The notes under the pieces are model-generated. The model was not told where the DNA came from, did not search any database, and saw only the letters and a program-made list of their open reading frames with translations. Positions 1-64,000 of a DNA stretch of 64,000 bases are shown here, one piece after another. Position 1 is the first letter of the stretch; every line of letters begins with the position of its first letter. Source of the stretch: Methylocystaceae bacterium (GTDB lineage Bacteria; Pseudomonadota; Alphaproteobacteria; Rhodospirillales; Terasakiellaceae); contig JABXIG010000001.1 in the NCBI GenBank assembly GCA_013373205.1, forward strand, positions 1-64,000. Direction: 5' to 3'. Made by a program: the position numbers and the translations under genes.

Positions 1-595
1 ACCTACTGGGTTTAAGGCGTTTAATGCAGATAGCTTTATATATGAAGGAGCAGGGAGCAACGCTAATGATATTCTTTATGGTTCAGAGGGCCAGGATGAT
101 ATCGACGGCCTTGAAGGCGATGATCTGATTAAAGGTGAAGGAGGCAATGACACCCTGTCTGGCGGGGCTGGTGATGATATTCTATCAGGCGGGGCTGGAT
201 CGGATGTCTTAACGGGTGGAGACGGGGCGGATAGCTTTGTCTTTACGAGTTTGTCGGAGACTGACAATGGGGACTACGATGTCATTACTGATTTCACAGC
301 GACGGATACACTCACCTTTGAAAGTGACAATTTTGAAGGGTTGAATGCCTTGGTTGGCAATCTGAATGATCTGATTACTGCGGGCGAAGATGTATCTTTC
401 CTTACCGATCTGTCCGCAACGAAAGAGGCCAAGGCGACCTTTATCTTTGTGCAGGATGATCCCGCCTCTGATAAGTCTGCGCTTTATTATGACGCCGATG
501 GCAGCGGGTCGGGCTATGAAAGCACCAAAGTGGCCGAATTTGATAATTCAGCCACTTTAACAGCTGAGGATATTAATTTGCTCAACGGGTCTTAA
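1..595 (+). CDS. RTX-type calcium-binding protein, C-terminal part (5' end outside window)
   Basis: The open frame enters from the left edge (first full codon at base 2) and ends at the TAA at 593-595, giving about 197 residues. Residues about 27-75 hold tandem glycine/aspartate nonapeptides of the type GGxGxDxLx (for example GGAGDDILS and GGAGSDVLT). These bind Ca2+ as a parallel beta-roll in the hemolysin/serralysin superfamily. After them comes ADSFVF followed by DVITDF, the usual cap of the last RTX block in secreted proteases, lipases and adhesins. Proteins with this ending are normally exported by a type I secretion system that reads a C-terminal signal. The enzymatic or adhesive part lies outside the window, so the activity cannot be told. 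The gene is convergent with the dienelactone-hydrolase-like gene, with only a few bases between them. Confidence 0.85.
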   Translation, partial: PTGFKAFNADSFIYEGAGSNANDILYGSEGQDDIDGLEGDDLIKGEGGNDTLSGGAGDDILSGGAGSDVLTGGDGADSFVFTSLSETDNGDYDVITDFTATDTLTFESDNFEGLNALVGNLNDLITAGEDVSFLTDLSATKEAKATFIFVQDDPASDKSALYYDADGSGSGYESTKVAEFDNSATLTAEDINLLNGS

Positions 596-601
596 GCTCC
601 A

Positions 602-1420
602 TCAGCTTAAATGTTCTTTGAGGAATGACGTCGTACGGGTCCAGGCCAGTGCGGCGTCTTCTTCGTCATAGCGTGATCCGGTCGGGTTGGCAAAGGCATG
701 ATCTGCGTCGTACCAATGTAGCGTATAGTCGGTTTTGCCTGCTTCTTTTAATGATGTTTCAAAGCCGGCGACCATTTTCTCGTTGATGCTTTTATCCTTG
801 GTGCCGAAATGGCCCAAAATCGGGCTGGACAGACTTTTGAGATCGTCTGCGGATTTATTGACACGACCATAATAGATGACGGTGGCATCAACCGGGGTGG
901 CAAGGGAAGCATTGAGAGACCAGCCCCCGCCAAAGCACCAGCCCATGGTGGCGACTTTGCCCGTGCCGTTGGCCCGCAGCCAGTTAATCGCGGTGACCAG
1001 TTTTTCTGTGGCCTCTGTCGGGTTTAGACCTTTCATCAAGGACATGGCTTCTTCGCGGGTTCCGCCGTATTTCCCATCATAAAGATCAATGGAGAGAACG
1101 AGATATCCCATCTCGGCCAGTTCATGACCAACCGCGCGGATTTGATCGTTTAATCCCCACCATTCATGGATCAACAAAATAGCTGGACCTTTCCCGCTTT
1201 TGGGTTTGGCAAGCGAGCCTGTGGCTTTGTGTCCGGATGGGGTGTCGATGCTGAAATCTTCACTCATGGCACCAGCGGCACGCGCAAGGTCCGGGTAAGC
1301 AAGCACGGTGGCTAAAGGCAGGCTGGCAAGCCCCAGAGAGAATTGCCGACGATCCAGTGCCGTTACTTTTGGCAGAGGTTTATCCGATTGGTTTGATCCG
1401 CAGCCGTTGATATCGCACAT
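602..1420 (-). CDS. Dienelactone hydrolase family protein, Tat-exported
   Basis: 272 residues. This is an alpha/beta hydrolase of the dienelactone hydrolase family. The Cys-Asp-His triad is visible: Cys162 in GWCFGG, Asp209 in GTKDKS and His241 in DADHAF. These enzymes hydrolyse lactones or esters; the substrate here is unknown. A twin-arginine motif (DRRQFSLGLA, residues about 23-32) precedes a hydrophobic stretch and an Ala-rich cleavage region, so export by Tat is likely. The start was set at the ATG at 1420 because GGAGG lies 5 bases upstream. An in-frame ATG at 1432 has no ribosome binding site. The first residues carry two cysteines (MCDINGCG) before the Tat motif, which is odd for a signal peptide. 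It lies about 60 bp downstream of greB on the same strand and may be cotranscribed with it. Confidence 0.85.
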   Translation of the reverse strand: MCDINGCGSNQSDKPLPKVTALDRRQFSLGLASLPLATVLAYPDLARAAGAMSEDFSIDTPSGHKATGSLAKPKSGKGPAILLIHEWWGLNDQIRAVGHELAEMGYLVLSIDLYDGKYGGTREEAMSLMKGLNPTEATEKLVTAINWLRANGTGKVATMGWCFGGGWSLNASLATPVDATVIYYGRVNKSADDLKSLSSPILGHFGTKDKSINEKMVAGFETSLKEAGKTDYTLHWYDADHAFANPTGSRYDEEDAALAWTRTTSFLKEHLS

Positions 1421-1477
1421 TTGTGCCTCCATACATTATAATGATACTAAACTATCTTGTATCTGTACGGATAAAAC

Positions 1478-1954
1478 TCAATAGTGGATTTCAAGAATCT
1501 CTAACTCTTCGTCGCCTTTTGGGGTTTTAACGGTAACAAGGTCACCCACGCGACCCTTGATCAAGGCACGTGCGACAGGGGAAATCCAGCTGATCAGCCC
1601 TTTGGTGCTATCGACTTCATCTTCGCCGACAATACGCACGCGTATTTTTTCTTCGCGGTCATTTTCATAGAGAACCGTTGCGCCGAAAAATACTTGGTCG
1701 CGATTGGTTTGCTCTGTCGGGTCGACGACCTTTGCGGCTTCGATCCGTTTGGTTAGAAAACGCACCCGACGGTCGATCTCGCGCAGGCGCTTTTTACCAT
1801 ATTGATAATCGGCATTTTCACTGCGATCGCCATTGCCCGCCGCCCAAGACACAACCTTGACCACCTTGGGCCGTTCCACCGACCAAAGCTCATGTTTCTC
1901 GTCTTTTAAGGTTTGAAGACCTTCGGGCGTAATATAATTGGGGCGATCTGACAT
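1478..1954 (-). CDS. greB: Transcription elongation factor GreB
   Basis: 158 residues, the usual length for GreA/GreB. It rescues backtracked RNA polymerase by stimulating cleavage of the extruded 3' RNA end. The N-terminal coiled coil (about residues 1-75) carries the acidic tip region around NGDRSENADYQYGKKRL, including the ERSENADY-like signature of Gre factors. The C-terminal FKBP-like domain (about 80-158) contains the SPVARAL and GDLVTVKTPKG motifs. The GreB rather than GreA assignment rests on the RLREIDRRVRFL/TKRIEAAKVVDP sequence, which is typical of GreB. It is divergent from the ygiB-like gene, which starts about 70 bp away. Confidence 0.93.
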   Translation of the reverse strand: MSDRPNYITPEGLQTLKDEKHELWSVERPKVVKVVSWAAGNGDRSENADYQYGKKRLREIDRRVRFLTKRIEAAKVVDPTEQTNRDQVFFGATVLYENDREEKIRVRIVGEDEVDSTKGLISWISPVARALIKGRVGDLVTVKTPKGDEELEILEIHY

Positions 1955-2023
1955 AAGTTTCTCTTGTGTGTTTTCCTTTTCCTACTAGATTAACAGCAAC
2001 ACGTCAAAACTTAGGTGAGATCA

Positions 2024-2581
2024 ATGAAACGCAGCAAATCTTTAAAACTGGCCCTGATGGGGGCAACCATCCTAACCATGACCGCTTGTGACAACCCTGA
2101 TGAAGTCGCCGCGATCTTTGAAGATGTGGATGAATGCGCCAAATATGAAGGCCAAGATTTGGATCAATGTCGTCAAGGCTGGGAAGAAGCAAAACAAGAA
2201 CATATCCGCACCGCGCCTAAATATACTTCTGTTGCTGATTGTCAGGCTGATTTTGGCGAGGGTCAATGTGAACAGGCCCCGCAGCAAACCACATCCGGGG
2301 GGTCTGTCTTTATGCCGATGATGATGGGCTATATGATGGGGTCCATGCTGTCAGGCGGCGGGCGATCAAATGTGGCGACGCAACCGCTTTATCGTTCAGC
2401 GGATGATCCCAAGACTTTCCGCACGGGCGATAATCAGAAAGTATCGAGCAAGACTGGGGTTCAAAAAGTACCAAGCACGGTGACGTCGCGCCCGACAACC
2501 AAAACATCGACCGTTCGTCGCGGTGGTTTTGGCACCACGGCGGCGCGCACGACAAGCAGTACACGCAGTTATGGCGGCTGA
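2024..2581 (+). CDS. ygiB: DUF1190 (YgiB-like) lipoprotein
   Basis: 185 residues. The N-terminus is a lipoprotein signal with a lipobox ending at LTMTAC, and a paired-cysteine region follows (DECAKYEG, LDQCRQ, ADCQADFG, GQCEQAP). The middle has a Met/Gly-rich stretch (MPMMMGYMMGSM), and the C-terminal half is Ser/Thr/Arg rich, as in DUF1190/YgiB. The biochemical role of this family is not established. The start was set at the ATG at 2024, which has AGGTGAG just upstream; the GTG at 2015 would place that site inside the gene. The stop is 6 bp from the ygiC-like gene. The same ygiB-ygiC pairing is known in enterobacteria, which supports a joint function. Confidence 0.82.
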   Translation: MKRSKSLKLALMGATILTMTACDNPDEVAAIFEDVDECAKYEGQDLDQCRQGWEEAKQEHIRTAPKYTSVADCQADFGEGQCEQAPQQTTSGGSVFMPMMMGYMMGSMLSGGGRSNVATQPLYRSADDPKTFRTGDNQKVSSKTGVQKVPSTVTSRPTTKTSTVRRGGFGTTAARTTSSTRSYGG

Positions 2582-2587
2582 TCGGCC

Positions 2588-3742
2588 ATGATCCGCATTT
2601 CCATTGCAGAACGTGAAAATTGGCAGGACCTTGCTAAGGAAGTCGGCTTTCAATTCCATACCATTGATGGCGAAAAATACTGGGATGAAAGTGCGTGTTA
2701 TCGTTTCACGCTGGAACAGATTGAAAATCATATTGAAGACCCAACGGCAGAACTGGAAGCCATGTGTTTTCAAGTGGTGGATCGGGTGGTCAATGATGAA
2801 AGCTTGTTGGAAAAGCTCGCGATCCCACCCTTTTATTGGGACTATGTCCGATCAAGCTGGCAGAATCGGGACAAGAATCTGTATGGCCGGATGGATTTTT
2901 CCTATGATGGGACGGGTCCGGCAAAACTGCTAGAATATAATGCGGATACCCCAACCTCGCTATATGAAAGTGCGGCTTTTCAGTGGGTCTGGATGGAACA
3001 GGCGATGGAACAGGGGCTTATCCCGCCTGATTGCGATCAATATAATTCAATCCATGAACAATTAATCAGTGCTTTTTCCAATATGGGGGTCAAAGGCACC
3101 CTGCATATGGCAGCCTGTCAGGGCAGTTTGGAAGATGAAGGCACGGTCATGTATATGGAAGAATGTGCCACCCAAGCTCATGTACAGACACATTTTATCC
3201 ATATGGAAGAAATCGGTATTGATGCAGAAGGACGTCTGACGGACCTGCAAGATAATGTCATTACTGATTTGTTTAAGCTCTATCCCTGGGAATGGATGAT
3301 GCGTGATGAATTTGGCGAAGCCATGCCAAAATCAGGCGTGCGGTTCATAGAACCGGCATGGAAGTCTATCCTGTCGAACAAAGGGATTTTGCCCTTGTTG
3401 TGGGACATGTTTGAAGGCCATCCTAACCTGTTGCCCGCCTATTTCATGGAAGATGCCCATAAACTGTCGGGCGCTTATGCGAAAAAACCGATCTATTCAC
3501 GCGAAGGAGCAGGTGTCAGCATTCATGACGATGGCAAAACTCTGGAAGAAGTCAAAGGTCCTTATGGTGAAGAAGGCCACATCGTGCAGGCGCTCCACCC
3601 CTTGCCGACCTTTGAAGGTAATCACACGGTTATTGGCAGCTGGCTTGTAGCGTCACAGCCCTGCGGCTTAGGAATTCGTGAAGATGTCTCTGCCATTACC
3701 AAGGACACATCCCGCTTCGTCCCCCATGTGATCCGGGATTAA
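2588..3742 (+). CDS. ygiC: Glutathionylspermidine synthase-like ATP-grasp protein (YgiC family)
   Basis: 384 residues, close to E. coli YgiC. It resembles the C-terminal amide-bond-forming ATP-grasp domain of glutathionylspermidine synthase (GSP_synth). The signature stretches are the N-terminal FHTIDGEKYWDESA, central MDFSYDGTGPAKLLEYNADTP split around residues 100-120, FKLYPWEWM, and REGAGVSI near the C-terminus. It lacks the amidase domain of E. coli Gsp, so it should only ligate. The true substrate of stand-alone YgiC is not known; a peptide- or amine-ligation role is an inference from the fold. It follows the ygiB-like lipoprotein gene by 6 bp and is closed by a strong terminator hairpin. 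Confidence 0.88.
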   Translation: MIRISIAERENWQDLAKEVGFQFHTIDGEKYWDESACYRFTLEQIENHIEDPTAELEAMCFQVVDRVVNDESLLEKLAIPPFYWDYVRSSWQNRDKNLYGRMDFSYDGTGPAKLLEYNADTPTSLYESAAFQWVWMEQAMEQGLIPPDCDQYNSIHEQLISAFSNMGVKGTLHMAACQGSLEDEGTVMYMEECATQAHVQTHFIHMEEIGIDAEGRLTDLQDNVITDLFKLYPWEWMMRDEFGEAMPKSGVRFIEPAWKSILSNKGILPLLWDMFEGHPNLLPAYFMEDAHKLSGAYAKKPIYSREGAGVSIHDDGKTLEEVKGPYGEEGHIVQALHPLPTFEGNHTVIGSWLVASQPCGLGIREDVSAITKDTSRFVPHVIRD

Positions 3743-3760
3743 ATTTAGTAGTAAAGAAAA

Positions 3761-3791
3761 AAGCCCCGGCTGATTAACCGGGGCTTTTTCT
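3761..3791. terminator. Bidirectional intrinsic terminator between ygiC and maeB
   Basis: The stem AAGCCCCGG (3761-3769) pairs perfectly with CCGGGGCTT (3778-3786) around an 8-nt loop. A-tract on the left and T-tract on the right allow it to work for both convergent genes. Confidence 0.9.
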
Positions 3792-3796
3792 ATGAT

Positions 3797-6070
3797 TTAA
3801 CGACCCACAATCGCATCGTGTGCGGCGAGGATGGCCATGTTGACCATTTCAGACACGGTGCTGTCGCGCGGGACAACCTGAACCGGTTTTTCCAGACCCA
3901 TCAGGATCGGGCCGATCACGGTGCCGCCGCCGAGTTTTTGCAGCAGCTTGGACGAAATATCTGCCGTATGCAGACCGGGCATAATCAACACATTGGCCGG
4001 ACCGGACAGGCGGGCGAATGGGTAGTCGTTCAACAGTTCCTGATCCAGGGCGGTGTTGACCGTCATTTCTCCGTCAAACTCGAAATCGACATTAGCCTCT
4101 GCGAGGATTTCAACGGCTTTTCGGACCTCTTCTGAACGACCGCCTGCGCGACCACTAAAGGAAGAATATGACAGAAACGCCACGCGTGGTTCATGGCCCA
4201 ATTTACGGGCTTTGGCAGCCGCAGCAACGGCGATTTCTGCCATTTCTTTTGCATCCGGGGTTTCATGGATACGGGTATCAGCCAAAAAGACGGTGTTATG
4301 ACCGCTAGAGACCACGATGGAAACACCCATCGGAATTTGTTCACGGGCCGGGTCCAGCACGCGTGCCACATCATCATAGGATGAATAGAAGCTGCGTGTC
4401 AGGCCTGTCACCATCCCGTCGGCATCGCCGCAAGCAACCATAGTGGCTGCAAAGATATTGCGGTTTTGGTTCACCCAACGGGTGCAATCACGCATCAAGG
4501 CGCCTTTGCGCTGCAAACGTTTATAGAGATATTCAGCATATTCCTTGGTCCGCGGACCGATCAGGGAGTTGTTGATTTCGATCCCTTGAACATCGACCAA
4601 GCCAAGGTTTTTCATGGTGGCCTGAATTTTTTCAGCGCGGCCCACAAGAATTGGTGTGCCATAACCTGCATTCAAGAAAGCATAGGCGGCACGGATGGCT
4701 TTTTCTTCTTCCCCTTCTGCAAAGACGATGCGGCGCGGATTGCCACGTACTTTATCACAGATGACTTGTAGGCTGGAAGCTGTCGGGTCCAGTCGGCTGG
4801 CCAGTTCGTTGCGGTAATCTTCCATATCAATGATCGGACGACGCGCCACACCGGATGCCATGGCGGCTTCGGCAACAGCTGGCGGGATAGAGAAGATTAA
4901 ACGCGGGTCAAACGGGGCCGGGATGATATAGTCCGGTCCATAGCGCAGGCGACGACCGGAATAGGCCGCAGCCACTTCATCCGGTACGTCTTCACGGGCA
5001 AGTTCAGCCAAGGCCATGGCACATGCCACTTTCATATCTTCGTTAATGGTACTGGCACGAACGTCCAGTGCACCGCGGAAGATATAAGGAAAGCCCAAAA
5101 CATTGTTAATCTGGTTAGGGTAATCAGAACGACCCGTTGCGGTGATGGCATCGGGACGCACGGCTTTAACATCTTCCGGTGTGATTTCCGGGTCAGGGTT
5201 CGCCATGGCAAAGATGATCGGCTTGGGCGCCATCTTTTCAACCATATCCTGTGTCACAGCACCTTTTACAGACAGACCAAGGAATGCATCAGCCCCATCC
5301 AAGGCTTCGGCCAGCGTGCGTGCATCCGTGTCAGATGCATGCGCAGATTTCCACTGGTTCATACCTTCTTTGCGACCTTTGTAAATCACGCCTTTAGAAT
5401 CACACATGATGACATTGTCATGCTGTACGCCCATGGCTTTGGCCAGCTCACAACAGGCAATGGCCGCTGCACCTGCGCCATTGACGACAATTTTAACGTC
5501 TTTCAGATCACGCCCTGTCAGGTCACACGCATTGATCAGACCTGCGGCGGAAATAATGGCGGTACCGTGTTGGTCATCGTGGAAGACCGGGATATCCATC
5601 ATTTCGCGCAGGCGGGTTTCAATGGTGAAACATTCCGGTGCCTTGATATCTTCAAGGTTAATTCCGCCAAAGGATTTTCCCAGATATTTCACGCAGTTGA
5701 TAAATTCGTCTTCATCTTCGGTGTCGACTTCCAGATCAATCCCGTCCACATCGGCAAACCGTTTAAAGAGAACGGCTTTGCCTTCCATGACCGGCTTTGA
5801 GGCAAGCGCACCCAGATTACCCAGACCCAAAACTGCTGTCCCGTTGGAAATGACGGCGACGATGTTGCCTTTGGCTGTATAGTCATAGGCTAGATTCGGG
5901 TCGCGCGCGATTTGTTCACACGGTGCGGCCACACCGGGGGAATAGGCCAGCGACAGATCGCGTTGGGTCGTCAGGGGTTTGGTCGGATGAATTTCCAGCT
6001 TGCCGGGACGCCCGGAAGCATGCATCAGAAGCGCTTCGCGCTCGGTCACCTTAACAGATTGATCGTCCAT
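3797..6070 (-). CDS. maeB: NADP-dependent malic enzyme with C-terminal phosphotransacetylase-like domain
   Basis: 757 residues, the standard length of the large MaeB type (E. coli MaeB is of similar size). It decarboxylates malate oxidatively to pyruvate, producing NADPH. The malic enzyme part (about 1-430) shows SLAYSPGVAAPC, the metal-binding HDDQHGTA and the nucleotide-binding NGAGAAAIAC. The C-terminal part (about 440-757) resembles phosphate acetyltransferase (GEEEKAIRAA, GMVTGLTRSFY, GPILMGLEKPV). In this fusion type that part is regulatory, responding to acetyl-CoA, rather than a proven enzyme. It lies alone between the shared terminator and the small stress-type gene upstream. Confidence 0.96.
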   Translation of the reverse strand: MDDQSVKVTEREALLMHASGRPGKLEIHPTKPLTTQRDLSLAYSPGVAAPCEQIARDPNLAYDYTAKGNIVAVISNGTAVLGLGNLGALASKPVMEGKAVLFKRFADVDGIDLEVDTEDEDEFINCVKYLGKSFGGINLEDIKAPECFTIETRLREMMDIPVFHDDQHGTAIISAAGLINACDLTGRDLKDVKIVVNGAGAAAIACCELAKAMGVQHDNVIMCDSKGVIYKGRKEGMNQWKSAHASDTDARTLAEALDGADAFLGLSVKGAVTQDMVEKMAPKPIIFAMANPDPEITPEDVKAVRPDAITATGRSDYPNQINNVLGFPYIFRGALDVRASTINEDMKVACAMALAELAREDVPDEVAAAYSGRRLRYGPDYIIPAPFDPRLIFSIPPAVAEAAMASGVARRPIIDMEDYRNELASRLDPTASSLQVICDKVRGNPRRIVFAEGEEEKAIRAAYAFLNAGYGTPILVGRAEKIQATMKNLGLVDVQGIEINNSLIGPRTKEYAEYLYKRLQRKGALMRDCTRWVNQNRNIFAATMVACGDADGMVTGLTRSFYSSYDDVARVLDPAREQIPMGVSIVVSSGHNTVFLADTRIHETPDAKEMAEIAVAAAAKARKLGHEPRVAFLSYSSFSGRAGGRSEEVRKAVEILAEANVDFEFDGEMTVNTALDQELLNDYPFARLSGPANVLIMPGLHTADISSKLLQKLGGGTVIGPILMGLEKPVQVVPRDSTVSEMVNMAILAAHDAIVGR

Positions 6071-6116
6071 GATGTGTATTCTCTATATGTAATTTATTGC
6101 CTCGAAATGTGCAGGA

Positions 6117-6608
6117 TCAACCTGCTTCATTTGTATGATGATGGACGTTGTCCGCGTTGAAAGATTCCAGGGTCTTAACTGCCTTGGCTTGGGATTCTTC
6201 ATTTTCTGTGCGGACCCACAAGATAATGCTGCCAGCATCAACGGCACGGGCAAAATCTTCTGTATGCGGGGTTGCTGTGACTTCATTGAGCACTTCTTTA
6301 ACCGCAACACCACCGACTGTTGCTCCCACAACAGCGCCGATCACTTCACCAATTGGTCCACCTGCTAAAAATACCGCGCCACTGGCCACCATCGGGCCTT
6401 CAAAGCGGATTTCCCCGACAAGGGCGGTCAAGACGTCTTTAATTGGTTTAGCAGGTTTGCCTGCTGCATCGATGGATTCATGCGAGCTGAGCACACTTAA
6501 ATCTGTGCGTTCAAAACCGTTTTCACGCAAAGCGGCCACACAGGCTTCAAAATCTTCACGTGTTTTCAAGATACCGACGACTTCTGTAGAGGATGTTTTA
6601 GAGTTCAT
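6117..6608 (-). CDS. Small stress-type protein with glycine-rich hydrophobic segment (DUF1269 / YflT-like)
   Basis: 163 residues. The N-terminal 45 residues (VVGILKTREDFEACVAALRENGFERTDLSVL) form the alpha/beta unit seen in general stress 17M/YflT-like and DUF1269 proteins; I split this motif only for recognition. Residues about 68-108 are a Gly/Ala/Val-rich segment (GAVFLAGGPIGEVIGAVVG) that could insert in a membrane as a glycine zipper. The C-terminal third repeats the ferredoxin-like fold (AGSIILWVRT). No enzymatic residues are apparent. It sits 46 bp upstream of maeB on the same strand, so cotranscription is possible, but a functional link is not evident. Confidence 0.6.
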   Translation of the reverse strand: MNSKTSSTEVVGILKTREDFEACVAALRENGFERTDLSVLSSHESIDAAGKPAKPIKDVLTALVGEIRFEGPMVASGAVFLAGGPIGEVIGAVVGATVGGVAVKEVLNEVTATPHTEDFARAVDAGSIILWVRTENEESQAKAVKTLESFNADNVHHHTNEAG

Positions 6609-6821
6609 TTATTTTAACCAGTAGTGTGAATTGTGAACTTATATTGCGCAATATGCACCAATAAACACCAGATGGCTACCCCCAAAAGACTCAAAAAACC
6701 AACGTTTTTATCTCATCCAAGCTATGCGCTTGCAGAAGGGCTAAAATTAGACGGTAGATAAAGCGGCAAATCTCATGTTATCACTATGCCTCATTTCATC
6801 ACGGATCAGATTTAAGCTTTT

Positions 6822-9524
6822 ATGACCATGCCCGATATCGCTTCAGAACATCTTCCAACCGAGATCACACAGGAAGAAATTGATCGCCGTATTAAAGAAG
6901 GGGCGACCCCGATGATGGCACAATTTATGGCGATTAAGGAGCGTCATCCGGGCATGCTGTTGTTTTATCGCATGGGTGACTTTTACGAGCTGTTCTTTGA
7001 CGATGCCATTGCCGCGGCCGAAGCTTTGCAGATTACACTGACCAAGCGTGGGCATCATAATGGGGATGACATCCCCATGTGTGGCGTCCCGGTTAAGGCG
7101 TATGAAAGCTATCTGCCGAAGCTGGTGGATAAAGGTTTCAAGGTCGCTTTATGTGAACAGATGGAAGATCCGGCAGAAGCCAAAAAACGTGGATCAAAAG
7201 CGGTGGTGAAACGCGATGTGGTGCGCCTGTTTACGGCAGGCACCATTACCGAAGATACGCTACTAGACGCGCGACAGAATAATTTTCTGGCTTGTGTGGC
7301 CCAATCGCGCAGCCAGATGGGGGTGGCTTGGCTGGATATTTCTACCGGGGCGTTTTTCACTCAAAGCTGCGCGCTTGCAAGCCTGCCTGCTGTGCTTGCA
7401 CGGTTGAACCCGGGGGAGCTTTTAATCAGTGATAAATTGCTGCAGGACCCGAATCATTTTGAGACTTTCAATGATTTTAAAGCGATCCTGACACCACAGC
7501 CCAACAGCCGGTTTGACAGTGCAAATGCGGCCAAGCGTCTGCAAGACCTTTATAATGTCAAAACGCTGGAAGCCTTTGCCAATTTTGAACGCGCTGAAGT
7601 CATGGCAGCGGGGGCCTTGGTTGATTATGTGGAACTGACGCAGAAAGGCAAATTGCCGCGCCTTGAAACGCCACGCCAACTGGCGCAAGGCGCCACGTTG
7701 GAAATTGATGCGGCGACCCGTAAAAACCTAGAACTGACCAGCACCTTAAGCGGCCAACGCAAAGGCAGTTTGCTGGATATCATTGATCGCACGGTTTCTG
7801 GGGCCGGGGCACGGTTGTTGTCTAACTGGCTCTCCTCCCCGCTGACGGATGTGGCGGAGATTGATACCCGACTGGATGGGGTGCAGTTTTTCTATGAAGA
7901 CTTGCCTGCACGCGAAGATATTCGCGCAGCCTTAAAACAATGTCCGGATATGGAACGTGCGCTCTCTCGTATCACCTTGGGCCGGGGGGGGCCGCGGGAT
8001 TTGGCGGCGATCCGCGATGGGCTAGCAGCCAGCTTTCTGTTACGCGAAAAACTGATCGAACTGACGCCGCCAAAAGTGCTTGAACAATGTGCAATCGATT
8101 TGGGAAGTCATGGCGAATTGGTCGATAAATTGCGCCGCGCCTTAGGGGCAGACCTGCCTTTGATGGCGCGCGATGGCGATTTTATTGCACCGGATTACGC
8201 CCCGGATCTGGATGAGTTACGCACCCTTCGCAGCGAAGGAAAGCGGCTGATTTCCAACCTTCAGGCCAAATATGCAGACGAGGTTGATATCCCGACCCTG
8301 AAGGTCAAACATAATAATGTGCTGGGCTATTTCGTTGAAGTCACCGCCAAGCAGGCAGAAAAAATGCCAACAGAGGGTGATTTTATCCATCGCCAGACCA
8401 TGAAAAACGTCATTCGCTATTCCACGGTGGAATTGTCGGAATTGGAAGGTAAGATCAGTTCCGCTGCGGATCGCGCCCTTGCCTTAGAGATGCGCCTGTT
8501 TGATGAACTGATTGGACTGGTGCAAGACAAAGGCAATGACATTGCGCTGGCTGCCAATGCGCTGGCGCGCCTTGATGTGCTGGCCTCATTGGCGGAACTG
8601 GCGGTGGAACGTCACTATAACCGTCCGGTGTTGAGCCATGGTTATGAATTCGATATCCAAGACGGGCGTCACCCTGTTGTCGAAGCCGCGCTCGAAACGG
8701 CCAACGAAGCGGCCTTTGTTGCTAATGACTGTGATCTATCCGATGACCAGCGACTGTGGCTGATTACGGGTCCCAACATGGCAGGTAAATCAACGTTCCT
8801 GCGTCAAAATGCGCTGATTACGATCCTTGCTCAAATGGGGGGGTTTGTGCCGGCGGCATCAGCCCATATCGGGGTGGTAGATCGGCTCTTTTCGCGTGTT
8901 GGGGCGGCGGATGATCTGGCGCGTGGACGCTCTACATTTATGGTGGAAATGGTTGAAGCAGCGGCAATCCTGAACCAATCAACAGATCGATCCTTGGTCA
9001 TTCTGGATGAAATTGGACGTGGCACCGCGACATTTGATGGTTTGTCCATTGCCTGGGCGGTGGTGGAACATTTGCATGAACTGAATAAATGCCGTGCGCT
9101 TTTTGCCACCCACTATCACGAACTGACGGCGCTCACGGCTAAACTCAGCCATTTATCCTGTCATTCCATGCAGGTGAAAGAATGGCAGGGCGAGGTGATT
9201 TTCCTTCATGAAGTCGGCCAAGGTGCGGCAGATCGATCTTACGGTATCCATGTAGCCCGTCTGGCAGGCTTGCCAAAAGCTGTGATTAAACGCGCCGAGC
9301 AGGTGCTGGAAACATTAGAAAAAGGTGAACAAAGCAGTGCGGTGACAAAACTTGCCGACGACTTGCCCTTGTTTGCCGCCCTTGCGTCCGAGCCCGATCC
9401 GGTGGAAGCTGCAGGACCCAGCGAAACGGATCTGGCCCTTGATGATATCAACCCGGATGACCTGACGCCGCGCGAAGCCTTGGATGCACTTTATCGGTTG
9501 AAGGAATTGCGCAGGAAAGAATAA
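6822..9524 (+). CDS. mutS: DNA mismatch repair protein MutS
   Basis: 900 residues, a normal MutS length. It recognises mismatches and small loops and starts methyl- or nick-directed repair together with MutL. The mismatch-reading Phe-x-Glu is present in [10 protein letters not shown] (residues about 50-60). The connector, core and clamp domains follow. The ATPase has Walker A GPNMAGKS (650-657), [12 protein letters not shown], and Walker [15 protein letters not shown] (about 726-739), then ATHYHEL. The C-terminal tail ends in [13 protein letters not shown], the short helical dimer/tetramer motif common in proteobacterial MutS. About 210 bp upstream hold no other gene. Confidence 0.97.
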
Positions 9525-9535
9525 GTCCCGTTTTT

Positions 9536-11413
9536 TTAAAATCCAAAAATATTAAGAAGGGACGGGTGTTCTCTTTCTCTATAAGCTTCAAATAGGGCGC
9601 TACAGAGGCGAAGTTCCTTGTCACCTTTTCCTTTCAGTTTCTCTAATTCTGAAGAAAATTGTCTGATATATGCATGAGCATTATCATTATGGAAAAGCCC
9701 AAAATTGCTAGAGAATGACGAGTCCTTTTTAACGTCGCTCAACAATTTCTTTGAGTTTTCCAGCTCGATCATCGAGACCTTTGCAACCTGTCCATAGACT
9801 TCCATCATATCCAGAAAACGATTGATTTTATATATATACAAATTCCTATCGCGGACTTTTTGCGGGTTCGTAAAGCTTATATAAGGAGTAAAAGCATAAC
9901 CCAAATAGCCCCATAATCGTTTTTGTTTCGGCATATCGCCTTCTTTGCCAAAAGGCGCATACGGCGGGGCCTCGACATCAAGTTTAAATGTGTCGACTTT
10001 CAGATGTTTTGCAACGATCTCTTTACATTCATCAAACTTTGGATCGATATCTGCATAAGTTTTATAATAATTATATGTATGATCTTTAAGGTGGCTGCCC
10101 GGTGTTAGAAAGAAACGTCTTGTTTCAAAGGCATTCGTTTTGGTGTCCACCCCTGCCAACGCATATTCCAATGGTCCATCAATGGTCGAACCGAGATTAA
10201 TTTCACGTAATTTCCGGCCAAATGTTTTGGCATTGTGTTTTACATCATATCCGTCATGGGTGTCACCCGACAGGTAATATTCGATCTGACCAGCAGGGAA
10301 TTTATTAATGATTTCACTTAGTATTTTTTTTGAAACATCATCATAATCTTCTAAGGGATGATGTCCTACAATGATAATAGGTTCATTCACATCCTTCATT
10401 TCAGATGCCCAAGCCAGTAAAATATTTTTCTGTAATTCAGAGATATGAGCCACATCTGCAGTCCCACCCAATGGGAGTAATGTTGCCTTTGCACCATCTT
10501 CACCAAAAAGGGAATAGTCTTCATAATTGGCTGTATCAATGATCAAAATGTTTTTTTGAATGCCCGATTTCATAGGTACTTGAAGCCATTGAACAATAAA
10601 GTTCTCCCATGGCTTTTCATCCAGAAACTTCCCATCATTATAGGTATTACGTTTAGAAGGCACTGCCAGTTCGGACCAACAGGCTTTTTTCAGAAATTTT
10701 ATATTATCCCCATTTTCGGGGAGATTGGAGATACATTTAATTTTTCTGTCGCCCACAACAGCAGAATTCTCATCTTGAGAGGCAGGCCAATAGTTATGAA
10801 AATCCTTTTGCCGGATATAAGCTTGAACAAATTCATATTTATCCATCTTATTTTTCATATATCGCGGATCAAGTGTTTTAAAACCGATATGAGACTCTTT
10901 CGATCTAGCGGGTGTACAAACTTGCAACCACCCAGTCAGTTCATTTAACGGTGCCCCGAAAAAACCTTCATTCTTGGCTTCTTGAGGGGCAGATATACCC
11001 AAGTAATAACCATCATGATTCCCCGGTGCCATATACCAAGGCTTGCCACTTTCATTCATGACTTTACTGGCAACATCAAATTCACTTTGACAGCTGTTAT
11101 TTAAAAGATCGCCCGCATGAATGATTAAATCCCCTTCTTTTGCTGCAATATATTCAACAATATCTAGGGAAAACATATCCAAAGCAGCACGACGGTGTGC
11201 TGTGCCCACTGTTTTTTCACTGAAACTTGATTGTTCAACAATTGGGAATGAATCGAGTAAAGCGCTTTGATTATCAGCTAAAAAAATGATCGAGGTGTCT
11301 AGTTCACCCGAAGCATAATGGGGACTCTTCTTGAACGTTTGTTCTGCCGGAAGCATTGTACAGCTTGCTAGTCCCAAACACATTAGTCCCACAATAGATT
11401 TTATACCAGCCAT
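9536..11413 (-). CDS. Metallophosphoesterase lipoprotein, large and AT-rich
   Basis: 625 residues. The N-terminus is a lipoprotein signal ending in the lipobox LASC (Cys18), so the protein should be anchored facing the periplasm or exterior. Calcineurin-type metallophosphoesterase motifs appear in order: an atypical first motif FLADNQ near residue 46, AGDLLNN, APGNHDGYY, IVGHHP and SGDTHDG. Together these would build a two-metal site. About 250 residues after the last motif match nothing I recognise. Codon use is visibly more AT-rich than in mutS next door (many ATA, AAA and TTA codons), which suggests recent acquisition. The substrate is unknown; phosphoprotein, nucleotide or phosphodiester are all possible. 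It is convergent with mutS, 11 bp away. Confidence 0.78.
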   Translation of the reverse strand: MAGIKSIVGLMCLGLASCTMLPAEQTFKKSPHYASGELDTSIIFLADNQSALLDSFPIVEQSSFSEKTVGTAHRRAALDMFSLDIVEYIAAKEGDLIIHAGDLLNNSCQSEFDVASKVMNESGKPWYMAPGNHDGYYLGISAPQEAKNEGFFGAPLNELTGWLQVCTPARSKESHIGFKTLDPRYMKNKMDKYEFVQAYIRQKDFHNYWPASQDENSAVVGDRKIKCISNLPENGDNIKFLKKACWSELAVPSKRNTYNDGKFLDEKPWENFIVQWLQVPMKSGIQKNILIIDTANYEDYSLFGEDGAKATLLPLGGTADVAHISELQKNILLAWASEMKDVNEPIIIVGHHPLEDYDDVSKKILSEIINKFPAGQIEYYLSGDTHDGYDVKHNAKTFGRKLREINLGSTIDGPLEYALAGVDTKTNAFETRRFFLTPGSHLKDHTYNYYKTYADIDPKFDECKEIVAKHLKVDTFKLDVEAPPYAPFGKEGDMPKQKRLWGYLGYAFTPYISFTNPQKVRDRNLYIYKINRFLDMMEVYGQVAKVSMIELENSKKLLSDVKKDSSFSSNFGLFHNDNAHAYIRQFSSELEKLKGKGDKELRLCSALFEAYREREHPSLLNIFGF

Positions 11414-11601
11414 AGGCCACCTCGTATTTAAATAAAATACAAAAAACTAGCTAAAATTGTAATATACTTACTCAGAAATGTAAAGATTTGATATTTTGAT
11501 CTATAAATAGTTCTGATGGTAAAAGTTGCTCATAATAAAAATGTTTACAGACCAAACATAATGTCGCTAAACAGTGCCTGTTAATAAGCGAGAGAAATGT
11601 G

Positions 11602-12384
11602 ATGAAGTCAGACTGTTATAAAAAATCAGGCCAGGGTGAACCTGTGGTTATGCTGCATAGTTCTATGGGGTCTAAGCGGCAATGGAAAGACTTGGCAGAA
11701 ACACTGTCTTCTCGTTATCAAACCATTGCGCTTGATCTGACAGGCTACGGGGCGGCTGATTTTCCGGCGGATCCTGAAGGCTATTCTTTAAAGGATGAAA
11801 CCGCCCATGTGGATCGTCTGTTAAGCGAAGCCGGGCTGGATGAAACATCGCCTGTCCATATGATTGGACATTCCTTCGGGGGGGCAACGGCATTGCATTG
11901 GTGTTTTCATAATCAAGAGCGGGTGAAATCCTTGCAGGTTTTTGAACCCGTTGCTTTTCATTTGCTGCCCAAAGATAGCAAGGCTTTTGAAGAAATTTGC
12001 GACGTTGTCAAAAAGTTGGATGAATATGTTGCGCAGCATGACATGGAAAAAGCCTGTGCACATTTTATCGATTACTGGTCCGGAAAAGGCGCGTATGCCA
12101 GCTTCCCTGAAAATATTCAACAGGCCATGGTCCAGCAGGTAAATAAAGTCATTTTGGACTTTCATGCCCTGATTGGATCAAAGCTGACACTGGATGATTA
12201 TGCCGCATTTGATTTTCCGATTACCCTGATTAAAGGTACCCAAAGTCCGAATAGCAGTCAGACGGTTTCTCGTCTGCTGAAAGCGACCTTAAAGAATGTG
12301 GATTTTCATGAGGTTGAGTGCGGCCATATGGGACCGATTACCCATAGCGCGTTGGTGAACGAAATCTTTGTTAAAACATTGTGA
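11602..12384 (+). CDS. Alpha/beta hydrolase
   Basis: 260 residues. The nucleophile elbow is GHSFGG (Ser at about residue 93), with an oxyanion region at LHSSMG near residue 20 and the catalytic His in ECGHMGPI near residue 242; the acid is probably in the strand before it. This is the fold of esterases, haloperoxidases and C-C hydrolases, and the substrate cannot be read from sequence. The start was set at ATG 11602, preceded by GAGAG; a GTG directly before it at 11599 is also possible. It stands alone, divergent from the metallophosphoesterase gene across about 190 bp of AT-rich DNA in which I see no clear element. Confidence 0.85.
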   Translation: MKSDCYKKSGQGEPVVMLHSSMGSKRQWKDLAETLSSRYQTIALDLTGYGAADFPADPEGYSLKDETAHVDRLLSEAGLDETSPVHMIGHSFGGATALHWCFHNQERVKSLQVFEPVAFHLLPKDSKAFEEICDVVKKLDEYVAQHDMEKACAHFIDYWSGKGAYASFPENIQQAMVQQVNKVILDFHALIGSKLTLDDYAAFDFPITLIKGTQSPNSSQTVSRLLKATLKNVDFHEVECGHMGPITHSALVNEIFVKTL

Positions 12385-12437
12385 TCTGTCTGAATAGCGC
12401 GGCAAAATCACGCTATTCAAACAAAATCACTTAGGCC

Positions 12438-13154
12438 TTACCAGGGAATGGTACCTTCGTCATTTTCAAAGGTGCCCGTGATGCTTGCGTCTACCAGCAA
12501 AGCAAATTTGATGATGACTTGGATGGCTTCTTCGACGGGGCGACCTTGATAGCCGGTTGCTTCTGTGGCGGTTAGGCCGGGGCAGACGCCGTGGACTTTG
12601 ATGCCTTTTTCTGCCAGTTCTTCTGTGTAAGAAACGATCATGGCGTTCAGGGCAGCTTTGCTGGCGGCATAAGTTGGCATTTTAATGTCTTTATATATCC
12701 AGCTTGGATCATGGCGCAGACCAAAAGAGGCCAGTGCGGACGAGACATTGACGATACGGGCGTGATCTGATTTTTCCAACAAAGCGACCATATGATCGGT
12801 CATGCGCGCAGTTCCGGCAACGTTCACATCAAAAGTACCCATCAGTTTTTCAGCCGTTGTCATATCCGGTGCATAATCAAGGGCGATCCCGGCGTTATTG
12901 ACCAGAATATCAATCTTGCCAAAACGTTCATCCAATGTTTTTACAAGGGCGGTAACGCTGGCTTCGTCTGTGGTGTCAAGCTGCACAGCTTCCACATCAA
13001 GACCTTTATCCTGCAATGTTTTTGCAGCCACTTTGCCTTTTTCCAAGTCACGGGCACCCAAGAGCACCTGAACGCCTTTTTCTGCCAAAGCTGCTACAGT
13101 TGCCAGACCAATCCCGCGGTTTGCACCACTGACAAGGGCAATCTTCTTATCCAT
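12438..13154 (-). CDS. Short-chain dehydrogenase/reductase, SoxR-controlled
   Basis: 238 residues. Classical SDR with the NADP-binding motif SGANRGIG (about 8-15), the structural NNAG, the catalytic Ser region and the YAASK active site. The overall pattern resembles the carbonyl reductase (CBR1) type, which reduces quinones and reactive carbonyls. The start was set at ATG 13154 because GGAG lies at suitable spacing; a longer frame to 13229 has no such site and runs toward the promoter. It is divergent from soxR. The gap holds a SoxR box inside a promoter pointing at this gene, so induction by redox-cycling compounds is likely. Confidence 0.88.
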   Translation of the reverse strand: MDKKIALVSGANRGIGLATVAALAEKGVQVLLGARDLEKGKVAAKTLQDKGLDVEAVQLDTTDEASVTALVKTLDERFGKIDILVNNAGIALDYAPDMTTAEKLMGTFDVNVAGTARMTDHMVALLEKSDHARIVNVSSALASFGLRHDPSWIYKDIKMPTYAASKAALNAMIVSYTEELAEKGIKVHGVCPGLTATEATGYQGRPVEEAIQVIIKFALLVDASITGTFENDEGTIPW

Positions 13155-13239
13155 TTTAAATTTCTCCAGTTCTGTCGAAATCGACAATTTACCTACGATC
13201 ACATTGAATGACGGGACTTGCAGGAGCAAGCTGATTTCG

Positions 13240-13270
13240 TTTATAAAACCTCAAGTATGCTTGAGGTCAA
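13240..13270 (-). promoter_or_regulatory. SoxR-type promoter with soxbox driving the SDR gene
   Basis: On the minus strand a -35 TTGACC (13270-13265) and a -10 TATAAA (13245-13240) are separated by 19 bp, the over-long spacer of MerR-family activator promoters. The spacer holds the palindrome CCTCAAG-N4-CTTGAGG (13249-13266), which matches the arms of the enterobacterial soxS SoxR box. The arms are 8 bp each if the outer A/T pair is counted (13248-13267). soxR itself lies immediately on the other side. Confidence 0.9.
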
Positions 13271-13286
13271 TAGGATTTTTTAAAAG

Positions 13287-13751
13287 ATGTCACAGCCCAA
13301 AAAACTCCCCTCTGTTTTATCGGTCGGGGAGGTCGCAAGACGCAGCGGGGTTGCGGTTTCCACACTGCATTTTTATGAAACAAAAGGGCTGATCGCAGCA
13401 GAGCGAAGCCGGGGGAACCAGCGACGATATGCGCGTGATGTGTTGCGCCGCTTGTCCATTATTCGGGTGGCTATTGATCTGGGTTTTACTCTGGTTGAAA
13501 TTACCGAACTGTTAAAGCCCATACCGCCGGGTGTCACACCTTCTGCCCAAGATGTGAAAAATATGATTGAAGGATGGCGCCACGCCATTAATCAACGGAT
13601 TGAGGGTCTGGCCCTGTTGCGTGATAATCTGGACGGCTGCATTGGGTGTGGTTGTTTGTCTAAGGATGACTGTCCGCTAAGAAATCCGGATGATAGTTTA
13701 AGCAGCCAAGGGGCAGGGGCTGTGTTGCTGACAAAACAGACTTCTCGATGA
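13287..13751 (+). CDS. soxR: Redox-sensitive transcriptional activator SoxR
   Basis: 154 residues, the family length. MerR-type winged helix at the N-terminus (VGEVARRSGVAVSTLHFYE, about 12-30), a dimerisation helix, then the [2Fe-2S] cysteine cluster CIGCGCLSKDDC (about 116-127) with the C-x2-C-x-C-x5-C spacing of SoxR. Oxidation of the cluster by redox-active compounds switches the activator on. As is common outside enterobacteria there is no soxS beside it. The target appears to be the divergent SDR gene, whose promoter carries the SoxR box. Confidence 0.95.
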   Translation: MSQPKKLPSVLSVGEVARRSGVAVSTLHFYETKGLIAAERSRGNQRRYARDVLRRLSIIRVAIDLGFTLVEITELLKPIPPGVTPSAQDVKNMIEGWRHAINQRIEGLALLRDNLDGCIGCGCLSKDDCPLRNPDDSLSSQGAGAVLLTKQTSR

Positions 13752-13762
13752 GCGGTTAAGTT

Positions 13763-14218
13763 TTAAATCTCGGGATAGACATGGCTTTGCTTGACCACAC
13801 TATAGGCAAAGCTGGTATCGATGGAAGCTATGCCCGGCAGGTTTTGCAAAGTTTCGCGCACAAAAAATTCATATCCATCCAAATCTTTGCATAAAACACG
13901 CAAGAGATAATCCGACCCACCGGTGATGATGTAACAGTCCATAATTTCAGGGATGGTCATGACCCTGTCTTCGAAAGCTTGCACCGCGTCTTTATTATGC
14001 ATATGCAGTTTAATCTGGGTGAAAACCGTTAGAGGCAGGCCGTAGGCTTTTTGATCGACTAATGCGGTATAGCCTTTTAAGACCCCCTTTTTTTCTAAAA
14101 GACGCAAGCGGCGTAAACAGGGAGAGGGGGATAAATTGACTTGTTCGGACAAATCCTGATTGGTCAGACGAGCGTCTTTTTGCAAAGCTCTGATGATTTG
14201 CACATCTTTTTGATCCAT
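13763..14218 (-). CDS. Lrp/AsnC-family regulator, probably of methionine gamma-lyase
   Basis: 151 residues. N-terminal helix-turn-helix (DLSEQVNLSPSPCLRRLRLL, about 23-42) followed by the RAM effector-binding domain (TQIKLHMH, GGSDYLLRV, FVRETLQNLPGI). These proteins form octamers or hexadecamers and respond to amino acids. The gene is divergent from the methionine gamma-lyase gene with about 120 bp between starts. The same arrangement (mdeR-mdeA) is known in Pseudomonas putida, where the Lrp-type protein activates the lyase in response to methionine, so the same job is inferred here. The gene is convergent with soxR. Confidence 0.88.
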   Translation of the reverse strand: MDQKDVQIIRALQKDARLTNQDLSEQVNLSPSPCLRRLRLLEKKGVLKGYTALVDQKAYGLPLTVFTQIKLHMHNKDAVQAFEDRVMTIPEIMDCYIITGGSDYLLRVLCKDLDGYEFFVRETLQNLPGIASIDTSFAYSVVKQSHVYPEI

Positions 14219-14230
14219 TTATCCTCACTA

Positions 14231-14265
14231 TTGACAGAATCTGCTAACATCTAGTTATGTTATAA
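14231..14265 (+). promoter_or_regulatory. Candidate promoter for the methionine gamma-lyase gene
   Basis: A consensus -35 TTGACA lies at 14231-14236, followed about 17-19 bp later by the AT-rich GTTATGTTATAAA region. No single -10 fits perfectly. An Lrp-type activator is encoded just upstream, so an imperfect promoter is expected. No methionine or SAM riboswitch fold was recognised in the leader. Confidence 0.4.
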
Positions 14266-14338
14266 ATTATTTCGGCAGAAAGTGCCATGACCTTCATTGT
14301 AATCTCTTATAGGACATAAAAAAATAATGAAGGTACCC

Positions 14339-15529
14339 ATGACACATTCTTCCAAAGGCTTTGCCACTCGCGCGATCCATAGTTTTTATAATCCGCTTGA
14401 TCATGAGGGCGCCTTGACGCCGCCGATGCATCTAACCTCTACCTTTGCCTTTGAAACAGCCGAAGAGGGCGGGCGTCGTTTCGCAGGGGATGAACCCGGC
14501 TATATCTATTCGCGGGTTTCCAACCCGACACTGGATATTCTGGAAAAACGCATGGCGGATCTGGAAGGTGGGCAAGCTGGCCTTGCCACAGCGTCCGGCA
14601 TGGGGGCGATTACATCGGTGCTTTGGAGCTTTTTAGAACCGGGTGACGAGTTGCTTGTGGACAAGACGCTCTATGGCTGCACCTTTGCTTATATGCGCCA
14701 CGGGCTGTCACGTTTTGGCATCAACTTGACTTATGTTGACATGAGCGACTCAGAAAACCTGGTTCAGGCCATATCCGATCAAACCAAAATCATTTATTTC
14801 GAAACACCAGCGAACCCGAATATGCGCCTGATCGATATTGCCAAAATTGCGAATATTGCCAAAGGGTTTGAGGCCCGCGTGGTGGTGGATAACACTTATG
14901 CCACCCCGTATCTGTGCCGACCCATTGAATTGGGTGCAGACATTGTTGTGCATTCAGCCACAAAATATCTTGGGGGGCATGGCGATGTGGTGGCGGGTTT
15001 GGCCATCGGGTCTAGCGAAGATATGGAACAGGTGCGTCTGGTCGGGATGAAGGATATGACAGGTGCGGTTATGGCACCGTTTAATGCCATGTTGGTGACC
15101 CGTGGTTTGAAAACCTTGAACCTGCGTATGGATCGTCATTGTCAAAACGCGATGGTTATCGCGAACATGTTGGAAAAAAGTTCTGCGGTTCAATCTGTCT
15201 TTTACCCCGGTTTGGAAAGCGACCCTTACCATGAGTTAGCTAAAAAACAAATGGCTGATTTTGGCGGGATGATCGCCTTTGAACTGACTGGCGGGTATCA
15301 AGCCGGCATTAATTTGATGAACCGCTTGAAGATGATCCACCGTGCCGTTTCTTTAGGGGATGCTGAAACCTTAATCCAGCACCCGGCATCTATGACCCAT
15401 TCCACTTACACCGAAGAAGAACGCAAAACCCACGGTATTTCAGAAGGTCTTGTGCGCTTGTCCGTTGGTCTGGAAAATGTTGAAGATATTTTGGCGGATC
15501 TGGAACAGGGCTTGGCCGGATCGAGTTAA
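14339..15529 (+). CDS. megL: Methionine gamma-lyase
   Basis: 396 residues. PLP enzyme of the Cys/Met metabolism family that splits methionine into methanethiol, 2-oxobutyrate and ammonia. The sequence follows P. putida methionine gamma-lyase closely: FATRAIH, YSRVSNPTL, ASGMGAITS, then LYGCTFA with the active-site Cys (about residue 114) that separates this enzyme from cystathionine lyases, and SATKYLGGHGD with the PLP lysine (about 209). The ending AVSLGDAETL and HPASMTHS is also conserved. ATG 14339 was chosen because GAAGG lies 5 bases upstream and the N-terminus then matches the family; an in-frame ATG at 14327 is less well placed. It yields volatile sulfur and is probably controlled by the adjacent Lrp-type gene. 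Confidence 0.94.
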   Translation: MTHSSKGFATRAIHSFYNPLDHEGALTPPMHLTSTFAFETAEEGGRRFAGDEPGYIYSRVSNPTLDILEKRMADLEGGQAGLATASGMGAITSVLWSFLEPGDELLVDKTLYGCTFAYMRHGLSRFGINLTYVDMSDSENLVQAISDQTKIIYFETPANPNMRLIDIAKIANIAKGFEARVVVDNTYATPYLCRPIELGADIVVHSATKYLGGHGDVVAGLAIGSSEDMEQVRLVGMKDMTGAVMAPFNAMLVTRGLKTLNLRMDRHCQNAMVIANMLEKSSAVQSVFYPGLESDPYHELAKKQMADFGGMIAFELTGGYQAGINLMNRLKMIHRAVSLGDAETLIQHPASMTHSTYTEEERKTHGISEGLVRLSVGLENVEDILADLEQGLAGSS

Positions 15530-15625
15530 TATAGATGTAATTTCGACGAGGCCTGAAATCTCTTATCATTTCTATCTTTATAGAGACTCTGTCCTTTGCC
15601 GGGGTGACGCAAAGGGTGGAAAGTC

Positions 15626-16195
15626 TTATCGCCCGTTGGGATAGTGAATCACCGTGAGAACCTTGGCGGGCTGGTCTGTCAGATTGCGATAGGCATGGGG
15701 TTTGTCACCGGGAAAACGGATGGTTTGGCCTTCTTCGAGATCGTGCCAGAGATCATCGCTTAAAATTTCCAACGCGCCTTCAATCACGGTGATGATTTCG
15801 ATTACTCCGGGTGCGTGGGGGGAGGAGGCGCGGTCATAGCCGGGTTCGAAAATCAGTTCGAGATATTCAAACCCAAGCGCACTGTCATAAGGAAAAAGCG
15901 CAGCGATTATTAGGCCTTCCCCTGCCGGATGCTGTCGGATGTCTTGGGATGTTCGTACGGTCGTTTGGCGCAAGCCTTTTGAAGAAGGTTCGATAAAACT
16001 GGAAAGCGAAACATCAAATCCGGTGGCTATTTTCCACAAGGTCGAAACGGTTGGGCTGGATTCCCCACGTTCAATCTGACCCAGCATGGCCTTGCTGACC
16101 CCTGTTAATTCAGCGGCTTTATCAAGGCTGAGCTTTTTATCTTTGCGCACCTGTTTCAGAGTTTCGGCCAAATGGTCTTTCGGGTCCTGCATCAC
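15626..16195 (-). CDS. XRE-family regulator with C-terminal cupin domain
   Basis: 189 residues. The helix-turn-helix is at about 12-66 (LDKAAELTGVSKAMLGQIER) and the cupin beta-barrel at about 105-180 (HAPGVIEIITVIEG, GDKPHAYRN). This architecture is common in regulators that sense a small metabolite in the cupin and control a neighbouring transporter or catabolic gene. It is divergent from the benE-like transporter. Two identical 16-bp sites with a GTTATAAC core lie between the two starts and are the probable operators. It is convergent with megL. Confidence 0.9.
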   Translation of the reverse strand: MMQDPKDHLAETLKQVRKDKKLSLDKAAELTGVSKAMLGQIERGESSPTVSTLWKIATGFDVSLSSFIEPSSKGLRQTTVRTSQDIRQHPAGEGLIIAALFPYDSALGFEYLELIFEPGYDRASSPHAPGVIEIITVIEGALEILSDDLWHDLEEGQTIRFPGDKPHAYRNLTDQPAKVLTVIHYPNGR

Positions 16196-16224
16196 GTTTT
16201 TTCATCCATCATTATTTTCTGGAT

Positions 16225-16277
16225 GTTATAACGCACAAATGATAGGGTGACCAGAATGTACGTTATAACGCACAAAT
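16225..16277 (+). promoter_or_regulatory. Twin 16-bp operator-like direct repeats between XRE-cupin and benE genes
   Basis: The sequence GTTATAACGCACAAAT occurs exactly twice, at 16225-16240 and 16262-16277, with 37 bp from start to start. Each copy contains the palindrome GTTATAAC. The second copy ends about 15 bp before the benE start codon, so a bound protein would block initiation, and the first lies next to the regulator's own start. The placement suggests coupled control of both genes. Confidence 0.8.
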
Positions 16278-16292
16278 TTGGATGAAGCCCTT

Positions 16293-17456
16293 ATGTCATA
16301 TCTAAGAACTTACCTGTCGCTTTCTCATATCTCTGGTGGATTTGTTGCTATTCTGGTTGGCTATACCAGTGCGGCCGCAATTGTTTTTCAGGCCGCGCTT
16401 AGTGCCGGAGCAACGCCGGATCAGGTCAGTTCTTGGTTGTGGGCCTTGGGGGTTGCGATGGGGGTGATGGGTATTGCGCTGTCCCTTTATTATAAGCACC
16501 CCATTATGATTGCCTGGTCAACACCGGGGGCGGCCTTGTTGGTGACCAGCTTGCCCGGAATTGCCTATAGTGATGCCATCGGGGCCTTTTTATTCTGTTC
16601 AGCCCTGATTACCATCTGCGGGATTACGGGCTGGTTTGATAAAATCATGAAACTGGTGCCGCAAAGCTTGGCAAATGCTATGTTGGCCGGGGTTTTGTTG
16701 CGATTTGGCTTGAACGTTTTTCCCGCATTTGAAAAAGAAAGCCTGATCGTTGGGACCATGGTTGCAACGTATATTTTGGGCAAATGGAAAAAGACACCTT
16801 ACGCCATTCCGTTGACTTTTGCTGTGGGCGTGATTTTGTCGTTCTTTCAAGGTGAGATCGACTTAAGTGGCATTTCTCTGAGTTTGACAACACCGGTCTG
16901 GACATGGCCGAGCTTTGATCTATCCGTTTTAATCGGGGTTGGCCTGCCGTTGTTTATCGTTACCATGGCTTCACAAAATGTGCCGGGTATCGCAGTCTTG
17001 CGCGCACATGGTTACCAGACACCTGCTTCGCCTTTGATCGGCTGGACCGGGGCGATGGGCTTGGCTTTTGCACCTTTTGGCGGCTATGCCTATAATATGG
17101 CGGCGATTACCGCTGCGTTGTGTATGGGTGAAGATGTGGATAAAGACCCGGCCAAACGCTACCTTGCAACCGTTTGGGTTGGGGTGTTTTATTTTCTGGC
17201 GGGTCTGTTTGGGGCGACGGTTGCCGGATTTTTTGCAGCCTTTCCCCATGCTTTGGTTGCTGCAATCGCTGGACTTGCGCTTTTAGGGACAATTGCAAAC
17301 AGTTTGCACACGGCCTTAAATGACGCATCGGGTCGCGAAGCGGCGATCCTGACTTTCGTTATTACAGCGTCGGGGGGAAGTTTCCTGACTGTCGGCGCCC
17401 CGTTCTGGGGGTTGCTTATCGGGCTTGCGGTTTATCGCTTGACCCAAAAACATTAA
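16293..17456 (+). CDS. benE: BenE-family benzoate/H+ symporter-like transporter
   Basis: 387 residues with about 11-12 hydrophobic segments and little else, so an inner membrane transporter. BenE signatures include the N-terminal SGGFVAILVGYTSAAAIVFQ (split for recognition), WSTPGAALL, PQSLANAMLAGVLLRFG, ASQNVPGIAVLRAHGY and FGGYAYNMAAITAA. BenE was first linked to benzoate uptake, but many members sit away from aromatic pathways, so the real substrate is uncertain; no ring-degrading genes are nearby. ATG 16293 was chosen over the TTG at 16278, which lies at the edge of an operator repeat. Expression is probably set by the adjacent XRE-cupin regulator. Confidence 0.88.
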   Translation: MSYLRTYLSLSHISGGFVAILVGYTSAAAIVFQAALSAGATPDQVSSWLWALGVAMGVMGIALSLYYKHPIMIAWSTPGAALLVTSLPGIAYSDAIGAFLFCSALITICGITGWFDKIMKLVPQSLANAMLAGVLLRFGLNVFPAFEKESLIVGTMVATYILGKWKKTPYAIPLTFAVGVILSFFQGEIDLSGISLSLTTPVWTWPSFDLSVLIGVGLPLFIVTMASQNVPGIAVLRAHGYQTPASPLIGWTGAMGLAFAPFGGYAYNMAAITAALCMGEDVDKDPAKRYLATVWVGVFYFLAGLFGATVAGFFAAFPHALVAAIAGLALLGTIANSLHTALNDASGREAAILTFVITASGGSFLTVGAPFWGLLIGLAVYRLTQKH

Positions 17457-17530
17457 GACAAACCGTAGGTCTGATTTTTATATCGTTTGACCAGAAAATC
17501 GACAAACTTGCGTACTTTGGCTGACATATG
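17453..17530 (-). pseudogene. LysR-family regulator remnant (C-terminal tail only)
   Basis: Reading from about 17530 down to the TAA at 17455-17453 gives a tail RHMSAKVRKFVDFLVKRY, the typical end of LysR-type regulators (p-kvr-Fidfl). Nothing upstream continues it: from about 17524 rightwards the plus strand encodes a different gene fragment. The stop codon overlaps the last codons of benE. This is therefore a truncated relic, not a working gene. Confidence 0.65.
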
Positions 17531-18008
17531 TCGCGTTGATTTGTCCTTGGGCATCACACACCGTGATGGCGCGCAAGATTAAAAAGCTGGAAGATGTAAT
17601 TTCCCTTTCCATTGTGGAACCTTTTCTAAGGGATCAAAACTGGAAATTTGGAGGTCTGCCCGGTGCCATTCTCGACGGCATTCATCAGGCAACCTATCTG
17701 CATGAAATCTGCAGCAAGTCTGATCCGACTATACCGGGCGTGTCACGGTACCTGTTTTGTGGGATAAAAAGCAGAATGTGATTGTCAGTAATGAATCTGC
17801 CGATCTTGTTCGTATGTGGAATACGGTTTTTAATGAATGGTCAAAAGAGTCACCGGACCTTTACCCAGCTTAACTTAAACGCATCTATAGCCTGCCCGGC
17901 ATTCGCGAGACTGTGAATATCGATCATATCAAGAAAGGCTATTATTCAGTTAAATCGTTGAACCCGACGGGGGTTGTTCCCCTTTGGCCAAGTCATTTGT
18001 TATATTAG
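17524..18008 (+). pseudogene. Glutathionyl-hydroquinone reductase (YqjG/ECM4 family) pseudogene
   Basis: Fragments of one gene are recognisable in order. TYVALICPWASHT carries the catalytic CPWA motif and is followed by KKLEDVISLSIVEP and YLHEI..SDP. Then, in another frame, come GRVTVPVLWDKK and VSNESADLVRMWNT, ending at DLYPA and a TAA (17871-17873). After that come IYSLPGIRETVNIDHIKK and LNPTGVVPLWP up to TAG 18008. The frame change near 17728-17730 is explained by one lost base: restoring it gives DP-x-YTGRV as in the family. Compared with E. coli YqjG, about 60 N-terminal residues and roughly 100-120 internal residues (most of the C-terminal GST domain) are missing. The family reduces glutathionyl-hydroquinones in quinone detoxification. 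The gene is dead. Confidence 0.88.
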
Positions 18009-19010
18009 GGGACGATCTACAGTAATATTCAGATCGGTATCATCCAACGTGGCCCCGTCAAAACGACGCAGATCATTTTTATCCATGATGGATTGGATGC
18101 TGACGATATATTCTTCGCCACGTTCTGAATATTTGTCCAACGTACCAGCCAGTCGATAGCCATCAAATTCCTGACCTTTGCGGCGCATTTGTTTACGCAT
18201 CTGACGCAACGGGGCATAGGCTTTATGACTATTGAGGTTACGGATGTAGGACCGTAAACTTCCGGCCAGATCGTCAAAGGATTTGATCCGATGGGTTTTT
18301 CCCGCTGGGCGGCCTAAAGGGACAATCCCCTTGTCTTTGGGGTTAAAGGTCCATTGGCCGAACAGGGCGTTGCCTTCACGGGCAAAGCGAGATGTGCCCC
18401 AGCCGCTTTCCTCTGCAGCTTGTGCCAAAATCAATGAGGGCGGCACCATATCCAGTTTGGTCAGCAATGTATCAAATTTGCCGGGTTTAACACGGTAACG
18501 GCTAAAGGCAGCATCTAGCCAAATCCGATCTTCAGCCTTTAGTTCTAACCCGATGTTTAAACGGTGGCGTAAAGCCCAGACTTTTGCCCGGTTTGCCAAA
18601 ATTTCTTCGTTAATCTTTAACACCAAGGGCAGAAGCGTGCGAAAGAACATGGACTTTCTTTCTTCGGCCTGTTTAAGCATGGAAAGATCATAGGGCAGGG
18701 AGCGAACAAACACGCGTGGGACAGCATTTTGACCATTTAACACCGGATCAAGTTCATATCCGATCTTGGAAAAACGCTCGTTCAGTTCATAAACGCTTAA
18801 ACGTCCATCACGGGCTTTGCGCCCTTCCAGCCTGTCAATTCCGGCTTTGGCAATTTGTTTGGATTTCGCCAAAGGTAAAACCGACTGTGGGGCTTTACTG
18901 ACCGTATTAACCGGATGAAAAATTTGGGCCAGAGCCACACCAACAGTACATAGGGCAATAACAGCCAGCAGCACATATTGGTAGCTTTTGCTTTGAGAAA
19001 CGTCAGCCAT
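18000..19010 (-). CDS. Bax-like glucosaminidase-domain protein
   Basis: About 336 residues. One N-terminal membrane anchor (YVLLAVIALCTVGVALAQIF, about 12-31) places the rest in the periplasm. The C-terminal half is the glucosaminidase fold of the Bax/FlgJ type: ILAQAAEESGWGTSRFA with the catalytic Glu, NALFGQWTF, FDDLAGSLRSYIRNLNSH, AGTLDKYSERGEEYI. Such enzymes cut peptidoglycan between GlcNAc and MurNAc. ATG 19010 was chosen; a GTG two codons earlier (19016) is possible, and neither has a strong ribosome binding site. The gene stop overlaps the tail of the reductase pseudogene on the other strand. Confidence 0.85.
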   Translation of the reverse strand: MADVSQSKSYQYVLLAVIALCTVGVALAQIFHPVNTVSKAPQSVLPLAKSKQIAKAGIDRLEGRKARDGRLSVYELNERFSKIGYELDPVLNGQNAVPRVFVRSLPYDLSMLKQAEERKSMFFRTLLPLVLKINEEILANRAKVWALRHRLNIGLELKAEDRIWLDAAFSRYRVKPGKFDTLLTKLDMVPPSLILAQAAEESGWGTSRFAREGNALFGQWTFNPKDKGIVPLGRPAGKTHRIKSFDDLAGSLRSYIRNLNSHKAYAPLRQMRKQMRRKGQEFDGYRLAGTLDKYSERGEEYIVSIQSIMDKNDLRRFDGATLDDTDLNITVDRPLI

Positions 19011-19016
19011 ATCCAC

Positions 19017-19360
19017 ATCAATGTTGTTAACGAAAAAAGCGCAAATGAATTAATCTTTTCTTCTCAAAAACGCTTGGTGATCGCTCTATCCTTTTACCAG
19101 CCGAAAACGATCAAGGCTGTAACGCGGATTGTACATAAATAATTTCTGATTGCCAGACGACAATATTCTTATCGAAAAATAAGGGTATAAAGGCCTTTAT
19201 GAAGATTTGAATTTTTATGTATTCTAAAATAGGTTTTTTTTCTCAGGGTGTTATCCGCTTCAGTGAAGATTTGATTTCCGTCTTAATTCAGAATAGGATA
19301 GTGGCTCGCTTTTAGGGGATAAGGGCGGTTGTATCTTAACAATCGAAAAGAATAAAAAAT
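19017..19360. other. 344-bp intergenic region with a perfect 14-bp palindrome
   Basis: No convincing open frame or RNA fold. It holds the palindrome ATAAAGGCCTTTAT (19187-19200), directly followed by TGAAGATTTGA. That 11-mer recurs at 19264. The region separates the divergent Bax-like and diguanylate cyclase genes and must hold their promoters, but no consensus -35/-10 pair stands out. The start codon at 19361 has only a weak AAAAG upstream. Confidence 0.5.
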
Positions 19361-21010
19361 ATGGCTGACTCATCGGTAACCATTTTTCCAAAATGGGTTT
19401 CAAGCGCGCCTTTTCCGGCCGCTGTTCTGGATCAGGACTATCAGGTGGTAAGCCAAAGTGATACTGCGCAAAATATTATCCTAAACCTGCAGAATAAATC
19501 CATCTCGGAGCTTCTGAATAAAGCAAAAGAAACGCAAGCACCGGTCTTACATACCATCAATCTGGATACGGATAAGGGCTCGCTTTTCTATGATTTGACC
19601 ATTTTGCCCTCTGTGGATGGTTTTTTAATCTGTGCCAAAGATAGTAGTCTTGAACATAACCTTCGCGCCGCATTGATGGATTCGCGGCAACGCTTTAAAG
19701 ATTTGGTCGAAATATCAAGTGATTTTGCTTGGGAAGTGGGTGCGCATGGGGAATTCATTTTCGTTTCCCAACGCGGGGCCGTCGGTTATCAGCCGGATGA
19801 ACTGATCCAGAAAAATTCCGAAGAGATTGTCTTAAGACGCGATAAAAAACAATCGCTCAACCCCTTTATGTCCAAGACAAAGCTGGAACGCGAAGAAGTT
19901 TGGGTCCTGCGCCCGGATGGGGAACCGGCCTGTTTGATGGTGTCCTGCCTGCCTTTGTTTGATGAATATAACAACTGGGTTGGCGCGCGCGGTGTCTGTC
20001 GCGATATCACAGATGAGCGCGAACGCGATGCTGCTTTGGCAAGGGCCTATCATCGTGATCAGCTGTTGGCCTATATCGTTAAAACCATCCGTGATGAAGT
20101 TGATCCCAGCAATATGCTGAGTGCTGCAGCCAATGCAACGGCACGCGCGCTTAGTGCCAATGGCTGTCAGATTTTCCGTTTACAACCCGAAAGCGGCATG
20201 ATTGTGGATGCGACGTTTGGCGATATACCCGAAGTTATTCCTGATCTGTTTGAACGCTTGGAAAAGATCAAAGAAAACGAAGTCGGGATTTATCAGAATG
20301 GCAATTGGGCGGCGATTTTTTCAGCCACCCGATATCGGCGCAATATCAATGGGGCCATTTGCCTGTGGCGTGAAAATGTACGCGGCAATTGGAATGATGA
20401 TGATCAGATTTTGGCGATTGACGTTGCAAATCAGCTCGGTATCGCGAATGAACAAATTTCCGGCCATGAACGAATTGTTGAATTGTCGCGCACCGATGCG
20501 CTGACGGGGCTTCTCAATCGTCGGGCTTTCTTTGAAGAAGAATTGCCCCGCCATATTGATCGCCTGAAATATAACAATACCCCGGCTGCGTTGATTTATG
20601 TGGATCTGGATAATTTTAAACAGGTCAACGATGTGTTCGGGCACCAAAAAGGCGATGACGTACTGCTGATGCTGCGTGAATTTTTGCTCAAACATATCCG
20701 TCCCGGTGATGTGGCGGCCCGCCTCGGCGGGGATGAATTTGCCTTGTGGCTGGATGATATGGACGAAGAAACCGCCGTTAAACGCTGTGAGGGCTTGATT
20801 GAGACAAGCTCTTTCTTTAAAGAACACTCCGGCAGCATGGAGACACCCTTAGGCCTATCCCTTGGTTTGGCGCTTTTTGACCCGACCAGCGGGGAGACAG
20901 TCGAAGGTTTGATCAGCCGGGGGGACGCTGCCATGTATAAAGCAAAGCGCGCCGGAAAAGGGAAATTCAAGATGGCTGATCCTTTCATTAAAGTAAAAGA
21001 TGAAATGTAA
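19361..21010 (+). CDS. PAS/GAF-type diguanylate cyclase
   Basis: 549 residues, no membrane segment. Two PAS-like regions (about 15-95 and 105-225, the second with DFAWEVGAHGEFIFVS and CRDITDERE), a GAF-like region (about 245-365), then a GGDEF domain. The active site is intact: GGDEF at 456-460 preceded by the inhibitory RxxD site RPGD (447-450), so c-di-GMP synthesis with product inhibition is expected. No EAL domain follows. The sensory ligand is unknown. The next gene (DUF2336) starts 22 bp after the stop, so the two are probably one operon. Confidence 0.93.
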   Translation: MADSSVTIFPKWVSSAPFPAAVLDQDYQVVSQSDTAQNIILNLQNKSISELLNKAKETQAPVLHTINLDTDKGSLFYDLTILPSVDGFLICAKDSSLEHNLRAALMDSRQRFKDLVEISSDFAWEVGAHGEFIFVSQRGAVGYQPDELIQKNSEEIVLRRDKKQSLNPFMSKTKLEREEVWVLRPDGEPACLMVSCLPLFDEYNNWVGARGVCRDITDERERDAALARAYHRDQLLAYIVKTIRDEVDPSNMLSAAANATARALSANGCQIFRLQPESGMIVDATFGDIPEVIPDLFERLEKIKENEVGIYQNGNWAAIFSATRYRRNINGAICLWRENVRGNWNDDDQILAIDVANQLGIANEQISGHERIVELSRTDALTGLLNRRAFFEEELPRHIDRLKYNNTPAALIYVDLDNFKQVNDVFGHQKGDDVLLMLREFLLKHIRPGDVAARLGGDEFALWLDDMDEETAVKRCEGLIETSSFFKEHSGSMETPLGLSLGLALFDPTSGETVEGLISRGDAAMYKAKRAGKGKFKMADPFIKVKDEM

Positions 21011-21031
21011 GATGAACAGGATTACCAAGTC

Positions 21032-22339
21032 ATGATCCATAATCCTGTTCATGAAGCACCATTAACCTATGAGGAAGCCAAACAACTGGCCCAGCATCAG
21101 GATTTTACTGTGCGTAAATCACTGGCAGAACGAGAAGATATCAGACCGGAAATTCTTTTTTATCTGGCCGGTGATCCCGAAGCGGAAGTGCGCAAAGCCA
21201 TTGCCAAAAATAAAGCAACACCTGCACGGGCCTATGTGGATCTGGCACAGGATAGCAATGATGAAATCCGATCCGATCTGGCTGCTAAAATCGCAAATTT
21301 GGCGCCAAAACTGACGGCATACGAAGTTGATCGGGTTCAAAGTTATGCGTTTCAGGCTCTGGAAATTCTGGCATCTGATCAGTTGTCCAATGTGCGCATG
21401 ATTTTGGCCGACACCTTGAAAGATGTGGCACAGGCACCGGAAGAACTGATTAAAAAGCTTGCCCAGGATGCCGAATTGTCGGTTTCTTGTCCCATTTTGG
21501 AACATTCCCCGATTTTGGGGGATCAGGATCTATTGGATCTGATCGCCAAGGGGATATCGTCCGGGGCGTTAGGTGCGATTTCAAATCGTAAAACCGTTAG
21601 TCCATCTGTATCTGATGCGATCGTTGATACCAATGATGTTCCGGCGATTACGACTCTGTTATGTAACGACAGCGCTCAAATCCGCGAAGAAACACTGGAT
21701 CAGCTTGTGGATCAATCACGTGACGTGGCTGAATGGCAGGGACCGCTGGTTCATCGTCCATTCTTAAGTCAGGATGCGGTCTTGCGTTTAAGTGAGTTTG
21801 TTGCAGACAACTTGATTGAATCGTTGAAGAAACGCGACGATCTGAGCCCGAAAACACTGAGTATCGTTCGTAAAGAGGTCAATCGCCGCCTGAGTACCAG
21901 CCATCAACCCACACAGGCGACGTCTCATGTTTTGGATGTGAATCAAACGAATTTGGCGTTGAAGAAAGAATATAGCTGGTTATTCCAGCAACCCGCCCAT
22001 GTGGTTGCGCAAAATCTTATGCGGATGAATAAACTGACCGCACAAGTGATCGCCAATGCTTTAAATGAGGGGGATTACGATTTCGTCATCTCTGGTTTGG
22101 CTGAAATGGCTCATCTACATATGTCCATTGCTCAACGCATGATCGCCATGCGCAGTGCACGTGGTGTGACGTCACTCTGTTGGAAAGCCGGAATTGATGC
22201 GATCAGCGCCATTCGCATTCAAGCCAAGGTCGCCCATATTCCGGCAGAAGACATCGTTAAAGATTATAACGGGAATTATGCCATGAAGGATGTAGAAATG
22301 CAGTGGCAGCTTGATTTCTTTGCCAATATGGCAGTTTAA
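21032..22339 (+). CDS. DUF2336 helical-repeat protein
   Basis: 435 residues. DUF2336 proteins are found mostly in Alphaproteobacteria and consist of HEAT-like helical repeats. Repeats are visible as KSLAEREDIRPEILFYLAGD, EVRKAIAKNKATP and IRSDLAAKIANLAP near the N-terminus and VSCPILEHSPILGD near 150. The C-terminal part (about 300-435) is alpha-helical with conserved NLMRMNKLTAQVIANAL. No enzyme motif is present, and the role is unknown; repeats of this type usually bind proteins. Cotranscription with a diguanylate cyclase suggests a part in c-di-GMP signalling (inference). Confidence 0.85.
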   Translation: MIHNPVHEAPLTYEEAKQLAQHQDFTVRKSLAEREDIRPEILFYLAGDPEAEVRKAIAKNKATPARAYVDLAQDSNDEIRSDLAAKIANLAPKLTAYEVDRVQSYAFQALEILASDQLSNVRMILADTLKDVAQAPEELIKKLAQDAELSVSCPILEHSPILGDQDLLDLIAKGISSGALGAISNRKTVSPSVSDAIVDTNDVPAITTLLCNDSAQIREETLDQLVDQSRDVAEWQGPLVHRPFLSQDAVLRLSEFVADNLIESLKKRDDLSPKTLSIVRKEVNRRLSTSHQPTQATSHVLDVNQTNLALKKEYSWLFQQPAHVVAQNLMRMNKLTAQVIANALNEGDYDFVISGLAEMAHLHMSIAQRMIAMRSARGVTSLCWKAGIDAISAIRIQAKVAHIPAEDIVKDYNGNYAMKDVEMQWQLDFFANMAV

Positions 22340-22347
22340 AAAACCGT

Positions 22348-22374
22348 ATCCCTGCAAAAGCAGGGATCTTTTTC
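22348..22374 (+). terminator. Terminator after the DUF2336 gene
   Basis: ATCCCTGC (22348-22355), loop AAAA, GCAGGGAT (22360-22367), then CTTTTTCT. The stem resembles the dispersed CCTGC palindromes elsewhere in the window. It separates the gene from the convergent plsC-like gene. Confidence 0.85.
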
Positions 22375-23102
22375 TATTGTTCTAGCTCTTTTAGCCCTTC
22401 GGCTTCCAGTTCGCGTGATTTGGTTTCAATGGTGTTTTCCAGTCGTTCCATGAATTCTTTTCGTTTTAGTCCGGGTTCAATCGCAGGCATGATTTCCATG
22501 ACGATGGTGCCTTTCTTTTTCAAAAAGCTGCGGCGCCCCCAAAACAAACCGGAATTTAAGGCGACTGGAATAACAGGTTGTTTTGTCTGGGTGTATATCG
22601 CTGCGACGCCGGGTTGATAATCGCCCGGTTCGCCCGGGTTGGAACGTGTGCCTTCGGGGAAGATGACAACATTGCGCCCTTTTTCAAGGGCTGCTTTTAC
22701 ATCTTTGACCATATCTTTTAAGGCACTGGCTCCGGCGGAACGATCCACAGAAATGTGACCGCTACGGTTCACATACCAGCCGTAAAACGGGATTTTGGTT
22801 AGTTCTTTTTTCAAAATATAAGCGGTATTCAGACGCAGCAGTACAAAGATTGCCGTATCCCAGGCCGATTGGTGTTTACAGGCGATAATCGCACCGCCTT
22901 CAGGTAAATTTTCAAGACCGCGCACTTCATAGCGAATACCGGTGATCCAACGCATGCCCCACATGACATAACGGGTCCAGAGCTGGGAGCCTTTGCGCAT
23001 TTCATGGGCAGAAAAAGGCAACAAAACCAGCAAAATAAAAGCGATGACACCTGTCCCGCCAAAGAGGTAAATATTAAACAGCAGGGATCGAATAAAGGTC
23101 AT
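22374..23102 (-). CDS. plsC: 1-acyl-sn-glycerol-3-phosphate acyltransferase
   Basis: 242 residues, usual length. It acylates lysophosphatidic acid to phosphatidic acid at the inner membrane. Acyltransferase motif I is HQSAWD (HX4D), motif III is FPEGTRSNPGE, and YQPGVAAIYTQT and PVIPVALNSG follow. An N-terminal hydrophobic segment (about 5-30) anchors it. The start overlaps the end of the YdcF-like gene by 4 bp, making it the last gene of the ftsE-ftsX-YdcF-plsC unit. This arrangement ties membrane synthesis to division-associated genes and is seen in other alphaproteobacteria. Confidence 0.92.
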   Translation of the reverse strand: MTFIRSLLFNIYLFGGTGVIAFILLVLLPFSAHEMRKGSQLWTRYVMWGMRWITGIRYEVRGLENLPEGGAIIACKHQSAWDTAIFVLLRLNTAYILKKELTKIPFYGWYVNRSGHISVDRSAGASALKDMVKDVKAALEKGRNVVIFPEGTRSNPGEPGDYQPGVAAIYTQTKQPVIPVALNSGLFWGRRSFLKKKGTIVMEIMPAIEPGLKRKEFMERLENTIETKSRELEAEGLKELEQ

Positions 23103-23731
23103 TTCAAAATCTCTAAATCAGTGAGCCGCGCCAGTTCCTGACGCAACCAGACCAGTAAATATTTGTTATATTCCCCGACCAACAGGGCCGCCGTTCCCGG
23201 CCAGCGCCACCATTGGTCCACTTTTACATGTTCCGGAAAAACCGGATGGGCAATGATAGTTGTATAGGGTAAATGGTAGGTAAATTCCAACAAACTTCTG
23301 GGCATATGATAATTCGCGGTCACCAGACGCAAGGATTTAAAGCCTGTTTTCGTGACCCAGTCGGCTGTTTCTTTGGCATTGCCGCGTGTGTTATCGGCTT
23401 CATGACCAATGTCGATGCAGCATTCCAGTTCTTGGGGTGATTCCTTGGACAAGCTGAGCAATTCTTCCAGTTCAACCCCATGATACACACCGGATATCAA
23501 CAGTTTGTTGGCTTTTTTATCAGATAACAAACGCAAGCCCGTGTTCAGTCGTTCTGTGCCCCCGGTCAAGACCACGATACCGTCCGTATGACCGTTTTCA
23601 TCTTCGACATTGTCCGGCACCAAGCCCATAAAGGCGACAAAGCCACCGGACCAGATGGCACAGACCAGCAGGCAGAAAAAGAAAAGGGGGCCAAAAAAGC
23701 GGCGTTTCCGTTTTTTCGCAAAATGCTGCAT
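23099..23731 (-). CDS. YdcF / DUF218-family membrane protein
   Basis: 210 residues. One N-terminal transmembrane segment (about 12-34) after a very basic start (KKRKRRFF), then the DUF218 domain with DGIVVLTGGTERLNTGL, LLISGVYHG, NTRGNAKETADW and VTANYHMPRSLLEF. Family members (SanA, ElyC, YdcF) act in envelope biogenesis, often linked to lipid carrier or barrier function, but the reaction is not settled. It lies 3 bp downstream of ftsX and overlaps plsC, so it belongs to the same transcript. Confidence 0.87.
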   Translation of the reverse strand: MQHFAKKRKRRFFGPLFFFCLLVCAIWSGGFVAFMGLVPDNVEDENGHTDGIVVLTGGTERLNTGLRLLSDKKANKLLISGVYHGVELEELLSLSKESPQELECCIDIGHEADNTRGNAKETADWVTKTGFKSLRLVTANYHMPRSLLEFTYHLPYTTIIAHPVFPEHVKVDQWWRWPGTAALLVGEYNKYLLVWLRQELARLTDLEILK

Positions 23732-23734
23732 GGA

Positions 23735-24628
23735 TCAAACCATTTTTTTCAAACTACGCAATACCGCAGAACGCGCCGTTAAATACCCCATCAAGGCCGA
23801 GATAAAGGGGAGCGCCAGCACGGCAATCCATTGCATGATCGTAATATCAATCTGTGGCAAAAGGGCGCTATCAACCTGACGATAAAGATAGGCAAATCCG
23901 CCAAAGGTTGGCCCGGCCACTGCCAGACCCAACATGCCACCACGCAGCCCCATATGGAGAGAATGTTCAGCAAATTGGCGTGCGATATAACTGTCTTGTG
24001 CTCCGATCAGGTGCAACACCTCGATCACATCGTGATGGATGGCGAGTCCGGTTTTCGTGACAAAAAAGACTGTCCCTATGGAAGCTAGACAGATCAATGA
24101 CAGGACAAGATAAGCCCCATATTCCAATGTCTTGCTCATGCGAATTAGTCGGTCCATCCAAATGCGATGATCGTCCATGGTGGCCCCGGGTGCCACCTGA
24201 TCCAGTTTTACAACCAATGCCTCGGCATCCATGTCGACTTCGCGACGCAGTGAGACATTGATAAGATGGGGAACCGGCATTTGTGCCAATGTGTCAGCAT
24301 CGCCCAACCAGGGTTCCAGCAGGCTGAGGACATGAGACTTTGCCACAGGTTCCGCCAGAACAACGGCGGGATGGTTGCGCAGGATTTTAAGGCTTTGGGC
24401 CATGCGCTCCTGATCCTCGCCGACACTTTGTGCCGGGGGTAATTGTACGGTCAGTGTGTCGTTCACCCCGCGTTCCCAACGGGCGCTGACGGACTGCATG
24501 ATACTGGTCGCAATGACAGAAAGGGCGGCCAAATAGACCATAAATGCAATCAGCCAAGGTAAAAAGCGTGTCCCCGGGTCTTTATCAAGGGGCAGGTCTT
24601 TATGATGATTGAAGGATAGGAAACTCAC
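23735..24628 (-). CDS. ftsX: Cell division protein FtsX
   Basis: 297 residues. Membrane part of the FtsEX complex, which controls periplasmic peptidoglycan hydrolases at the division site. Four hydrophobic segments fit the family: one near residues 23-45, then an extracytoplasmic domain (about 46-165, with SVSARWERGVNDTLTVQLP), then three C-terminal segments of the MacB/FtsX permease type (YLVLSLICLASIGTVFFV and others). HHDVIEVLHLIGAQDSYIA is the typical FtsX linker. The start overlaps the ftsE stop by 4 bp. Confidence 0.93.
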   Translation of the reverse strand: MSFLSFNHHKDLPLDKDPGTRFLPWLIAFMVYLAALSVIATSIMQSVSARWERGVNDTLTVQLPPAQSVGEDQERMAQSLKILRNHPAVVLAEPVAKSHVLSLLEPWLGDADTLAQMPVPHLINVSLRREVDMDAEALVVKLDQVAPGATMDDHRIWMDRLIRMSKTLEYGAYLVLSLICLASIGTVFFVTKTGLAIHHDVIEVLHLIGAQDSYIARQFAEHSLHMGLRGGMLGLAVAGPTFGGFAYLYRQVDSALLPQIDITIMQWIAVLALPFISALMGYLTARSAVLRSLKKMV

Positions 24629-25341
24629 GAGATTTTCCCTTCCATGCGAATGCCACCACCACGGGCAGGGCGCAAGGGGCCCATTTGTTCCACCCGACCA
24701 TCTTCTATGCAGATGCGCGGATGACCAAATTGACGGACCAGACCTTCGTTGTGGGTTGCCATGACAATGGTGGTGCCAAGCTTGTTTAATTCTTCCAGTA
24801 AATGTAACAGGCGCACGGCCAGTTTATCATCCACATTGCCTGTTGGCTCATCCGCCAGTAACAGGCGCGGACGGGTAATGACGGCACGCGCCAGAGCAAC
24901 CCGTTGTTGTTGCCCCCCCGATAGGGTAGTGGGACGCGCGCCCATATGGTCTTTTAGTCCCACCCAAGTCAGCAATTCGGTGACATGCTTTTTAATATCT
25001 TTTTCATGCACATTGGCCACTCGCATGGGCAAGGCAACATTATCAAAGGTGGACAAATGGTCTAGCAGGCGAAATTCCTGAAACACCACGCCGACTTCGC
25101 GGCGAAGTGCAGGCAATTTCGTGCGATCCGTTGTGGCGATATCATGACCGAATAAGGAGATCAGCCCGCGTGTGGGACGATGGGCCAGATACATAAGTTT
25201 CAACAGGGACGATTTACCCGCCCCGCTTGGTCCGGTCAGAAAATGAAAGGCGCCTTCTTCCAGCGTCAAAGAGACATCGCGCAAAATCTCAGGGCCAACG
25301 CCATAGCGTAATCCGACATTTTCCAGTTTTACGATAACCAA
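24625..25341 (-). CDS. ftsE: Cell division ATP-binding protein FtsE
   Basis: 238 residues. ABC ATPase with Walker A GPSGAGKSS (about 37-45), signature LSGGQQQRVALARA, Walker B LLLADEPTGNVD and the H-loop MATHNE. The FtsE type is shown by GVVFQEFRLLDHLSTFDNVALPMRV, split in the middle of the chain, and by the overlap with ftsX. It is first of a four-gene minus-strand unit. About 200 bp upstream, shared with the divergent zinc-ribbon gene, must contain the promoters; no strong consensus was seen. Confidence 0.95.
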   Translation of the reverse strand: MVIVKLENVGLRYGVGPEILRDVSLTLEEGAFHFLTGPSGAGKSSLLKLMYLAHRPTRGLISLFGHDIATTDRTKLPALRREVGVVFQEFRLLDHLSTFDNVALPMRVANVHEKDIKKHVTELLTWVGLKDHMGARPTTLSGGQQQRVALARAVITRPRLLLADEPTGNVDDKLAVRLLHLLEELNKLGTTIVMATHNEGLVRQFGHPRICIEDGRVEQMGPLRPARGGGIRMEGKIS

Positions 25342-25538
25342 CCTTTAGAGCCTCGATAATTTTGATGTTTTCTTGTTTTACGCAATCTGGCTTGCGACGT
25401 TAAGAGCTTATTCACACTATCTGCGTTATAGTCAAAAATAACAACCTTTTTAAAATGATATTGTATTATAGGTGGGCTTGCTTCACAGTGAAGAAACGCC
25501 TATAAAGTTTAAGGACTTACGTTAAAGTTGGTGACCTT

Positions 25539-26561
25539 ATGATTATTAGTTGTCCAAATTGTTCAGCACATTATTCCGTTCCGATTGCCGCATTGGGTGA
25601 AAACGGGCGCACTTTGCGTTGCGCCAAATGTTCACACGCTTGGGAGCAACTGCCTTATGAAGACAGTGTGCTGGAACTTGATGATCATGAAGTCACAACT
25701 GCGCCGCCGCCTCCACCGCCTGCACCGGAACCTGCCCCTATGCCGGAACCGGAGCCAGAGCCGGAACCCGAACCGATTTTTGAACCGGAGCCAGAGCCGG
25801 AACCCGAACCCGCGTTTGAGCCAGAGCCTGAAATTGAGCCGGAGCGTGAACCCGAGCCTGCCCCTATGGCGGCATCCGATCAGCCCATTGATGACCTGCC
25901 GTCAGATGAAGAACTGAACGAAATCTTTGGTGATGACGAGATCGAGCCAATGGAATCCATGGCAGAATCTATGTACAGTCCAAAAGATCTGGATGGTTTT
26001 GACGATCTGGATGACGATGATGACGATCAGGACCCGATTCCAGAAGTGTTCACCGCCCCCGTTCGCAAAAAAGAAAAGCAGAAGAAAAAAGGCGGCTTCT
26101 TTAAGTTCCTCTTCCTGTTGATTATTATTTTGGGTGTCCTTGGCAGTGCCATTCACTTTGGCCGTCCGTTCATCACCCAGTTTGTACCCATGACGACGGA
26201 ATACTACAAAGTCTATGACACCTATTTTGATAAGGTGCTGGACATGCTGGGTATGAAACCGGATATCACAGAATCACTGGTCTTTAGAAATTACACCACC
26301 AGCTTCAGTAAAGAAGAAAACGACAATATCTTAAATGTTGCGGGTGATGTGGCTAATATTTCTGAAAAGAAACTGACTGTTCCGCAAATCCGCATTTCGT
26401 TATTTGATGGCAACGAACAGGAAGTTCATTTCGTGATCGTTGAAACAACAGATCGTGAAATTGAAGCCGGCGGTTTCTCCCCATATGAAGCCAAGATCAA
26501 AAACCCACCAAGCTCAGCGCGCCGTGTTGGTGTAGATTTTATCCTGCCTGAAGCGGAATAA
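25539..26561 (+). CDS. MJ0042-type zinc-ribbon protein with Pro-Glu repeat region and DUF3426-like domain
   Basis: 340 residues. The first 35 form a zinc ribbon (CPNC at 5-8 and CAKC at 28-31) of the MJ0042 family, typical of alphaproteobacterial membrane proteins next to ftsE. Residues about 50-112 are a run of PEPEPEP repeats, followed by an acidic linker with [12 protein letters not shown] single transmembrane helix lies at about 188-208 ([19 protein letters not shown]), and the C-terminal domain (about 230-340) resembles DUF3426. The zinc ribbon would be cytoplasmic and the C-terminal domain periplasmic. Function is unknown; a scaffold between cytoplasm and envelope is an inference. Confidence 0.85.
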
Positions 26562-26579
26562 ATTATTTCTCGGATAAAG

Positions 26580-26607
26580 GCCCCTGTTTGCACAGGGGCA
26601 CCCATTT
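26580..26607 (+). terminator. Terminator-like hairpin after the zinc-ribbon gene
   Basis: GCCCCTGT (26580-26587), loop TTGC, ACAGGGGC (26592-26599), followed after ACCCA by a short T run. The T-tract is offset, so termination strength is uncertain. Confidence 0.65.
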
Positions 26608-26620
26608 TTGCTAAAGGGCG

Positions 26621-26651
26621 GTTTTCCTGCGTAAGCAGGAATCTCTTTTAG
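26621..26651. repeat. Dispersed palindromic repeat, copy A
   Basis: TTCCTGC, loop GTAA, GCAGGAA (26624-26641), flanked by GTTT on the left and TCTCTTTTA on the right. It shares its asymmetric right tail with copies at 57991-58023 (inverted) and 58368-58400. Confidence 0.75.
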
Positions 26652-26666
26652 AAGTGACAGCTTTCT

Positions 26667-27344
26667 TCAGCTTTTCTTGAAAAACTGAATGAGATTAGGC
26701 AAGGCAAACATTTCGCGAAAGACCAGATCTGCACCGGTTAATTCCAGCATTTCAGCGTAACCGGGTCCGGCATGTGCGGCTCCGGCAAAGCCAAAGACAG
26801 TCATGCCTGCGCCCTGTGCTCCTTTAATGCCCACGGGGCTGTCTTCAATCACTAGACAGCGATCAGGCGATACAGACATTTGTTTTGCTGCCCACAAGAA
26901 AAGATCGGGTGCGGGTTTACCGCGCACGACCATTTCGGCGCTGAACAGGTGGGGTGAAAACCTATCAAATAATCCGGTCAGGTTTAACGAATGGGTGATT
27001 TTTTCGACCGTCCCGCTGGAGGCCACGCAAACAGGGATAGTCAAAAGTTCCAAGGCTTCTTCAATGCCACTGACCGGGCGCAGGCGCTGTTCAAACACAT
27101 CGCGGTCAGCGGCGCGCACCCGGTCTTCAAAATCATCGGGCAGTTCAATCCCGGAACTTTTAAACACCAGTTCTTTCACTCGTTTCAGGCTGGACCCGGT
27201 AAAACGTTCACGACATTCACGCGCTGGCACATCCACATCACATTCGGCCAATATTTCCGATAAGACCTCTGAGGCCAGAAGCTCGCTATCTACAAGCACG
27301 CCATCACAGTCAAAAATGATCAAATCGAAGGGGGTATCAGCCAT
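26667..27344 (-). CDS. HAD-family hydrolase (beta-phosphoglucomutase / CbbY-like)
   Basis: 225 residues. HAD superfamily with motif I FDCDGVLVDS (about 9-18), a helical cap, motif II VASSG, the conserved Lys in RGKPAPDLFLWAA and motif IV EDSPVGIKGAQGAGM. The cap type groups it with phosphatases and phosphomutases of the CbbY/GPH kind; the substrate is unknown. ATG 27344 was chosen because it gives the family N-terminus; upstream in the same frame lies coding sequence of the preceding gene. The start overlaps the stop of the ion channel gene by 8 bp, which implies translational coupling. Confidence 0.9.
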   Translation of the reverse strand: MADTPFDLIIFDCDGVLVDSELLASEVLSEILAECDVDVPARECRERFTGSSLKRVKELVFKSSGIELPDDFEDRVRAADRDVFEQRLRPVSGIEEALELLTIPVCVASSGTVEKITHSLNLTGLFDRFSPHLFSAEMVVRGKPAPDLFLWAAKQMSVSPDRCLVIEDSPVGIKGAQGAGMTVFGFAGAAHAGPGYAEMLELTGADLVFREMFALPNLIQFFKKS

Positions 27345-28452
27345 GTTTCTTTCGGTCTTTCTGTAAGCTTTTTCCACAATGGGGACAATAGGCATAAAAA
27401 TGCAGGCCCCCTTGTACACTATGGTGCAAAATATTGCGCGCTTCTTCTACGGATATTCCCAAATCTTCTTGAATTTTTTTCAGTTGTTCGGCTTCTTCGT
27501 GGGTCAAAATGCCATCGGCCAATGCATCGGCAACGCTGTCGCGATATTTTTCCCGCCGGATATGAAGCTGTTCTGAAAAGGCAGAAGCCAGAATACCCGC
27601 AGGAAGCGCCACCATGCCAATGCCAATAACCGAAATGGCCGCGCCGAAAAATTTCCCCATAGGCGTAATGGGGTAAGCATCGCCAAACCCCACTGTTGTC
27701 AAGGTAATCACCGCCCACCACATGGCGTTCGGGATGTTGGAAAAGACTTCAGGCTGGGCTTCGTGTTCGCATAGAAAGATCATGCTGGCTGCAAAAATCA
27801 TCAGCAGTAACAGCACAAAAAGGGCGGCCCCAAAGGCGCGGGCTTCTTGTTTTAAAACGGTTAACATGATCGACATGGCCGAGGAATAGCGTGTCAGTTT
27901 GAAGACCCGCAGCAATCGCAAAACCCGCATAAACCGAAGATCAAGCGACACAATAAAACCTAAATAAAACGGCAGGATCGCAATAATATCAATGATCGCC
28001 ATTGGGGTGCAGAGATATTTAAGCCGTCCCCATACCGGATGTTGATAGGAGGGGTCTGGGTTTTCAATAATCGTCCAGATGCGTAAACCCAGTTCAACCG
28101 TAAAAACCAGCACGGAAAATGTATCAAACGCTTGAAAATAAATTTCCCAACCTTCATGGATGGATTTCACGGATTCTAAAATCACCGCTAGCACATTTAA
28201 GGTAATCAGCGCAATCAGTACAATATCAAAGATTTTGGAAGCTAGATCTTCTTTGCCTCCAATTTCCATAACTTCATAGATACGGTTTCGCCGGGTCTGA
28301 TTCGCTTTTGGTGTAGAAAATTCCGGTGTTATTGGCGCAACAGCATCCAGAATATCACTTTCGCGTCGCCCGACAGATTTCCCCTTGTCTGATGTCGCGG
28401 GTCTTTTCTTGCGACGGTCTTCTCCGCTTCGACGTTCTTTCTTTTGTGCCAT
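27337..28452 (-). CDS. Voltage-gated-type potassium channel with a short C-terminal CPHC motif
   Basis: 371 residues. After a basic, polar N-terminus of about 75 residues come six transmembrane segments. S4 reads RFMRVLRLLRVFKLTR, with Arg/Lys every third position as in voltage sensors. The pore loop carries the selectivity filter TTVGFGD, so K+ selectivity is expected. The cytoplasmic tail (about 290-371) has an EADALADGILTHEEAEQLKK-like short helical region (SHOCT-like) and ends with YCPHCGKSLQ, half of a zinc ribbon. In a tetramer four such CxxC motifs could bind metal together. It is coupled to the downstream HAD gene by an 8-bp overlap. Confidence 0.9.
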   Translation of the reverse strand: MAQKKERRSGEDRRKKRPATSDKGKSVGRRESDILDAVAPITPEFSTPKANQTRRNRIYEVMEIGGKEDLASKIFDIVLIALITLNVLAVILESVKSIHEGWEIYFQAFDTFSVLVFTVELGLRIWTIIENPDPSYQHPVWGRLKYLCTPMAIIDIIAILPFYLGFIVSLDLRFMRVLRLLRVFKLTRYSSAMSIMLTVLKQEARAFGAALFVLLLLMIFAASMIFLCEHEAQPEVFSNIPNAMWWAVITLTTVGFGDAYPITPMGKFFGAAISVIGIGMVALPAGILASAFSEQLHIRREKYRDSVADALADGILTHEEAEQLKKIQEDLGISVEEARNILHHSVQGGLHFYAYCPHCGKSLQKDRKKHG

Positions 28453-28512
28453 AGCTTTATCCGTATGCTGATTTACCGTGGATCAGCATATAAGGAAAAA
28501 ATGAAAGAAGGA

Positions 28513-29703
28513 CTAACTCAAACAGGGTTTTGCATCATCACAGGGACGGTCTTTCGCGCACCGTGTACCTAACAAGAAGACGATGGATAATAAACTGCAT
28601 ACAGCGGCACTCCACAGACCCAAGGCACTGAAGTGCAAATATTCCATGGCAATGCCGGCCAGAATTGGCCCTACGATCTGACCTACACCATAAGACACCA
28701 CCAAAATGCCGATCAGGGCTGACGGGTTATGGGGTGATAATTTCCCCCCCAAAGCCAGAACAACCGTCACAATTCCCATGAAACAGGCACCAAACATAAA
28801 GCCGCCGATTAAGGCACTAGCGGGTGAGGGGGCCAGGACAGGCAGCGCACAGCCCAAGGCTTGCACAAGATAGGCCAGCAGCAGAGCTTTGAAATCACCG
28901 AGCCGACTTGCAACCTTCATCCAGAAGTAACAGGACGGTGCTAAGGCCACTCCAAGCAGAACCCAGGCGAAATTCCGACTATCGGCCAATGCCGGGTTTT
29001 CTGCCATGATGGAAATGATAAAGGTCGTGCCGATGGAAAAACAGGCCCCGGCAAAGCCGTAAGATATCAACAGGTTCACAATTTGTTTTTGGCGCAATTT
29101 AACGGCATTGGCATGGGCCGCTTCGGGGGTGTGTAATCCGTCTGCCGTCGTCCAGAGGATGGAAATCAGGGCAAGGACCAGCCCGAAGCCCCCAATGACT
29201 AACCAGGAATTCGCCCACCCCATCATTGGTTCGACCAGTGTTAGCACCGTTCCGCTTAGGATAACCCCTAAGCCGACACCACTGAAATGAATGCCGATAT
29301 AATCCGGACGGTGGCGTTGTTTTAAGTGGTCTAGCATCAATGATGTACCGATGACCATGCCCGCTGCACTGGTCAGACCCGAAAAATAACGCAAGGCTGA
29401 CCAGATCACGATATTGTCTGTAAAAGCCATCAAGGCTGTTGTTAAGAACGCAAAAATCATCCCAAGGCGAAAATAACGCAGCTTCACAGTGGGGTTGCGC
29501 AATCGGCTGGCAAAAAGGGCGCCTGACAGATAACCGGCATAGTTAAAGGCCGCCAGAAATCCAGCCCCATCATCCCCCAGGCCTGTTGCGGTTTGCATGG
29601 CGGGCAACAATGGCGTCAGGGCAAAACGGGCTATCCCCATGGTTAAAACCAAAGAAGAAATACTGGCAACAAGTAATTTCCATGTGGGCAAGGGCTGCGA
29701 CAT
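28513..29703 (-). CDS. YbfB/YjiJ-family MFS transporter
   Basis: 396 residues with about 12 hydrophobic segments. The N-terminal pattern TMGIARFALTPLLPAM and the GDDGAGFLAAFNYAGYLSGAL region are typical of the YbfB/YjiJ branch of the major facilitator superfamily, whose substrates are mostly unknown. A C-terminal NPSALIGILVVSYGVGQIVGP matches too. ATG 29703 was chosen because AAGGAC lies upstream at good spacing; the longer frame to 29742 would run into the promoter region. It is divergent from the LysR-type gene at 29824, the likely regulator. Confidence 0.87.
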   Translation of the reverse strand: MSQPLPTWKLLVASISSLVLTMGIARFALTPLLPAMQTATGLGDDGAGFLAAFNYAGYLSGALFASRLRNPTVKLRYFRLGMIFAFLTTALMAFTDNIVIWSALRYFSGLTSAAGMVIGTSLMLDHLKQRHRPDYIGIHFSGVGLGVILSGTVLTLVEPMMGWANSWLVIGGFGLVLALISILWTTADGLHTPEAAHANAVKLRQKQIVNLLISYGFAGACFSIGTTFIISIMAENPALADSRNFAWVLLGVALAPSCYFWMKVASRLGDFKALLLAYLVQALGCALPVLAPSPASALIGGFMFGACFMGIVTVVLALGGKLSPHNPSALIGILVVSYGVGQIVGPILAGIAMEYLHFSALGLWSAAVCSLLSIVFLLGTRCAKDRPCDDAKPCLS

Positions 29704-29823
29704 TTTATGCGTCCTTAGGTTTTTTGTTTGAAGAACGAACAAATTCTAGCTGACAAAATTTATCATTACAAACGATTAGTTTTGATGCTATCATTCATAA
29801 AAAGTGATATCAGAGGTATGCTT

Positions 29824-30675
29824 ATGGAAATTTCATCGCTCAAGGTCTTTATCGCTGTGGCAGAAACAGGCGGCGTTTCAACGGCAGCGCAGCGGTTAAA
29901 CTGCGTGCAATCCAATGTGACCGCGCGCATAAAAAAGCTGGAAGAAGAATTGAATGTTCCCCTCTTTGTGCGCAAGAGCCGGGGGATGGACCTCAGCAAT
30001 CAGGGTCGTGTTTTACTGGATCACGCCTATCGTCTGATTGATATGGAACGTCAAGCCGTGCGTGATGTTTCTGCTTCATTGGAAGATGGGGGGAGCATTT
30101 CGTTGGGGTCCATGGAAACGGCTATGGCAGTGCGCCTGCCCCATTTATTAAAAGATTTTCACATGCGCCACCCGAAAACAGAATTATCGGTGCGCACTGG
30201 AACAACCGATGAAATGATCGCTCAGGTGCTCAATCACCAACTGGATTGCGCCATTGTCGGCAGCTTTGTGGAAAATGAAGCGGTTCTTAATTATCCGTTC
30301 TTCACTGAAAAACTGGTTTTGGTCAGCGCACCGGGGAATGAAAAATCCAATACATTGCTGGTGTACCGGAAAGGTTGTGCATACCGCGCGCGTGCCGAAG
30401 AATGGCTGCGTCGTTGTGGCCGTCTGCCTTTCACAATTATGGAATTTGGTACGCAAGAAGGCATTATCGGCTGTGTTTCTGCAGGGCTTGGCATTACTTT
30501 GCTGCCGATGGAAGTCGCAAAATCCCTAGGCTCAGACCTTCAGATTACCGACTTGCCCGACGATATCGCCAAAGTCGACACCTACCTGATCTGCAATCAA
30601 ACCACCATCCAGACCAAACCGATGAAAACTCTGATGGCACTGGCTGAGAATTATCACAAGCTGAAAGCGGCTTAA
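29824..30675 (+). CDS. LysR-family transcriptional regulator
   Basis: 283 residues. N-terminal helix-turn-helix (VAETGGVSTAAQRLNCVQSN, about 12-31, then VTARIKKLEEELNVPLFVRKS) and a periplasmic-binding-like effector domain. ATG 29824 was selected because GAGG lies 7 bases upstream and the protein then begins at the family's conserved position. A frame extending to 29728 would add 32 residues of no known homology. It is divergent from the YbfB-type MFS gene, the usual layout for a LysR regulator and its target. Confidence 0.9.
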   Translation: MEISSLKVFIAVAETGGVSTAAQRLNCVQSNVTARIKKLEEELNVPLFVRKSRGMDLSNQGRVLLDHAYRLIDMERQAVRDVSASLEDGGSISLGSMETAMAVRLPHLLKDFHMRHPKTELSVRTGTTDEMIAQVLNHQLDCAIVGSFVENEAVLNYPFFTEKLVLVSAPGNEKSNTLLVYRKGCAYRARAEEWLRRCGRLPFTIMEFGTQEGIIGCVSAGLGITLLPMEVAKSLGSDLQITDLPDDIAKVDTYLICNQTTIQTKPMKTLMALAENYHKLKAA

Positions 30676-30713
30676 TTAAATGATGAAGACCTATTTAATG
30701 ATGAAGATCTATT

Positions 30714-31268
30714 TTAAGCCATCATACTAACAGGTAACACACTGTCGCTAAAGGTTGGCAGGCGGCGGGCGTCAAACAGTTGATAGTGCCACCATTCGTT
30801 TCGGAAGAAATCCCAGCCTGCAGTGGTCATGATGCCCATCAGCATGAGGCGGTTTTTCTGGGCTTCCACCGACACACCGGGGTTGCCGTGATGGGACAAG
30901 GGGGTGAAGGCGTCAAAGCCTGTGCCCATATCCAGATCATGACCTTGTTCATCGACCAAAGTTAGATCAATCGCGGCCCCACGGGAATGGGGCGAACCGC
31001 GGCGCGGGTCGGCGAGAAATTCATCATCCGGGGTATGGTTCCACAATTGCCATTGGGCTTCTGAGGGACGAAACGCATCAAAAATACGGAATTGATAGCC
31101 TTGTAGGGCTGCAATCTCGATTGCGTTACGCAATAAGGCTTCGGCTTCTTCATGCAGGTAGCAATGGGGCTGGCTATAGACCGGTTGTCCGGTAAAGTTA
31201 TCACAGGTGGCATATTTGATATCCAAGATGACATCATGTGTGTTTTCAGTAATTTCGATCAGCGCCAT
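30714..31268 (-). CDS. ddpX: D-alanyl-D-alanine dipeptidase (VanX/DdpX family)
   Basis: 184 residues, the family length. Zinc metallopeptidase of the M15D family. Metal ligands and the catalytic base are visible in SPHSRGAAIDLTL (His and Asp) and NEWWHYQLF (Glu and His). FRIFDAFRPSEAQ holds the conserved Arg. It splits D-Ala-D-Ala released from peptidoglycan, which bacteria without glycopeptide resistance use for recycling; no vanH, vanA or vanS/R genes are near. It is convergent with the LysR gene and divergent from tsaB. Confidence 0.92.
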   Translation of the reverse strand: MALIEITENTHDVILDIKYATCDNFTGQPVYSQPHCYLHEEAEALLRNAIEIAALQGYQFRIFDAFRPSEAQWQLWNHTPDDEFLADPRRGSPHSRGAAIDLTLVDEQGHDLDMGTGFDAFTPLSHHGNPGVSVEAQKNRLMLMGIMTTAGWDFFRNEWWHYQLFDARRLPTFSDSVLPVSMMA

Positions 31269-31325
31269 AAGTCGTTTTCTACCTGTTGATGGTTACACTC
31301 TTTTCGCAGTATAAGGAGTGAATAT

Positions 31326-32030
31326 TTGAAAAAGGTAAATTTTTCTATGAAAATTTTGGCAATGGATAGCGCAGCCGCATCTTGTTCTGTGGCGCTTTGG
31401 CAAGATGGGAACATCATCGCCCATCGTTTTGAAGAAATGACACGTGGTCATGCCAGCGCGCTTCTACCCATGGCCGATGATCTGTTGCAAGAAGCGACCA
31501 ACACCATTGAAGAAATGGATGCCATCGCTGTCACCGTGGGACCGGGCGGGTTTACAGGCCTTCGTATTGCTTTGGCCTGTGCACGTGGATTTGCTGTGGC
31601 CGCCAAGCGTCCGGTGATCGGGGTGACAACACTGGAAGCGATGGCTGAAAGTGAAAAGGGTCAGGGCCAGACCATCCTTGCGGCACTAGATGCAAAACGG
31701 GCTGATTTGTATGCTCAATATTTTGATGCTGACGGAAAACAGCTAACAGACCCGGTGGCTCGCATGCCCGAAGATATTGTCGCGATGGTCCCCGCGGATA
31801 CAAAAGATATTCTGATTGCCGGGGATTGTTTTGATCGGGTGGAAAATTTGTTTTTAGAAAAAGGTATCAAGCCGGTTGCCGCAAAGACGCGTGTGCCGGA
31901 TGCCCGTGCGGTGGCCATTTGTGCCGCAATAAAGGGGCTGCCATCGGATCCGAATTATCGCCCATCTGCCTTTTATATTCGCCCGCCCGATGCGGAATTA
32001 CCTAAAAACGGGGGGCGCTTGCGGCCATGA
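31326..32030 (+). CDS. tsaB: tRNA threonylcarbamoyladenosine biosynthesis protein TsaB
   Basis: 234 residues from the TTG at 31326. It is the scaffold partner of TsaD in making t6A37 on ANN-decoding tRNAs. The ASKHA-fold signature is ILAMDSAAASCSVAL near the N-terminus, with VGPGGFTGLRIALACARGFA (about 70-90) and TTLEAMA. TTG 31326 has AAGGAG exactly 7 bases upstream. The ATG at 31347 gives the commoner N-terminus (MKILAMD) but its best upstream site is 11 bases away; both starts are plausible. The stop overlaps rimI by 4 bp, the common tsaB-rimI pair. Confidence 0.92.
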   Translation: MKKVNFSMKILAMDSAAASCSVALWQDGNIIAHRFEEMTRGHASALLPMADDLLQEATNTIEEMDAIAVTVGPGGFTGLRIALACARGFAVAAKRPVIGVTTLEAMAESEKGQGQTILAALDAKRADLYAQYFDADGKQLTDPVARMPEDIVAMVPADTKDILIAGDCFDRVENLFLEKGIKPVAAKTRVPDARAVAICAAIKGLPSDPNYRPSAFYIRPPDAELPKNGGRLRP

Positions 32031-32464
32031 ACGTGATCCCTTTAAGTTCGTTTCATGCTGAAGTGATCGCGCACATTCACAAAGACGCCTTTGATGAACA
32101 TTGGTCGACAGATGAATTTTCAAACCTGATTACTCTGCCCGCAACGTTTGGATTCCTTTATCAAACAGACGGGCAGCCACTGGGGTTTATCCTTTGTCAG
32201 GGCGACGCGCTTGAAGCTGAAATTATTACCATTGCGACCCATCTGAATGCCCGTCGACAAGGGGTTGGTCGTCAACTCATAAAAACGGCTTTTGATGAAA
32301 GCATACGTTTATATTTAGAAGTTGCCCAAGATAACAGTGTTGCGCGTCAATTTTATCGTAATATGGGTTTTCTTCAGGTTGGGTTGCGAAAGAAATATTA
32401 TAAACGCAACGGCAAAGCCTCAGTTGATGCACTTGTCCTGAGCTTAAGCGCAACGGATAAATAA
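32027..32464 (+). CDS. rimI: Ribosomal protein S18 alanine N-acetyltransferase RimI
   Basis: 145 residues. GNAT fold with the acetyl-CoA motif ARRQGVGRQLIKTA (about 83-96, the R/Q-x-x-G-x-G/A loop) and the C-terminal ARQFYRNMGFLQVGLRKKYY that marks RimI. It acetylates the N-terminal alanine of S18; some homologues modify other proteins. It is coupled to tsaB by a 4-bp overlap, and its last 21 bp overlap the 3' end of the TusA-like gene on the opposite strand. Confidence 0.92.
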   Translation: MNVIPLSSFHAEVIAHIHKDAFDEHWSTDEFSNLITLPATFGFLYQTDGQPLGFILCQGDALEAEIITIATHLNARRQGVGRQLIKTAFDESIRLYLEVAQDNSVARQFYRNMGFLQVGLRKKYYKRNGKASVDALVLSLSATDK

Positions 32465-32707
32465 ACGATAGGTCTTGCCATCTTCTTGTGCGTATTGATC
32501 TAATATGATATGCCCAAGTTCAACGGCTGATAGGGGGACGTTCTTTAAAGGCTCTCCATGATTCAAAAGAACTTCAAGTATTTGACCAGACTGCATTTTT
32601 TCCAGTTGGATTTTTGTTTTCACAAAAGTCATGGGACATGTATCAGTTGTGATATCAATAAAGAAATCTGAAATAAATTTGCTTTTATTACTCGATTGAT
32701 TGTTCAT
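32444..32707 (-). CDS. TusA-family sulfur carrier-like protein
   Basis: 87 residues, the size of TusA/SirA/YedF proteins. The conserved cysteine is Cys24 in DTCPMTFVKTK, followed by the beta-alpha-beta-beta core (GQILEVLLNHGEP, YRLFIRC). TusA relays persulfide sulfur to tRNA thiolation or other acceptors. Here Thr-Phe replaces the Pro of the usual CPxP motif, as in several alphaproteobacterial members. It overlaps the 3' end of rimI in antisense. The YeeE/YedE sulfur transporter that often pairs with TusA is about 9 kb away. Confidence 0.82.
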   Translation of the reverse strand: MNNQSSNKSKFISDFFIDITTDTCPMTFVKTKIQLEKMQSGQILEVLLNHGEPLKNVPLSAVELGHIILDQYAQEDGKTYRLFIRCA

Positions 32708-32785
32708 TTATTTGTTGTTACCTTCTGCAAATAGACCTATAAGGCCAAAAGCTATTACATTCATTATTTAAGGATTGGTTTTAAC

Positions 32786-33193
32786 ATGAGCGAACAACCA
32801 AGCAAACTCGAACTTTTGGAACTGACCTCTGAAATCGTTTCGGCTCATGTCAGCAACAATTCCGTTAGTACCGGTGATTTGCCCCAATTAATTGAAGAAG
32901 TCTATAAAACTCTGGGCAGCGTTGGGGAAAAATCTGAAGTCAAAGAAAAGGTTCTGCCTGCTGTTCCCGTTAAAAAATCAATTCAGCAGGATTATATCAT
33001 TTGTCTGGAAGACGGTAAAAAGCTGAAAATGCTGAAACGTCACCTCAAGACGGCCTACAACATGACGCCCGAAGAATATCGCGACAAATGGAATCTACCG
33101 TCCGATTATCCGATGGTCGCGCCAAACTATGCAGAACACCGCAGTAACCTCGCCAAGAAAATTGGCCTAGGGACACGGGCACGTAAGAAGTAA
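32786..33193 (+). CDS. mucR: MucR-family zinc-finger regulator
   Basis: 135 residues. MucR/Ros proteins are alphaproteobacterial regulators that silence AT-rich promoters and control exopolysaccharide, virulence and cell-cycle genes. The N-terminal part (LLELTSEIVSAHVSNNSV) is the oligomerisation region. The zinc-finger region starts at Cys73 in ICLEDGKKLKMLKRHL. The second ligand position is Asp76, as in other MucR proteins. The usual last His is not where expected (TAYNMTP). PEEYRDKWNLP and the C-terminal EHRSNLAKKIGLG are typical. It is followed by a strong terminator. Confidence 0.95.
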   Translation: MSEQPSKLELLELTSEIVSAHVSNNSVSTGDLPQLIEEVYKTLGSVGEKSEVKEKVLPAVPVKKSIQQDYIICLEDGKKLKMLKRHLKTAYNMTPEEYRDKWNLPSDYPMVAPNYAEHRSNLAKKIGLGTRARKK

Positions 33194-33210
33194 TTTTGCC
33201 CTTTAGAACT

Positions 33211-33256
33211 AAAAAAGCCTCGCAACCGACTATAAGGTTTGCGAGGCTTTTTTTGT
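33211..33256. terminator. Bidirectional terminator between mucR and the TPR gene
   Basis: GCCTCGCAA pairs with TTTGCGAGGC around a short loop (about 33217-33247). A6 precedes it and T7 follows, so it can stop both the plus-strand mucR transcript and the minus-strand TPR transcript. Confidence 0.9.
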
Positions 33257-33265
33257 AATGTGTCT

Positions 33266-34270
33266 TTACTGATGCTCCATATAGGTGCGTCGGATTTCCT
33301 CAGCTTCTGCCGATCTGTCATATTGAAACAGAAATCTCATAAAATTATTGGCGGTAGACTTTGTATAAGCGCTTTCTTTCCCTAAAATGTTCTCAAACAG
33401 GATTAGTGACTTCCTAAAGAATTCCTCAGCTTTTTTTGGTTTATTGTTCCCGCTATAGGTCATGGCGATATTATTATACCACACCCCTAAATTGGAATGT
33501 TCAGGACTTAATTTTGCTTCACCATACTTAATCACACGTAAAAAAAGCTCCTCTGCCTGATCATACATTTTTGCCCTGCGATAATAATTGGCCATATTAT
33601 TCAACGTCATCAGCATATAAGGATGATCTGCTTCCAGCTCTTTTTCAAAAAGAGAAACAGCTTTTTCATGCACCATGATCGTCTGACTAAGCAGGTTTGC
33701 TTCATCCAATTGTTTGGCTTGATTGACTAAATATACACCTGCTTGATCCGGTGCGATTGTCACAATGGTCTGTGCGGCCTGTTCGTAATACTGTGCCGCT
33801 TGCTCATAATCTCCAAAAAGCAAGACAACCCCGGCCATAAGCCCGTAGGTTTCACTTGCCGCAAGCCAATAATCTTGCCCTTTGTTAAGATCAATTTGTG
33901 CCGCTTCTTCCAAATTTTTTTCTGCTTGTTCAAACTGTCCCTTTTGAAGAGCTATAATCGCCTGTCGTTTGGCCTGTTTGGCTTGTGGGCTATTTCCTGT
34001 TGCCATATCAATTTTGGTAAGCAGCAGTGTGTAGGAGAAAAAGACCCTTCTTAAGTCTTCTATATCTTTTTCTCCGGTCAACCAGTTTTTCGTTAAAGCG
34101 ACAAAAACAGGATCAGGGAGATCAAACGTTTCTTTCAGGTCCTCGGGGCTTTCCCGTTCTGTCAAAAAGTATGACACCGGTTGGCCATCTGTTGCCATAA
34201 AAGCGAAACCATATGCAACGATCAGACATACGACCAGAGTCAAAAGACTATTCTGGACTGTTTTCGACAT
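33266..34270 (-). CDS. Tetratricopeptide-repeat protein with N-terminal membrane anchor
   Basis: 334 residues. One hydrophobic segment near the start (LLTLVVCLIVAYGFAFMA, about 9-26) anchors the protein or acts as a signal. From about residue 85 come TPR-like pairs: KQAIIALQKGQFEQAEKNLE, YGLMAGVVLLFGDYEQAAQYY, then kinesin-light-chain style units (LNNMANYYRRAKMYDQAEEL, YNNIAMTYSGNNKPKKAEEF). Such repeats bind other proteins; no enzyme domain is present. ATG 34270 was chosen since the longer frame to 34300 uses a TTG without support. It lies downstream of argG but behind a terminator, so it probably has its own promoter. Confidence 0.82.
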   Translation of the reverse strand: MSKTVQNSLLTLVVCLIVAYGFAFMATDGQPVSYFLTERESPEDLKETFDLPDPVFVALTKNWLTGEKDIEDLRRVFFSYTLLLTKIDMATGNSPQAKQAKRQAIIALQKGQFEQAEKNLEEAAQIDLNKGQDYWLAASETYGLMAGVVLLFGDYEQAAQYYEQAAQTIVTIAPDQAGVYLVNQAKQLDEANLLSQTIMVHEKAVSLFEKELEADHPYMLMTLNNMANYYRRAKMYDQAEELFLRVIKYGEAKLSPEHSNLGVWYNNIAMTYSGNNKPKKAEEFFRKSLILFENILGKESAYTKSTANNFMRFLFQYDRSAEAEEIRRTYMEHQ

Positions 34271-34317
34271 CCTCTTCCCATCTCCCCTTATTAATGTCAA
34301 AGCAGTCTAGCGAACAG

Positions 34318-34359
34318 AAAAAGGCTCCGCATCTAAAAAAGATACAGAGCCTTTATTTT
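34318..34359 (-). terminator. Terminator after argG
   Basis: AAAGGCTC (34320-34327) pairs with GAGCCTTT (34347-34354), with an inner ATC/GAT pairing. On the minus strand a T5 tract follows directly. It separates argG from the TPR gene. Confidence 0.8.
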
Positions 34360-34375
34360 TCAACGAATAGAAGTG

Positions 34376-35596
34376 TTAGCCGATTTGACCGAGGTCTGGT
34401 TTGACCGCAGACATACGCAGGCGCAGGGCGTTCAATTTGATGAAGCCTTCGGCATCGCGTTGATCGTATACTTCGTCTTCTTCGAAGGTCACATGTTCTT
34501 CTGAATAAAGCGAGAAGTCGGACTTGCGGCCCACAACAATAACGTTGCCTTTATAAAGTTTCAGGCGAACCACACCGGAGACATTTTCCTGTGTCTTGTT
34601 GATCAAGGCTTGTAAGGCTTCACGTTCTGGTGACCACCAGAAACCGTTATAGATCAGTTCCGCATAACGTGGCATTAGTTCATCTTTCAGATGGCCTGCG
34701 TTACGGTCCAGTGTGATGGATTCCATCGCGCGGTGTGCCGTTAACATAATTGTCCCGCCCGGTGTTTCATAAACGCCGCGTGATTTCATGCCAACAAAGC
34801 GGTTTTCAACCAGATCCAGACGACCAATACCGTTTTTACCTGCAACTTCGTTCAGCGCGGTCAGCATAGCAGCCGGAGACAGTTTTTCACCGTTCAGCTT
34901 AATCGGGTCCCCTTTTTCATATTCGATCTCGATATAAGTCGGGGTATCCGGTGCATCTTCTGGCGATACTGTGCGCAAGAACATGCTTTCTTCATATTCT
35001 GACCACGGGTCTTCCAGTGCTTTACCTTCATAAGAGATATGCAACAGGTTGGCATCCATGGAATAAGGCGCTTCGCCAAATTTGTCTTTCGGCACCGGAA
35101 TTTGGTGATGCTGTGCATATTCGATCAGCTTGGTACGGGAATTCAAATCCCATTCACGCCACGGCGCGATTACTTTGATGTCCGGTTGCAGACCATAATA
35201 ACCAAGTTCAAAACGAACCTGATCGTTGCCTTTACCGGTCGCCCCATGAGAAACAGCATCCGCACCGACTTCGCGGGCAATTTCGATTTGACGCTTGGCG
35301 ATCAACGGACGAGCAATTGAGGTGCCGAGCAGGTAAACCCCTTCATAAACCGCATTGGCCCGGAACATCGGGAATACGTAGTCGCGCACAAATTCTTCAC
35401 GCAGGTCATCAATAAAGATTTCTTTGATACCCAGCATTTCTGCTTTTTTACGTGCCGGTTCGACTTCTTCACCCTGACCGAGGTCAGCGGTAAAAGTCAC
35501 TACTTCGCAGTTATAGGTATCTTGTAGCCATTTCAGGATGATGGATGTGTCCAAACCACCGGAATAGGCCAATACTACTTTTTTGATATCGCTCAT
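34376..35596 (-). CDS. argG: Argininosuccinate synthase
   Basis: 406 residues, usual length. It joins citrulline and aspartate with ATP in arginine synthesis. The N-type ATP pyrophosphatase P-loop is [10 protein letters not shown] (about 10-19). [15 protein letters not shown] and further [14 protein letters not shown] are the family signatures. The start was set at ATG 35596; two codons upstream a TTG is also in frame. It stands alone between a terminator and a divergent dapB, so arginine genes are not clustered here. Confidence 0.97.
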
Positions 35597-35769
35597 ACTC
35601 AAATCGCCTTCAAAAACGGGTCATGTCAATTGGCCGAGAAAATAGGGTAAAGAAGGCGTAAGAGCAAGGCTTTCATAATATGAGTTTGTCCAGAGTAATG
35701 AGTTTGCCTTTCTTGGCCTGTTCTGATAGCGTCAGCGCACTTTTATTTCCGAATTTTGGAGCCTAGAAA

Positions 35770-36573
35770 ATGAGAATCGGTATTGTCGGCTGTGCGGGTC
35801 GTATGGGGCGTATGTTGGTGCAGGCTGTTGTGGCAACGGATGGGGCAGAACTGGCTGGCGGGACAGAAATGCCAAGTTCTCCTTTTATCGGTCAGGACCC
35901 GGCTGTTGTGGCGGGTGAAATCCCCAGTGGGTCATCTATCATCACCGATGCCGATGAACTGTTTAAAATTTCTGATGCGGTTATCGATTTCACCGTTCCG
36001 GCGGCAACCCTTGAACATGCCAAACTGGCGGCCAAGTATGGCACAAATCTGGTGATCGGCACGACAGGGTTAAGCGCGGATGATCAACTGATTATCGCCG
36101 AAGCAGCCAAAGACACCACCATCATTCAGGCCCCGAATATGAGCCTGGGCGTCAACCTTGCCTTTGCGATTACGGAAAAGGTCGCGTCCATGCTGAACGA
36201 TGATTGGGATATCGAAATTGTAGAAATGCACCACAAACATAAAGTCGATGCCCCTTCCGGGACAGCCCTGGGTCTGGGACGCGCAGCGGCGGCGGGTCGC
36301 AAGGTTGATCTGGATAAAGTCGCCGATAAAGTGCGCGACGGCCATACAGGGGAGCGCAAAAAAGGCGACATCGGTTTCGCCACTCTGCGTGGTGGTGACG
36401 TGGTCGGAGACCATACGGTGATTTTTGCTATCGAAGGCGAACGGTTTGAAATTACGCATAAGGCTTCAAGCCGGGTTATCTTTGCACGCGGCGCCGTGAC
36501 AGGTGCGCTTTGGACAGAAAAAGCCGGCAACGGCCTGTTTGACATGCAGGATGTCTTGGGACTGAAAGCGTAA
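35770..36573 (+). CDS. dapB: 4-hydroxy-tetrahydrodipicolinate reductase
   Basis: 267 residues, usual length. It reduces the product of DapA in the diaminopimelate/lysine pathway. N-terminal Rossmann motif GIVGCAGRMGRM, then GTTGLS, NMSLGVN, and the catalytic EMHHKHKVDAPSGTA. GGAG lies 8 bases before the ATG. nth follows after 3 bp, so the two are cotranscribed, an arrangement seen in several alphaproteobacteria. Confidence 0.97.
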   Translation: MRIGIVGCAGRMGRMLVQAVVATDGAELAGGTEMPSSPFIGQDPAVVAGEIPSGSSIITDADELFKISDAVIDFTVPAATLEHAKLAAKYGTNLVIGTTGLSADDQLIIAEAAKDTTIIQAPNMSLGVNLAFAITEKVASMLNDDWDIEIVEMHHKHKVDAPSGTALGLGRAAAAGRKVDLDKVADKVRDGHTGERKKGDIGFATLRGGDVVGDHTVIFAIEGERFEITHKASSRVIFARGAVTGALWTEKAGNGLFDMQDVLGLKA

Positions 36574-36576
36574 GTC

Positions 36577-37209
36577 ATGAAAAAAGCAGATCGTGAAGAG
36601 TTTTTTCGGCGTCTGGAAGAAGATAATCCTGAACCCAAAGGGGAGCTGGATTATACCAACCCTTATACCCTGCTGGTGGCCGTTGCTTTGTCTGCGCAGG
36701 CCACTGACGTTGGGGTGAATAAGGCGACGAAAGAGCTTTTCAAGATCATCTCGACTCCGCAAGATATGCTTGATTTAGGCGAAGCAGGCTTAAAGGAACA
36801 TATTAAAACCATCGGACTTTATAATTCCAAAGCCAAAAACGTTATGAAAGCCGCACAAATGTTGGTCGATCATCATGGCGGGATTGTGCCAAATGATCAG
36901 GCGGCGCTGGAAAAATTACCCGGTGTCGGCAGAAAGACAGCCAATGTCGTGCGCTCTATGGCTTGGGGGGTGCCAACGATTGCGGTTGATACCCATGTCT
37001 TTCGCGTGGCAAACCGCACAGGCATGGCAAAAGGCAAAACACCGTTAGAGGTGGAAAAAAAGCTTTTAAAATGCATTCCGAAACAATATCTGTTTCATGC
37101 GCATCACTGGTTGATTTTGCATGGGCGTTACACCTGCAAAGCCCGTAAGCCTGACTGCGATAAATGCAAGGTTTATGACCTTTGTAATTTCAAAGCGAAA
37201 ACAGTTTAG
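36577..37209 (+). CDS. nth: Endonuclease III
   Basis: 210 residues. DNA glycosylase/AP lyase that removes oxidised pyrimidines. The helix-hairpin-helix is LPGVGRKTANVV with the catalytic Lys, and the catalytic Asp is in VDTHVFRVANR. The C-terminal [4Fe-4S] loop has C-x6-C-x2-C-x5-C spacing (CKARKPDCDKCKVYDLC), so the cluster should be intact. It begins 3 bp after dapB. Confidence 0.97.
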   Translation: MKKADREEFFRRLEEDNPEPKGELDYTNPYTLLVAVALSAQATDVGVNKATKELFKIISTPQDMLDLGEAGLKEHIKTIGLYNSKAKNVMKAAQMLVDHHGGIVPNDQAALEKLPGVGRKTANVVRSMAWGVPTIAVDTHVFRVANRTGMAKGKTPLEVEKKLLKCIPKQYLFHAHHWLILHGRYTCKARKPDCDKCKVYDLCNFKAKTV

Positions 37210-37270
37210 ATCGTCATCGCAGGTTCTTTGTGATATAATCGGGTTCTCTTAATTTGAAGAACCTGTTCAA

Positions 37271-38011
37271 ATGAAACGATCTTTTATTCTTTTAATTCTC
37301 TGCCTTACAAGCTTTTCCACTTTAGCTAGTGATCCTATAAAGCTGGTCACCGGTCCAGATTATTCACCGTTTACGGATGAAAAATTAGAACGCGGAGGTT
37401 GGGCTGCGGCTCTTGTTGTCGATGCTTTTGCAGCTGTCGGCTATGATGTCAGTCTGGACTGGAAGCCCTGGAAGCGGGGCTATATGGAAAGCATGAATGC
37501 TAAATTTATCGGCACCTTTCCCTATATACCGACAGTAGAAAGAAAAAAAGGGTTTCTGTATTCCGATCCATTTTACACAGAAGAATATGTGGCTTTAAGC
37601 AATCTGAAGGAAACAGAAAGCTATCAAAAATATGACGATATGATCGGCCATACCATTTGCCGTCCTATCGGTTACGCTATTCCATATCGTTTTGAAGTCT
37701 TGCAAAAAGAAGGTAAAATCAGTCTTTTCCAACCCAAAAATATGAGTGATTGCACGGACAAGGTGATGAAACAGCCTAAACACATCGTGATTTTGAATCG
37801 CAAACAAGCCAAGGCACAGTTTCAAAGCAACCCTGAACTGATCCATCAGGTTCAAAGCCACAGCTTGTCAGAAAAAGGTTTCACCCTGCATTTTATTGTG
37901 TCTAAACAACACCCTGATGCAGAAAAATGGATCCAGCGTTTTAATCAAGGCCTTAAACAGTTACGAAAAGACGGTCAGATCAAAAAGCTGGATAACAAGT
38001 TCGGTTTATAA
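37271..38011 (+). CDS. Periplasmic solute-binding protein (amino-acid-type SBP family 3)
   Basis: 246 residues. Signal peptide SFILLILCLTSFSTLAS (about 4-20). The mature part follows the ABC amino-acid binding fold (VTGPDYSPFTDEKL, GFLYSDPFYTEEYVALS, LRKDGQIKKLDNKFGL). No permease or ATPase gene is next to it, and solitary members of this family in marine alphaproteobacteria often serve unknown sensing or uptake roles. A related periplasmic protein is encoded at 53209. The last 6 bp overlap the convergent SDR gene. Confidence 0.85.
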   Translation: MKRSFILLILCLTSFSTLASDPIKLVTGPDYSPFTDEKLERGGWAAALVVDAFAAVGYDVSLDWKPWKRGYMESMNAKFIGTFPYIPTVERKKGFLYSDPFYTEEYVALSNLKETESYQKYDDMIGHTICRPIGYAIPYRFEVLQKEGKISLFQPKNMSDCTDKVMKQPKHIVILNRKQAKAQFQSNPELIHQVQSHSLSEKGFTLHFIVSKQHPDAEKWIQRFNQGLKQLRKDGQIKKLDNKFGL

Positions 38012-38734
38012 AGCCTGCTTTGTCGGGCGCACAATAATCTCGTTTACATCGACATCACTGGGCTGTTCAATCGCATATAGAACGCTGCGTGCAATGGCAT
38101 TGGCATCTATGGCATCTTCATAAAGCTTGTTTATCCCTTGAGCGATCTTTTCATTACTGATCGATTGGGTGAGTTCAGATGTCACTGCCCCCGGTGAAAT
38201 AATTGTTGTGCGCAAATATCCGCGTGATTCCTGACGTAACCCTTCTGAAATGGCGCGCACGGCATATTTGGTCGCACTATAAACCCCGGCTGAGGGGGTG
38301 ACCACATGTCCGGCAACGGATGCGATATTAATAATATGACCGGATTTCTGGGTTTGCATTGTGTCCATCACAGCGGCAATGCCATGCAGAACACCACGGA
38401 TATTGACGTCGATCATGCGATTCCATTCATCCAGTTTCTTTTCGGCAAAAAAGGATAAGGGCATCACACCTGCATTATTAATCAACACATCAATGCGACC
38501 GAATGTATCCAAAGCAAGCTGGGCCAACTGATTGACATCTTCTTCTTTGGTGACATCACAAGCCATGACTTCTGCTGAGCTTGGCAATTCGCTTTTTAGA
38601 GTTTTCAGGTTATCCAGACGGCGTGCCCCGAGGATAAGGTTTGCCCCTTGGGCAGATAGCAAGCGTGCCATTGCTGCTCCAAGGCCACTACTGGCACCGG
38701 TGATGATGATTGTTTTATCGCTTAAATCCGCCAT
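38006..38734 (-). CDS. Short-chain dehydrogenase/reductase
   Basis: 242 residues. NADP-binding GASSGLGAAMARLL (about 14-27), NNAG at about 90, catalytic Ser in NIASVAGH and YSATK (about 155-159). This is the common YdfG-like SDR group with broad substrates such as 3-hydroxy acids; the specific substrate cannot be assigned. It has its own upstream region and overlaps the solute-binding gene at the 3' end. Confidence 0.9.
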   Translation of the reverse strand: MADLSDKTIIITGASSGLGAAMARLLSAQGANLILGARRLDNLKTLKSELPSSAEVMACDVTKEEDVNQLAQLALDTFGRIDVLINNAGVMPLSFFAEKKLDEWNRMIDVNIRGVLHGIAAVMDTMQTQKSGHIINIASVAGHVVTPSAGVYSATKYAVRAISEGLRQESRGYLRTTIISPGAVTSELTQSISNEKIAQGINKLYEDAIDANAIARSVLYAIEQPSDVDVNEIIVRPTKQAL

Positions 38735-38866
38735 GGTGACATTTCCTTGATCTTGGTTTCGTTTGATACTTTTTAAGGAATTTAAACGTTTTACGCAATC
38801 CTAATGATTTTTCTAAAGGGCTCTGTTAGTCTTTTTATTAGGGTAAGGAAACGTTGGATCAAGTAA

Positions 38867-39355
38867 ATGCATAACGAAGAACATCTCATTCACGAAATTA
38901 AACGCGAATTGGACTGGGCAGCATCGGAAGTGCAACGCACCGAAGCCGAAGTCATGCGTCTGGAAGTGGATTTTAATAAATCCATGGAAACAGCAGACGC
39001 GCAGGATGTCAAACGCCTGACGAAAGAGAAAGAACATCTGCAGGAACGTATCGGACTAAATGAAGCCTATGGATTGCAACGCCGTGCAGCCAAACGGTTT
39101 TATATGATTAGTCATGTTTATGATATTGCCAGTACGGGAAAATCATCTGAACATATCCGCGAACAATTAAGCTGTTTTCTCTATCGTTCTATCGATGGTG
39201 TGGCGGAAAATGCAGATCAGCGTGACAAGCTCTTGGAACTTGCAGAAGGATTGTTGGCTTATTTTTCAGGCGGTCATAGTGACGAAGCCGATGAAGCCAT
39301 CCGTGAAGCCTGGCAGAATATTGAGGAAACCTTGCGTCATCTTGGTCGAAAGTAA
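38867..39355 (+). CDS. Hypothetical coiled-coil protein
   Basis: 162 residues; not recognised. Residues about 1-70 are rich in Glu, Lys and Arg with a heptad pattern (ELDWAASEVQRTEAEVMRLE, TKEKEHLQERIGL), so a coiled coil is likely. The rest is alpha-helical with an acidic stretch (GGHSDEADEAIREAW). It has no signal peptide or membrane helix. GGA lies 8-9 bases before the ATG, and codon use matches its neighbours, so it looks like a real gene. Function unknown. Confidence 0.7.
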   Translation: MHNEEHLIHEIKRELDWAASEVQRTEAEVMRLEVDFNKSMETADAQDVKRLTKEKEHLQERIGLNEAYGLQRRAAKRFYMISHVYDIASTGKSSEHIREQLSCFLYRSIDGVAENADQRDKLLELAEGLLAYFSGGHSDEADEAIREAWQNIEETLRHLGRK

Positions 39356-39361
39356 CGGGAC

Positions 39362-39392
39362 AAAAAAAGAAGCCGACCCGAAGGTCGACTTT
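39362..39392 (-). terminator. Intrinsic terminator with UUCG loop (end of candidate small RNA)
   Basis: Minus strand: AGTCGACC, loop TTCG, GGTCGGCT (39390-39371), with one G-U pair that pairs only in this orientation, then C and T7. On the plus strand the same stem has a C-A mismatch and no T-tract, so it serves the minus strand. Confidence 0.8.
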
Positions 39393-39530
39393 CGAAAGTT
39401 TAATAGAAGCTATTACTAGCTTCTAGGCGCTCTGATTCGGATCCGAAGATCCGAAAAAGGTATCGATTGTCTGTATATCAACTGAAAGTCTTTATACTTC
39501 AAACCGATAAGATCGGCGGAATAGATGTTC
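39362..39530 (-). ncRNA. Candidate structured small RNA with UUCG and GUAA hairpins
   Basis: On the minus strand, downstream of TATAAT (39536-39531), five stem-loops follow each other. CCGAT-CTT-ATCGG is at 39516-39504. A TGAAGT/ACTTTCA stem is near 39502-39482. TTCGGATC-TTCG-GATCCGAA is at 39455-39436. TAGAAGCTA-GTAA-TAGCTTCTA is at 39425-39404. The terminator stem with a TTCG loop is at 39392-39369, followed by T7. The loops make sense only on this strand: C(UUCG)G twice and a GNRA-type GUAA once. The upstream small gene has its own terminator at 39585-39563. No coding potential is apparent. A -35 box is not convincing, so the 5' end is uncertain. It matches no RNA family I can name. Confidence 0.6.
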
Positions 39531-39562
39531 ATTATAATAACCTAAAATTCAAGTAATTCCAC

Positions 39563-39585
39563 AAAAAAATGATACGTAGCATCAC
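39563..39585 (-). terminator. Terminator downstream of the 72-residue protein gene
   Basis: Minus strand: GTGATGC, loop TAC, GTATCAT (39585-39569), followed by T6 (39568-39563). It lies about 80 bases after the stop of the gene at 39663-39881. Confidence 0.65.
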
Positions 39586-39662
39586 TTAGGGAGATGTGCA
39601 GGCTAATACAAAAGGATAGTTTATCCGCCGACTGGTTTTTTGCCTGATCAACTTATTGGTTT

Positions 39663-39881
39663 TTAAGAAAATTTCTTTTTAAGGGCTCCATAACCTGCTT
39701 TAAAACTAGCAAGGTCATTTGCATCATTAAAGGAAACAACGACCACTTTTTGGCCGAGACCTTCTTCAATGCCTTCCAGTTTTAAATTCCATTTCCCGGA
39801 ACAGGTATGATCAAGAAAAGTTTCTAGCTCGCTTAAGGGGACCGGGGTCTTAAAACGAAGGGCAGGACGTCCGTCGCTCAT
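39663..39881 (-). CDS. Hypothetical 72-residue protein
   Basis: Not recognised. It starts at ATG 39881 with GGAG 9 bases upstream and ends at 39663. The sequence alternates predicted strand and helix (ALRFKTPVPLSELETFLDH, KVVVVSFNDANDLASFKAGY), suggesting a small alpha/beta fold; a single Cys is in the middle (HTCSGKW). It is probably cotranscribed with the 335-residue gene just upstream (about 48 bp gap) and followed by its own terminator. Codon use matches neighbours. Confidence 0.7.
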   Translation of the reverse strand: MSDGRPALRFKTPVPLSELETFLDHTCSGKWNLKLEGIEEGLGQKVVVVSFNDANDLASFKAGYGALKKKFS

Positions 39882-39929
39882 TTATCTACTCCATAAAATC
39901 AGCACCATGCGGATATATAGAAGATTTTT

Positions 39930-40937
39930 TTAGGACGTAAAGACCTTATGCATGCCTTTTACCTTTTGCACCGGCGTTTGAGCCGTGTCAGGATTATTGG
40001 CTTCCCCGATAATGATCATCCAGCGTGAGGCCAGCGCATCCAGACGCGCTGCGACCCGGTGTAAATCCGAATAGCTTTTGTCAAAATTATCTTTCTTCAT
40101 TTTTTCAATGATGGGCTGAAGCTGTTTAGACAAATTGGTATATTCTTTCGCCATCAGGTCCAGTTCCTGTTTGAAGCCAAGAAAGATTTCCTTGATGCGG
40201 GTCTTGGCCGTTGGCCCGATATCGCTATTTGCGAGTTTGCGCAAAATTCCTTCAAAACCGCTTTGGGCTTTGCGTATTTTTAAGGCCTTACCCTTGATCC
40301 GTTCAATCAACGTCAAGGCAACCCCGTATTTAAACAAACGGTTCACAACTTCATTTGTAGATATGTCTAACACTTTTGCGGCCAAAGCAAATTGGTCTTT
40401 TGCAGGCATGGCTTCGCGCAGTTTATCTAGTTCTGCCTGATCCTCAATGTCTTGTTCCTGCTTAAGTAACGCATCGATCAGGAGTTTTGCTACATAGCGC
40501 TGCATTTGACCAAACAGGCGGTTGCGTTCAGCCATTTTTTCCTTGGGGTTATATTGATCAACCAGACGCAAGGCAGCCCCTTCCAGAAACGGACCGTTAT
40601 CGCCGTCACGTTCAAGGGGGCGTTGGACGAAAGCTAAATACTGACTGGAGGCAAGCCCGTTTAAACCGGGCACAAGTTGGGGGAGCCGGGTTGGATTAAC
40701 GAGGCGGTCCTGTTCGTTACGTTCTTTGTTAACCCATTGGTTTTCTTGTGATTTTAATCGTTGTAAGGCCCCGACATCTAAAACAATCTCCCCATCACCG
40801 CGACGGGTGAGGATGAGTTGAGACAGTAAAACCTTAGTGTCATCGGAAATTTTACTTTGGGCTTCTGCCATTTCCAATGTTTGTCCAACAGCGTGACGGA
40901 TGGACTGAAAAATATCGTCGTTCGTATCCCCGGCCAT
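39930..40937 (-). CDS. Hypothetical 335-residue cytoplasmic protein
   Basis: No family recognised. It is almost entirely helical and charged, without signal peptide or membrane segment. Features visible are LSQLILTRRGDGEIVLDVGALQ near 45-65 (split here), RNRLFGQMQRYVAKLLIDALL near 135, a helical region IKGKALKIRKAQSGFEGILRK near 215 and a C-terminal helical bundle ending in VQKVKGMHKVFTS. The repeated hydrophobic heptads suggest a bundle or oligomer. It probably forms an operon with the 72-residue gene. The start ATG at 40937 follows a plausible AGGA (GGACGCCAG) site. Confidence 0.7.
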   Translation of the reverse strand: MAGDTNDDIFQSIRHAVGQTLEMAEAQSKISDDTKVLLSQLILTRRGDGEIVLDVGALQRLKSQENQWVNKERNEQDRLVNPTRLPQLVPGLNGLASSQYLAFVQRPLERDGDNGPFLEGAALRLVDQYNPKEKMAERNRLFGQMQRYVAKLLIDALLKQEQDIEDQAELDKLREAMPAKDQFALAAKVLDISTNEVVNRLFKYGVALTLIERIKGKALKIRKAQSGFEGILRKLANSDIGPTAKTRIKEIFLGFKQELDLMAKEYTNLSKQLQPIIEKMKKDNFDKSYSDLHRVAARLDALASRWMIIIGEANNPDTAQTPVQKVKGMHKVFTS

Positions 40938-41115
40938 GAAACTGGCGTCCTTTTATTCTAAAACTGCTGCGGTAGAGTTTATGTGTTTTATTATTCAGAG
41001 TTATATAAGAATTTTTCTTTATAAAAAAGCATAAAGCCATGAAAAAAACAAAGTATCCTGTATATAAGTCTATGATAGGGTCGGCGATTGGCGCTACAAA
41101 ATGGAAGGTTGTCCC

Positions 41116-41892
41116 ATGAATAATAAATTTGTCCCACTTTTTGTTTTCCTCCTTTTCTTCGGTTTTCATCACGTTGTTCAGGCAAATGAATTACAAATCA
41201 AAGACTTGAAAGTTGGGGAAGGCAAAGAAGCAGTCCAGGATAAAAAGGTAAAGGTTCATTATACAGGATGGCTGTTAGATGGGAAAAAGTTCGATTCCAG
41301 TTTGGATCGTAATCAACCTTTTGAATTTACCCTGGGCGCCCGTCAGGTTATTCCCGGTTGGGATCAAGGCGTGCAAGGTATGAAGGTCGGGGGCAAACGC
41401 GAACTGATTATTCCCGCTCATTTGGCCTATGGTGCGCGTGGGGCAGGCGGTGTCATTCCCCCAAATGCGACTTTGCGCTTTGAAATCGAATTGCTTGATG
41501 TGATGGCGCCTGCCTTCCAAAATATTGATAATGCAACGCTAAAAGAGCTGAAATCCCAAGGGGTCAAGCTGGTAGATGTGCGCACTCCCCAAGAATGGAA
41601 AGATACCGGGGTGATCGAAGGCAGCTATCTTTTGCCTTTTAGAATGCCGAATGGACGCATTAATCCAAAATTCGTTGAAGATTTAAGCCGAATCGTAAAA
41701 CCGGATGAAAAAGTTATGTTGATTTGTCGCACCGGAAACCGAACACGCATGGCCTCTGAAGGGTTAAGCAGTCAGTTTGGCTTTACACAGATCTTTAACG
41801 TCAAACATGGCATAACTGATTGGCTAAAAGGAAATAATCCGATCGTGAAACCTGATCTGTCCAACCTGAATAAAACATGTTCAATGTGTTAA
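41116..41892 (+). CDS. Exported FKBP-type peptidyl-prolyl isomerase fused to a rhodanese domain
   Basis: 258 residues. Signal peptide about 1-23 ([17 protein letters not shown]). An FKBP domain spans about 33-130 with [31 protein letters not shown] and [17 protein letters not shown], a full active-site set. A rhodanese domain spans about 138-238 with [10 protein letters not shown] and the active loop CRTGNRT (Cys204). The C-terminus ends NKTCSMC, a CxxC pair (Cys255, Cys258). ATG 41116 was chosen because AAGG lies about 8 bases upstream; the ATG at 41101 would disturb the signal peptide. It would fold proteins and carry sulfane sulfur or redox in the periplasm. The next gene is a sulfur-compound transporter. 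Confidence 0.9.
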
Positions 41893-41949
41893 TTAATATT
41901 AACAACACTAAAAAATAAGATAATTATTGATTTGTCATCTCTAATATGT

Positions 41950-41983
41950 CACAAGGTGCATATATTAACGCATGCATCTTGTG
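41950..41983. promoter_or_regulatory. Inverted repeat upstream of the YeeE/YedE gene
   Basis: CACAAGGTGCAT (41950-41961) and ATGCATCTTGTG (41972-41983) are inverted arms of 12 bp with one G/A difference, 10 bp apart. The right arm ends about 20 bp before the start codon. It may be an operator, or an RNA hairpin, for the transporter gene; no T-tract follows. Confidence 0.6.
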
Positions 41984-42004
41984 CATTTATTGGAGAATAC
42001 AGAC

Positions 42005-43090
42005 ATGTTTGAAGACATGGAACCAACAGATATCCTGTTCGTCGGCGGTGGATTATTGGGCCTTGCTTTTGGTCTTTTAGGACAATCCAGCCGTTTCTGT
42101 TTTCGTCAAGCTGTACAGGAAGCCGTCGAAGGTAAACGGGCGGGACAATTGCGCGGCTGGTTGATCGCCACTCTTATTGCAGTTGCTGGCACCCAAAGTC
42201 TTGTGGGTTCTTTTGATATTGATTTTTCTGAATCGGCCTATTGGGTCGAGAGCCTGCCCCTTGTCCCGTTAATTCTGGGCGGGATCATGTTTGGTATTGG
42301 CATGATGTTGGCCCGTGGATGTGCTGGACGTCAGGTTGTCTTGGCAGCGACAGGAAATTTACGTTCCTTGATCGTTATTATCACCATTGCCTTAAGTGGA
42401 TATATGACCATGCGTGGCCTGTTTGCCCCGATCCGTCAAACATTGGAAGGGTGGGTACAGGTTCCGCTAAATAACCCGGATGTTGCACAAAGTCTTGCTG
42501 CGTCATTAAGCGTCGAAGCCGAAAGTGTACGCACAGGCTTGATCGCGCTCGCCTTGTTGCTGGCTGTTGTTTTACTCGCACGCAGCTTCGTCTTGCGCGA
42601 TAAGATTTACTTAAGTGTTGCCTCGCTTATTATCGGTGGACTTGTTGTTGGTGGCTGGTATGTCACCGGTGTCATTGGTTATGACGAGTTCGAACCGCAA
42701 CGTCTAGAATCTTTGACCTTTGTTGCACCAGGTGGCAATGCCATGCAGTTTTTAATGATCTATACCGGGACCACAGCAAATTTTGGCATTCTCTTAATTG
42801 GCGGTGTGATTACGGGGTCTTTCCTGTCCGCACTCGTGCGTCGTGAACTGGCGTTGCAGAGCTTTAGCGAACCCAAAGAAATGCTGCGCTATCTTGCGGG
42901 TGGTGTCTTGATGGGTTGCGGGGCGGTGATGGCAATCGGCTGTTCTATTGGTCAAGGATTGTCCGGGATCAGCACGTTGGCTTTTTCATCCATCATCAGC
43001 GTCAGTGCTATCGTCGTTGGTGCCAAAATCGGTCATATGATGATGAACCGTCAAACTATTCAACAAGCAGAAATGGCGCCAGCTGAATAA
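42005..43090 (+). CDS. YeeE/YedE-family sulfur-compound transporter (TsuA-like)
   Basis: 361 residues with about nine hydrophobic segments. Two halves carry the conserved cysteine motifs of thiosulfate transporters: ARGCAGRQVVLAATGNLRSL (about 110-129) and MGCGAVMAIGCSIGQGLSG (about 310-328). TsuA moves thiosulfate through a chain of cysteines. The start was set at ATG 42005 because GGAG lies 9 bases upstream; an ATG at 41972 falls inside the inverted repeat. The FKBP-rhodanese gene lies upstream on the same strand (112 bp), and a sulfur-trafficking pair is inferred. Confidence 0.88.
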   Translation: MFEDMEPTDILFVGGGLLGLAFGLLGQSSRFCFRQAVQEAVEGKRAGQLRGWLIATLIAVAGTQSLVGSFDIDFSESAYWVESLPLVPLILGGIMFGIGMMLARGCAGRQVVLAATGNLRSLIVIITIALSGYMTMRGLFAPIRQTLEGWVQVPLNNPDVAQSLAASLSVEAESVRTGLIALALLLAVVLLARSFVLRDKIYLSVASLIIGGLVVGGWYVTGVIGYDEFEPQRLESLTFVAPGGNAMQFLMIYTGTTANFGILLIGGVITGSFLSALVRRELALQSFSEPKEMLRYLAGGVLMGCGAVMAIGCSIGQGLSGISTLAFSSIISVSAIVVGAKIGHMMMNRQTIQQAEMAPAE

Positions 43091-43127
43091 ATTTTTGCTG
43101 CTTCTGTATTGTTCCTAATTTCAATTT

Positions 43128-43157
43128 ATTGCAAAGTGATTCATATTGCTTTGCAAT
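43128..43157. other. Inverted repeat between transporter and MscS genes
   Basis: ATTGCAAAG (43128-43136) and CTTTGCAAT (43149-43157) are perfect 9-bp inverted arms with a 12-bp gap. No T-tract follows, so an operator is as likely as a terminator. Confidence 0.5.
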
Positions 43158-43181
43158 ATTTGATTTTATGGAGTGTGGTTG

Positions 43182-44012
43182 ATGAACGATTCCCTTGAAG
43201 AAACAATGAAAATGGTGATTGATTTTATCACCATGTACGGCCTGCAAGTTGTTGCGGCCATTATTATTCTGATTGTCGGGTTCTGGTTTGCAGGATTTGC
43301 CAAAAAGAAAGTGGAAAAAGGCCTGTTAAGAAGTGGCAAAGCTGATGAGATGCTCGCAGGCTTTTTATCAGCCCTGATTAAATACATTGTTATTGCCGTC
43401 ACTGTATTGGCGGTTCTGAATAAATTTGGCGTTGAAACCACTTCGCTTATCGCGGTTATGGGTGCTGCAGGTCTGGCCATTGGTTTGGCGTTACAAGGAA
43501 CATTGTCCAACGTGGCAGCAGGGGTGATGCTCTTGTTTTTGCGTCCTTTCAAGGTCGGTCATTTTGTTGAAGTCGGCGGTCAGGCAGGGACGATTAAAAA
43601 TGTTTCTCTCTTTACCACCGAAATGGCAACAGGCGATAATGTGAAAATCATCATGCCAAACTCGCAAGTCTGGGGCAGCGCGATTAAAAACTTCAGCGCA
43701 AATGCCACCCGTCGTGTCGATTTGTTGATGGGCATTTCTTATGAGGATGATATCGATCAGGCTATGGCCGTGATTGAAACACTCGCTAAAGAAGATGGTC
43801 GTATCAAACAAGACCCATTGCCTGTGCTGGCTGTGGGGGAACTGGCAGATAGTTCGGTGAACTTGATTGTGCGCCTGTGGGTCGATTCGGCTGATTATTG
43901 GGGTGTAAAATGGGATATGACCAAAAAGATCAAACAAACCTTTGATGAAAAAGGTATCTCGATTCCTTATCCTCAACGTGTTGTTCATCACGTTAATGCG
44001 GATAAAGAATAA
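43182..44012 (+). CDS. Small-conductance mechanosensitive channel (MscS family)
   Basis: 276 residues, the size of E. coli MscS. Three hydrophobic segments, the last being the pore helix GAAGLAIGLALQGTLSNVAAG with the Gly/Ala packing pattern, then the beta-domain (RPFKVGHFVEVGGQAGTI) and the C-terminal alpha/beta domain (RVDLLMGISYEDDID). It opens on membrane tension and releases osmolytes during hypo-osmotic shock. ATG 43182 was chosen because GGAG lies 9 bases upstream. A MITE-like repeat and a strong terminator follow. Confidence 0.95.
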   Translation: MNDSLEETMKMVIDFITMYGLQVVAAIIILIVGFWFAGFAKKKVEKGLLRSGKADEMLAGFLSALIKYIVIAVTVLAVLNKFGVETTSLIAVMGAAGLAIGLALQGTLSNVAAGVMLLFLRPFKVGHFVEVGGQAGTIKNVSLFTTEMATGDNVKIIMPNSQVWGSAIKNFSANATRRVDLLMGISYEDDIDQAMAVIETLAKEDGRIKQDPLPVLAVGELADSSVNLIVRLWVDSADYWGVKWDMTKKIKQTFDEKGISIPYPQRVVHHVNADKE

Positions 44013-44020
44013 CTTTTACT

Positions 44021-44080
44021 GTCATTCCTGCGAATGCGGGAACTCAGAAAGCAGGATCCCCGTTTTTACGGGGATGACGG
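44021..44080. repeat. MITE-like palindromic element after the MscS gene
   Basis: Outer arms GTCATTCC (44021-44028) and GGGATGAC (44071-44078) are inverted with one mismatch. Inside are a TCCTGCGAATGCGGGA hairpin and an ATCCCCG/CGGGGAT hairpin. This layout (GTCATTCC-CGC-..-GGGATGAC) is typical of short intergenic palindromic repeats spread in proteobacterial genomes. Confidence 0.7.
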
Positions 44081-44086
44081 TATATT

Positions 44087-44130
44087 AATAAAAGAGCGTC
44101 TGAGGGTAGCCCTCAGACGCTCTTTTATTA
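44087..44130. terminator. Strong bidirectional terminator
   Basis: A long perfect stem, AAAAGAGCGTCTGAGGG (44090-44106) with CCCTCAGACGCTCTTTT (44110-44126) around TAG. It separates the MscS gene from the convergent M16 peptidase gene. Confidence 0.93.
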
Positions 44131-44135
44131 ACCAC

Positions 44136-45434
44136 TTACAACCCTTCGGGTTGGCCGACTACAACAGTCATAAGTTGATCCGGTTTTAAAAGCTTTTTTG
44201 CCACTCGATTGACATCTTCAGGTGTGACGGCTTCGACCAGTTCGTTGCGGGTTTTTAAGAAATCAATCGGCAGATCGTCTTTCTGCATCCCAACCAGAAT
44301 AGCCGCAATGGTATCGCTGGATTTAAAGCGCAAGGCAAAAGATCCTGTCAGGTAGGTCTTTGCATCTTTGACTTCCTGTGCGCTGACCCCTTCTGTTGCG
44401 GCCTTTTTCCATTCTGCGCGCACCACATCCAGCGTTTCTTTTACCCGGGCATTTTGTGTGCCAGCACCTGCCATCCAAAGTTCAGCGCTGTCATAATCGG
44501 CGAGGTAACTATAGACCGAATAGACCAGCCCGCGTTTTTCCCGTACTTCTTCATAAAGCCGTGATGAAAAGCCACCACCGCCTAGAATATAGTTCAACAC
44601 GTAGGCCGGATAGAAATCTTCATCATGGCGTTCTATCCCTTTTTGTGCAAACAGGATGCTACTTTGCGGAACCGCCTTGTTGATCACCTGCAAGCCACCT
44701 TTAAACTGTGGGTCGGCTTTGGCAATCTGCCAGTCCTTTGCGGTCTGCGGCAAACTTCCAAACACCTTATCCAATAGGTCTTTTAATTGATCCGGCGTGA
44801 TATCGCCAGACACGCCCACAATTAGATTATTTTTGCCCAGACGATCTTTGACAAAGCCGTGTAGATCGGACGGGGTGACACTTGCCACCCCATTCAACGT
44901 GCCTTTAGATCCGCGGGCATAAGGGTGATCCCCAAAAATTTTCCTATAGAGTGCAAGGGCAGCAATTGCATCCGGATCTTCTTCGCGTTGGCGTAAATCA
45001 GCCAAAATTTGCGAACGAATGCGTTCTACAGGCTCCGTGTCAAAGCGCGGGGCGGTGAGTGCGCCATTCAGCATTTCGGCTGCCGCATCCAGATTTTCAC
45101 GCAAGGTCAGAACACGCCCGCCAAAGCTGTCCATGCCAGCTTCGAAACGTAACGTGATGGACAAATCTTCCAAACGGCTTTGAAAACCCTGACTATCCCA
45201 CTTGTCTGCGCCTTCATCCATGGTAGCCGAGGCTAACCTTGCAAGGCCTTCTTTTCCAGCGGGGTCAAGGGCAGAGCCGCCACGGAAACTGAAACGCAAG
45301 GCCACAATCGGGTTGGTATGATCTTCAATCAACCAGGCCTTGATGCCTTTTTCAGACACAACTTCCTGCACGGGTGCGAGGGCATAGGCAGGTAGGGCAA
45401 AAAAGGTAATCAGTGCAATAATCAGATATCTCAT
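44136..45434 (-). CDS. M16-family peptidase-like protein, catalytically degenerate
   Basis: 432 residues. Signal peptide (YLIIALITFFALPAYA, about 3-18), then an M16B (pitrilysin/processing-peptidase) fold: WLIEDHTNPIVAL, FSFRGGSALDPAG, and the C-terminal LGGGGFSSRLYEEVREKRGLVYSV. The zinc motif HxxEH is absent. At the aligned place the sequence reads RLASA (66-70), so the protein cannot cleave on its own. M16 proteins often work as an active/inactive pair, and the active partner is encoded just upstream with a 4-bp overlap. Confidence 0.92.
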   Translation of the reverse strand: MRYLIIALITFFALPAYALAPVQEVVSEKGIKAWLIEDHTNPIVALRFSFRGGSALDPAGKEGLARLASATMDEGADKWDSQGFQSRLEDLSITLRFEAGMDSFGGRVLTLRENLDAAAEMLNGALTAPRFDTEPVERIRSQILADLRQREEDPDAIAALALYRKIFGDHPYARGSKGTLNGVASVTPSDLHGFVKDRLGKNNLIVGVSGDITPDQLKDLLDKVFGSLPQTAKDWQIAKADPQFKGGLQVINKAVPQSSILFAQKGIERHDEDFYPAYVLNYILGGGGFSSRLYEEVREKRGLVYSVYSYLADYDSAELWMAGAGTQNARVKETLDVVRAEWKKAATEGVSAQEVKDAKTYLTGSFALRFKSSDTIAAILVGMQKDDLPIDFLKTRNELVEAVTPEDVNRVAKKLLKPDQLMTVVVGQPEGL

Positions 45435-46771
45435 GAGTCTTCTTTCTTGCTCAACAACAGGGCGGTGGTGGAATATTGATCTTTAAGAACGGCGCGTAAA
45501 GCTTTGTTCACGTCATCACGGCTGACAGCCTTGATGGCTTCGGGCCAGCTTTCGACCTGATCAATGCTCATGCCTATAGCAAGGGCATTTCCGAGAACCT
45601 GTGCCGCAGTACCCAGATTATCTCGGGCAAAAACAGCTTCATTCACCAAGGTTTTTTGAGCGCGCAGGACCTCATCCTGACTGACGCCTTTTTCAATCAA
45701 TAGATCAATTTCACGTTTTAAGGCCGCTTCAACCTTGTCAATCGAAACTCCATTTTTGGCACTGGCCCAAAAAGTCATGGTCGATTGATCCAGCATGGTC
45801 GGGGAATAGTAAAATCCGGCAGAATCCGCAATTTTTTGATCGATCACCAAACTGCGATAAAGCCGGCTGGTTGCGCCACCGCCTAAGATATTTTCCAAGA
45901 CCTGTAAGGCATAAGGCGATGTGTCGCCTTTTTCAACCGATCCATAGCTTGGGGCAAGATAGCTGCGTTGGATGGAATCCTGACGCACGCGCTGGTCCTG
46001 CTTGATGACGCGGCGATCAGCATGTGCAGGGGGCTCACTAGGGCGGATGCGTTCATAATCCCCACCTTTATGAATAACGCCATAATATTTTTCTGCGAGT
46101 GGGCGAAGCTCTTCGAGTGTGATATCGCCTTCCACCACCAAGACTGCATTATTGGGCGCGTACCATTTTTTGTAAAACTGATTCAGATCCTCAAGGCTTA
46201 GGTCTTCGATCTCATGGGCCCAGCCGATGACAGGGATACGATAAGGATGGTTCATATATTGTGCGGTAGAAATTTGTTCGCGCAGCTGTGCAGACGGATT
46301 ATTATCTGTACGCTGACGACGTTCTTCCAGAATGACTTGACGTTCCGGCTCAATCACTTCTGCCGTAAGGGTCAGGTTGGTCATCCGGTCGGCTTCCATT
46401 TCCATGACGATCGGCAAACGGTCTTTGGCGACAGTCTGATAATATCCGGTGTAATCATAATAGGTAAACGCATTGTCGCGTCCGCCATTTTTGGCAACAA
46501 CTTTTGAGAACTCACCGGGGGCGAGTTTTTTTGTGCCTTTAAACATCAAATGTTCAAAGAAATGGGCAATACCGGATTTGCCTGCCGGTTCATCGGCTGA
46601 GCCCACCCGATACCAGACCATATGATGGACCACAGGCACGCGGTTGTTGGGGATCAACACCACCTGCATGCCATTTTTCAACATAAAGCTTTGGGGGTTA
46701 AACACGCCTGCTTGTGCTTGTCCACCAAACAGCGCGAGACCAAGAATTAAAAACAATATGCGCAAAGCCAC
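45431..46771 (-). CDS. M16-family zinc peptidase (active partner)
   Basis: 446 residues. Signal peptide at the N-terminus (LFLILGLALFGGQAQA). The active site HFFEH (70-74) binds zinc, with the downstream Glu of the motif in VILEERRQR about 80 residues later. The C-terminal half has LGGGATSRLYRSLVI. It probably degrades or processes peptides in the periplasm together with the downstream inactive subunit. The GTG at 46771 is used; a TTG two codons later (46765) is better spaced from the GAGG site, so the exact start is unsure. It follows the DUF3035 lipoprotein gene. Confidence 0.93.
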   Translation of the reverse strand: MALRILFLILGLALFGGQAQAGVFNPQSFMLKNGMQVVLIPNNRVPVVHHMVWYRVGSADEPAGKSGIAHFFEHLMFKGTKKLAPGEFSKVVAKNGGRDNAFTYYDYTGYYQTVAKDRLPIVMEMEADRMTNLTLTAEVIEPERQVILEERRQRTDNNPSAQLREQISTAQYMNHPYRIPVIGWAHEIEDLSLEDLNQFYKKWYAPNNAVLVVEGDITLEELRPLAEKYYGVIHKGGDYERIRPSEPPAHADRRVIKQDQRVRQDSIQRSYLAPSYGSVEKGDTSPYALQVLENILGGGATSRLYRSLVIDQKIADSAGFYYSPTMLDQSTMTFWASAKNGVSIDKVEAALKREIDLLIEKGVSQDEVLRAQKTLVNEAVFARDNLGTAAQVLGNALAIGMSIDQVESWPEAIKAVSRDDVNKALRAVLKDQYSTTALLLSKKEDS

Positions 46772-46839
46772 ATCCTCATGAAATCTTTAGCGATTTATAG
46801 GATGTAACTCAAAACCGTGTCGAAACAAGGGCAATTATT

Positions 46840-47421
46840 TTAATTTAGGATGCCTTCAAGCAGGGCCTTTTCTTCGCGTTCGATTATAATAGCACCAGAG
46901 CCATCAATTTTTTCACCCAAAGCCTGCGCTTCACGAATGCGTTGCGCTTCGGCAGCAGCATCGACCTTGGTGCCAAATTCAGCTTTATCTTTCCAGAACA
47001 TCAAATCTTCAGTGAAGGTTTGCGATTCTTCAATAAAGGCACTGGTTTCACGGTCAATGATTTTACGGATAGAGGGATCAGCGTTAACCGCACCGGTTTC
47101 TTGCAAAATTGAACGCAAACCCGGCGACATATTTTCATAAGAGTCAGCGTTATTTGTTTTTGCAGCAACGTCCCGCCCGGTCAGTGCACGTTGGGCGCGA
47201 TGGGTTTCATCTTCTTTTTGCGGACGTTCCGCCCCTGGGGTTGGCGGCTTTAGTGAATAATCTGGCGGCAGACTTAAGGGCGCACGCGAATAAACGGCAA
47301 ATTCGTCCGGGGCGGATTTTTCCAGACCCAACATTTCTTTTGTGCTGCTACAAGCTGTTAAAGCCACGCTCGCAAAGGCCAGAGCCAGAAATTTTTTAGA
47401 AGCTGATACAGACATGTCCAT
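46840..47421 (-). CDS. DUF3035 lipoprotein
   Basis: 193 residues. Signal with lipobox LTAC (about Cys24), then a Pro-rich segment (APLSLPPDYSLKPPTPGAE) typical of DUF3035, then a mostly helical, charged C-terminal half. Two starts (47421 and 47415) are possible. DUF3035 proteins are alphaproteobacterial outer-membrane-associated lipoproteins of unknown role, usually encoded between lspA and M16 peptidases as here. The link to LspA (which processes lipoproteins) and to peptidases suggests an envelope job (inference). Confidence 0.88.
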   Translation of the reverse strand: MDMSVSASKKFLALAFASVALTACSSTKEMLGLEKSAPDEFAVYSRAPLSLPPDYSLKPPTPGAERPQKEDETHRAQRALTGRDVAAKTNNADSYENMSPGLRSILQETGAVNADPSIRKIIDRETSAFIEESQTFTEDLMFWKDKAEFGTKVDAAAEAQRIREAQALGEKIDGSGAIIIEREEKALLEGILN

Positions 47422-47437
47422 CGCCGTGGGTTAAAGA

Positions 47438-47947
47438 TTAATCACTGTCTTCATTTTTAGATGAATCCGGCTTGCGAAACAAGCTATCTAAAATCAAAAG
47501 TGTTGCACCACAGGTAATTCCCATGTCAGCCACGTTAAAGGCTGGCCAGTGATGACCTGCATAATGAAAGTCCAAAAAGTCAGCAACCGCGCCCCAATGC
47601 AGGCGATCTACCCCATTACCGATGGCCCCGCCGATGATGGCACCACAGGGCAGAGCAAACGCCAGACGATTTTCACGCTGCATCCAAATCGCCAACCCAA
47701 TGGCCGCAATAAAAGCCAATCCGGACAGGACATAGACTTTCGTATACGAATCCCAACCAAACATGCCAAAGCTGACACCCTGATTCCAGGCCATGACGAT
47801 ATTGAAGAAGGATGTGACTTCGATTACATGGGGACGTACCATGATGTTATAGACGATTTCGAACTTCGTCCATTGATCAACCAAAAAGATGATCAGGGCC
47901 ATCAACAGGCCCGCAATCACGGGGCGTCTATGTAATAGCGTGCTCAT
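47438..47947 (-). CDS. lspA: Lipoprotein signal peptidase (signal peptidase II)
   Basis: 169 residues with four hydrophobic segments. The catalytic aspartates are Asp114 in GNGVDRLHWG and Asp141 in FNVADMG. It cuts prolipoproteins before the lipidated Cys. It lies directly downstream of ileS (5 bp between the stop and this start), the very common ileS-lspA pair, and upstream of a lipoprotein gene it would process. Confidence 0.96.
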   Translation of the reverse strand: MSTLLHRRPVIAGLLMALIIFLVDQWTKFEIVYNIMVRPHVIEVTSFFNIVMAWNQGVSFGMFGWDSYTKVYVLSGLAFIAAIGLAIWMQRENRLAFALPCGAIIGGAIGNGVDRLHWGAVADFLDFHYAGHHWPAFNVADMGITCGATLLILDSLFRKPDSSKNEDSD

Positions 47948-47952
47948 ATCTG

Positions 47953-50742
47953 TCAGGCAATAGCATCAGCGCAACGATGACAGATGCCACCTTCGCTGGT
48001 GACTTCTGGTAAAATCTGCCAGCAACGTTCACATTTACCGCCTTCGGCTTCTTTGAACATGACACCGATCCCGGCAACGTCTTCCATTGTATAGGCGCCG
48101 TCCGGAACGTCACCTTCTATCAATGTGGCGGCTGATGTGATGGAAATTTCTGCCAGATCAAGTCCGTTCATCACCTCGACATATTCTTTTGTCGCAAAGA
48201 CTTCAGGGGCGGCTTGCAAAGATGACCCGATGGCTTTTTCTTTACGTTTTAGCTCCAACGCGCCAGTAACGACACGACGTAATGTACGGATTTTTGACCA
48301 TTTGGCCGCCAGTTCATCATTTTTCCAGTTTTCCGGTACTTCCGGGAACTGGCGCAGGTGAACACTGTCGGCATCTTCGCCATAACGGCTGGTCCATGCT
48401 TCTTCCATGGTAAAGACCAAGAAAGGCGATAACCATGCTGTCAGGTGATTAAACAGAATGTCCAAAACGGTGCGTGCTGCGCGGCGGCGGATACTATCGT
48501 GCGCATCGCAATAAACGGCATCTTTGCGGATGTCGAAATAGAAGGCAGATAATTCCATTGCACAGAAATGGTGCAATTCAGCAAAAGCTTTATGGAAAAC
48601 AAAGTTGTTACAGGCTGTACGCAGTTGTTTGTCCAACTGATAGACACGGTGCAAAACCCAGCGTTCCAGTTCCGGCATGTCTTCATAGGGCAGTTTTTCT
48701 GCATCGCTAAAGCCGTCCAGATTACCCAGCATATAGCGGATGGTATTACGCAAACGGCGATAGACATCGGATTGTTGCTTGATGATGTCTTTGCCAACGC
48801 CGACATCAACTGTCGTGTCTGATGAAGCCACCCACAAGCGCAGGATATCGGCACCATATTGATTAATGACTTCGTTGGGTTCAATACCATTGCCGAGAGA
48901 TTTTGACATTTTCATGCCTTTCTCATCGACAAGGAAGCCGTGTGTCAAAATGGCGTTGTAAGGTGCACGTCCGCGTGTGCCGCAGGATTCCAGCAAGGAA
49001 GAATGGAACCAGCCCCGGTGTTGGTCTGAACCTTCAAGATATAAATCGGCAGGCCATGTCAAATCGTCGCGGTCTTCCAGTACAAAGGCGTGGGTTGAAC
49101 CGGAATCAAACCAGACATCCAAAATGTCAGTGACTTGCTCGTAGTCTTCAGCTTTGTATGTATCACCCAAGAATTCTTGGGGATCGCGGGAATACCAAGC
49201 ATCAGCCCCTTCTTCTTCAAAAGCGGCAACGATACGGTCGACAACATCCTGATCACGCAGTGGCTCACCTGATTTTTTGTTGACGAATACAGTGATCGGC
49301 ACACCCCACGCGCGTTGGCGTGATACACACCAATCCGGGCGATCTTTGATCATGCCCCCCAGACGGTTGCGGCCCATATCAGGGACAAAGCGGGTTTCAT
49401 CAATCGCTTTCAACGCTTTTTCACGCAGATTGTTGACGTCCATGGAAATGAACCACTGCGGCGTGTTGCGGAAAATCAACTTGGCTTTGGAACGCCACGA
49501 ACAGGGATAACTGTGCGTGATTTTGCCAGAGGCCAGCAAGCAGCCGACTTCGGTCAGTTGTTCCAAGATATGCGGGGCGACTTTATAGACATGTTCGCCA
49601 GCAAAGATCGGAACTTGTTCATAATAACAGCCGTCCGGTCCAACCGTATCGGGCACGGCAATGCCATATTCTTTAGAGACTTCCCAGTCTTCCTGACCGT
49701 GGCCCGGCGCGGTATGGACAAAGCCCGTACCTGCATCCGTGGTGACATGATCACCGGCAATACAAGGCACATCAAAATCATAGTCGCGTCCACGCCATGG
49801 GTGTGAACAGATGGTGCCGGCAAGGTCTTTGCCTTTAAACTGTGCCACAAGTTTAAAATCAGCCACTTTGGCATCACCCATGACTTCAGCCGCCAAGGAT
49901 TCTGCCACAGCGATTTTCTCACCCACGCGGGCAAGTGAGCCATCATGCACATCCAGGATTTCATAAACGGCATAATCAATGTCATTACCATAGGCAATTG
50001 CGCGGTTGCCCGGGATGGTCCAGGGGGTTGTGGTCCAGATGACGATTGTGGCGTCTTTAACGGCGTCCAGTTTGGTTTCTTCAACTTTGAAACGCACATG
50101 GATGGTGACCGATTCGTGGTCATAATATTCGACCTCGGCTTCCGCCAGAGCGGTTTTTTCTACTGGGGACCACATGACGGGCTTGGCCCCTTTATACAAA
50201 GAGCCATTCATTAAGAAGCGACATAGTTCTTTGGCGATTGTCGCTTCGGCATGGGGTGTCATGGTCAGATACGGGTCTGCCCAATTGCCTTCCAGACCAA
50301 GACGTTTGAATTCTTCGCGTTGAATATTGACCCATTCGCTGGCGAACTGGCGGCATTCTTCGCGGAATTCCAAGACAGGGACCTGATCCTTATCTTTTTT
50401 CTTTTTGCGGTATTTTTCTTCGATTTTCCATTCAATCGGCAAACCGTGACAATCCCAACCTGGCACATAATTGGCATTCTTACCCATCATCTGTTGGGTG
50501 CGCACAATGATGTCCTTCAGGATTTTATTGAGTGCATGACCCATGTGCAAATGACCATTCGCATAAGGTGGGCCGTCATGCAAAACAAAGGGTTCGCGAT
50601 CCTTGGCATCTTCTCTCAGCTTGTCGTAAAGACCAGTCTTTCCCCATTTTTCCAGAATCTTCGGCTCTTTTTGGGCAAGGCCGGCACGCATTGGAAAGTC
50701 AGTTTTAGGTAGGAATACAGTCGATTTATAGTCCACAGTCAT
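47953..50742 (-). CDS. ileS: Isoleucyl-tRNA synthetase
   Basis: 929 residues. Class I synthetase with the HIGH-type motif PPYANGHLHMGHALN near residue 60, the KMSKS motif GMKMSKSLGN (about 602-611) and a large editing domain between (with the TTPWTIPGN and HTAPGHGQEDW motifs). The C-terminal zinc finger is intact (CERCWQ ... CHRC), as in the common bacterial type. The start is ATG 50742. It is followed by lspA after 5 bp and preceded by ribF. No T-box leader was seen, as expected in a proteobacterium. Confidence 0.98.
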   Translation of the reverse strand: MTVDYKSTVFLPKTDFPMRAGLAQKEPKILEKWGKTGLYDKLREDAKDREPFVLHDGPPYANGHLHMGHALNKILKDIIVRTQQMMGKNANYVPGWDCHGLPIEWKIEEKYRKKKKDKDQVPVLEFREECRQFASEWVNIQREEFKRLGLEGNWADPYLTMTPHAEATIAKELCRFLMNGSLYKGAKPVMWSPVEKTALAEAEVEYYDHESVTIHVRFKVEETKLDAVKDATIVIWTTTPWTIPGNRAIAYGNDIDYAVYEILDVHDGSLARVGEKIAVAESLAAEVMGDAKVADFKLVAQFKGKDLAGTICSHPWRGRDYDFDVPCIAGDHVTTDAGTGFVHTAPGHGQEDWEVSKEYGIAVPDTVGPDGCYYEQVPIFAGEHVYKVAPHILEQLTEVGCLLASGKITHSYPCSWRSKAKLIFRNTPQWFISMDVNNLREKALKAIDETRFVPDMGRNRLGGMIKDRPDWCVSRQRAWGVPITVFVNKKSGEPLRDQDVVDRIVAAFEEEGADAWYSRDPQEFLGDTYKAEDYEQVTDILDVWFDSGSTHAFVLEDRDDLTWPADLYLEGSDQHRGWFHSSLLESCGTRGRAPYNAILTHGFLVDEKGMKMSKSLGNGIEPNEVINQYGADILRLWVASSDTTVDVGVGKDIIKQQSDVYRRLRNTIRYMLGNLDGFSDAEKLPYEDMPELERWVLHRVYQLDKQLRTACNNFVFHKAFAELHHFCAMELSAFYFDIRKDAVYCDAHDSIRRRAARTVLDILFNHLTAWLSPFLVFTMEEAWTSRYGEDADSVHLRQFPEVPENWKNDELAAKWSKIRTLRRVVTGALELKRKEKAIGSSLQAAPEVFATKEYVEVMNGLDLAEISITSAATLIEGDVPDGAYTMEDVAGIGVMFKEAEGGKCERCWQILPEVTSEGGICHRCADAIA

Positions 50743-50764
50743 GGTCTTCTCATACAGGAGAGGG

Positions 50765-51715
50765 TTAAAAAGGGTTGGTCTTCTTTAGTATGTCTTGGGC
50801 AAGGATGCAATCTTTTGCGATCTGATCTTTAATTTCATCCAATCCGTTGAATTTTTTCTCTGCCCGGATGAAGTCGATCAGGGCAACGCGCAGGTGCTTT
50901 CCGTAGAGATCGCCGTCATAATCAAACAGATGAGCTTCCAACATAATATCGCGCTTGTCAAAGGTCGGGCGTTTGCCAATATTGGCCACGCCGTCATGCC
51001 AGACGGTTTGGGTACCATCATCCACACCGGCGCGGATGGCATAGACACCATAAGCTGGTTCCAGATAATCATTCAGTTCCACATTGCAGGTCGGAAAGCC
51101 TATGGTGCGTCCGCGCTGATCGCCCTTGACCACACGGCCTTCAATTTCAAACGGGCGTCCAAGAACGGCTGCGGCTTCTTTAGGTTTACCGCCATAGAGG
51201 AAATCGCGAACGCGGGTGGAGGAATAAGCCTCGTTCCCATCATCACTGACCGGGTTGACACAGGTAAAGCCAAAACCCAGCTCACGTCCTTTATGCAGTA
51301 ACATGTCCGGATTACCTTGACGCTTGGCGCCAAAATAGAAATCATAGCCACAGACCACATGCTTGGCAGCAAGCCCGTCAATCAGCACATCTTTGATAAA
51401 ATCTTCGGCCTGACGGCTGGCAAAATCCATATCAAATTGCAAAACCACCAGATCATCTACGCCCATCTCTTCAATATGGCGGGCCTTAATGCGGAATGGG
51501 GTAATGCGAAACGGGTCCTGATCGGGCTTGAAGACCATGCGTGGATGAGGCTCAAACGTTAGCACGACCCAAGGAATCCGGTGTGCCTTGGCGATCCATC
51601 CGGCTTCGCCAATGACTTCCCGGTGCCCCAAGTGCACGCCGTCAAAGTTCCCAATCGCAACCGCGCCCCCTTTGACCTCGGGCGGCAGGTCCTCAAAATG
51701 TCTGTATATGCGCAT
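50765..51715 (-). CDS. ribF: Bifunctional riboflavin kinase / FAD synthetase
   Basis: 316 residues. N-terminal FMN adenylyltransferase domain (about 15-180) with GNFDGVHLGHREVI and VVCGYDFYFG, then the riboflavin kinase domain (about 190-310) with VVKGDQRGRTIGFPTCNVEL, the flavokinase signature. It makes FMN and FAD from riboflavin. It is the first gene of the ribF-ileS-lspA block. No ribosome binding site of note precedes the ATG, and no FMN riboswitch was seen. Confidence 0.96.
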   Translation of the reverse strand: MRIYRHFEDLPPEVKGGAVAIGNFDGVHLGHREVIGEAGWIAKAHRIPWVVLTFEPHPRMVFKPDQDPFRITPFRIKARHIEEMGVDDLVVLQFDMDFASRQAEDFIKDVLIDGLAAKHVVCGYDFYFGAKRQGNPDMLLHKGRELGFGFTCVNPVSDDGNEAYSSTRVRDFLYGGKPKEAAAVLGRPFEIEGRVVKGDQRGRTIGFPTCNVELNDYLEPAYGVYAIRAGVDDGTQTVWHDGVANIGKRPTFDKRDIMLEAHLFDYDGDLYGKHLRVALIDFIRAEKKFNGLDEIKDQIAKDCILAQDILKKTNPF

Positions 51716-51777
51716 GGAGGGGAAAGTAGCCTTATTCAGACAAGGGTCAAGGGGAAAGATAGACCTGAGGGGATTTT

Positions 51778-52572
51778 TTAAGGTCTGATTTCGCGCAGGA
51801 CTCGAAAGCTGATGTTATAACTAAACACATTCACATGATTTTTATAGCGATAGGCTGAACGTGACAGCTTTGGAAAGTAGTACCATGACCCGCCTCTGGT
51901 AACGCGTTGCTGGCAATCACCGTCCAGTCTTGCGCTGCCATCTGTTGGGGCCATTGCATAATGCGGGGTCCAGCAATCAGCTACCCAGTCCCAGGCATTG
52001 CCATGCATATCATGAAAGCCCCAGGGATTTGGTCTAAAAGACCCAACGGGTGCAGAGCCAAGGCCAGACCATTGTGAGCCGCACTTGCGGCAATTGGCGT
52101 TATTCTTTCCGGGCTTATCCCCCCACCAATATTCAGATGTGGTTCCTGCACGTGCGGCATATTCCCATTCGGCTTCACTGGGCAGGCGATAGGTTTGTCC
52201 GGTTTTTTGGGAAATCCATTTCAGATACACGTTGATATCATCATAGGTTAAATTGATGATGGGATAGATTCCGCGCCCCCAATTGTGGTCGTCCGGGTCT
52301 TTTTTACAGGGGCCTTCTTGTGCGCAGGCGTCCCATTCATCGAAAGTAACTTCGAATTTTCCCAGAGCATAAGGATAGTCGATGGTGACTTTATGGGCGG
52401 GGCGTTCATATTTATAATTATCATCATCGCCCATGATAAAAGAACCGGGGCCGACGACGATAAGCTTGGGACAAGTGTTGCAATCTTGAAATTCATCCCC
52501 AACTTTCAAAGTGTCAGTGGCGAAGCTTTCAAAGCTGCACAATAAGATTATGAGAAAAAACAGTTTATCCAT
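51778..52572 (-). CDS. Exported SUMF1 / formylglycine-generating-enzyme-like protein
   Basis: 264 residues. Signal peptide (LFFLIILLCSFESFA, about 4-18). FGE-sulfatase domain: FIMGDDDN, KVTIDYPYALGKFEVTFDEWDAC, YRLPSEAEWEYAARAGT, NPWGFHDMHGNAWDWVADCW and GGSWYYFPKLSRSAYR. True formylglycine-generating enzymes oxidise a Cys in sulfatases. Many bacterial homologues, including this one with no sulfatase nearby, lack proof of that activity and may bind or modify other substrates. The 3' end is 62 bp from ribF on the same strand. Confidence 0.87.
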   Translation of the reverse strand: MDKLFFLIILLCSFESFATDTLKVGDEFQDCNTCPKLIVVGPGSFIMGDDDNYKYERPAHKVTIDYPYALGKFEVTFDEWDACAQEGPCKKDPDDHNWGRGIYPIINLTYDDINVYLKWISQKTGQTYRLPSEAEWEYAARAGTTSEYWWGDKPGKNNANCRKCGSQWSGLGSAPVGSFRPNPWGFHDMHGNAWDWVADCWTPHYAMAPTDGSARLDGDCQQRVTRGGSWYYFPKLSRSAYRYKNHVNVFSYNISFRVLREIRP

Positions 52573-52656
52573 ATCGATAAGGTGACGTACTTTTTACTGT
52601 GGATCAATCTTTCTATTTTAGACGCATTAAAAAAGGCGAAACAATCATGCTTGTTA

Positions 52657-52715
52657 TTGACAGAAAATGAATAGTGGGCATTATGGGAACAACATTTATT
52701 CTCATTTAAAAATGA
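52657..52715 (+). promoter_or_regulatory. Candidate fur promoter and operator
   Basis: TTGACA (52657-52662) and CATTAT (52679-52684), 16 bp apart. Just downstream lies the AT-rich palindrome TCATTTAAAAATGA (52702-52715), which would sit near +11 to +24 and could mediate autoregulation. Alphaproteobacterial Fur/Mur sites vary, so the operator is tentative. Confidence 0.4.
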
Positions 52716-52752
52716 AGAACATAGGTTAATTTTAGGCAGAGGTAATAGGGTA

Positions 52753-53172
52753 ATGGCAGACTCTCGCATTGAAGAAATGTGCGTCGAAAAAGGTATGAAA
52801 ATGACGGGACAACGTCGTGTCATTGCCAAGGTTCTTTCAGATTCCTCGGATCATCCGGATGTGGAAGAGGTATATCGACGATCAAGCGAAGTCGACCCGA
52901 AGATTTCTATTGCAACTGTTTATCGAACTGTGCGCCTGTTTGAAGAAGCCGGTATTGTAGAACGTTTGGACTTTGGTGACGGGCGTGCGCGCTATGAAGA
53001 AGCGTCTGAAGAACATCATGATCACCTGATCAATGTCCAAACCGGTAAGATTTACGAATTCCATGATAACGAGATTGAAGAACTTCAGCGCAAGATTGCT
53101 GAAAAGCTCGGTTTCAAGTTGGTCGATCACCGTATGGAATTGTTTGGCGTGCCCCTTGATAATGACAAATAA
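52753..53172 (+). CDS. fur: Fur-family metal-responsive regulator (Fur/Mur)
   Basis: 139 residues. Winged helix (about 1-80) with MTGQRRVIAKVL and SIATVYRTVRLFEEAGIVERL, then the dimerisation domain. The metal-sensing HHDH is present (EEHHDHLI). The structural CxxC found in E. coli Fur is not: the following sequence is NVQTGKIYEF, as in many alphaproteobacterial Fur/Mur proteins that respond to Mn2+ or Fe2+. It lies upstream of the miaB block; in many alphaproteobacteria fur is adjacent to miaB, which fits. Confidence 0.93.
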   Translation: MADSRIEEMCVEKGMKMTGQRRVIAKVLSDSSDHPDVEEVYRRSSEVDPKISIATVYRTVRLFEEAGIVERLDFGDGRARYEEASEEHHDHLINVQTGKIYEFHDNEIEELQRKIAEKLGFKLVDHRMELFGVPLDNDK

Positions 53173-53208
53173 ATAATATATCAATTCTCTAATTGATAAC
53201 TCTTTCGA

Positions 53209-54072
53209 GTGCCTCTGTTGAAGTATCTATTTGTCCTATTTGGTCTTTTTCTATCTTTTCCTCTTTTGGCAGACGACCATAAGATTGAATGGGGACGAAC
53301 TGATTTTCCGCCTTTTACCATTATTCGCGGCGAATATGTGGGTCAGGGGGTGACGGATCGGATGATCGATTTTTACATTCGTCATCTACCACAGTATGAA
53401 CATCATAAAATCATCGGCAGCTTGCAACGGGTTTTAAACAACATGAAAAATGGTGCCCAGATGTGCCATGGCTCGCTTCTTTATAAAGAAAAGCGGGCCG
53501 AATATGTGGACTACCTGTTACCCAACATTGCCCAGTTTGCCAATGGGCTTATCACCACCAAAGAAAAAGTCGACCTATTTACGCCTTATCTCAGCGGTGA
53601 TCATGAAATCGATTTGGAAAAGTTGATCAAAAGCGGGTCTGTCAAAATTCGCTATCATGCCGAACGTTCTTATTCGACCATTATCGATCAGGTGATTGAG
53701 ACATATGGCGACAAATCCGATGTGTTGATGCGCAAAACCGGGTTGAAAGAAACGGATAAAGAAATTCAGCTGATGATGGATGGTCGTTTGGATGCGGTTA
53801 TTGGCCGTCCCGAAGAAGGGCTTTATGTGATGTCTCAAGTCGATCGTGCAGACCGTATGGAGTTCTTCAAAATTAAAGGGGACACCCCCTTTAAATTCGC
53901 ACAAATCGGTTGTGCCAAAGGAAACTGGAACAAGCAATTCATCAAGGATGTGAATGCCTTAACCCTGAAATACCGAACCAGTGATGAATTTGCCGGATTT
54001 TATGCCACTTGGCTGCCTGAAAACCTGCGCGTAAAATATTTGAAAATGGTCAAGACAGTCTTTGCTGAATGA
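53209..54072 (+). CDS. Periplasmic solute-binding-like protein (TIGR02285 type)
   Basis: 287 residues from GTG 53209 (a TTG at 53218 is an alternative; neither has a good ribosome binding site). Signal peptide YLFVLFGLFLSFPLLAD (about 6-22). The body reads WGRTDFPPFTII, GQGVTDRMIDFYIRHLPQYEH, SLLYKEKRAEYVDYLLPN and DAVIGRPEEGLYV, the pattern of a family of solitary periplasmic proteins related to ABC solute receptors. Function is unknown. It is inserted between fur and miaB, where many relatives have no gene. Confidence 0.8.
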   Translation: MPLLKYLFVLFGLFLSFPLLADDHKIEWGRTDFPPFTIIRGEYVGQGVTDRMIDFYIRHLPQYEHHKIIGSLQRVLNNMKNGAQMCHGSLLYKEKRAEYVDYLLPNIAQFANGLITTKEKVDLFTPYLSGDHEIDLEKLIKSGSVKIRYHAERSYSTIIDQVIETYGDKSDVLMRKTGLKETDKEIQLMMDGRLDAVIGRPEEGLYVMSQVDRADRMEFFKIKGDTPFKFAQIGCAKGNWNKQFIKDVNALTLKYRTSDEFAGFYATWLPENLRVKYLKMVKTVFAE

Positions 54073-54151
54073 CTTGACTCTCAGCGTGCTAAGGCTTACA
54101 TCGCCACTCAAGTATTTTTCTTAAGATTTCGATATAGATGTGATTGAGACG

Positions 54152-55513
54152 ATGACTCAGCCCAAAAAGCTATTTATCAAGACCTATGGCTGTCAGATGA
54201 ACGTGTATGATTCATCGCGCATGGAAGATGTTCTCAAGCCTTTAGGGTTTGAAACCACCGATGGGCCGGAAGATGCCAATATGGTGATTTTGAACACTTG
54301 CCATATCCGTGAAAAAGCATCTGAAAAAGTTTATTCCGAGCTGGGACGCCTGAAAAACATCAAAAAGAAACGTAGCGATAATGACGAAATGGTCATCGCG
54401 GTGGCAGGCTGTGTCGCCCAAGCTGAAGGTGAAGAAATTTCCCGTCGTGCCCCATATGTAGATATGGTTTTTGGTCCGCAGTCTTATCATAATCTGCCGG
54501 AAATGTTGGCCAAAGCGCATCGGGCAGGGGACGGTAAAGGACGCGGCATCCTGATGACGGATTTTCCGGAAGAGGATAAATTTGATTTCCTGCCAGATCC
54601 GGTAAAGCCAGAAGGATACACGGCATTTTTGTCCATTCAGGAAGGCTGTGATAAATTCTGTACTTATTGCGTTGTGCCTTATACCCGTGGGGCTGAATAT
54701 TCCCGTCCGGTGGCCCATGTGTTGAAAGAGGCCCGTCAACTGGTGGCGCAAGGTGCGTTGGAAATCACATTGCTGGGTCAAAACGTGAATGCCTATCATG
54801 GCGATGACGGAAACGGTGGGGAATGGACGCTTGGCCGTCTAATCCGGGAATTGGCTGATATTGATGGCCTGGAACGGATCCGCTACACCACCTCTTATCC
54901 GGCTGAAGTTGATGATGATCTAATCTCGGCCCATGCCGAAGTCCCGCAATTGATGCCTTATCTGCATTTACCTGTGCAAGCCGGGTCAAACCGTGTGCTT
55001 GCGGCCATGAACCGTAATCACACCCGCGAAGAATATCTGGAAATCATTGCCAAGCTGAAATCAGCCCGCCCCGACCTTGCCCTGTCATCTGATTTTATCG
55101 TTGGTTTTCCGGGTGAAAATGATCGCGATTTCGAAGACACGCTCGATATCATCAAACAGGTTGGTTTTATCCAAGCCTTTTCCTTCGTTTATAGCGCGCG
55201 TCCTGGCACGCCGGCGGCGACCATGGATTTGCAGGTTGACAAAGTGGTCGCGAATGAACGTTTGCAGGTCTTGCAAAAATTGCTGGTCGATATCCAGACC
55301 CAGTTTAACGAAGATTGTATCGGCAAAGAATTCCCGATCTTGTTGGAACGTGAAGGACGCAAACCCGGCCAATTGGTTGGACGCAGCCCTTATATGCAGC
55401 CTGTTCATGTGGACGCACCGCTTGATTTAATTGGTAAAATCCGTGATCTTAAGATTATCAGTGCGCGCCCGAATAGTTTGGGTGCCCAGTTAAAGGGGAC
55501 AGCCGCTAAGTGA
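54152..55513 (+). CDS. miaB: tRNA-2-methylthio-N6-dimethylallyladenosine synthase MiaB
   Basis: 453 residues. Radical SAM methylthiotransferase that adds a methylthio group to i6A37 of tRNAs reading UNN codons. The N-terminal domain has [25 protein letters not shown] and AGCVAQ (three cluster cysteines). The radical SAM motif is CDKFCTYC, and a TRAM domain closes the protein. ATG 54152 was chosen; a GTG at 54140 would add four residues. It is the first gene of the miaB-phoH-ybeY-corC run; phoH starts inside its last codons. Confidence 0.97.
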
Positions 55514-56550
55514 GCGACGAAATTAATCTGACGTTGGACTTTGAAGACAACGCGCTTTTGCCGGATTTATTTGGTGAACATAACCGCAATTTGGCCCGCC
55601 TTGAACAAATGATCGAAGTCACCATCCATGAACGCGGCAATCAGGTTATCGTGGTGGGCGATCCAGAAAATGTCAATCGCACCAAGGCGGTTCTAGAAAG
55701 CCTTTATGCGCGCTTGAAAAAAGATATGGTTGTCGGCTCGCAAGAAGTCGATGCCGCGATCCGCATGGCGATTTATGGCGACCAACCACCTCATGCCCAA
55801 GAAACCATGCGCAAGGCCAAAGCGGCTTTGCCTGATACGGCCATGGTGGTGAAAACCCGCAAAAAACATATTTCACCGCGTTCGCCCTTACAGGCAACAT
55901 ATTTGCGTGATATTGACCAAAATGAACTGGTCTTCGGTGTGGGTCCGGCGGGGACAGGGAAAACCTATCTGGCTGTGGCCAAGGCAGTGGAAGCTTTGAC
56001 TTCCGGTGGTGTGGATCGCATTATTCTGTCACGTCCGGCGGTTGAAGCGGGGGAGCAGCTCGGCTTTTTGCCTGGTGATATGCAGGAAAAGGTAGATCCT
56101 TATCTGCGCCCGATTTACGATGCGCTTTATGACATGTTGCCACAGGACCAAGTGGAAAAACGCATGGAAAAGGGTGAGATTGAAATTGCCCCCCTGGCCT
56201 TTATGCGCGGGCGGACCCTCTCCAATGCTTTTGTCATTCTGGATGAAGCGCAAAACACCACGGCTGTGCAGATGAAAATGTTTCTGACCCGTCTGGGTGA
56301 AGGTTCACACATGGTGGTGACCGGGGATTTATCACAAGTCGACTTGCCGTCTGGTGTGCGTTCGGGCCTTCGCGATGCGCTGGAAACGCTGGATGGGGTC
56401 GAAGGGATTTCGGCCATTCGCTTTACCGAAAAAGACGTGGTGCGTCACCGTCTGGTCAAGCGCATTGTGGACGCTTATGACAAGGCCGAAGAAAACCGCG
56501 ATGATGCAGATGTCTATCGCAAACCCTATCGCAGAAGGCCTAAGCAATGA
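55510..56550 (+). CDS. phoH: PhoH-family ATPase (YbeZ)
   Basis: 346 residues, GTG start overlapping the miaB stop by 4 bp. N-terminal KH-like region (about 15-80), then the PhoH ATPase with Walker [16 protein letters not shown] (about 139-153), [21 protein letters not shown] and Walker [11 protein letters not shown]. PhoH is an ATPase with RNA helicase-like features that partners YbeY in rRNA processing. The gene order miaB-phoH-ybeY matches E. coli and other proteobacteria. ybeY starts within the last codons. Confidence 0.95.
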
Positions 56551-57047
56551 TGCTGGGGGATCTGGATATTGCTGTCGCAAGTGACAATTGGCCCAATTGC
56601 GATACCTTGATCCGCGATCGGGTCATGCTGGCCTTGAAAGAATGCAAAACCGACAGTAAAGGTCGTCCGTTTGAACTGAGTATCGTTTTAACAGACAATG
56701 ACCATATTCAGGAACTCAATCGCGATTATCGCGAGAAAGATAAACCCACAAATGTTCTTTCTTTCCCCGCGTTGGAAAGTCCCGCCCCGGGTGAAATTGA
56801 ATTAGAACCCGGTCCCCTTCACCTTGGGGATATTGTGCTGGCTTTTGGGGTGGTGCAGGCTGAAGCAAAAGACCAAGAAATCGCCTTTGATGACCACTTA
56901 AGTCATTTGATCATCCATGGTGTGTTGCATCTGATCGGCTATGATCATATGGATGATGAAGAAGCCGAAGAGATGGAAAGCTTGGAAATTCGTCTTTTGG
57001 CACAATTAGGCATTGCTAATCCCTATGATTCTGAGGCACAGTCTTAG
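56547..57047 (+). CDS. ybeY: Endoribonuclease YbeY
   Basis: 166 residues. UPF0054 metalloprotein that takes part in 16S rRNA 3' end maturation and ribosome quality control. The zinc triad is HGVLHLIGYDH (H-x3-H-x5-H) near residue 128, with REKDKPTNVLSFP as the other signature. It overlaps phoH by 4 bp and is followed by a CorC-type gene, the common order. Confidence 0.96.
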   Translation: MMLGDLDIAVASDNWPNCDTLIRDRVMLALKECKTDSKGRPFELSIVLTDNDHIQELNRDYREKDKPTNVLSFPALESPAPGEIELEPGPLHLGDIVLAFGVVQAEAKDQEIAFDDHLSHLIIHGVLHLIGYDHMDDEEAEEMESLEIRLLAQLGIANPYDSEAQS

Positions 57048-57076
57048 GATCAATTTCTCTTTTATTGAACGAGACC

Positions 57077-57982
57077 ATGAACGACCAAAACGGTGACAGT
57101 AGCCAGCCCCAGATTGAGCTGGGGCAACAATCAGAAGGGGATGCCGGATTACTGGAACGGCTTAATCCTTTTCGGAAAAAAAATAATGGTGACCCCAGTG
57201 TGCGCGACACATTGGAAGAACTGCTGGAAGAGCGCGAGGAACAAGCCGCGCCTTTAGAAGCAGAAGAAGCTCAAATCCTTAAAAATATTTTCGGTCTGCG
57301 TGAGCGCACCATTGAAGATGTTTGTGTCCCGCGATCTGATATCTGCGCGGTTGCCGTCGATAGCGCGTTAGCCGATGTGGTCGCTTTGATGACGAAAGAG
57401 GGTCATTCGCGCTTGCCGGTTTATGGCGAAGATCTGGACGATCCCATTGGGATGGTGCACATCAAGGACGTGATCGCTTGGCAGGCCAAGGATGCGCCTT
57501 TTAATCTCGCCACCGTCTGTCGCAAGGTCTTATTTGTCTCGCCAAGTGCACGGGTGTTGGAACTGTTGCTGGAAATGCGCACCAAACGGGTCCATATGGC
57601 CTTGATGGTCGATGAGTATGGCGGCACGGACGGTCTTGTGACCATTGAAGATTTGGTTGAAGAAATTGTCGGTGAGATCGAAGACGAACACGACCGCCCC
57701 GAAGGTGATCTGCATGTGGAACGTACCGATGGTAAAATCGATGCGGATGCCCGTTGGGAACTGGATGATGTGGAAAAACAGATCGGCACATTCTTAAGTG
57801 AAGAAGAACGTGAAGATATCGACACGCTCGGCGGTCTTGTGTTCTCGATAACCGGACATGTACCCATCCGCGGTGAGGTCGTCACCCACCAAAGTGGCTT
57901 GGAATTTGAAATACTCGAAGCTGACCCACGGCGCATTCATCGCCTGCGCATCCAGAATATTGCAGCACTGATTAAGGCTTAG
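57077..57982 (+). CDS. CBS-domain CorC/HlyC-type protein
   Basis: 301 residues. After an acidic/polar N-terminus come two CBS domains (about 70-195; [54 protein letters not shown], split) and the CorC_HlyC domain (about 215-300; [17 protein letters not shown]). No DUF21 membrane domain is present, as in E. coli CorC, which is linked to Co2+/Mg2+ efflux; hemolysin names in this family are historic. ATG 57077 was chosen over TTG 57065. In related genomes lnt follows, but here it does not. Confidence 0.92.
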
Positions 57983-57990
57983 AGTTCTTT

Positions 57991-58023
57991 GTTTTAAGAG
58001 ATTCCTGCTTTCGCAGGAAAACA
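57991..58023. repeat. Dispersed palindromic repeat, copy B (inverted)
   Basis: TTCCTGC, loop TTTC, GCAGGAA (58002-58019). On the minus strand it reads as copy A plus the same tail (AATCTCTT), so the two differ at one base over about 27 bp. It lies between the CorC-type and GIY-YIG genes. Confidence 0.8.
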
Positions 58024-58028
58024 GGTGC

Positions 58029-58313
58029 TTATAAGGTGCGAGAAAGGTCCTGCCAAGTTGGGTTTTGGTGTTCGATCAGTTCTATTTTCCAAGCACGCTT
58101 CCATTTTTTCAAACGCAGCTCACGCAAGCGGGCTTCTTCTAATTGATCGAAAACTTCAACATAGACCAGTTGTTTGAGATTATATCTTCTTGAAAATCCT
58201 GCGATCTGTCCGCAACGATGTTGATAGAGGCGGCGGTTAAGATCACTGGTGACACCGATATAAAGTGTCCCGTTGGGTTTATTTGTTAATATATAGACAT
58301 AACCTTTTTTCAT
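58029..58313 (-). CDS. GIY-YIG nuclease-domain protein (UPF0213/YhbQ-like)
   Basis: 94 residues, a stand-alone GIY-YIG domain: KGYVYILTNKPNGTLYIGVTSDLNRRLYQH holds the GIY-YIG pair (YVYI...LYIGV) and the conserved Arg, and ARLRELRLKKWKRAWKIELIE the Glu region. Small proteins of this type are common in bacteria, with unknown targets. It is not embedded in another gene, so it is not a homing endonuclease in an intron. Palindromic repeats flank it on both sides, which suggests it moves or is shuffled with them. Confidence 0.88.
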   Translation of the reverse strand: MKKGYVYILTNKPNGTLYIGVTSDLNRRLYQHRCGQIAGFSRRYNLKQLVYVEVFDQLEEARLRELRLKKWKRAWKIELIEHQNPTWQDLSRTL

Positions 58314-58367
58314 AATGCACTGTTATGTAAAGGCTTGGATCATTTTTACAATTCCCTCAGACGTACC

Positions 58368-58400
58368 TGTTCCCCTGCGAAAGCAGGGGTCTCTTTAACG
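58368..58400. repeat. Dispersed palindromic repeat, copy C
   Basis: CCCCTGC, loop GAAA, GCAGGGG (58372-58389) followed by TCTCTTTAA. It is the same element as copies A and B with compensating base changes in both arms (TT/AA replaced by CC/GG), which shows that the stem is kept. Confidence 0.75.
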
Positions 58401-58416
58401 TTTAATGGATAATGAA

Positions 58417-58434
58417 TTCCTGCTTTAGCAGGAA
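58417..58434. repeat. Dispersed palindromic repeat, copy D (inverted)
   Basis: TTCCTGC, loop TTTA, GCAGGAA, followed by AACAT. It faces copy C across about 28 bp, forming a pair between the GIY-YIG and rmuC genes. Confidence 0.75.
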
Positions 58435-58440
58435 AACATA

Positions 58441-59607
58441 TTACTCAATCCTATCGTGGGGTGGGCTGAGGTCTTCGGCGGGGCTATCATCGCCGAGCTG
58501 GATTTCTTCTATACGTTCGCCGCGTTTGGTGACTTTGTCGGTGGAGATACGAATTTTGCGGATGTCATCGACCGATTGATTAAAGTGACGTTCCAGACCA
58601 GCTACCCGGTCATCTAATCGGCTCACGTCTTCCAACATGGTCATAACTTCTTTTTGGATGCGACCTGCTTCTTCGCGCATGCGGGCATCTTTCAAGACGG
58701 CGCGCACCGTATTGAGGGTCGCCATCAAGGTGGTGGGGGACACAATCCAGACTTTGGCTTTATAGGATTTTTCCACCACATCGACAAAATTTGCATGCAG
58801 TTCGGCATAAATGGATTCGGAAGGCAGGAACATCAGCGCACTTTCGGCTGTTTCGCCGGGGATAATGTATTTTTCGGAGATATCTTTGATATGTTTTAAA
58901 ACGTCTGCCTTAAAGGTTCGGATCGCCAGCGTTTTATCTTGATCTGTCTCAACTGTCTGTAAAGCCTGATAACTTTCTAACGGGAATTTACTGTCGATAC
59001 AAATGGAACCCGGTGGATTGGGTAAATCCAGCAGGCAATCCACCCGTTTGGTATTGGATAATGTTGCCTGGAAACGATAAGCCGATGGGGGCAAGGCGTT
59101 TGTCACCAACATTTCCAGCTGCACTTCCCCAAAGGCCCCGCGGGTCTGTTTGTTAGACAGGATATCTTGCAAGCCCACCATTTGGGTTGATAAATCCATG
59201 ATGTTTTTTTGTGCTGTGTCGATGACGGCCAGACGTTCGGCCAAGCTGGACATATGTTTGGCGGTGGATTTAGTCTGTTCCATCAAGCCTTCGCCCATGC
59301 GATGGCTCAGGTTGTTTAGACGTTCATCCAGTGTTTTTGTCAGAGCTCGTTCCTGAATTTGCAGCCGTTCATTGACCGTTTCCTGCGCGCGGGTCTGGTT
59401 CTCATTCATTTGCGCCAATCGTCCGGCCAGTTCACTTTGCAGACGAGACAGTTCCATCAATTTTTCACTCATCAGGTCGTTTTCTGGCTCAGCCCCATCG
59501 TCTTTTTTGCGCAGCAAGGTAAAGACAGCGGTTAACAGGCTAACAACGGTAATACCGACCAGTAGGCTGATGACGAGATCGGTATTCTGCAGGAATGAAA
59601 AGTCCAC
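58441..59607 (-). CDS. rmuC: DNA recombination protein RmuC
   Basis: 388 residues. N-terminal membrane helix (LVISLLVGITVVSLLTAVFTLL), a long coiled coil (about 45-140, ELSRLQSELAGRLAQMNENQ), then the RmuC nuclease-like domain (about 160-350): FGEVQLEMLVTNALPPSAY, CIDSKFPLESYQ, VWIVSPTTLMATLNTVRAVLK. RmuC limits DNA inversions at short repeats. GTG 59607 was chosen since a GAGA site precedes it; a GTG at 59640 would add 11 residues rich in Arg/Lys before the membrane helix. It is divergent from the DUF4139 gene. Confidence 0.92.
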   Translation of the reverse strand: MDFSFLQNTDLVISLLVGITVVSLLTAVFTLLRKKDDGAEPENDLMSEKLMELSRLQSELAGRLAQMNENQTRAQETVNERLQIQERALTKTLDERLNNLSHRMGEGLMEQTKSTAKHMSSLAERLAVIDTAQKNIMDLSTQMVGLQDILSNKQTRGAFGEVQLEMLVTNALPPSAYRFQATLSNTKRVDCLLDLPNPPGSICIDSKFPLESYQALQTVETDQDKTLAIRTFKADVLKHIKDISEKYIIPGETAESALMFLPSESIYAELHANFVDVVEKSYKAKVWIVSPTTLMATLNTVRAVLKDARMREEAGRIQKEVMTMLEDVSRLDDRVAGLERHFNQSVDDIRKIRISTDKVTKRGERIEEIQLGDDSPAEDLSPPHDRIE

Positions 59608-59723
59608 GGATTTTCTCTTTCTTAGATAAGTACCCCCCACTCATAGCATGATTTTTTTCATGTGCAAGCTTGCCCGTTTGGCTTTTGACAGGCAACATAT
59701 CAAAAAATTCCAAGGAGAAAGTC

Positions 59724-61133
59724 ATGTCCCATTTGCGCACAAGCGTTTTTCTCGCCTCAACCTTTTTGATCAGTACGTCGGTGTGGGCTGAAACCGCACT
59801 GGATAGCAGCCATCAGAAAGACTTAGGCCTGACCATTTATCAAAATGGTTTGGGTTTTGTGCGCGATCAGCGAACAGTTTCCTTGCAAAAGGGGGAACAG
59901 GATCTTGCTTTTGAAGACATCAGCGCCCAGTTGATCCCCGATAGTCTGTTAATCTCAGGCGAGGGATTTTCCATTAAAGAACGCCGTTTTGCTTTTGATT
60001 TGTTGACGCCGCAGGTTCTAATGGAAAAGTCTGTGGGAAAAGACGTGACCTTTCGAAAAAGCAATCCGGTCACAGGTCAGGATGAATTGATTAAGGCGAA
60101 GATCCTGTCTAATCAAGGGGCTTTAATCATTGAACGCGATGGCAAGATCGAAGTCGGGATGCCCGGTAGTCTCGTTCTGGACCAGTTACCAGAAGGATTG
60201 CGCGCCAAACCATCGATGATCACCAAGTTGGATGTGCAGGGTGATGGTGAACTTGATTTGGCGCTTGGATATCTGACCAATGGATTAAACTGGCATACGT
60301 CTTACAGTGTGGAAGTCGCAGAAGACGGTAAAAGTCTGGCGATGAATGCTTGGGCCAATCTGACGAACACATCTGGTGTGGATTATAAAAATGTACGGCT
60401 GACGTTGGCCGCGGGTTCCATCAACCGACAAGTCGCCCCGCGTCAAGAAATGATGCTGGCAAAAGCTGGCGCCCCGCGTGCCATGGCAATGGATGCGGCG
60501 ATAGAAAACACAATGAGTCCGCCGCAGGCCTTAGGCGGGATTCATTTATACCAGCTGCCCGCGAAAGTCGATCTGGATCAGAAAGAAACCAAACAGGTTG
60601 CTTTGGCAAAACCTGTGACCTTTAAAAGCAAGCGCGTGTTGGTGAAACGGTTTGGCCCGGTTTACAACGCCATGCGTTATCAATCTGATACGCCCGTTCA
60701 CCCTGATATTGAACTAAGCTTCACCAACATTACGGGACAGCCTCTGCCCAATGGATTAGCGCGTCTTTATCGAAAAGATGGTGCGGGTGTGTTGCAGTTT
60801 GTAGGCGAAGATCATCTGGACCAGACCCCAAAAGGTGCCAATGCCAAGCTTTACCCCGGTCAAAGTTTTGATGTGACCTTGCTGCGCACCCAGACAGATT
60901 TTAAAGTCGATGGCAAAAATGCCTTTACGGCTGAGTATAAAATGGTGATTAAAAACGCGAAACAGACAAAAGAAACCGTTCGCGTAGAAGAAACTTTCCC
61001 CGGGGAATGGGAATTGGAAAAAGCCAGCCACAAGATCGCTAAACGTCAAGGTCAGCAAGCTACTTGGCAAATCGATGTGCCCGCAAGCGGGGAAACGGTT
61101 CTGACCTATCGGGTGAATGTCAAAACCCGTTAA
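59724..61133 (+). CDS. Exported DUF4139-domain protein
   Basis: 469 residues. Signal peptide VFLASTFLISTSVWA (about 7-21). DUF4139 (mucoidy-inhibitor-like) features are LTIYQNGLGFVRDQRTVSL, WHTSYSVEVAEDGKSLAMNAWANLTNTSG (split here), YKNVRLTLAAGSI, and C-terminal ETVRVEETFPGEWEL. The fold is predicted beta-rich and periplasmic. Function is not established. ATG 59724 was chosen because AAGGAG sits 6 bases upstream; a longer frame from 59670 lacks support. It is convergent with the histidine kinase gene (5 bp apart). Confidence 0.87.
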   Translation: MSHLRTSVFLASTFLISTSVWAETALDSSHQKDLGLTIYQNGLGFVRDQRTVSLQKGEQDLAFEDISAQLIPDSLLISGEGFSIKERRFAFDLLTPQVLMEKSVGKDVTFRKSNPVTGQDELIKAKILSNQGALIIERDGKIEVGMPGSLVLDQLPEGLRAKPSMITKLDVQGDGELDLALGYLTNGLNWHTSYSVEVAEDGKSLAMNAWANLTNTSGVDYKNVRLTLAAGSINRQVAPRQEMMLAKAGAPRAMAMDAAIENTMSPPQALGGIHLYQLPAKVDLDQKETKQVALAKPVTFKSKRVLVKRFGPVYNAMRYQSDTPVHPDIELSFTNITGQPLPNGLARLYRKDGAGVLQFVGEDHLDQTPKGANAKLYPGQSFDVTLLRTQTDFKVDGKNAFTAEYKMVIKNAKQTKETVRVEETFPGEWELEKASHKIAKRQGQQATWQIDVPASGETVLTYRVNVKTR

Positions 61134-61138
61134 CGATT

Positions 61139-62530
61139 TTAGTCTTCTTTCAAGGGTAGGACCAGTCGAAAACAGGTGCCTTTCTCCCCACTATGAATCA
61201 AGACCAAATCTCCGCCATGGGCTTGTAACAGGTCGCGTGCAATTACAAGGCCCAGTCCTGTCCCCCCGCGTCGGGCTGATCCGATAAAGGGTTTAAACAG
61301 GTTTTCTTTGGCTTTGGTGGGCAGGCCGGGCCCGTCATCCAAAACATCCAGATGCAGCATGGTATATGCTTCATTTGCGCCGCAGGATACGGTTACATTT
61401 TTTGCCCCCATCTGGATGGCATTGCGTACCAGATTGGTCAGAACCCGGCGCAGTTGGGTAACGTCCCCGACAATTTCACACAGGTCATGCACATCATTAC
61501 TGATAGTGCAATCGCGATCAAGCAAGTCCTGGACATGGCTAAAAACTTCATCGACCAGATCGCGCACATAAAACAGTTCCTTGTCCAGCCGCGGGTGGCT
61601 GTTGGAAACATAATCCATTGTTTGCGAACAAAGATCGATGGCCTGATCCACCGTTTGCGACAATTGTGGCGCGAGTTTACGCGATTGTTCATCTTCGCTC
61701 ATGGCAAGCTGATCAGAAATCAGCATGCTCTTAGCCAGACTGTTGCGCAGATCATGGTTAATCTTGGCTGCCGCCGCCCCGATGGCAGCTAAACGGTCTT
61801 TTTGGCGCAGCATCTTTCGAAGATCGCCTTGCATGGCAAGCAGTTCATCTTCGGCCAGTCCAATTTCATCGCGCCTGCCGGAGGGGATGATTGTTGAACA
61901 GTCATCTTCCGGGTTGGTGCGAAAATCGGCCATGGTCATCGCCAACCGGCGCACCGGACGCACCATCAGCCAGTGCAGGCTGATATAAATCAGAACGGCG
62001 GTGATCAGCGAAATCACGAGAGAGAGATTTAAAATCCGTTGTGAATAGTCCAGCATCTCTATGCGCAAGGGAGCTTCATCAATGATGATTTCAATATGGA
62101 CAGTTTCGTCACGCGGGCTCGGTCCCATCAGGCGCAGGACCCGATTTTCATCTTGTGCCATGGTTTCAAAGGCACCTGCAATGCTGCGGATCCAGCCCTG
62201 TTTTGAGAGGTCGATACTGACATTGGTTTCAGGCGGCATGTCCTTGGATAATGCCAGCATGCGTTTGCTGCCTTCAACCAGCGCAACGCCATAGGCTTCA
62301 GCATGTTTTAACAAGCGATCTTCCAGGTCTTTATCGACCATATGATCCGGTGCTGCTTCCAAGGCGAGGGCCGCCAAATGCGCCGTTTCCATATGTTCAG
62401 CGAAATAGACTTGGCGATAGCGCGCGATAGAGGGCACATAGATAAAGGCCTCGGCCAACAAGATAAAGATCACGGTCAGGATCAAAAGCCGCGCCGATAG
62501 CCCTACACGAATGTCACCCATGCCTGTCAT
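61139..62530 (-). CDS. Membrane sensor histidine kinase
   Basis: 463 residues. Two membrane helices (about 14-34 and 166-186) enclose a periplasmic domain of about 130 residues, followed by a HAMP-like linker (about 187-235). The phospho-acceptor is His259 in KINHDLRNS. The ATPase has the N box NLVRNAIQM, G1 DDGPGLP and G2 GGTGLGLVIARD. No response regulator gene is in the vicinity. ATG 62530 is used (62521 is possible). It begins 8 bp after the stop of the flavoprotein gene, so the two share a transcript. Confidence 0.92.
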   Translation of the reverse strand: MTGMGDIRVGLSARLLILTVIFILLAEAFIYVPSIARYRQVYFAEHMETAHLAALALEAAPDHMVDKDLEDRLLKHAEAYGVALVEGSKRMLALSKDMPPETNVSIDLSKQGWIRSIAGAFETMAQDENRVLRLMGPSPRDETVHIEIIIDEAPLRIEMLDYSQRILNLSLVISLITAVLIYISLHWLMVRPVRRLAMTMADFRTNPEDDCSTIIPSGRRDEIGLAEDELLAMQGDLRKMLRQKDRLAAIGAAAAKINHDLRNSLAKSMLISDQLAMSEDEQSRKLAPQLSQTVDQAIDLCSQTMDYVSNSHPRLDKELFYVRDLVDEVFSHVQDLLDRDCTISNDVHDLCEIVGDVTQLRRVLTNLVRNAIQMGAKNVTVSCGANEAYTMLHLDVLDDGPGLPTKAKENLFKPFIGSARRGGTGLGLVIARDLLQAHGGDLVLIHSGEKGTCFRLVLPLKED

Positions 62531-62537
62531 GATGTAC

Positions 62538-63962
62538 TTACCCAAAGCTCAGCAAAAAGCGCACGATTTTCTTGGTCTTTTCGCTAAACAGCGAGGGCGT
62601 ATAAAAAGACCCGGCCGCACGTTTGGAAACTTCACTTAACGTAGGATAAGGCGCAATCATGCTGGCCATATCCCCGATTTTCAGTTTTTTACTCAACGCC
62701 AGTGTCCACGTTCCGATTAATTCACCGGCATGGGGGCCCACGATGGAACAGCCCAGAATTTTGCCTTTATCGGTGGTGATGACTTTAATCAGCCCATCTG
62801 TTGTTCCTTCAGCACGCGCGCGGTCATTTTCAGAAAACGGCCAGCGTAAGATGCGGATGTCATCATAGGCTTTCAGTGCAGCTTCTTCATTCATGCCAAC
62901 ACTGGCTAATTCCGGTGTCGTATAGGTGACCCAGGGGAGGGCGGAATAATCTGCCTTGGCGGGCAGGCGGAACAGGGCATTTTTGATTACAATGCCCGCA
63001 TCATATCCGGCCTTGTGGGTGAACTGAAATCCCCCTGCCACATCGCCGATGGCAAAAATTTTCTTGTTGCTGGTGCGCAGGCGGGCATCGACCTTGATGG
63101 CACGTTCGTCATAGGCAACGCCCGCGCCTTTCAGGTTTAATCCGTCAATATTGACTTGGCGTCCGGCGGCGACCAACAGGTGTGATCCTGTGATGATTTC
63201 TTCTTCGCCATCGCGTTCTATTGTGACTTCAATCGCGTTTTCGGTTTTGGATGTTTTAACAACCTTGACGCCTTCTTTGAGTATCAGTCCTTCGTCAATC
63301 AGGCGACTGCGCACAATATCGACCAGTTCGGGGTCATCTTTAGGCATGATGGAAAACATTTCCAAAACGGTGACATCACTGCCCAGATGTTTATGGGCTT
63401 GTGCCATTTCAATCCCGATGGGACCGCCGCCGATCACGATCAGATGGTCAGGGCGTTCTGTCAGATCAAAAATAGTTTCGTTGGTGTAAAAGGGGGTCTC
63501 TGTCAGCCCATCAATGGGGGGGATCATGGCGCGTGAGCCCGTGGCAATCACAAAACGTTTGGCCTGAATAAGCTTGCCATCGGCTTCCAGTTCTTTTGGG
63601 CTGGTAAAGCGTGCGGCACCTTGAATGACCTTGACGCCAAGCCCTTCAAACCGTTCCACCGAATCGTTTGGAGCAATGCCATCAATCACGCCTTTGACAT
63701 GGTCATGGACTTTTTGCCCATCGACTTTGTTTAAGGTTGCGTTGGTGCCATATTGCCAGGCTTCGCGTACATGTTGGGCCGCATGTCCTGCGGCAAGTAA
63801 AGCTTTGGACGGCACACAGCCATAATTTAAGCAATCGCCACCCATCTTGGCTTTTTCAATCAGGACCACATCGGCCCCCATTTGTGACGCGCCTGCGGCA
63901 ACCGACAAGCCGCCAGAACCACCACCAATGACGCAAATATCTGTTTTGATAATCTCGCTCAT
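62538..63962 (-). CDS. Mercuric-reductase-like NAD(P)-disulfide oxidoreductase
   Basis: 474 residues. FAD-binding GGGSGGLSVAAGA, the redox pair GGDCLNYGCVPSK (Cys44, Cys49), NAD-binding GGGPIGIEMAQAH and the FAD motif AIGDVAGG. At the C-terminus the HxHPTLSE of lipoamide dehydrogenase is APYPTLSE (437-444), so the catalytic His is Tyr439 as in mercuric reductases. The N-terminal heavy-metal domain and the C-terminal CC pair of MerA are absent, and the protein ends RFLLSFG. Hg reduction is therefore unlikely; the disulfide substrate is unknown. It is first in a two-gene unit with the histidine kinase. Confidence 0.92.
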   Translation of the reverse strand: MSEIIKTDICVIGGGSGGLSVAAGASQMGADVVLIEKAKMGGDCLNYGCVPSKALLAAGHAAQHVREAWQYGTNATLNKVDGQKVHDHVKGVIDGIAPNDSVERFEGLGVKVIQGAARFTSPKELEADGKLIQAKRFVIATGSRAMIPPIDGLTETPFYTNETIFDLTERPDHLIVIGGGPIGIEMAQAHKHLGSDVTVLEMFSIMPKDDPELVDIVRSRLIDEGLILKEGVKVVKTSKTENAIEVTIERDGEEEIITGSHLLVAAGRQVNIDGLNLKGAGVAYDERAIKVDARLRTSNKKIFAIGDVAGGFQFTHKAGYDAGIVIKNALFRLPAKADYSALPWVTYTTPELASVGMNEEAALKAYDDIRILRWPFSENDRARAEGTTDGLIKVITTDKGKILGCSIVGPHAGELIGTWTLALSKKLKIGDMASMIAPYPTLSEVSKRAAGSFYTPSLFSEKTKKIVRFLLSFG

Positions 63963-64000
63963 GCTTGCCCCCGGTTTTTAAATTTTTTATAGACTACAGG

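Follow-up and report, generated by a model that had tools for sequence, protein, structure and literature searches.

Does the DNA between protein genes on the minus strand of this window (the whole 64-kb stretch of DNA that was analysed, carried by a genome of 4.09 Mb) encode an RNA of its own, and if so, of what kind? An undescribed small RNA had been predicted here from the letters of the stretch, as a stack of five hairpins between two terminators. Comparison with related genomes makes it very probable that this DNA encodes a real, undescribed regulatory RNA. The stable minus-strand hairpins, their loops, the T7 tract and the TATAAT box named in the original prediction all held up, while the five-hairpin fold, the claim that there is no open frame and the upstream terminator did not. 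The unit consists of an RNA of about 39526-39362, minus strand, with a promoter region extending to 39590 (Table 1). On sequence evidence the RNA gene is well supported; for its mechanism and targets we infer what is set out below.

Table 1. Positions of the RNA gene, its structural elements and its promoter region within the window.
Feature	Position	Strand	Basis or remark
Conserved promoter-proximal element CCTAAGTGATGCTACGTATCAT	39569..39590	-	Near-palindrome, core TACGTA 39578-39573
-10 box TATAAT	39531..39536	-	Alignment of six genomes
Structured RNA gene	39362..39526	-	157-165 nt across six genomes; start inferred from -10 box and conservation edge
Nearly invariant 5' segment AUCUAUUCCGCCGAUCUU	39509..39526	-	Proposed target-pairing seed
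Possible closing helix P1	39428..39518	-	CGC 39518-39516 with GCG 39430-39428
Hairpin P2, long variable arm	39462..39508	-	Alignment columns 21-42 with 46-67
Hairpin P3	39432..39459	-	C(UUCG)G loop in own genome only
Hairpin P4 with GNRA tetraloop 39416-39413	39404..39425	-	GNRA in 6/6 genomes
Hairpin P5 and T7, intrinsic terminator	39362..39391	-	Scan; covariation; all 6 genomes

The locus was compared by blastn with 60 genomes, its own included, among which are five congeners (the Terasakiella genomes G001 to G005). All five congeners carry a homologue, at E 2.9e-20 or better, and the remaining matches, in the genus and outside it, are short stretches at E 4.4e-5 or weaker. Mean identity is 77% over the RNA and 97% over its first 22 nt; it is 33% in the 60 nt downstream and 36% in the 60 nt upstream. 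A model of the full RNA (R1) found one strong copy in each genome of the genus, other matches there scoring 23 bits or less. Across the order (317 genomes) it had matches at E<=0.1 in 77, the genus accounting for six; scores were at most 35.7 bits outside the genus versus 163.6 or more inside. Four conserved motifs were looked for in 33 of the weak R1 loci (L040-L063 outside the genus and L064-L072 within it): in all 33 the 5' motif (21 nt) and the junction motif (18 nt) had at least 5 mismatches, and a short middle motif (14 nt) lay within 2 mismatches in three. Because the weak R1 matches covered terminator-like hairpins, as seen by eye in six loci, a second model (R2) was built without the terminator. 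This left the genus only, and the R1 matches elsewhere were dropped as homologues. R2 matched six of the 317 genomes of the order (E<=0.1), all six being the genus; among 385 genomes drawn from the class, the window's own was the one match (E<=0.01). Searches of this size run under Infernal's stricter filters and at these E-value cut-offs, and may therefore have passed over very diverged relatives. A two-part pattern run over genome contigs returned three records (T. pusilla DSM 6293, T. brassicae CGMCC 1.15254 and a 'Methylocystaceae bacterium' MAG), and viral contigs gave 0 matches. By this comparison the RNA is single-copy and restricted to the genus among the genomes searched.

Alignment of the six sequences yielded a consensus fold of 48 pairs, in which 97.9% of cells are paired compared to 92.8% after shuffling (0/500 shuffles). 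Twelve of the 48 pairs have changed on both sides, versus a shuffled mean of 4.8 (none of 500 shuffles reaches 12), and the covariation score is 0.288 versus 0.176 shuffled (0/500), with slid controls at 0.025-0.088. Five measures of the fold were set against 500 shuffles and the slid controls: controls are lower on the four with 0/500, and on the fifth, a weaker covariation measure (further pair types), the observed 28 compares with 24.6 and is reached by 14 of the 500 shuffles. The compensating base changes in relatives by which the original prediction was to be checked are present in all five congeners.

The conserved fold has four hairpins, P2 to P5, and the first two of the five hairpins originally drawn are not its conserved form. 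For the local first hairpin (CCGAT/ATCGG) the partition function gives pair probabilities of 0-0.08 in the five relatives and of 0.31-0.41 in the window's genome. The partner of ATCGGTT in the consensus fold is instead a more distant stretch, so that one long arm, P2, is formed. In G002 the pair G25-C63 has become A-U, a change that P2 tolerates but that disrupts the outermost pair of the local first hairpin. Changes on both sides affect 6 of the 18 pairs of P2 (95.1% of cells paired) and 4 of the 9 pairs of P3 (100% paired). P4, whose stem is also 100% paired, shows one-sided changes in 3 of 9 pairs and both-sided changes in none. The GUAA loop that had been noticed here is indeed present in P4, and across the six genomes the loop takes four spellings (GTAA, GTGA, GAGA, GGGA, GTGA, GAGA). 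The C(UUCG)G loops also exist, one with UUCG at 39447-39444 and a second in the 3' terminator, yet they belong to the window's genome and are absent from its relatives. Comparison thus shows an RNA fold that is kept, in P2, P3 and P5 by covariation and in P4 by one-sided changes. The closing helix P1 is more tentative, with a mean pair probability of 0.17-0.58, and lies beyond a test by covariation because it never varies. At the 3' end, the terminator scan picked up 39391-39370, the predicted T7 tract stands at 39368-39362 on the minus strand, and in all six genomes P5 has a T run and folds to between -12.1 and -16.3 kcal/mol.

The stability of the fold was assessed in two ways. The region 39355-39562 folds to -58.8 kcal/mol compared to -44.1 kcal/mol when shuffled (sd 4.3; z -3.44; 0/200 shuffles as stable), and the unit, at -51.7, is equalled or surpassed by 108 of 852 segments of 165 nt sampled from both strands of the 64 kb. 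Among sampled segments of similar GC none of 92 matches the unit's stability.

The 64-kb window had no match at gathering score among 4227 Rfam families, which presumably include 6S, SRP and tmRNA. Checking the region against Rfam at permissive thresholds, in the window and in the six loci, likewise brought nothing above any family's cut-off. Taken with the compensating changes in five of five congeners, this supports the call of an undescribed small RNA gene. Weak matches are either confined to the 3' hairpins or far under the cut-off. SorX (RF02784, 'Singlet oxygen resistance RNA X') resembles the unit in having a hairpin, then a linker, then a GC-rich terminator, and matches in three relatives at 25.7-27.7 bits, below its gathering score of 46.6; however, the match is confined to P4 and P5, and the ACCUCCCU stretch of the SorX consensus is largely unmatched. 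Two further families, mmgR/suhB (RF00519; best 25.3 bits, 18.4 in the window) and ncS025 (RF02869; 30.7 bits in the window, absent for the six loci at E<=1), weakly match the 3' hairpins and miss their gathering scores of 41 and 46; at 77 and 85 positions, these models leave the greater part of the unit unaccounted for. Ysr49 (RF02766, 29.5 bits; gathering score 95) and BjrC1505 (RF02356, 23.5 bits; gathering score 50) each appear in G002 only.

Among Rhizobiales, sRNAs usually have a narrow phylogenetic range, and 32 of 39 trans-encoded sRNA families of Sinorhizobium/Rhizobiaceae are restricted to Rhizobiaceae, according to an excerpt of the source (PMC3927594). As described in that excerpt, these families are likewise intergenic, with several hairpins and limited to a genus or family; they differ in belonging to another order, R2 finds nothing outside Terasakiella, and the comparison with them was made through Rfam only. 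With no Rfam match at gathering score, and a narrow range being usual for such sRNAs, we class the unit as a new family of a familiar kind. It is a well-supported RNA family absent from Rfam 15, and it comes with a covariance model, a regulatory motif and a candidate seed; the general picture is unchanged, as genus-limited sRNAs are expected. Within the collection of papers that we searched, none combined 'Terasakiella' with 'small RNA' or 'sRNA'.

We sought to establish whether the RNA has a promoter of its own. The TATAAT predicted just upstream is there, at 39536-39531 on the minus strand; it reads TATAAT or TATACT in five of six genomes and is weaker in G004, and the 13 nt containing it are 69% identical across the alignment. 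TACGTA is found in all six genomes, 51-52 nt before the start of ATCTATTCC, with a spacer of 12-13 nt that is merely 40% identical. Identity is 73% over the 38 nt surrounding TACGTA and 36% over the next 60 nt upstream. From its sequence we propose the CCTAAGTGATGCTACGTATCAT element, lying some 50 bp before the RNA begins, as a candidate activator or operator site, with a half-site that we take to resemble those of FNR/FixK. ATGNTACGTANCAT occurs in a single place in the window's genome. With up to 3 mismatches the longer element marks this locus in five of the six genomes (the G002 copy being more divergent) and two other places, both in G001; any further sites of the regulator would therefore be different in sequence. 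A sigma-70 scan finds no site at the putative RNA promoter, so there is no recognisable -35, and it is because no -35 box is visible that we infer a regulator-dependent promoter, at which the regulator would bind the TACGTA element and activate transcription from the -10 box.

Part of this region, 39563-39585, had been read as the terminator of the preceding small protein gene. The terminator scan does not report it, and relatives do not keep it as a terminator: its hairpin amounts to -6.6 kcal/mol here, to between -3.0 and -4.1 in four relatives and to -1.1 in G002, where an A run takes the place of the T run. The block seems better explained as a promoter element, although the T run kept in five genomes, the window's own included, and the moderate hairpin here count against this reading.

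The neighbouring genes bear on the same point. A 335-aa gene (39930-40937, minus strand) lies upstream, on the same strand as the RNA, in all six genomes. Its protein has no Pfam match at E<=0.001, and homologues (E<=1e-5) occur in six of 60 genomes, the window's own and the five congeners; because this neighbour is limited in that way, synteny is unable to reveal remote copies of the RNA. A 72-aa gene stands between it and the RNA in three of the six genomes. On the downstream side a convergent 162-aa gene is found in four genomes, and different genes in G001 and G005. As the unit is kept while these neighbours change, the RNA is not a leader tied to one particular gene downstream. Within the window, the next frame of any size on its own strand encodes a short-chain dehydrogenase of 242 aa and starts at 38734, about 630 nt away and past the convergent gene. 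A further neighbour in all six genomes, at 41101-41892 on the plus strand, is a 263-aa fusion protein in which Pfam recognises an FKBP-type prolyl isomerase and a rhodanese domain.

With the 335-aa gene so placed in every genome, the RNA could instead be cut from the 3' UTR of its mRNA (extended by the 72-aa gene where present) and have no promoter of its own, and UTR-derived sRNAs are known in Rhodobacter sphaeroides, going by an excerpt of PMC8625941. We consider this origin unlikely, since the -10 box and TACGTA are both conserved and keep a fixed distance across a spacer that is not, which is how a promoter is laid out, and since the 72-aa gene is there in just three genomes.

The account that we favour, and hold to be probable, is that of a free-standing sRNA gene, the first of a hitherto undescribed Terasakiella family, which acts in trans by pairing of its 5' segment with mRNA. 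RNA polymerase would halt at P5, the nearly invariant 5' segment (AUCUAUUCCGCCGAUCU) would pair with one or more mRNAs, probably aided by a chaperone such as Hfq, and P2-P5 would serve as a stabilising scaffold. Counting from 39526, 21 of 22 columns are invariant in the six genomes. Columns 1-10 are largely unpaired in all six (unpaired probability 0.88-0.99), and columns 14-20 have values of 0.36-0.92, with internal pairing possible, most of all in G004. The antisense mechanism is our best guess, by analogy and from this near-invariant segment. The complement of the segment, GATCGGCGGAATAGATG, has the look of an AUG preceded by a ribosome-binding site, a likeness that suggests the blocking of translation starts.

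To look for targets, near-matches to the 5' segment (up to 3 mismatches) were collected from the six genomes, with the reversed pattern as control. There were 50 non-self sites versus 28 for the control, an excess that carries no inference because the reversed control differs in dinucleotides. The matched ATG opens a frame of at least 60 codons in five of the 50, and in four of these five the opposite strand has a longer frame. Wobble-aware matching gave 19 non-self sites versus 9 for the control, of which 18 were examined. From both searches (18 of the 19 in the second) a single start-codon site was accepted, before a 484-aa lipoprotein gene of G005, where 16 of 17 positions pair, two G-U pairs included. 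Its predicted duplex reaches -18.6 kcal/mol, versus -4.3 to -8.4 for the five orthologues in the remaining genomes, where the pairing is lost, and the gene was rejected as a conserved target. No conserved mRNA target emerged from the 50 near-matches and the 18 of 19 wobble-aware matches in the six genomes.

That neither search found a conserved mRNA partner is what one would expect if the structured RNA bound a protein or a ligand, as a scaffold, sponge or mimic, and antisense pairing were not its mode; the GAGCGCCTAG junction, invariant in all six genomes, and the GNRA loop common to them point the same way. We nevertheless find this doubtful, as the best-conserved stretch is the 5' segment, with its first ten columns largely unpaired as for a pairing seed, and no Rfam family reaches threshold. 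Just as improbable, in our view, is a lineage-specific RNA born in Terasakiella beside the equally genus-limited 335-aa gene and working mainly by its fold, in which the invariant junction and the GNRA loop would dock to a protein or to the RNA itself, under an activator recognising CCTAAG-N2-ATGATACGTATCAT, and not by ordinary antisense.

The unit had been described as free of any open frame, which is wrong for the window's genome: a frame of 38 aa, 39532-39416, overlaps the RNA. It has an ATG, an AGG 8 nt ahead of it and 38 codons, and could be taken for a small protein gene. Its ATG derives from TATAATG and is missing at that place in all five relatives, so that (counting ATG starts only) the frame exists in one of six genomes. 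Indels do not come in threes, and the sole ATG frame of at least 15 codons in the relatives' units is one of 16 codons in G002 that starts elsewhere. By comparison, the unit contains no conserved reading frame; the 38-codon frame is already refuted as a conserved gene on these sequences, and we give a small protein hardly any credence. The idea that palindromes and two terminators cluster here by chance, for which one might cite the lack of a clear excess of terminator-like sites in the scan (3 in 1.4 kb versus 1.5 expected), is refuted by the 12 pairs changed on both sides and the sharp edges of conservation, leaving it a negligible probability.

A minor observation concerns the -10 region in the window's genome. 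Its 28 nt at 39531-39558 are 89% identical to a stretch (L002, 1501-1528) that lies upstream of a cytochrome-c-like gene, by eye SoxX-like. They also match G002 (89%) and G001 (96% over 26 nt), once each, and are not preserved in the relatives' RNA promoters.
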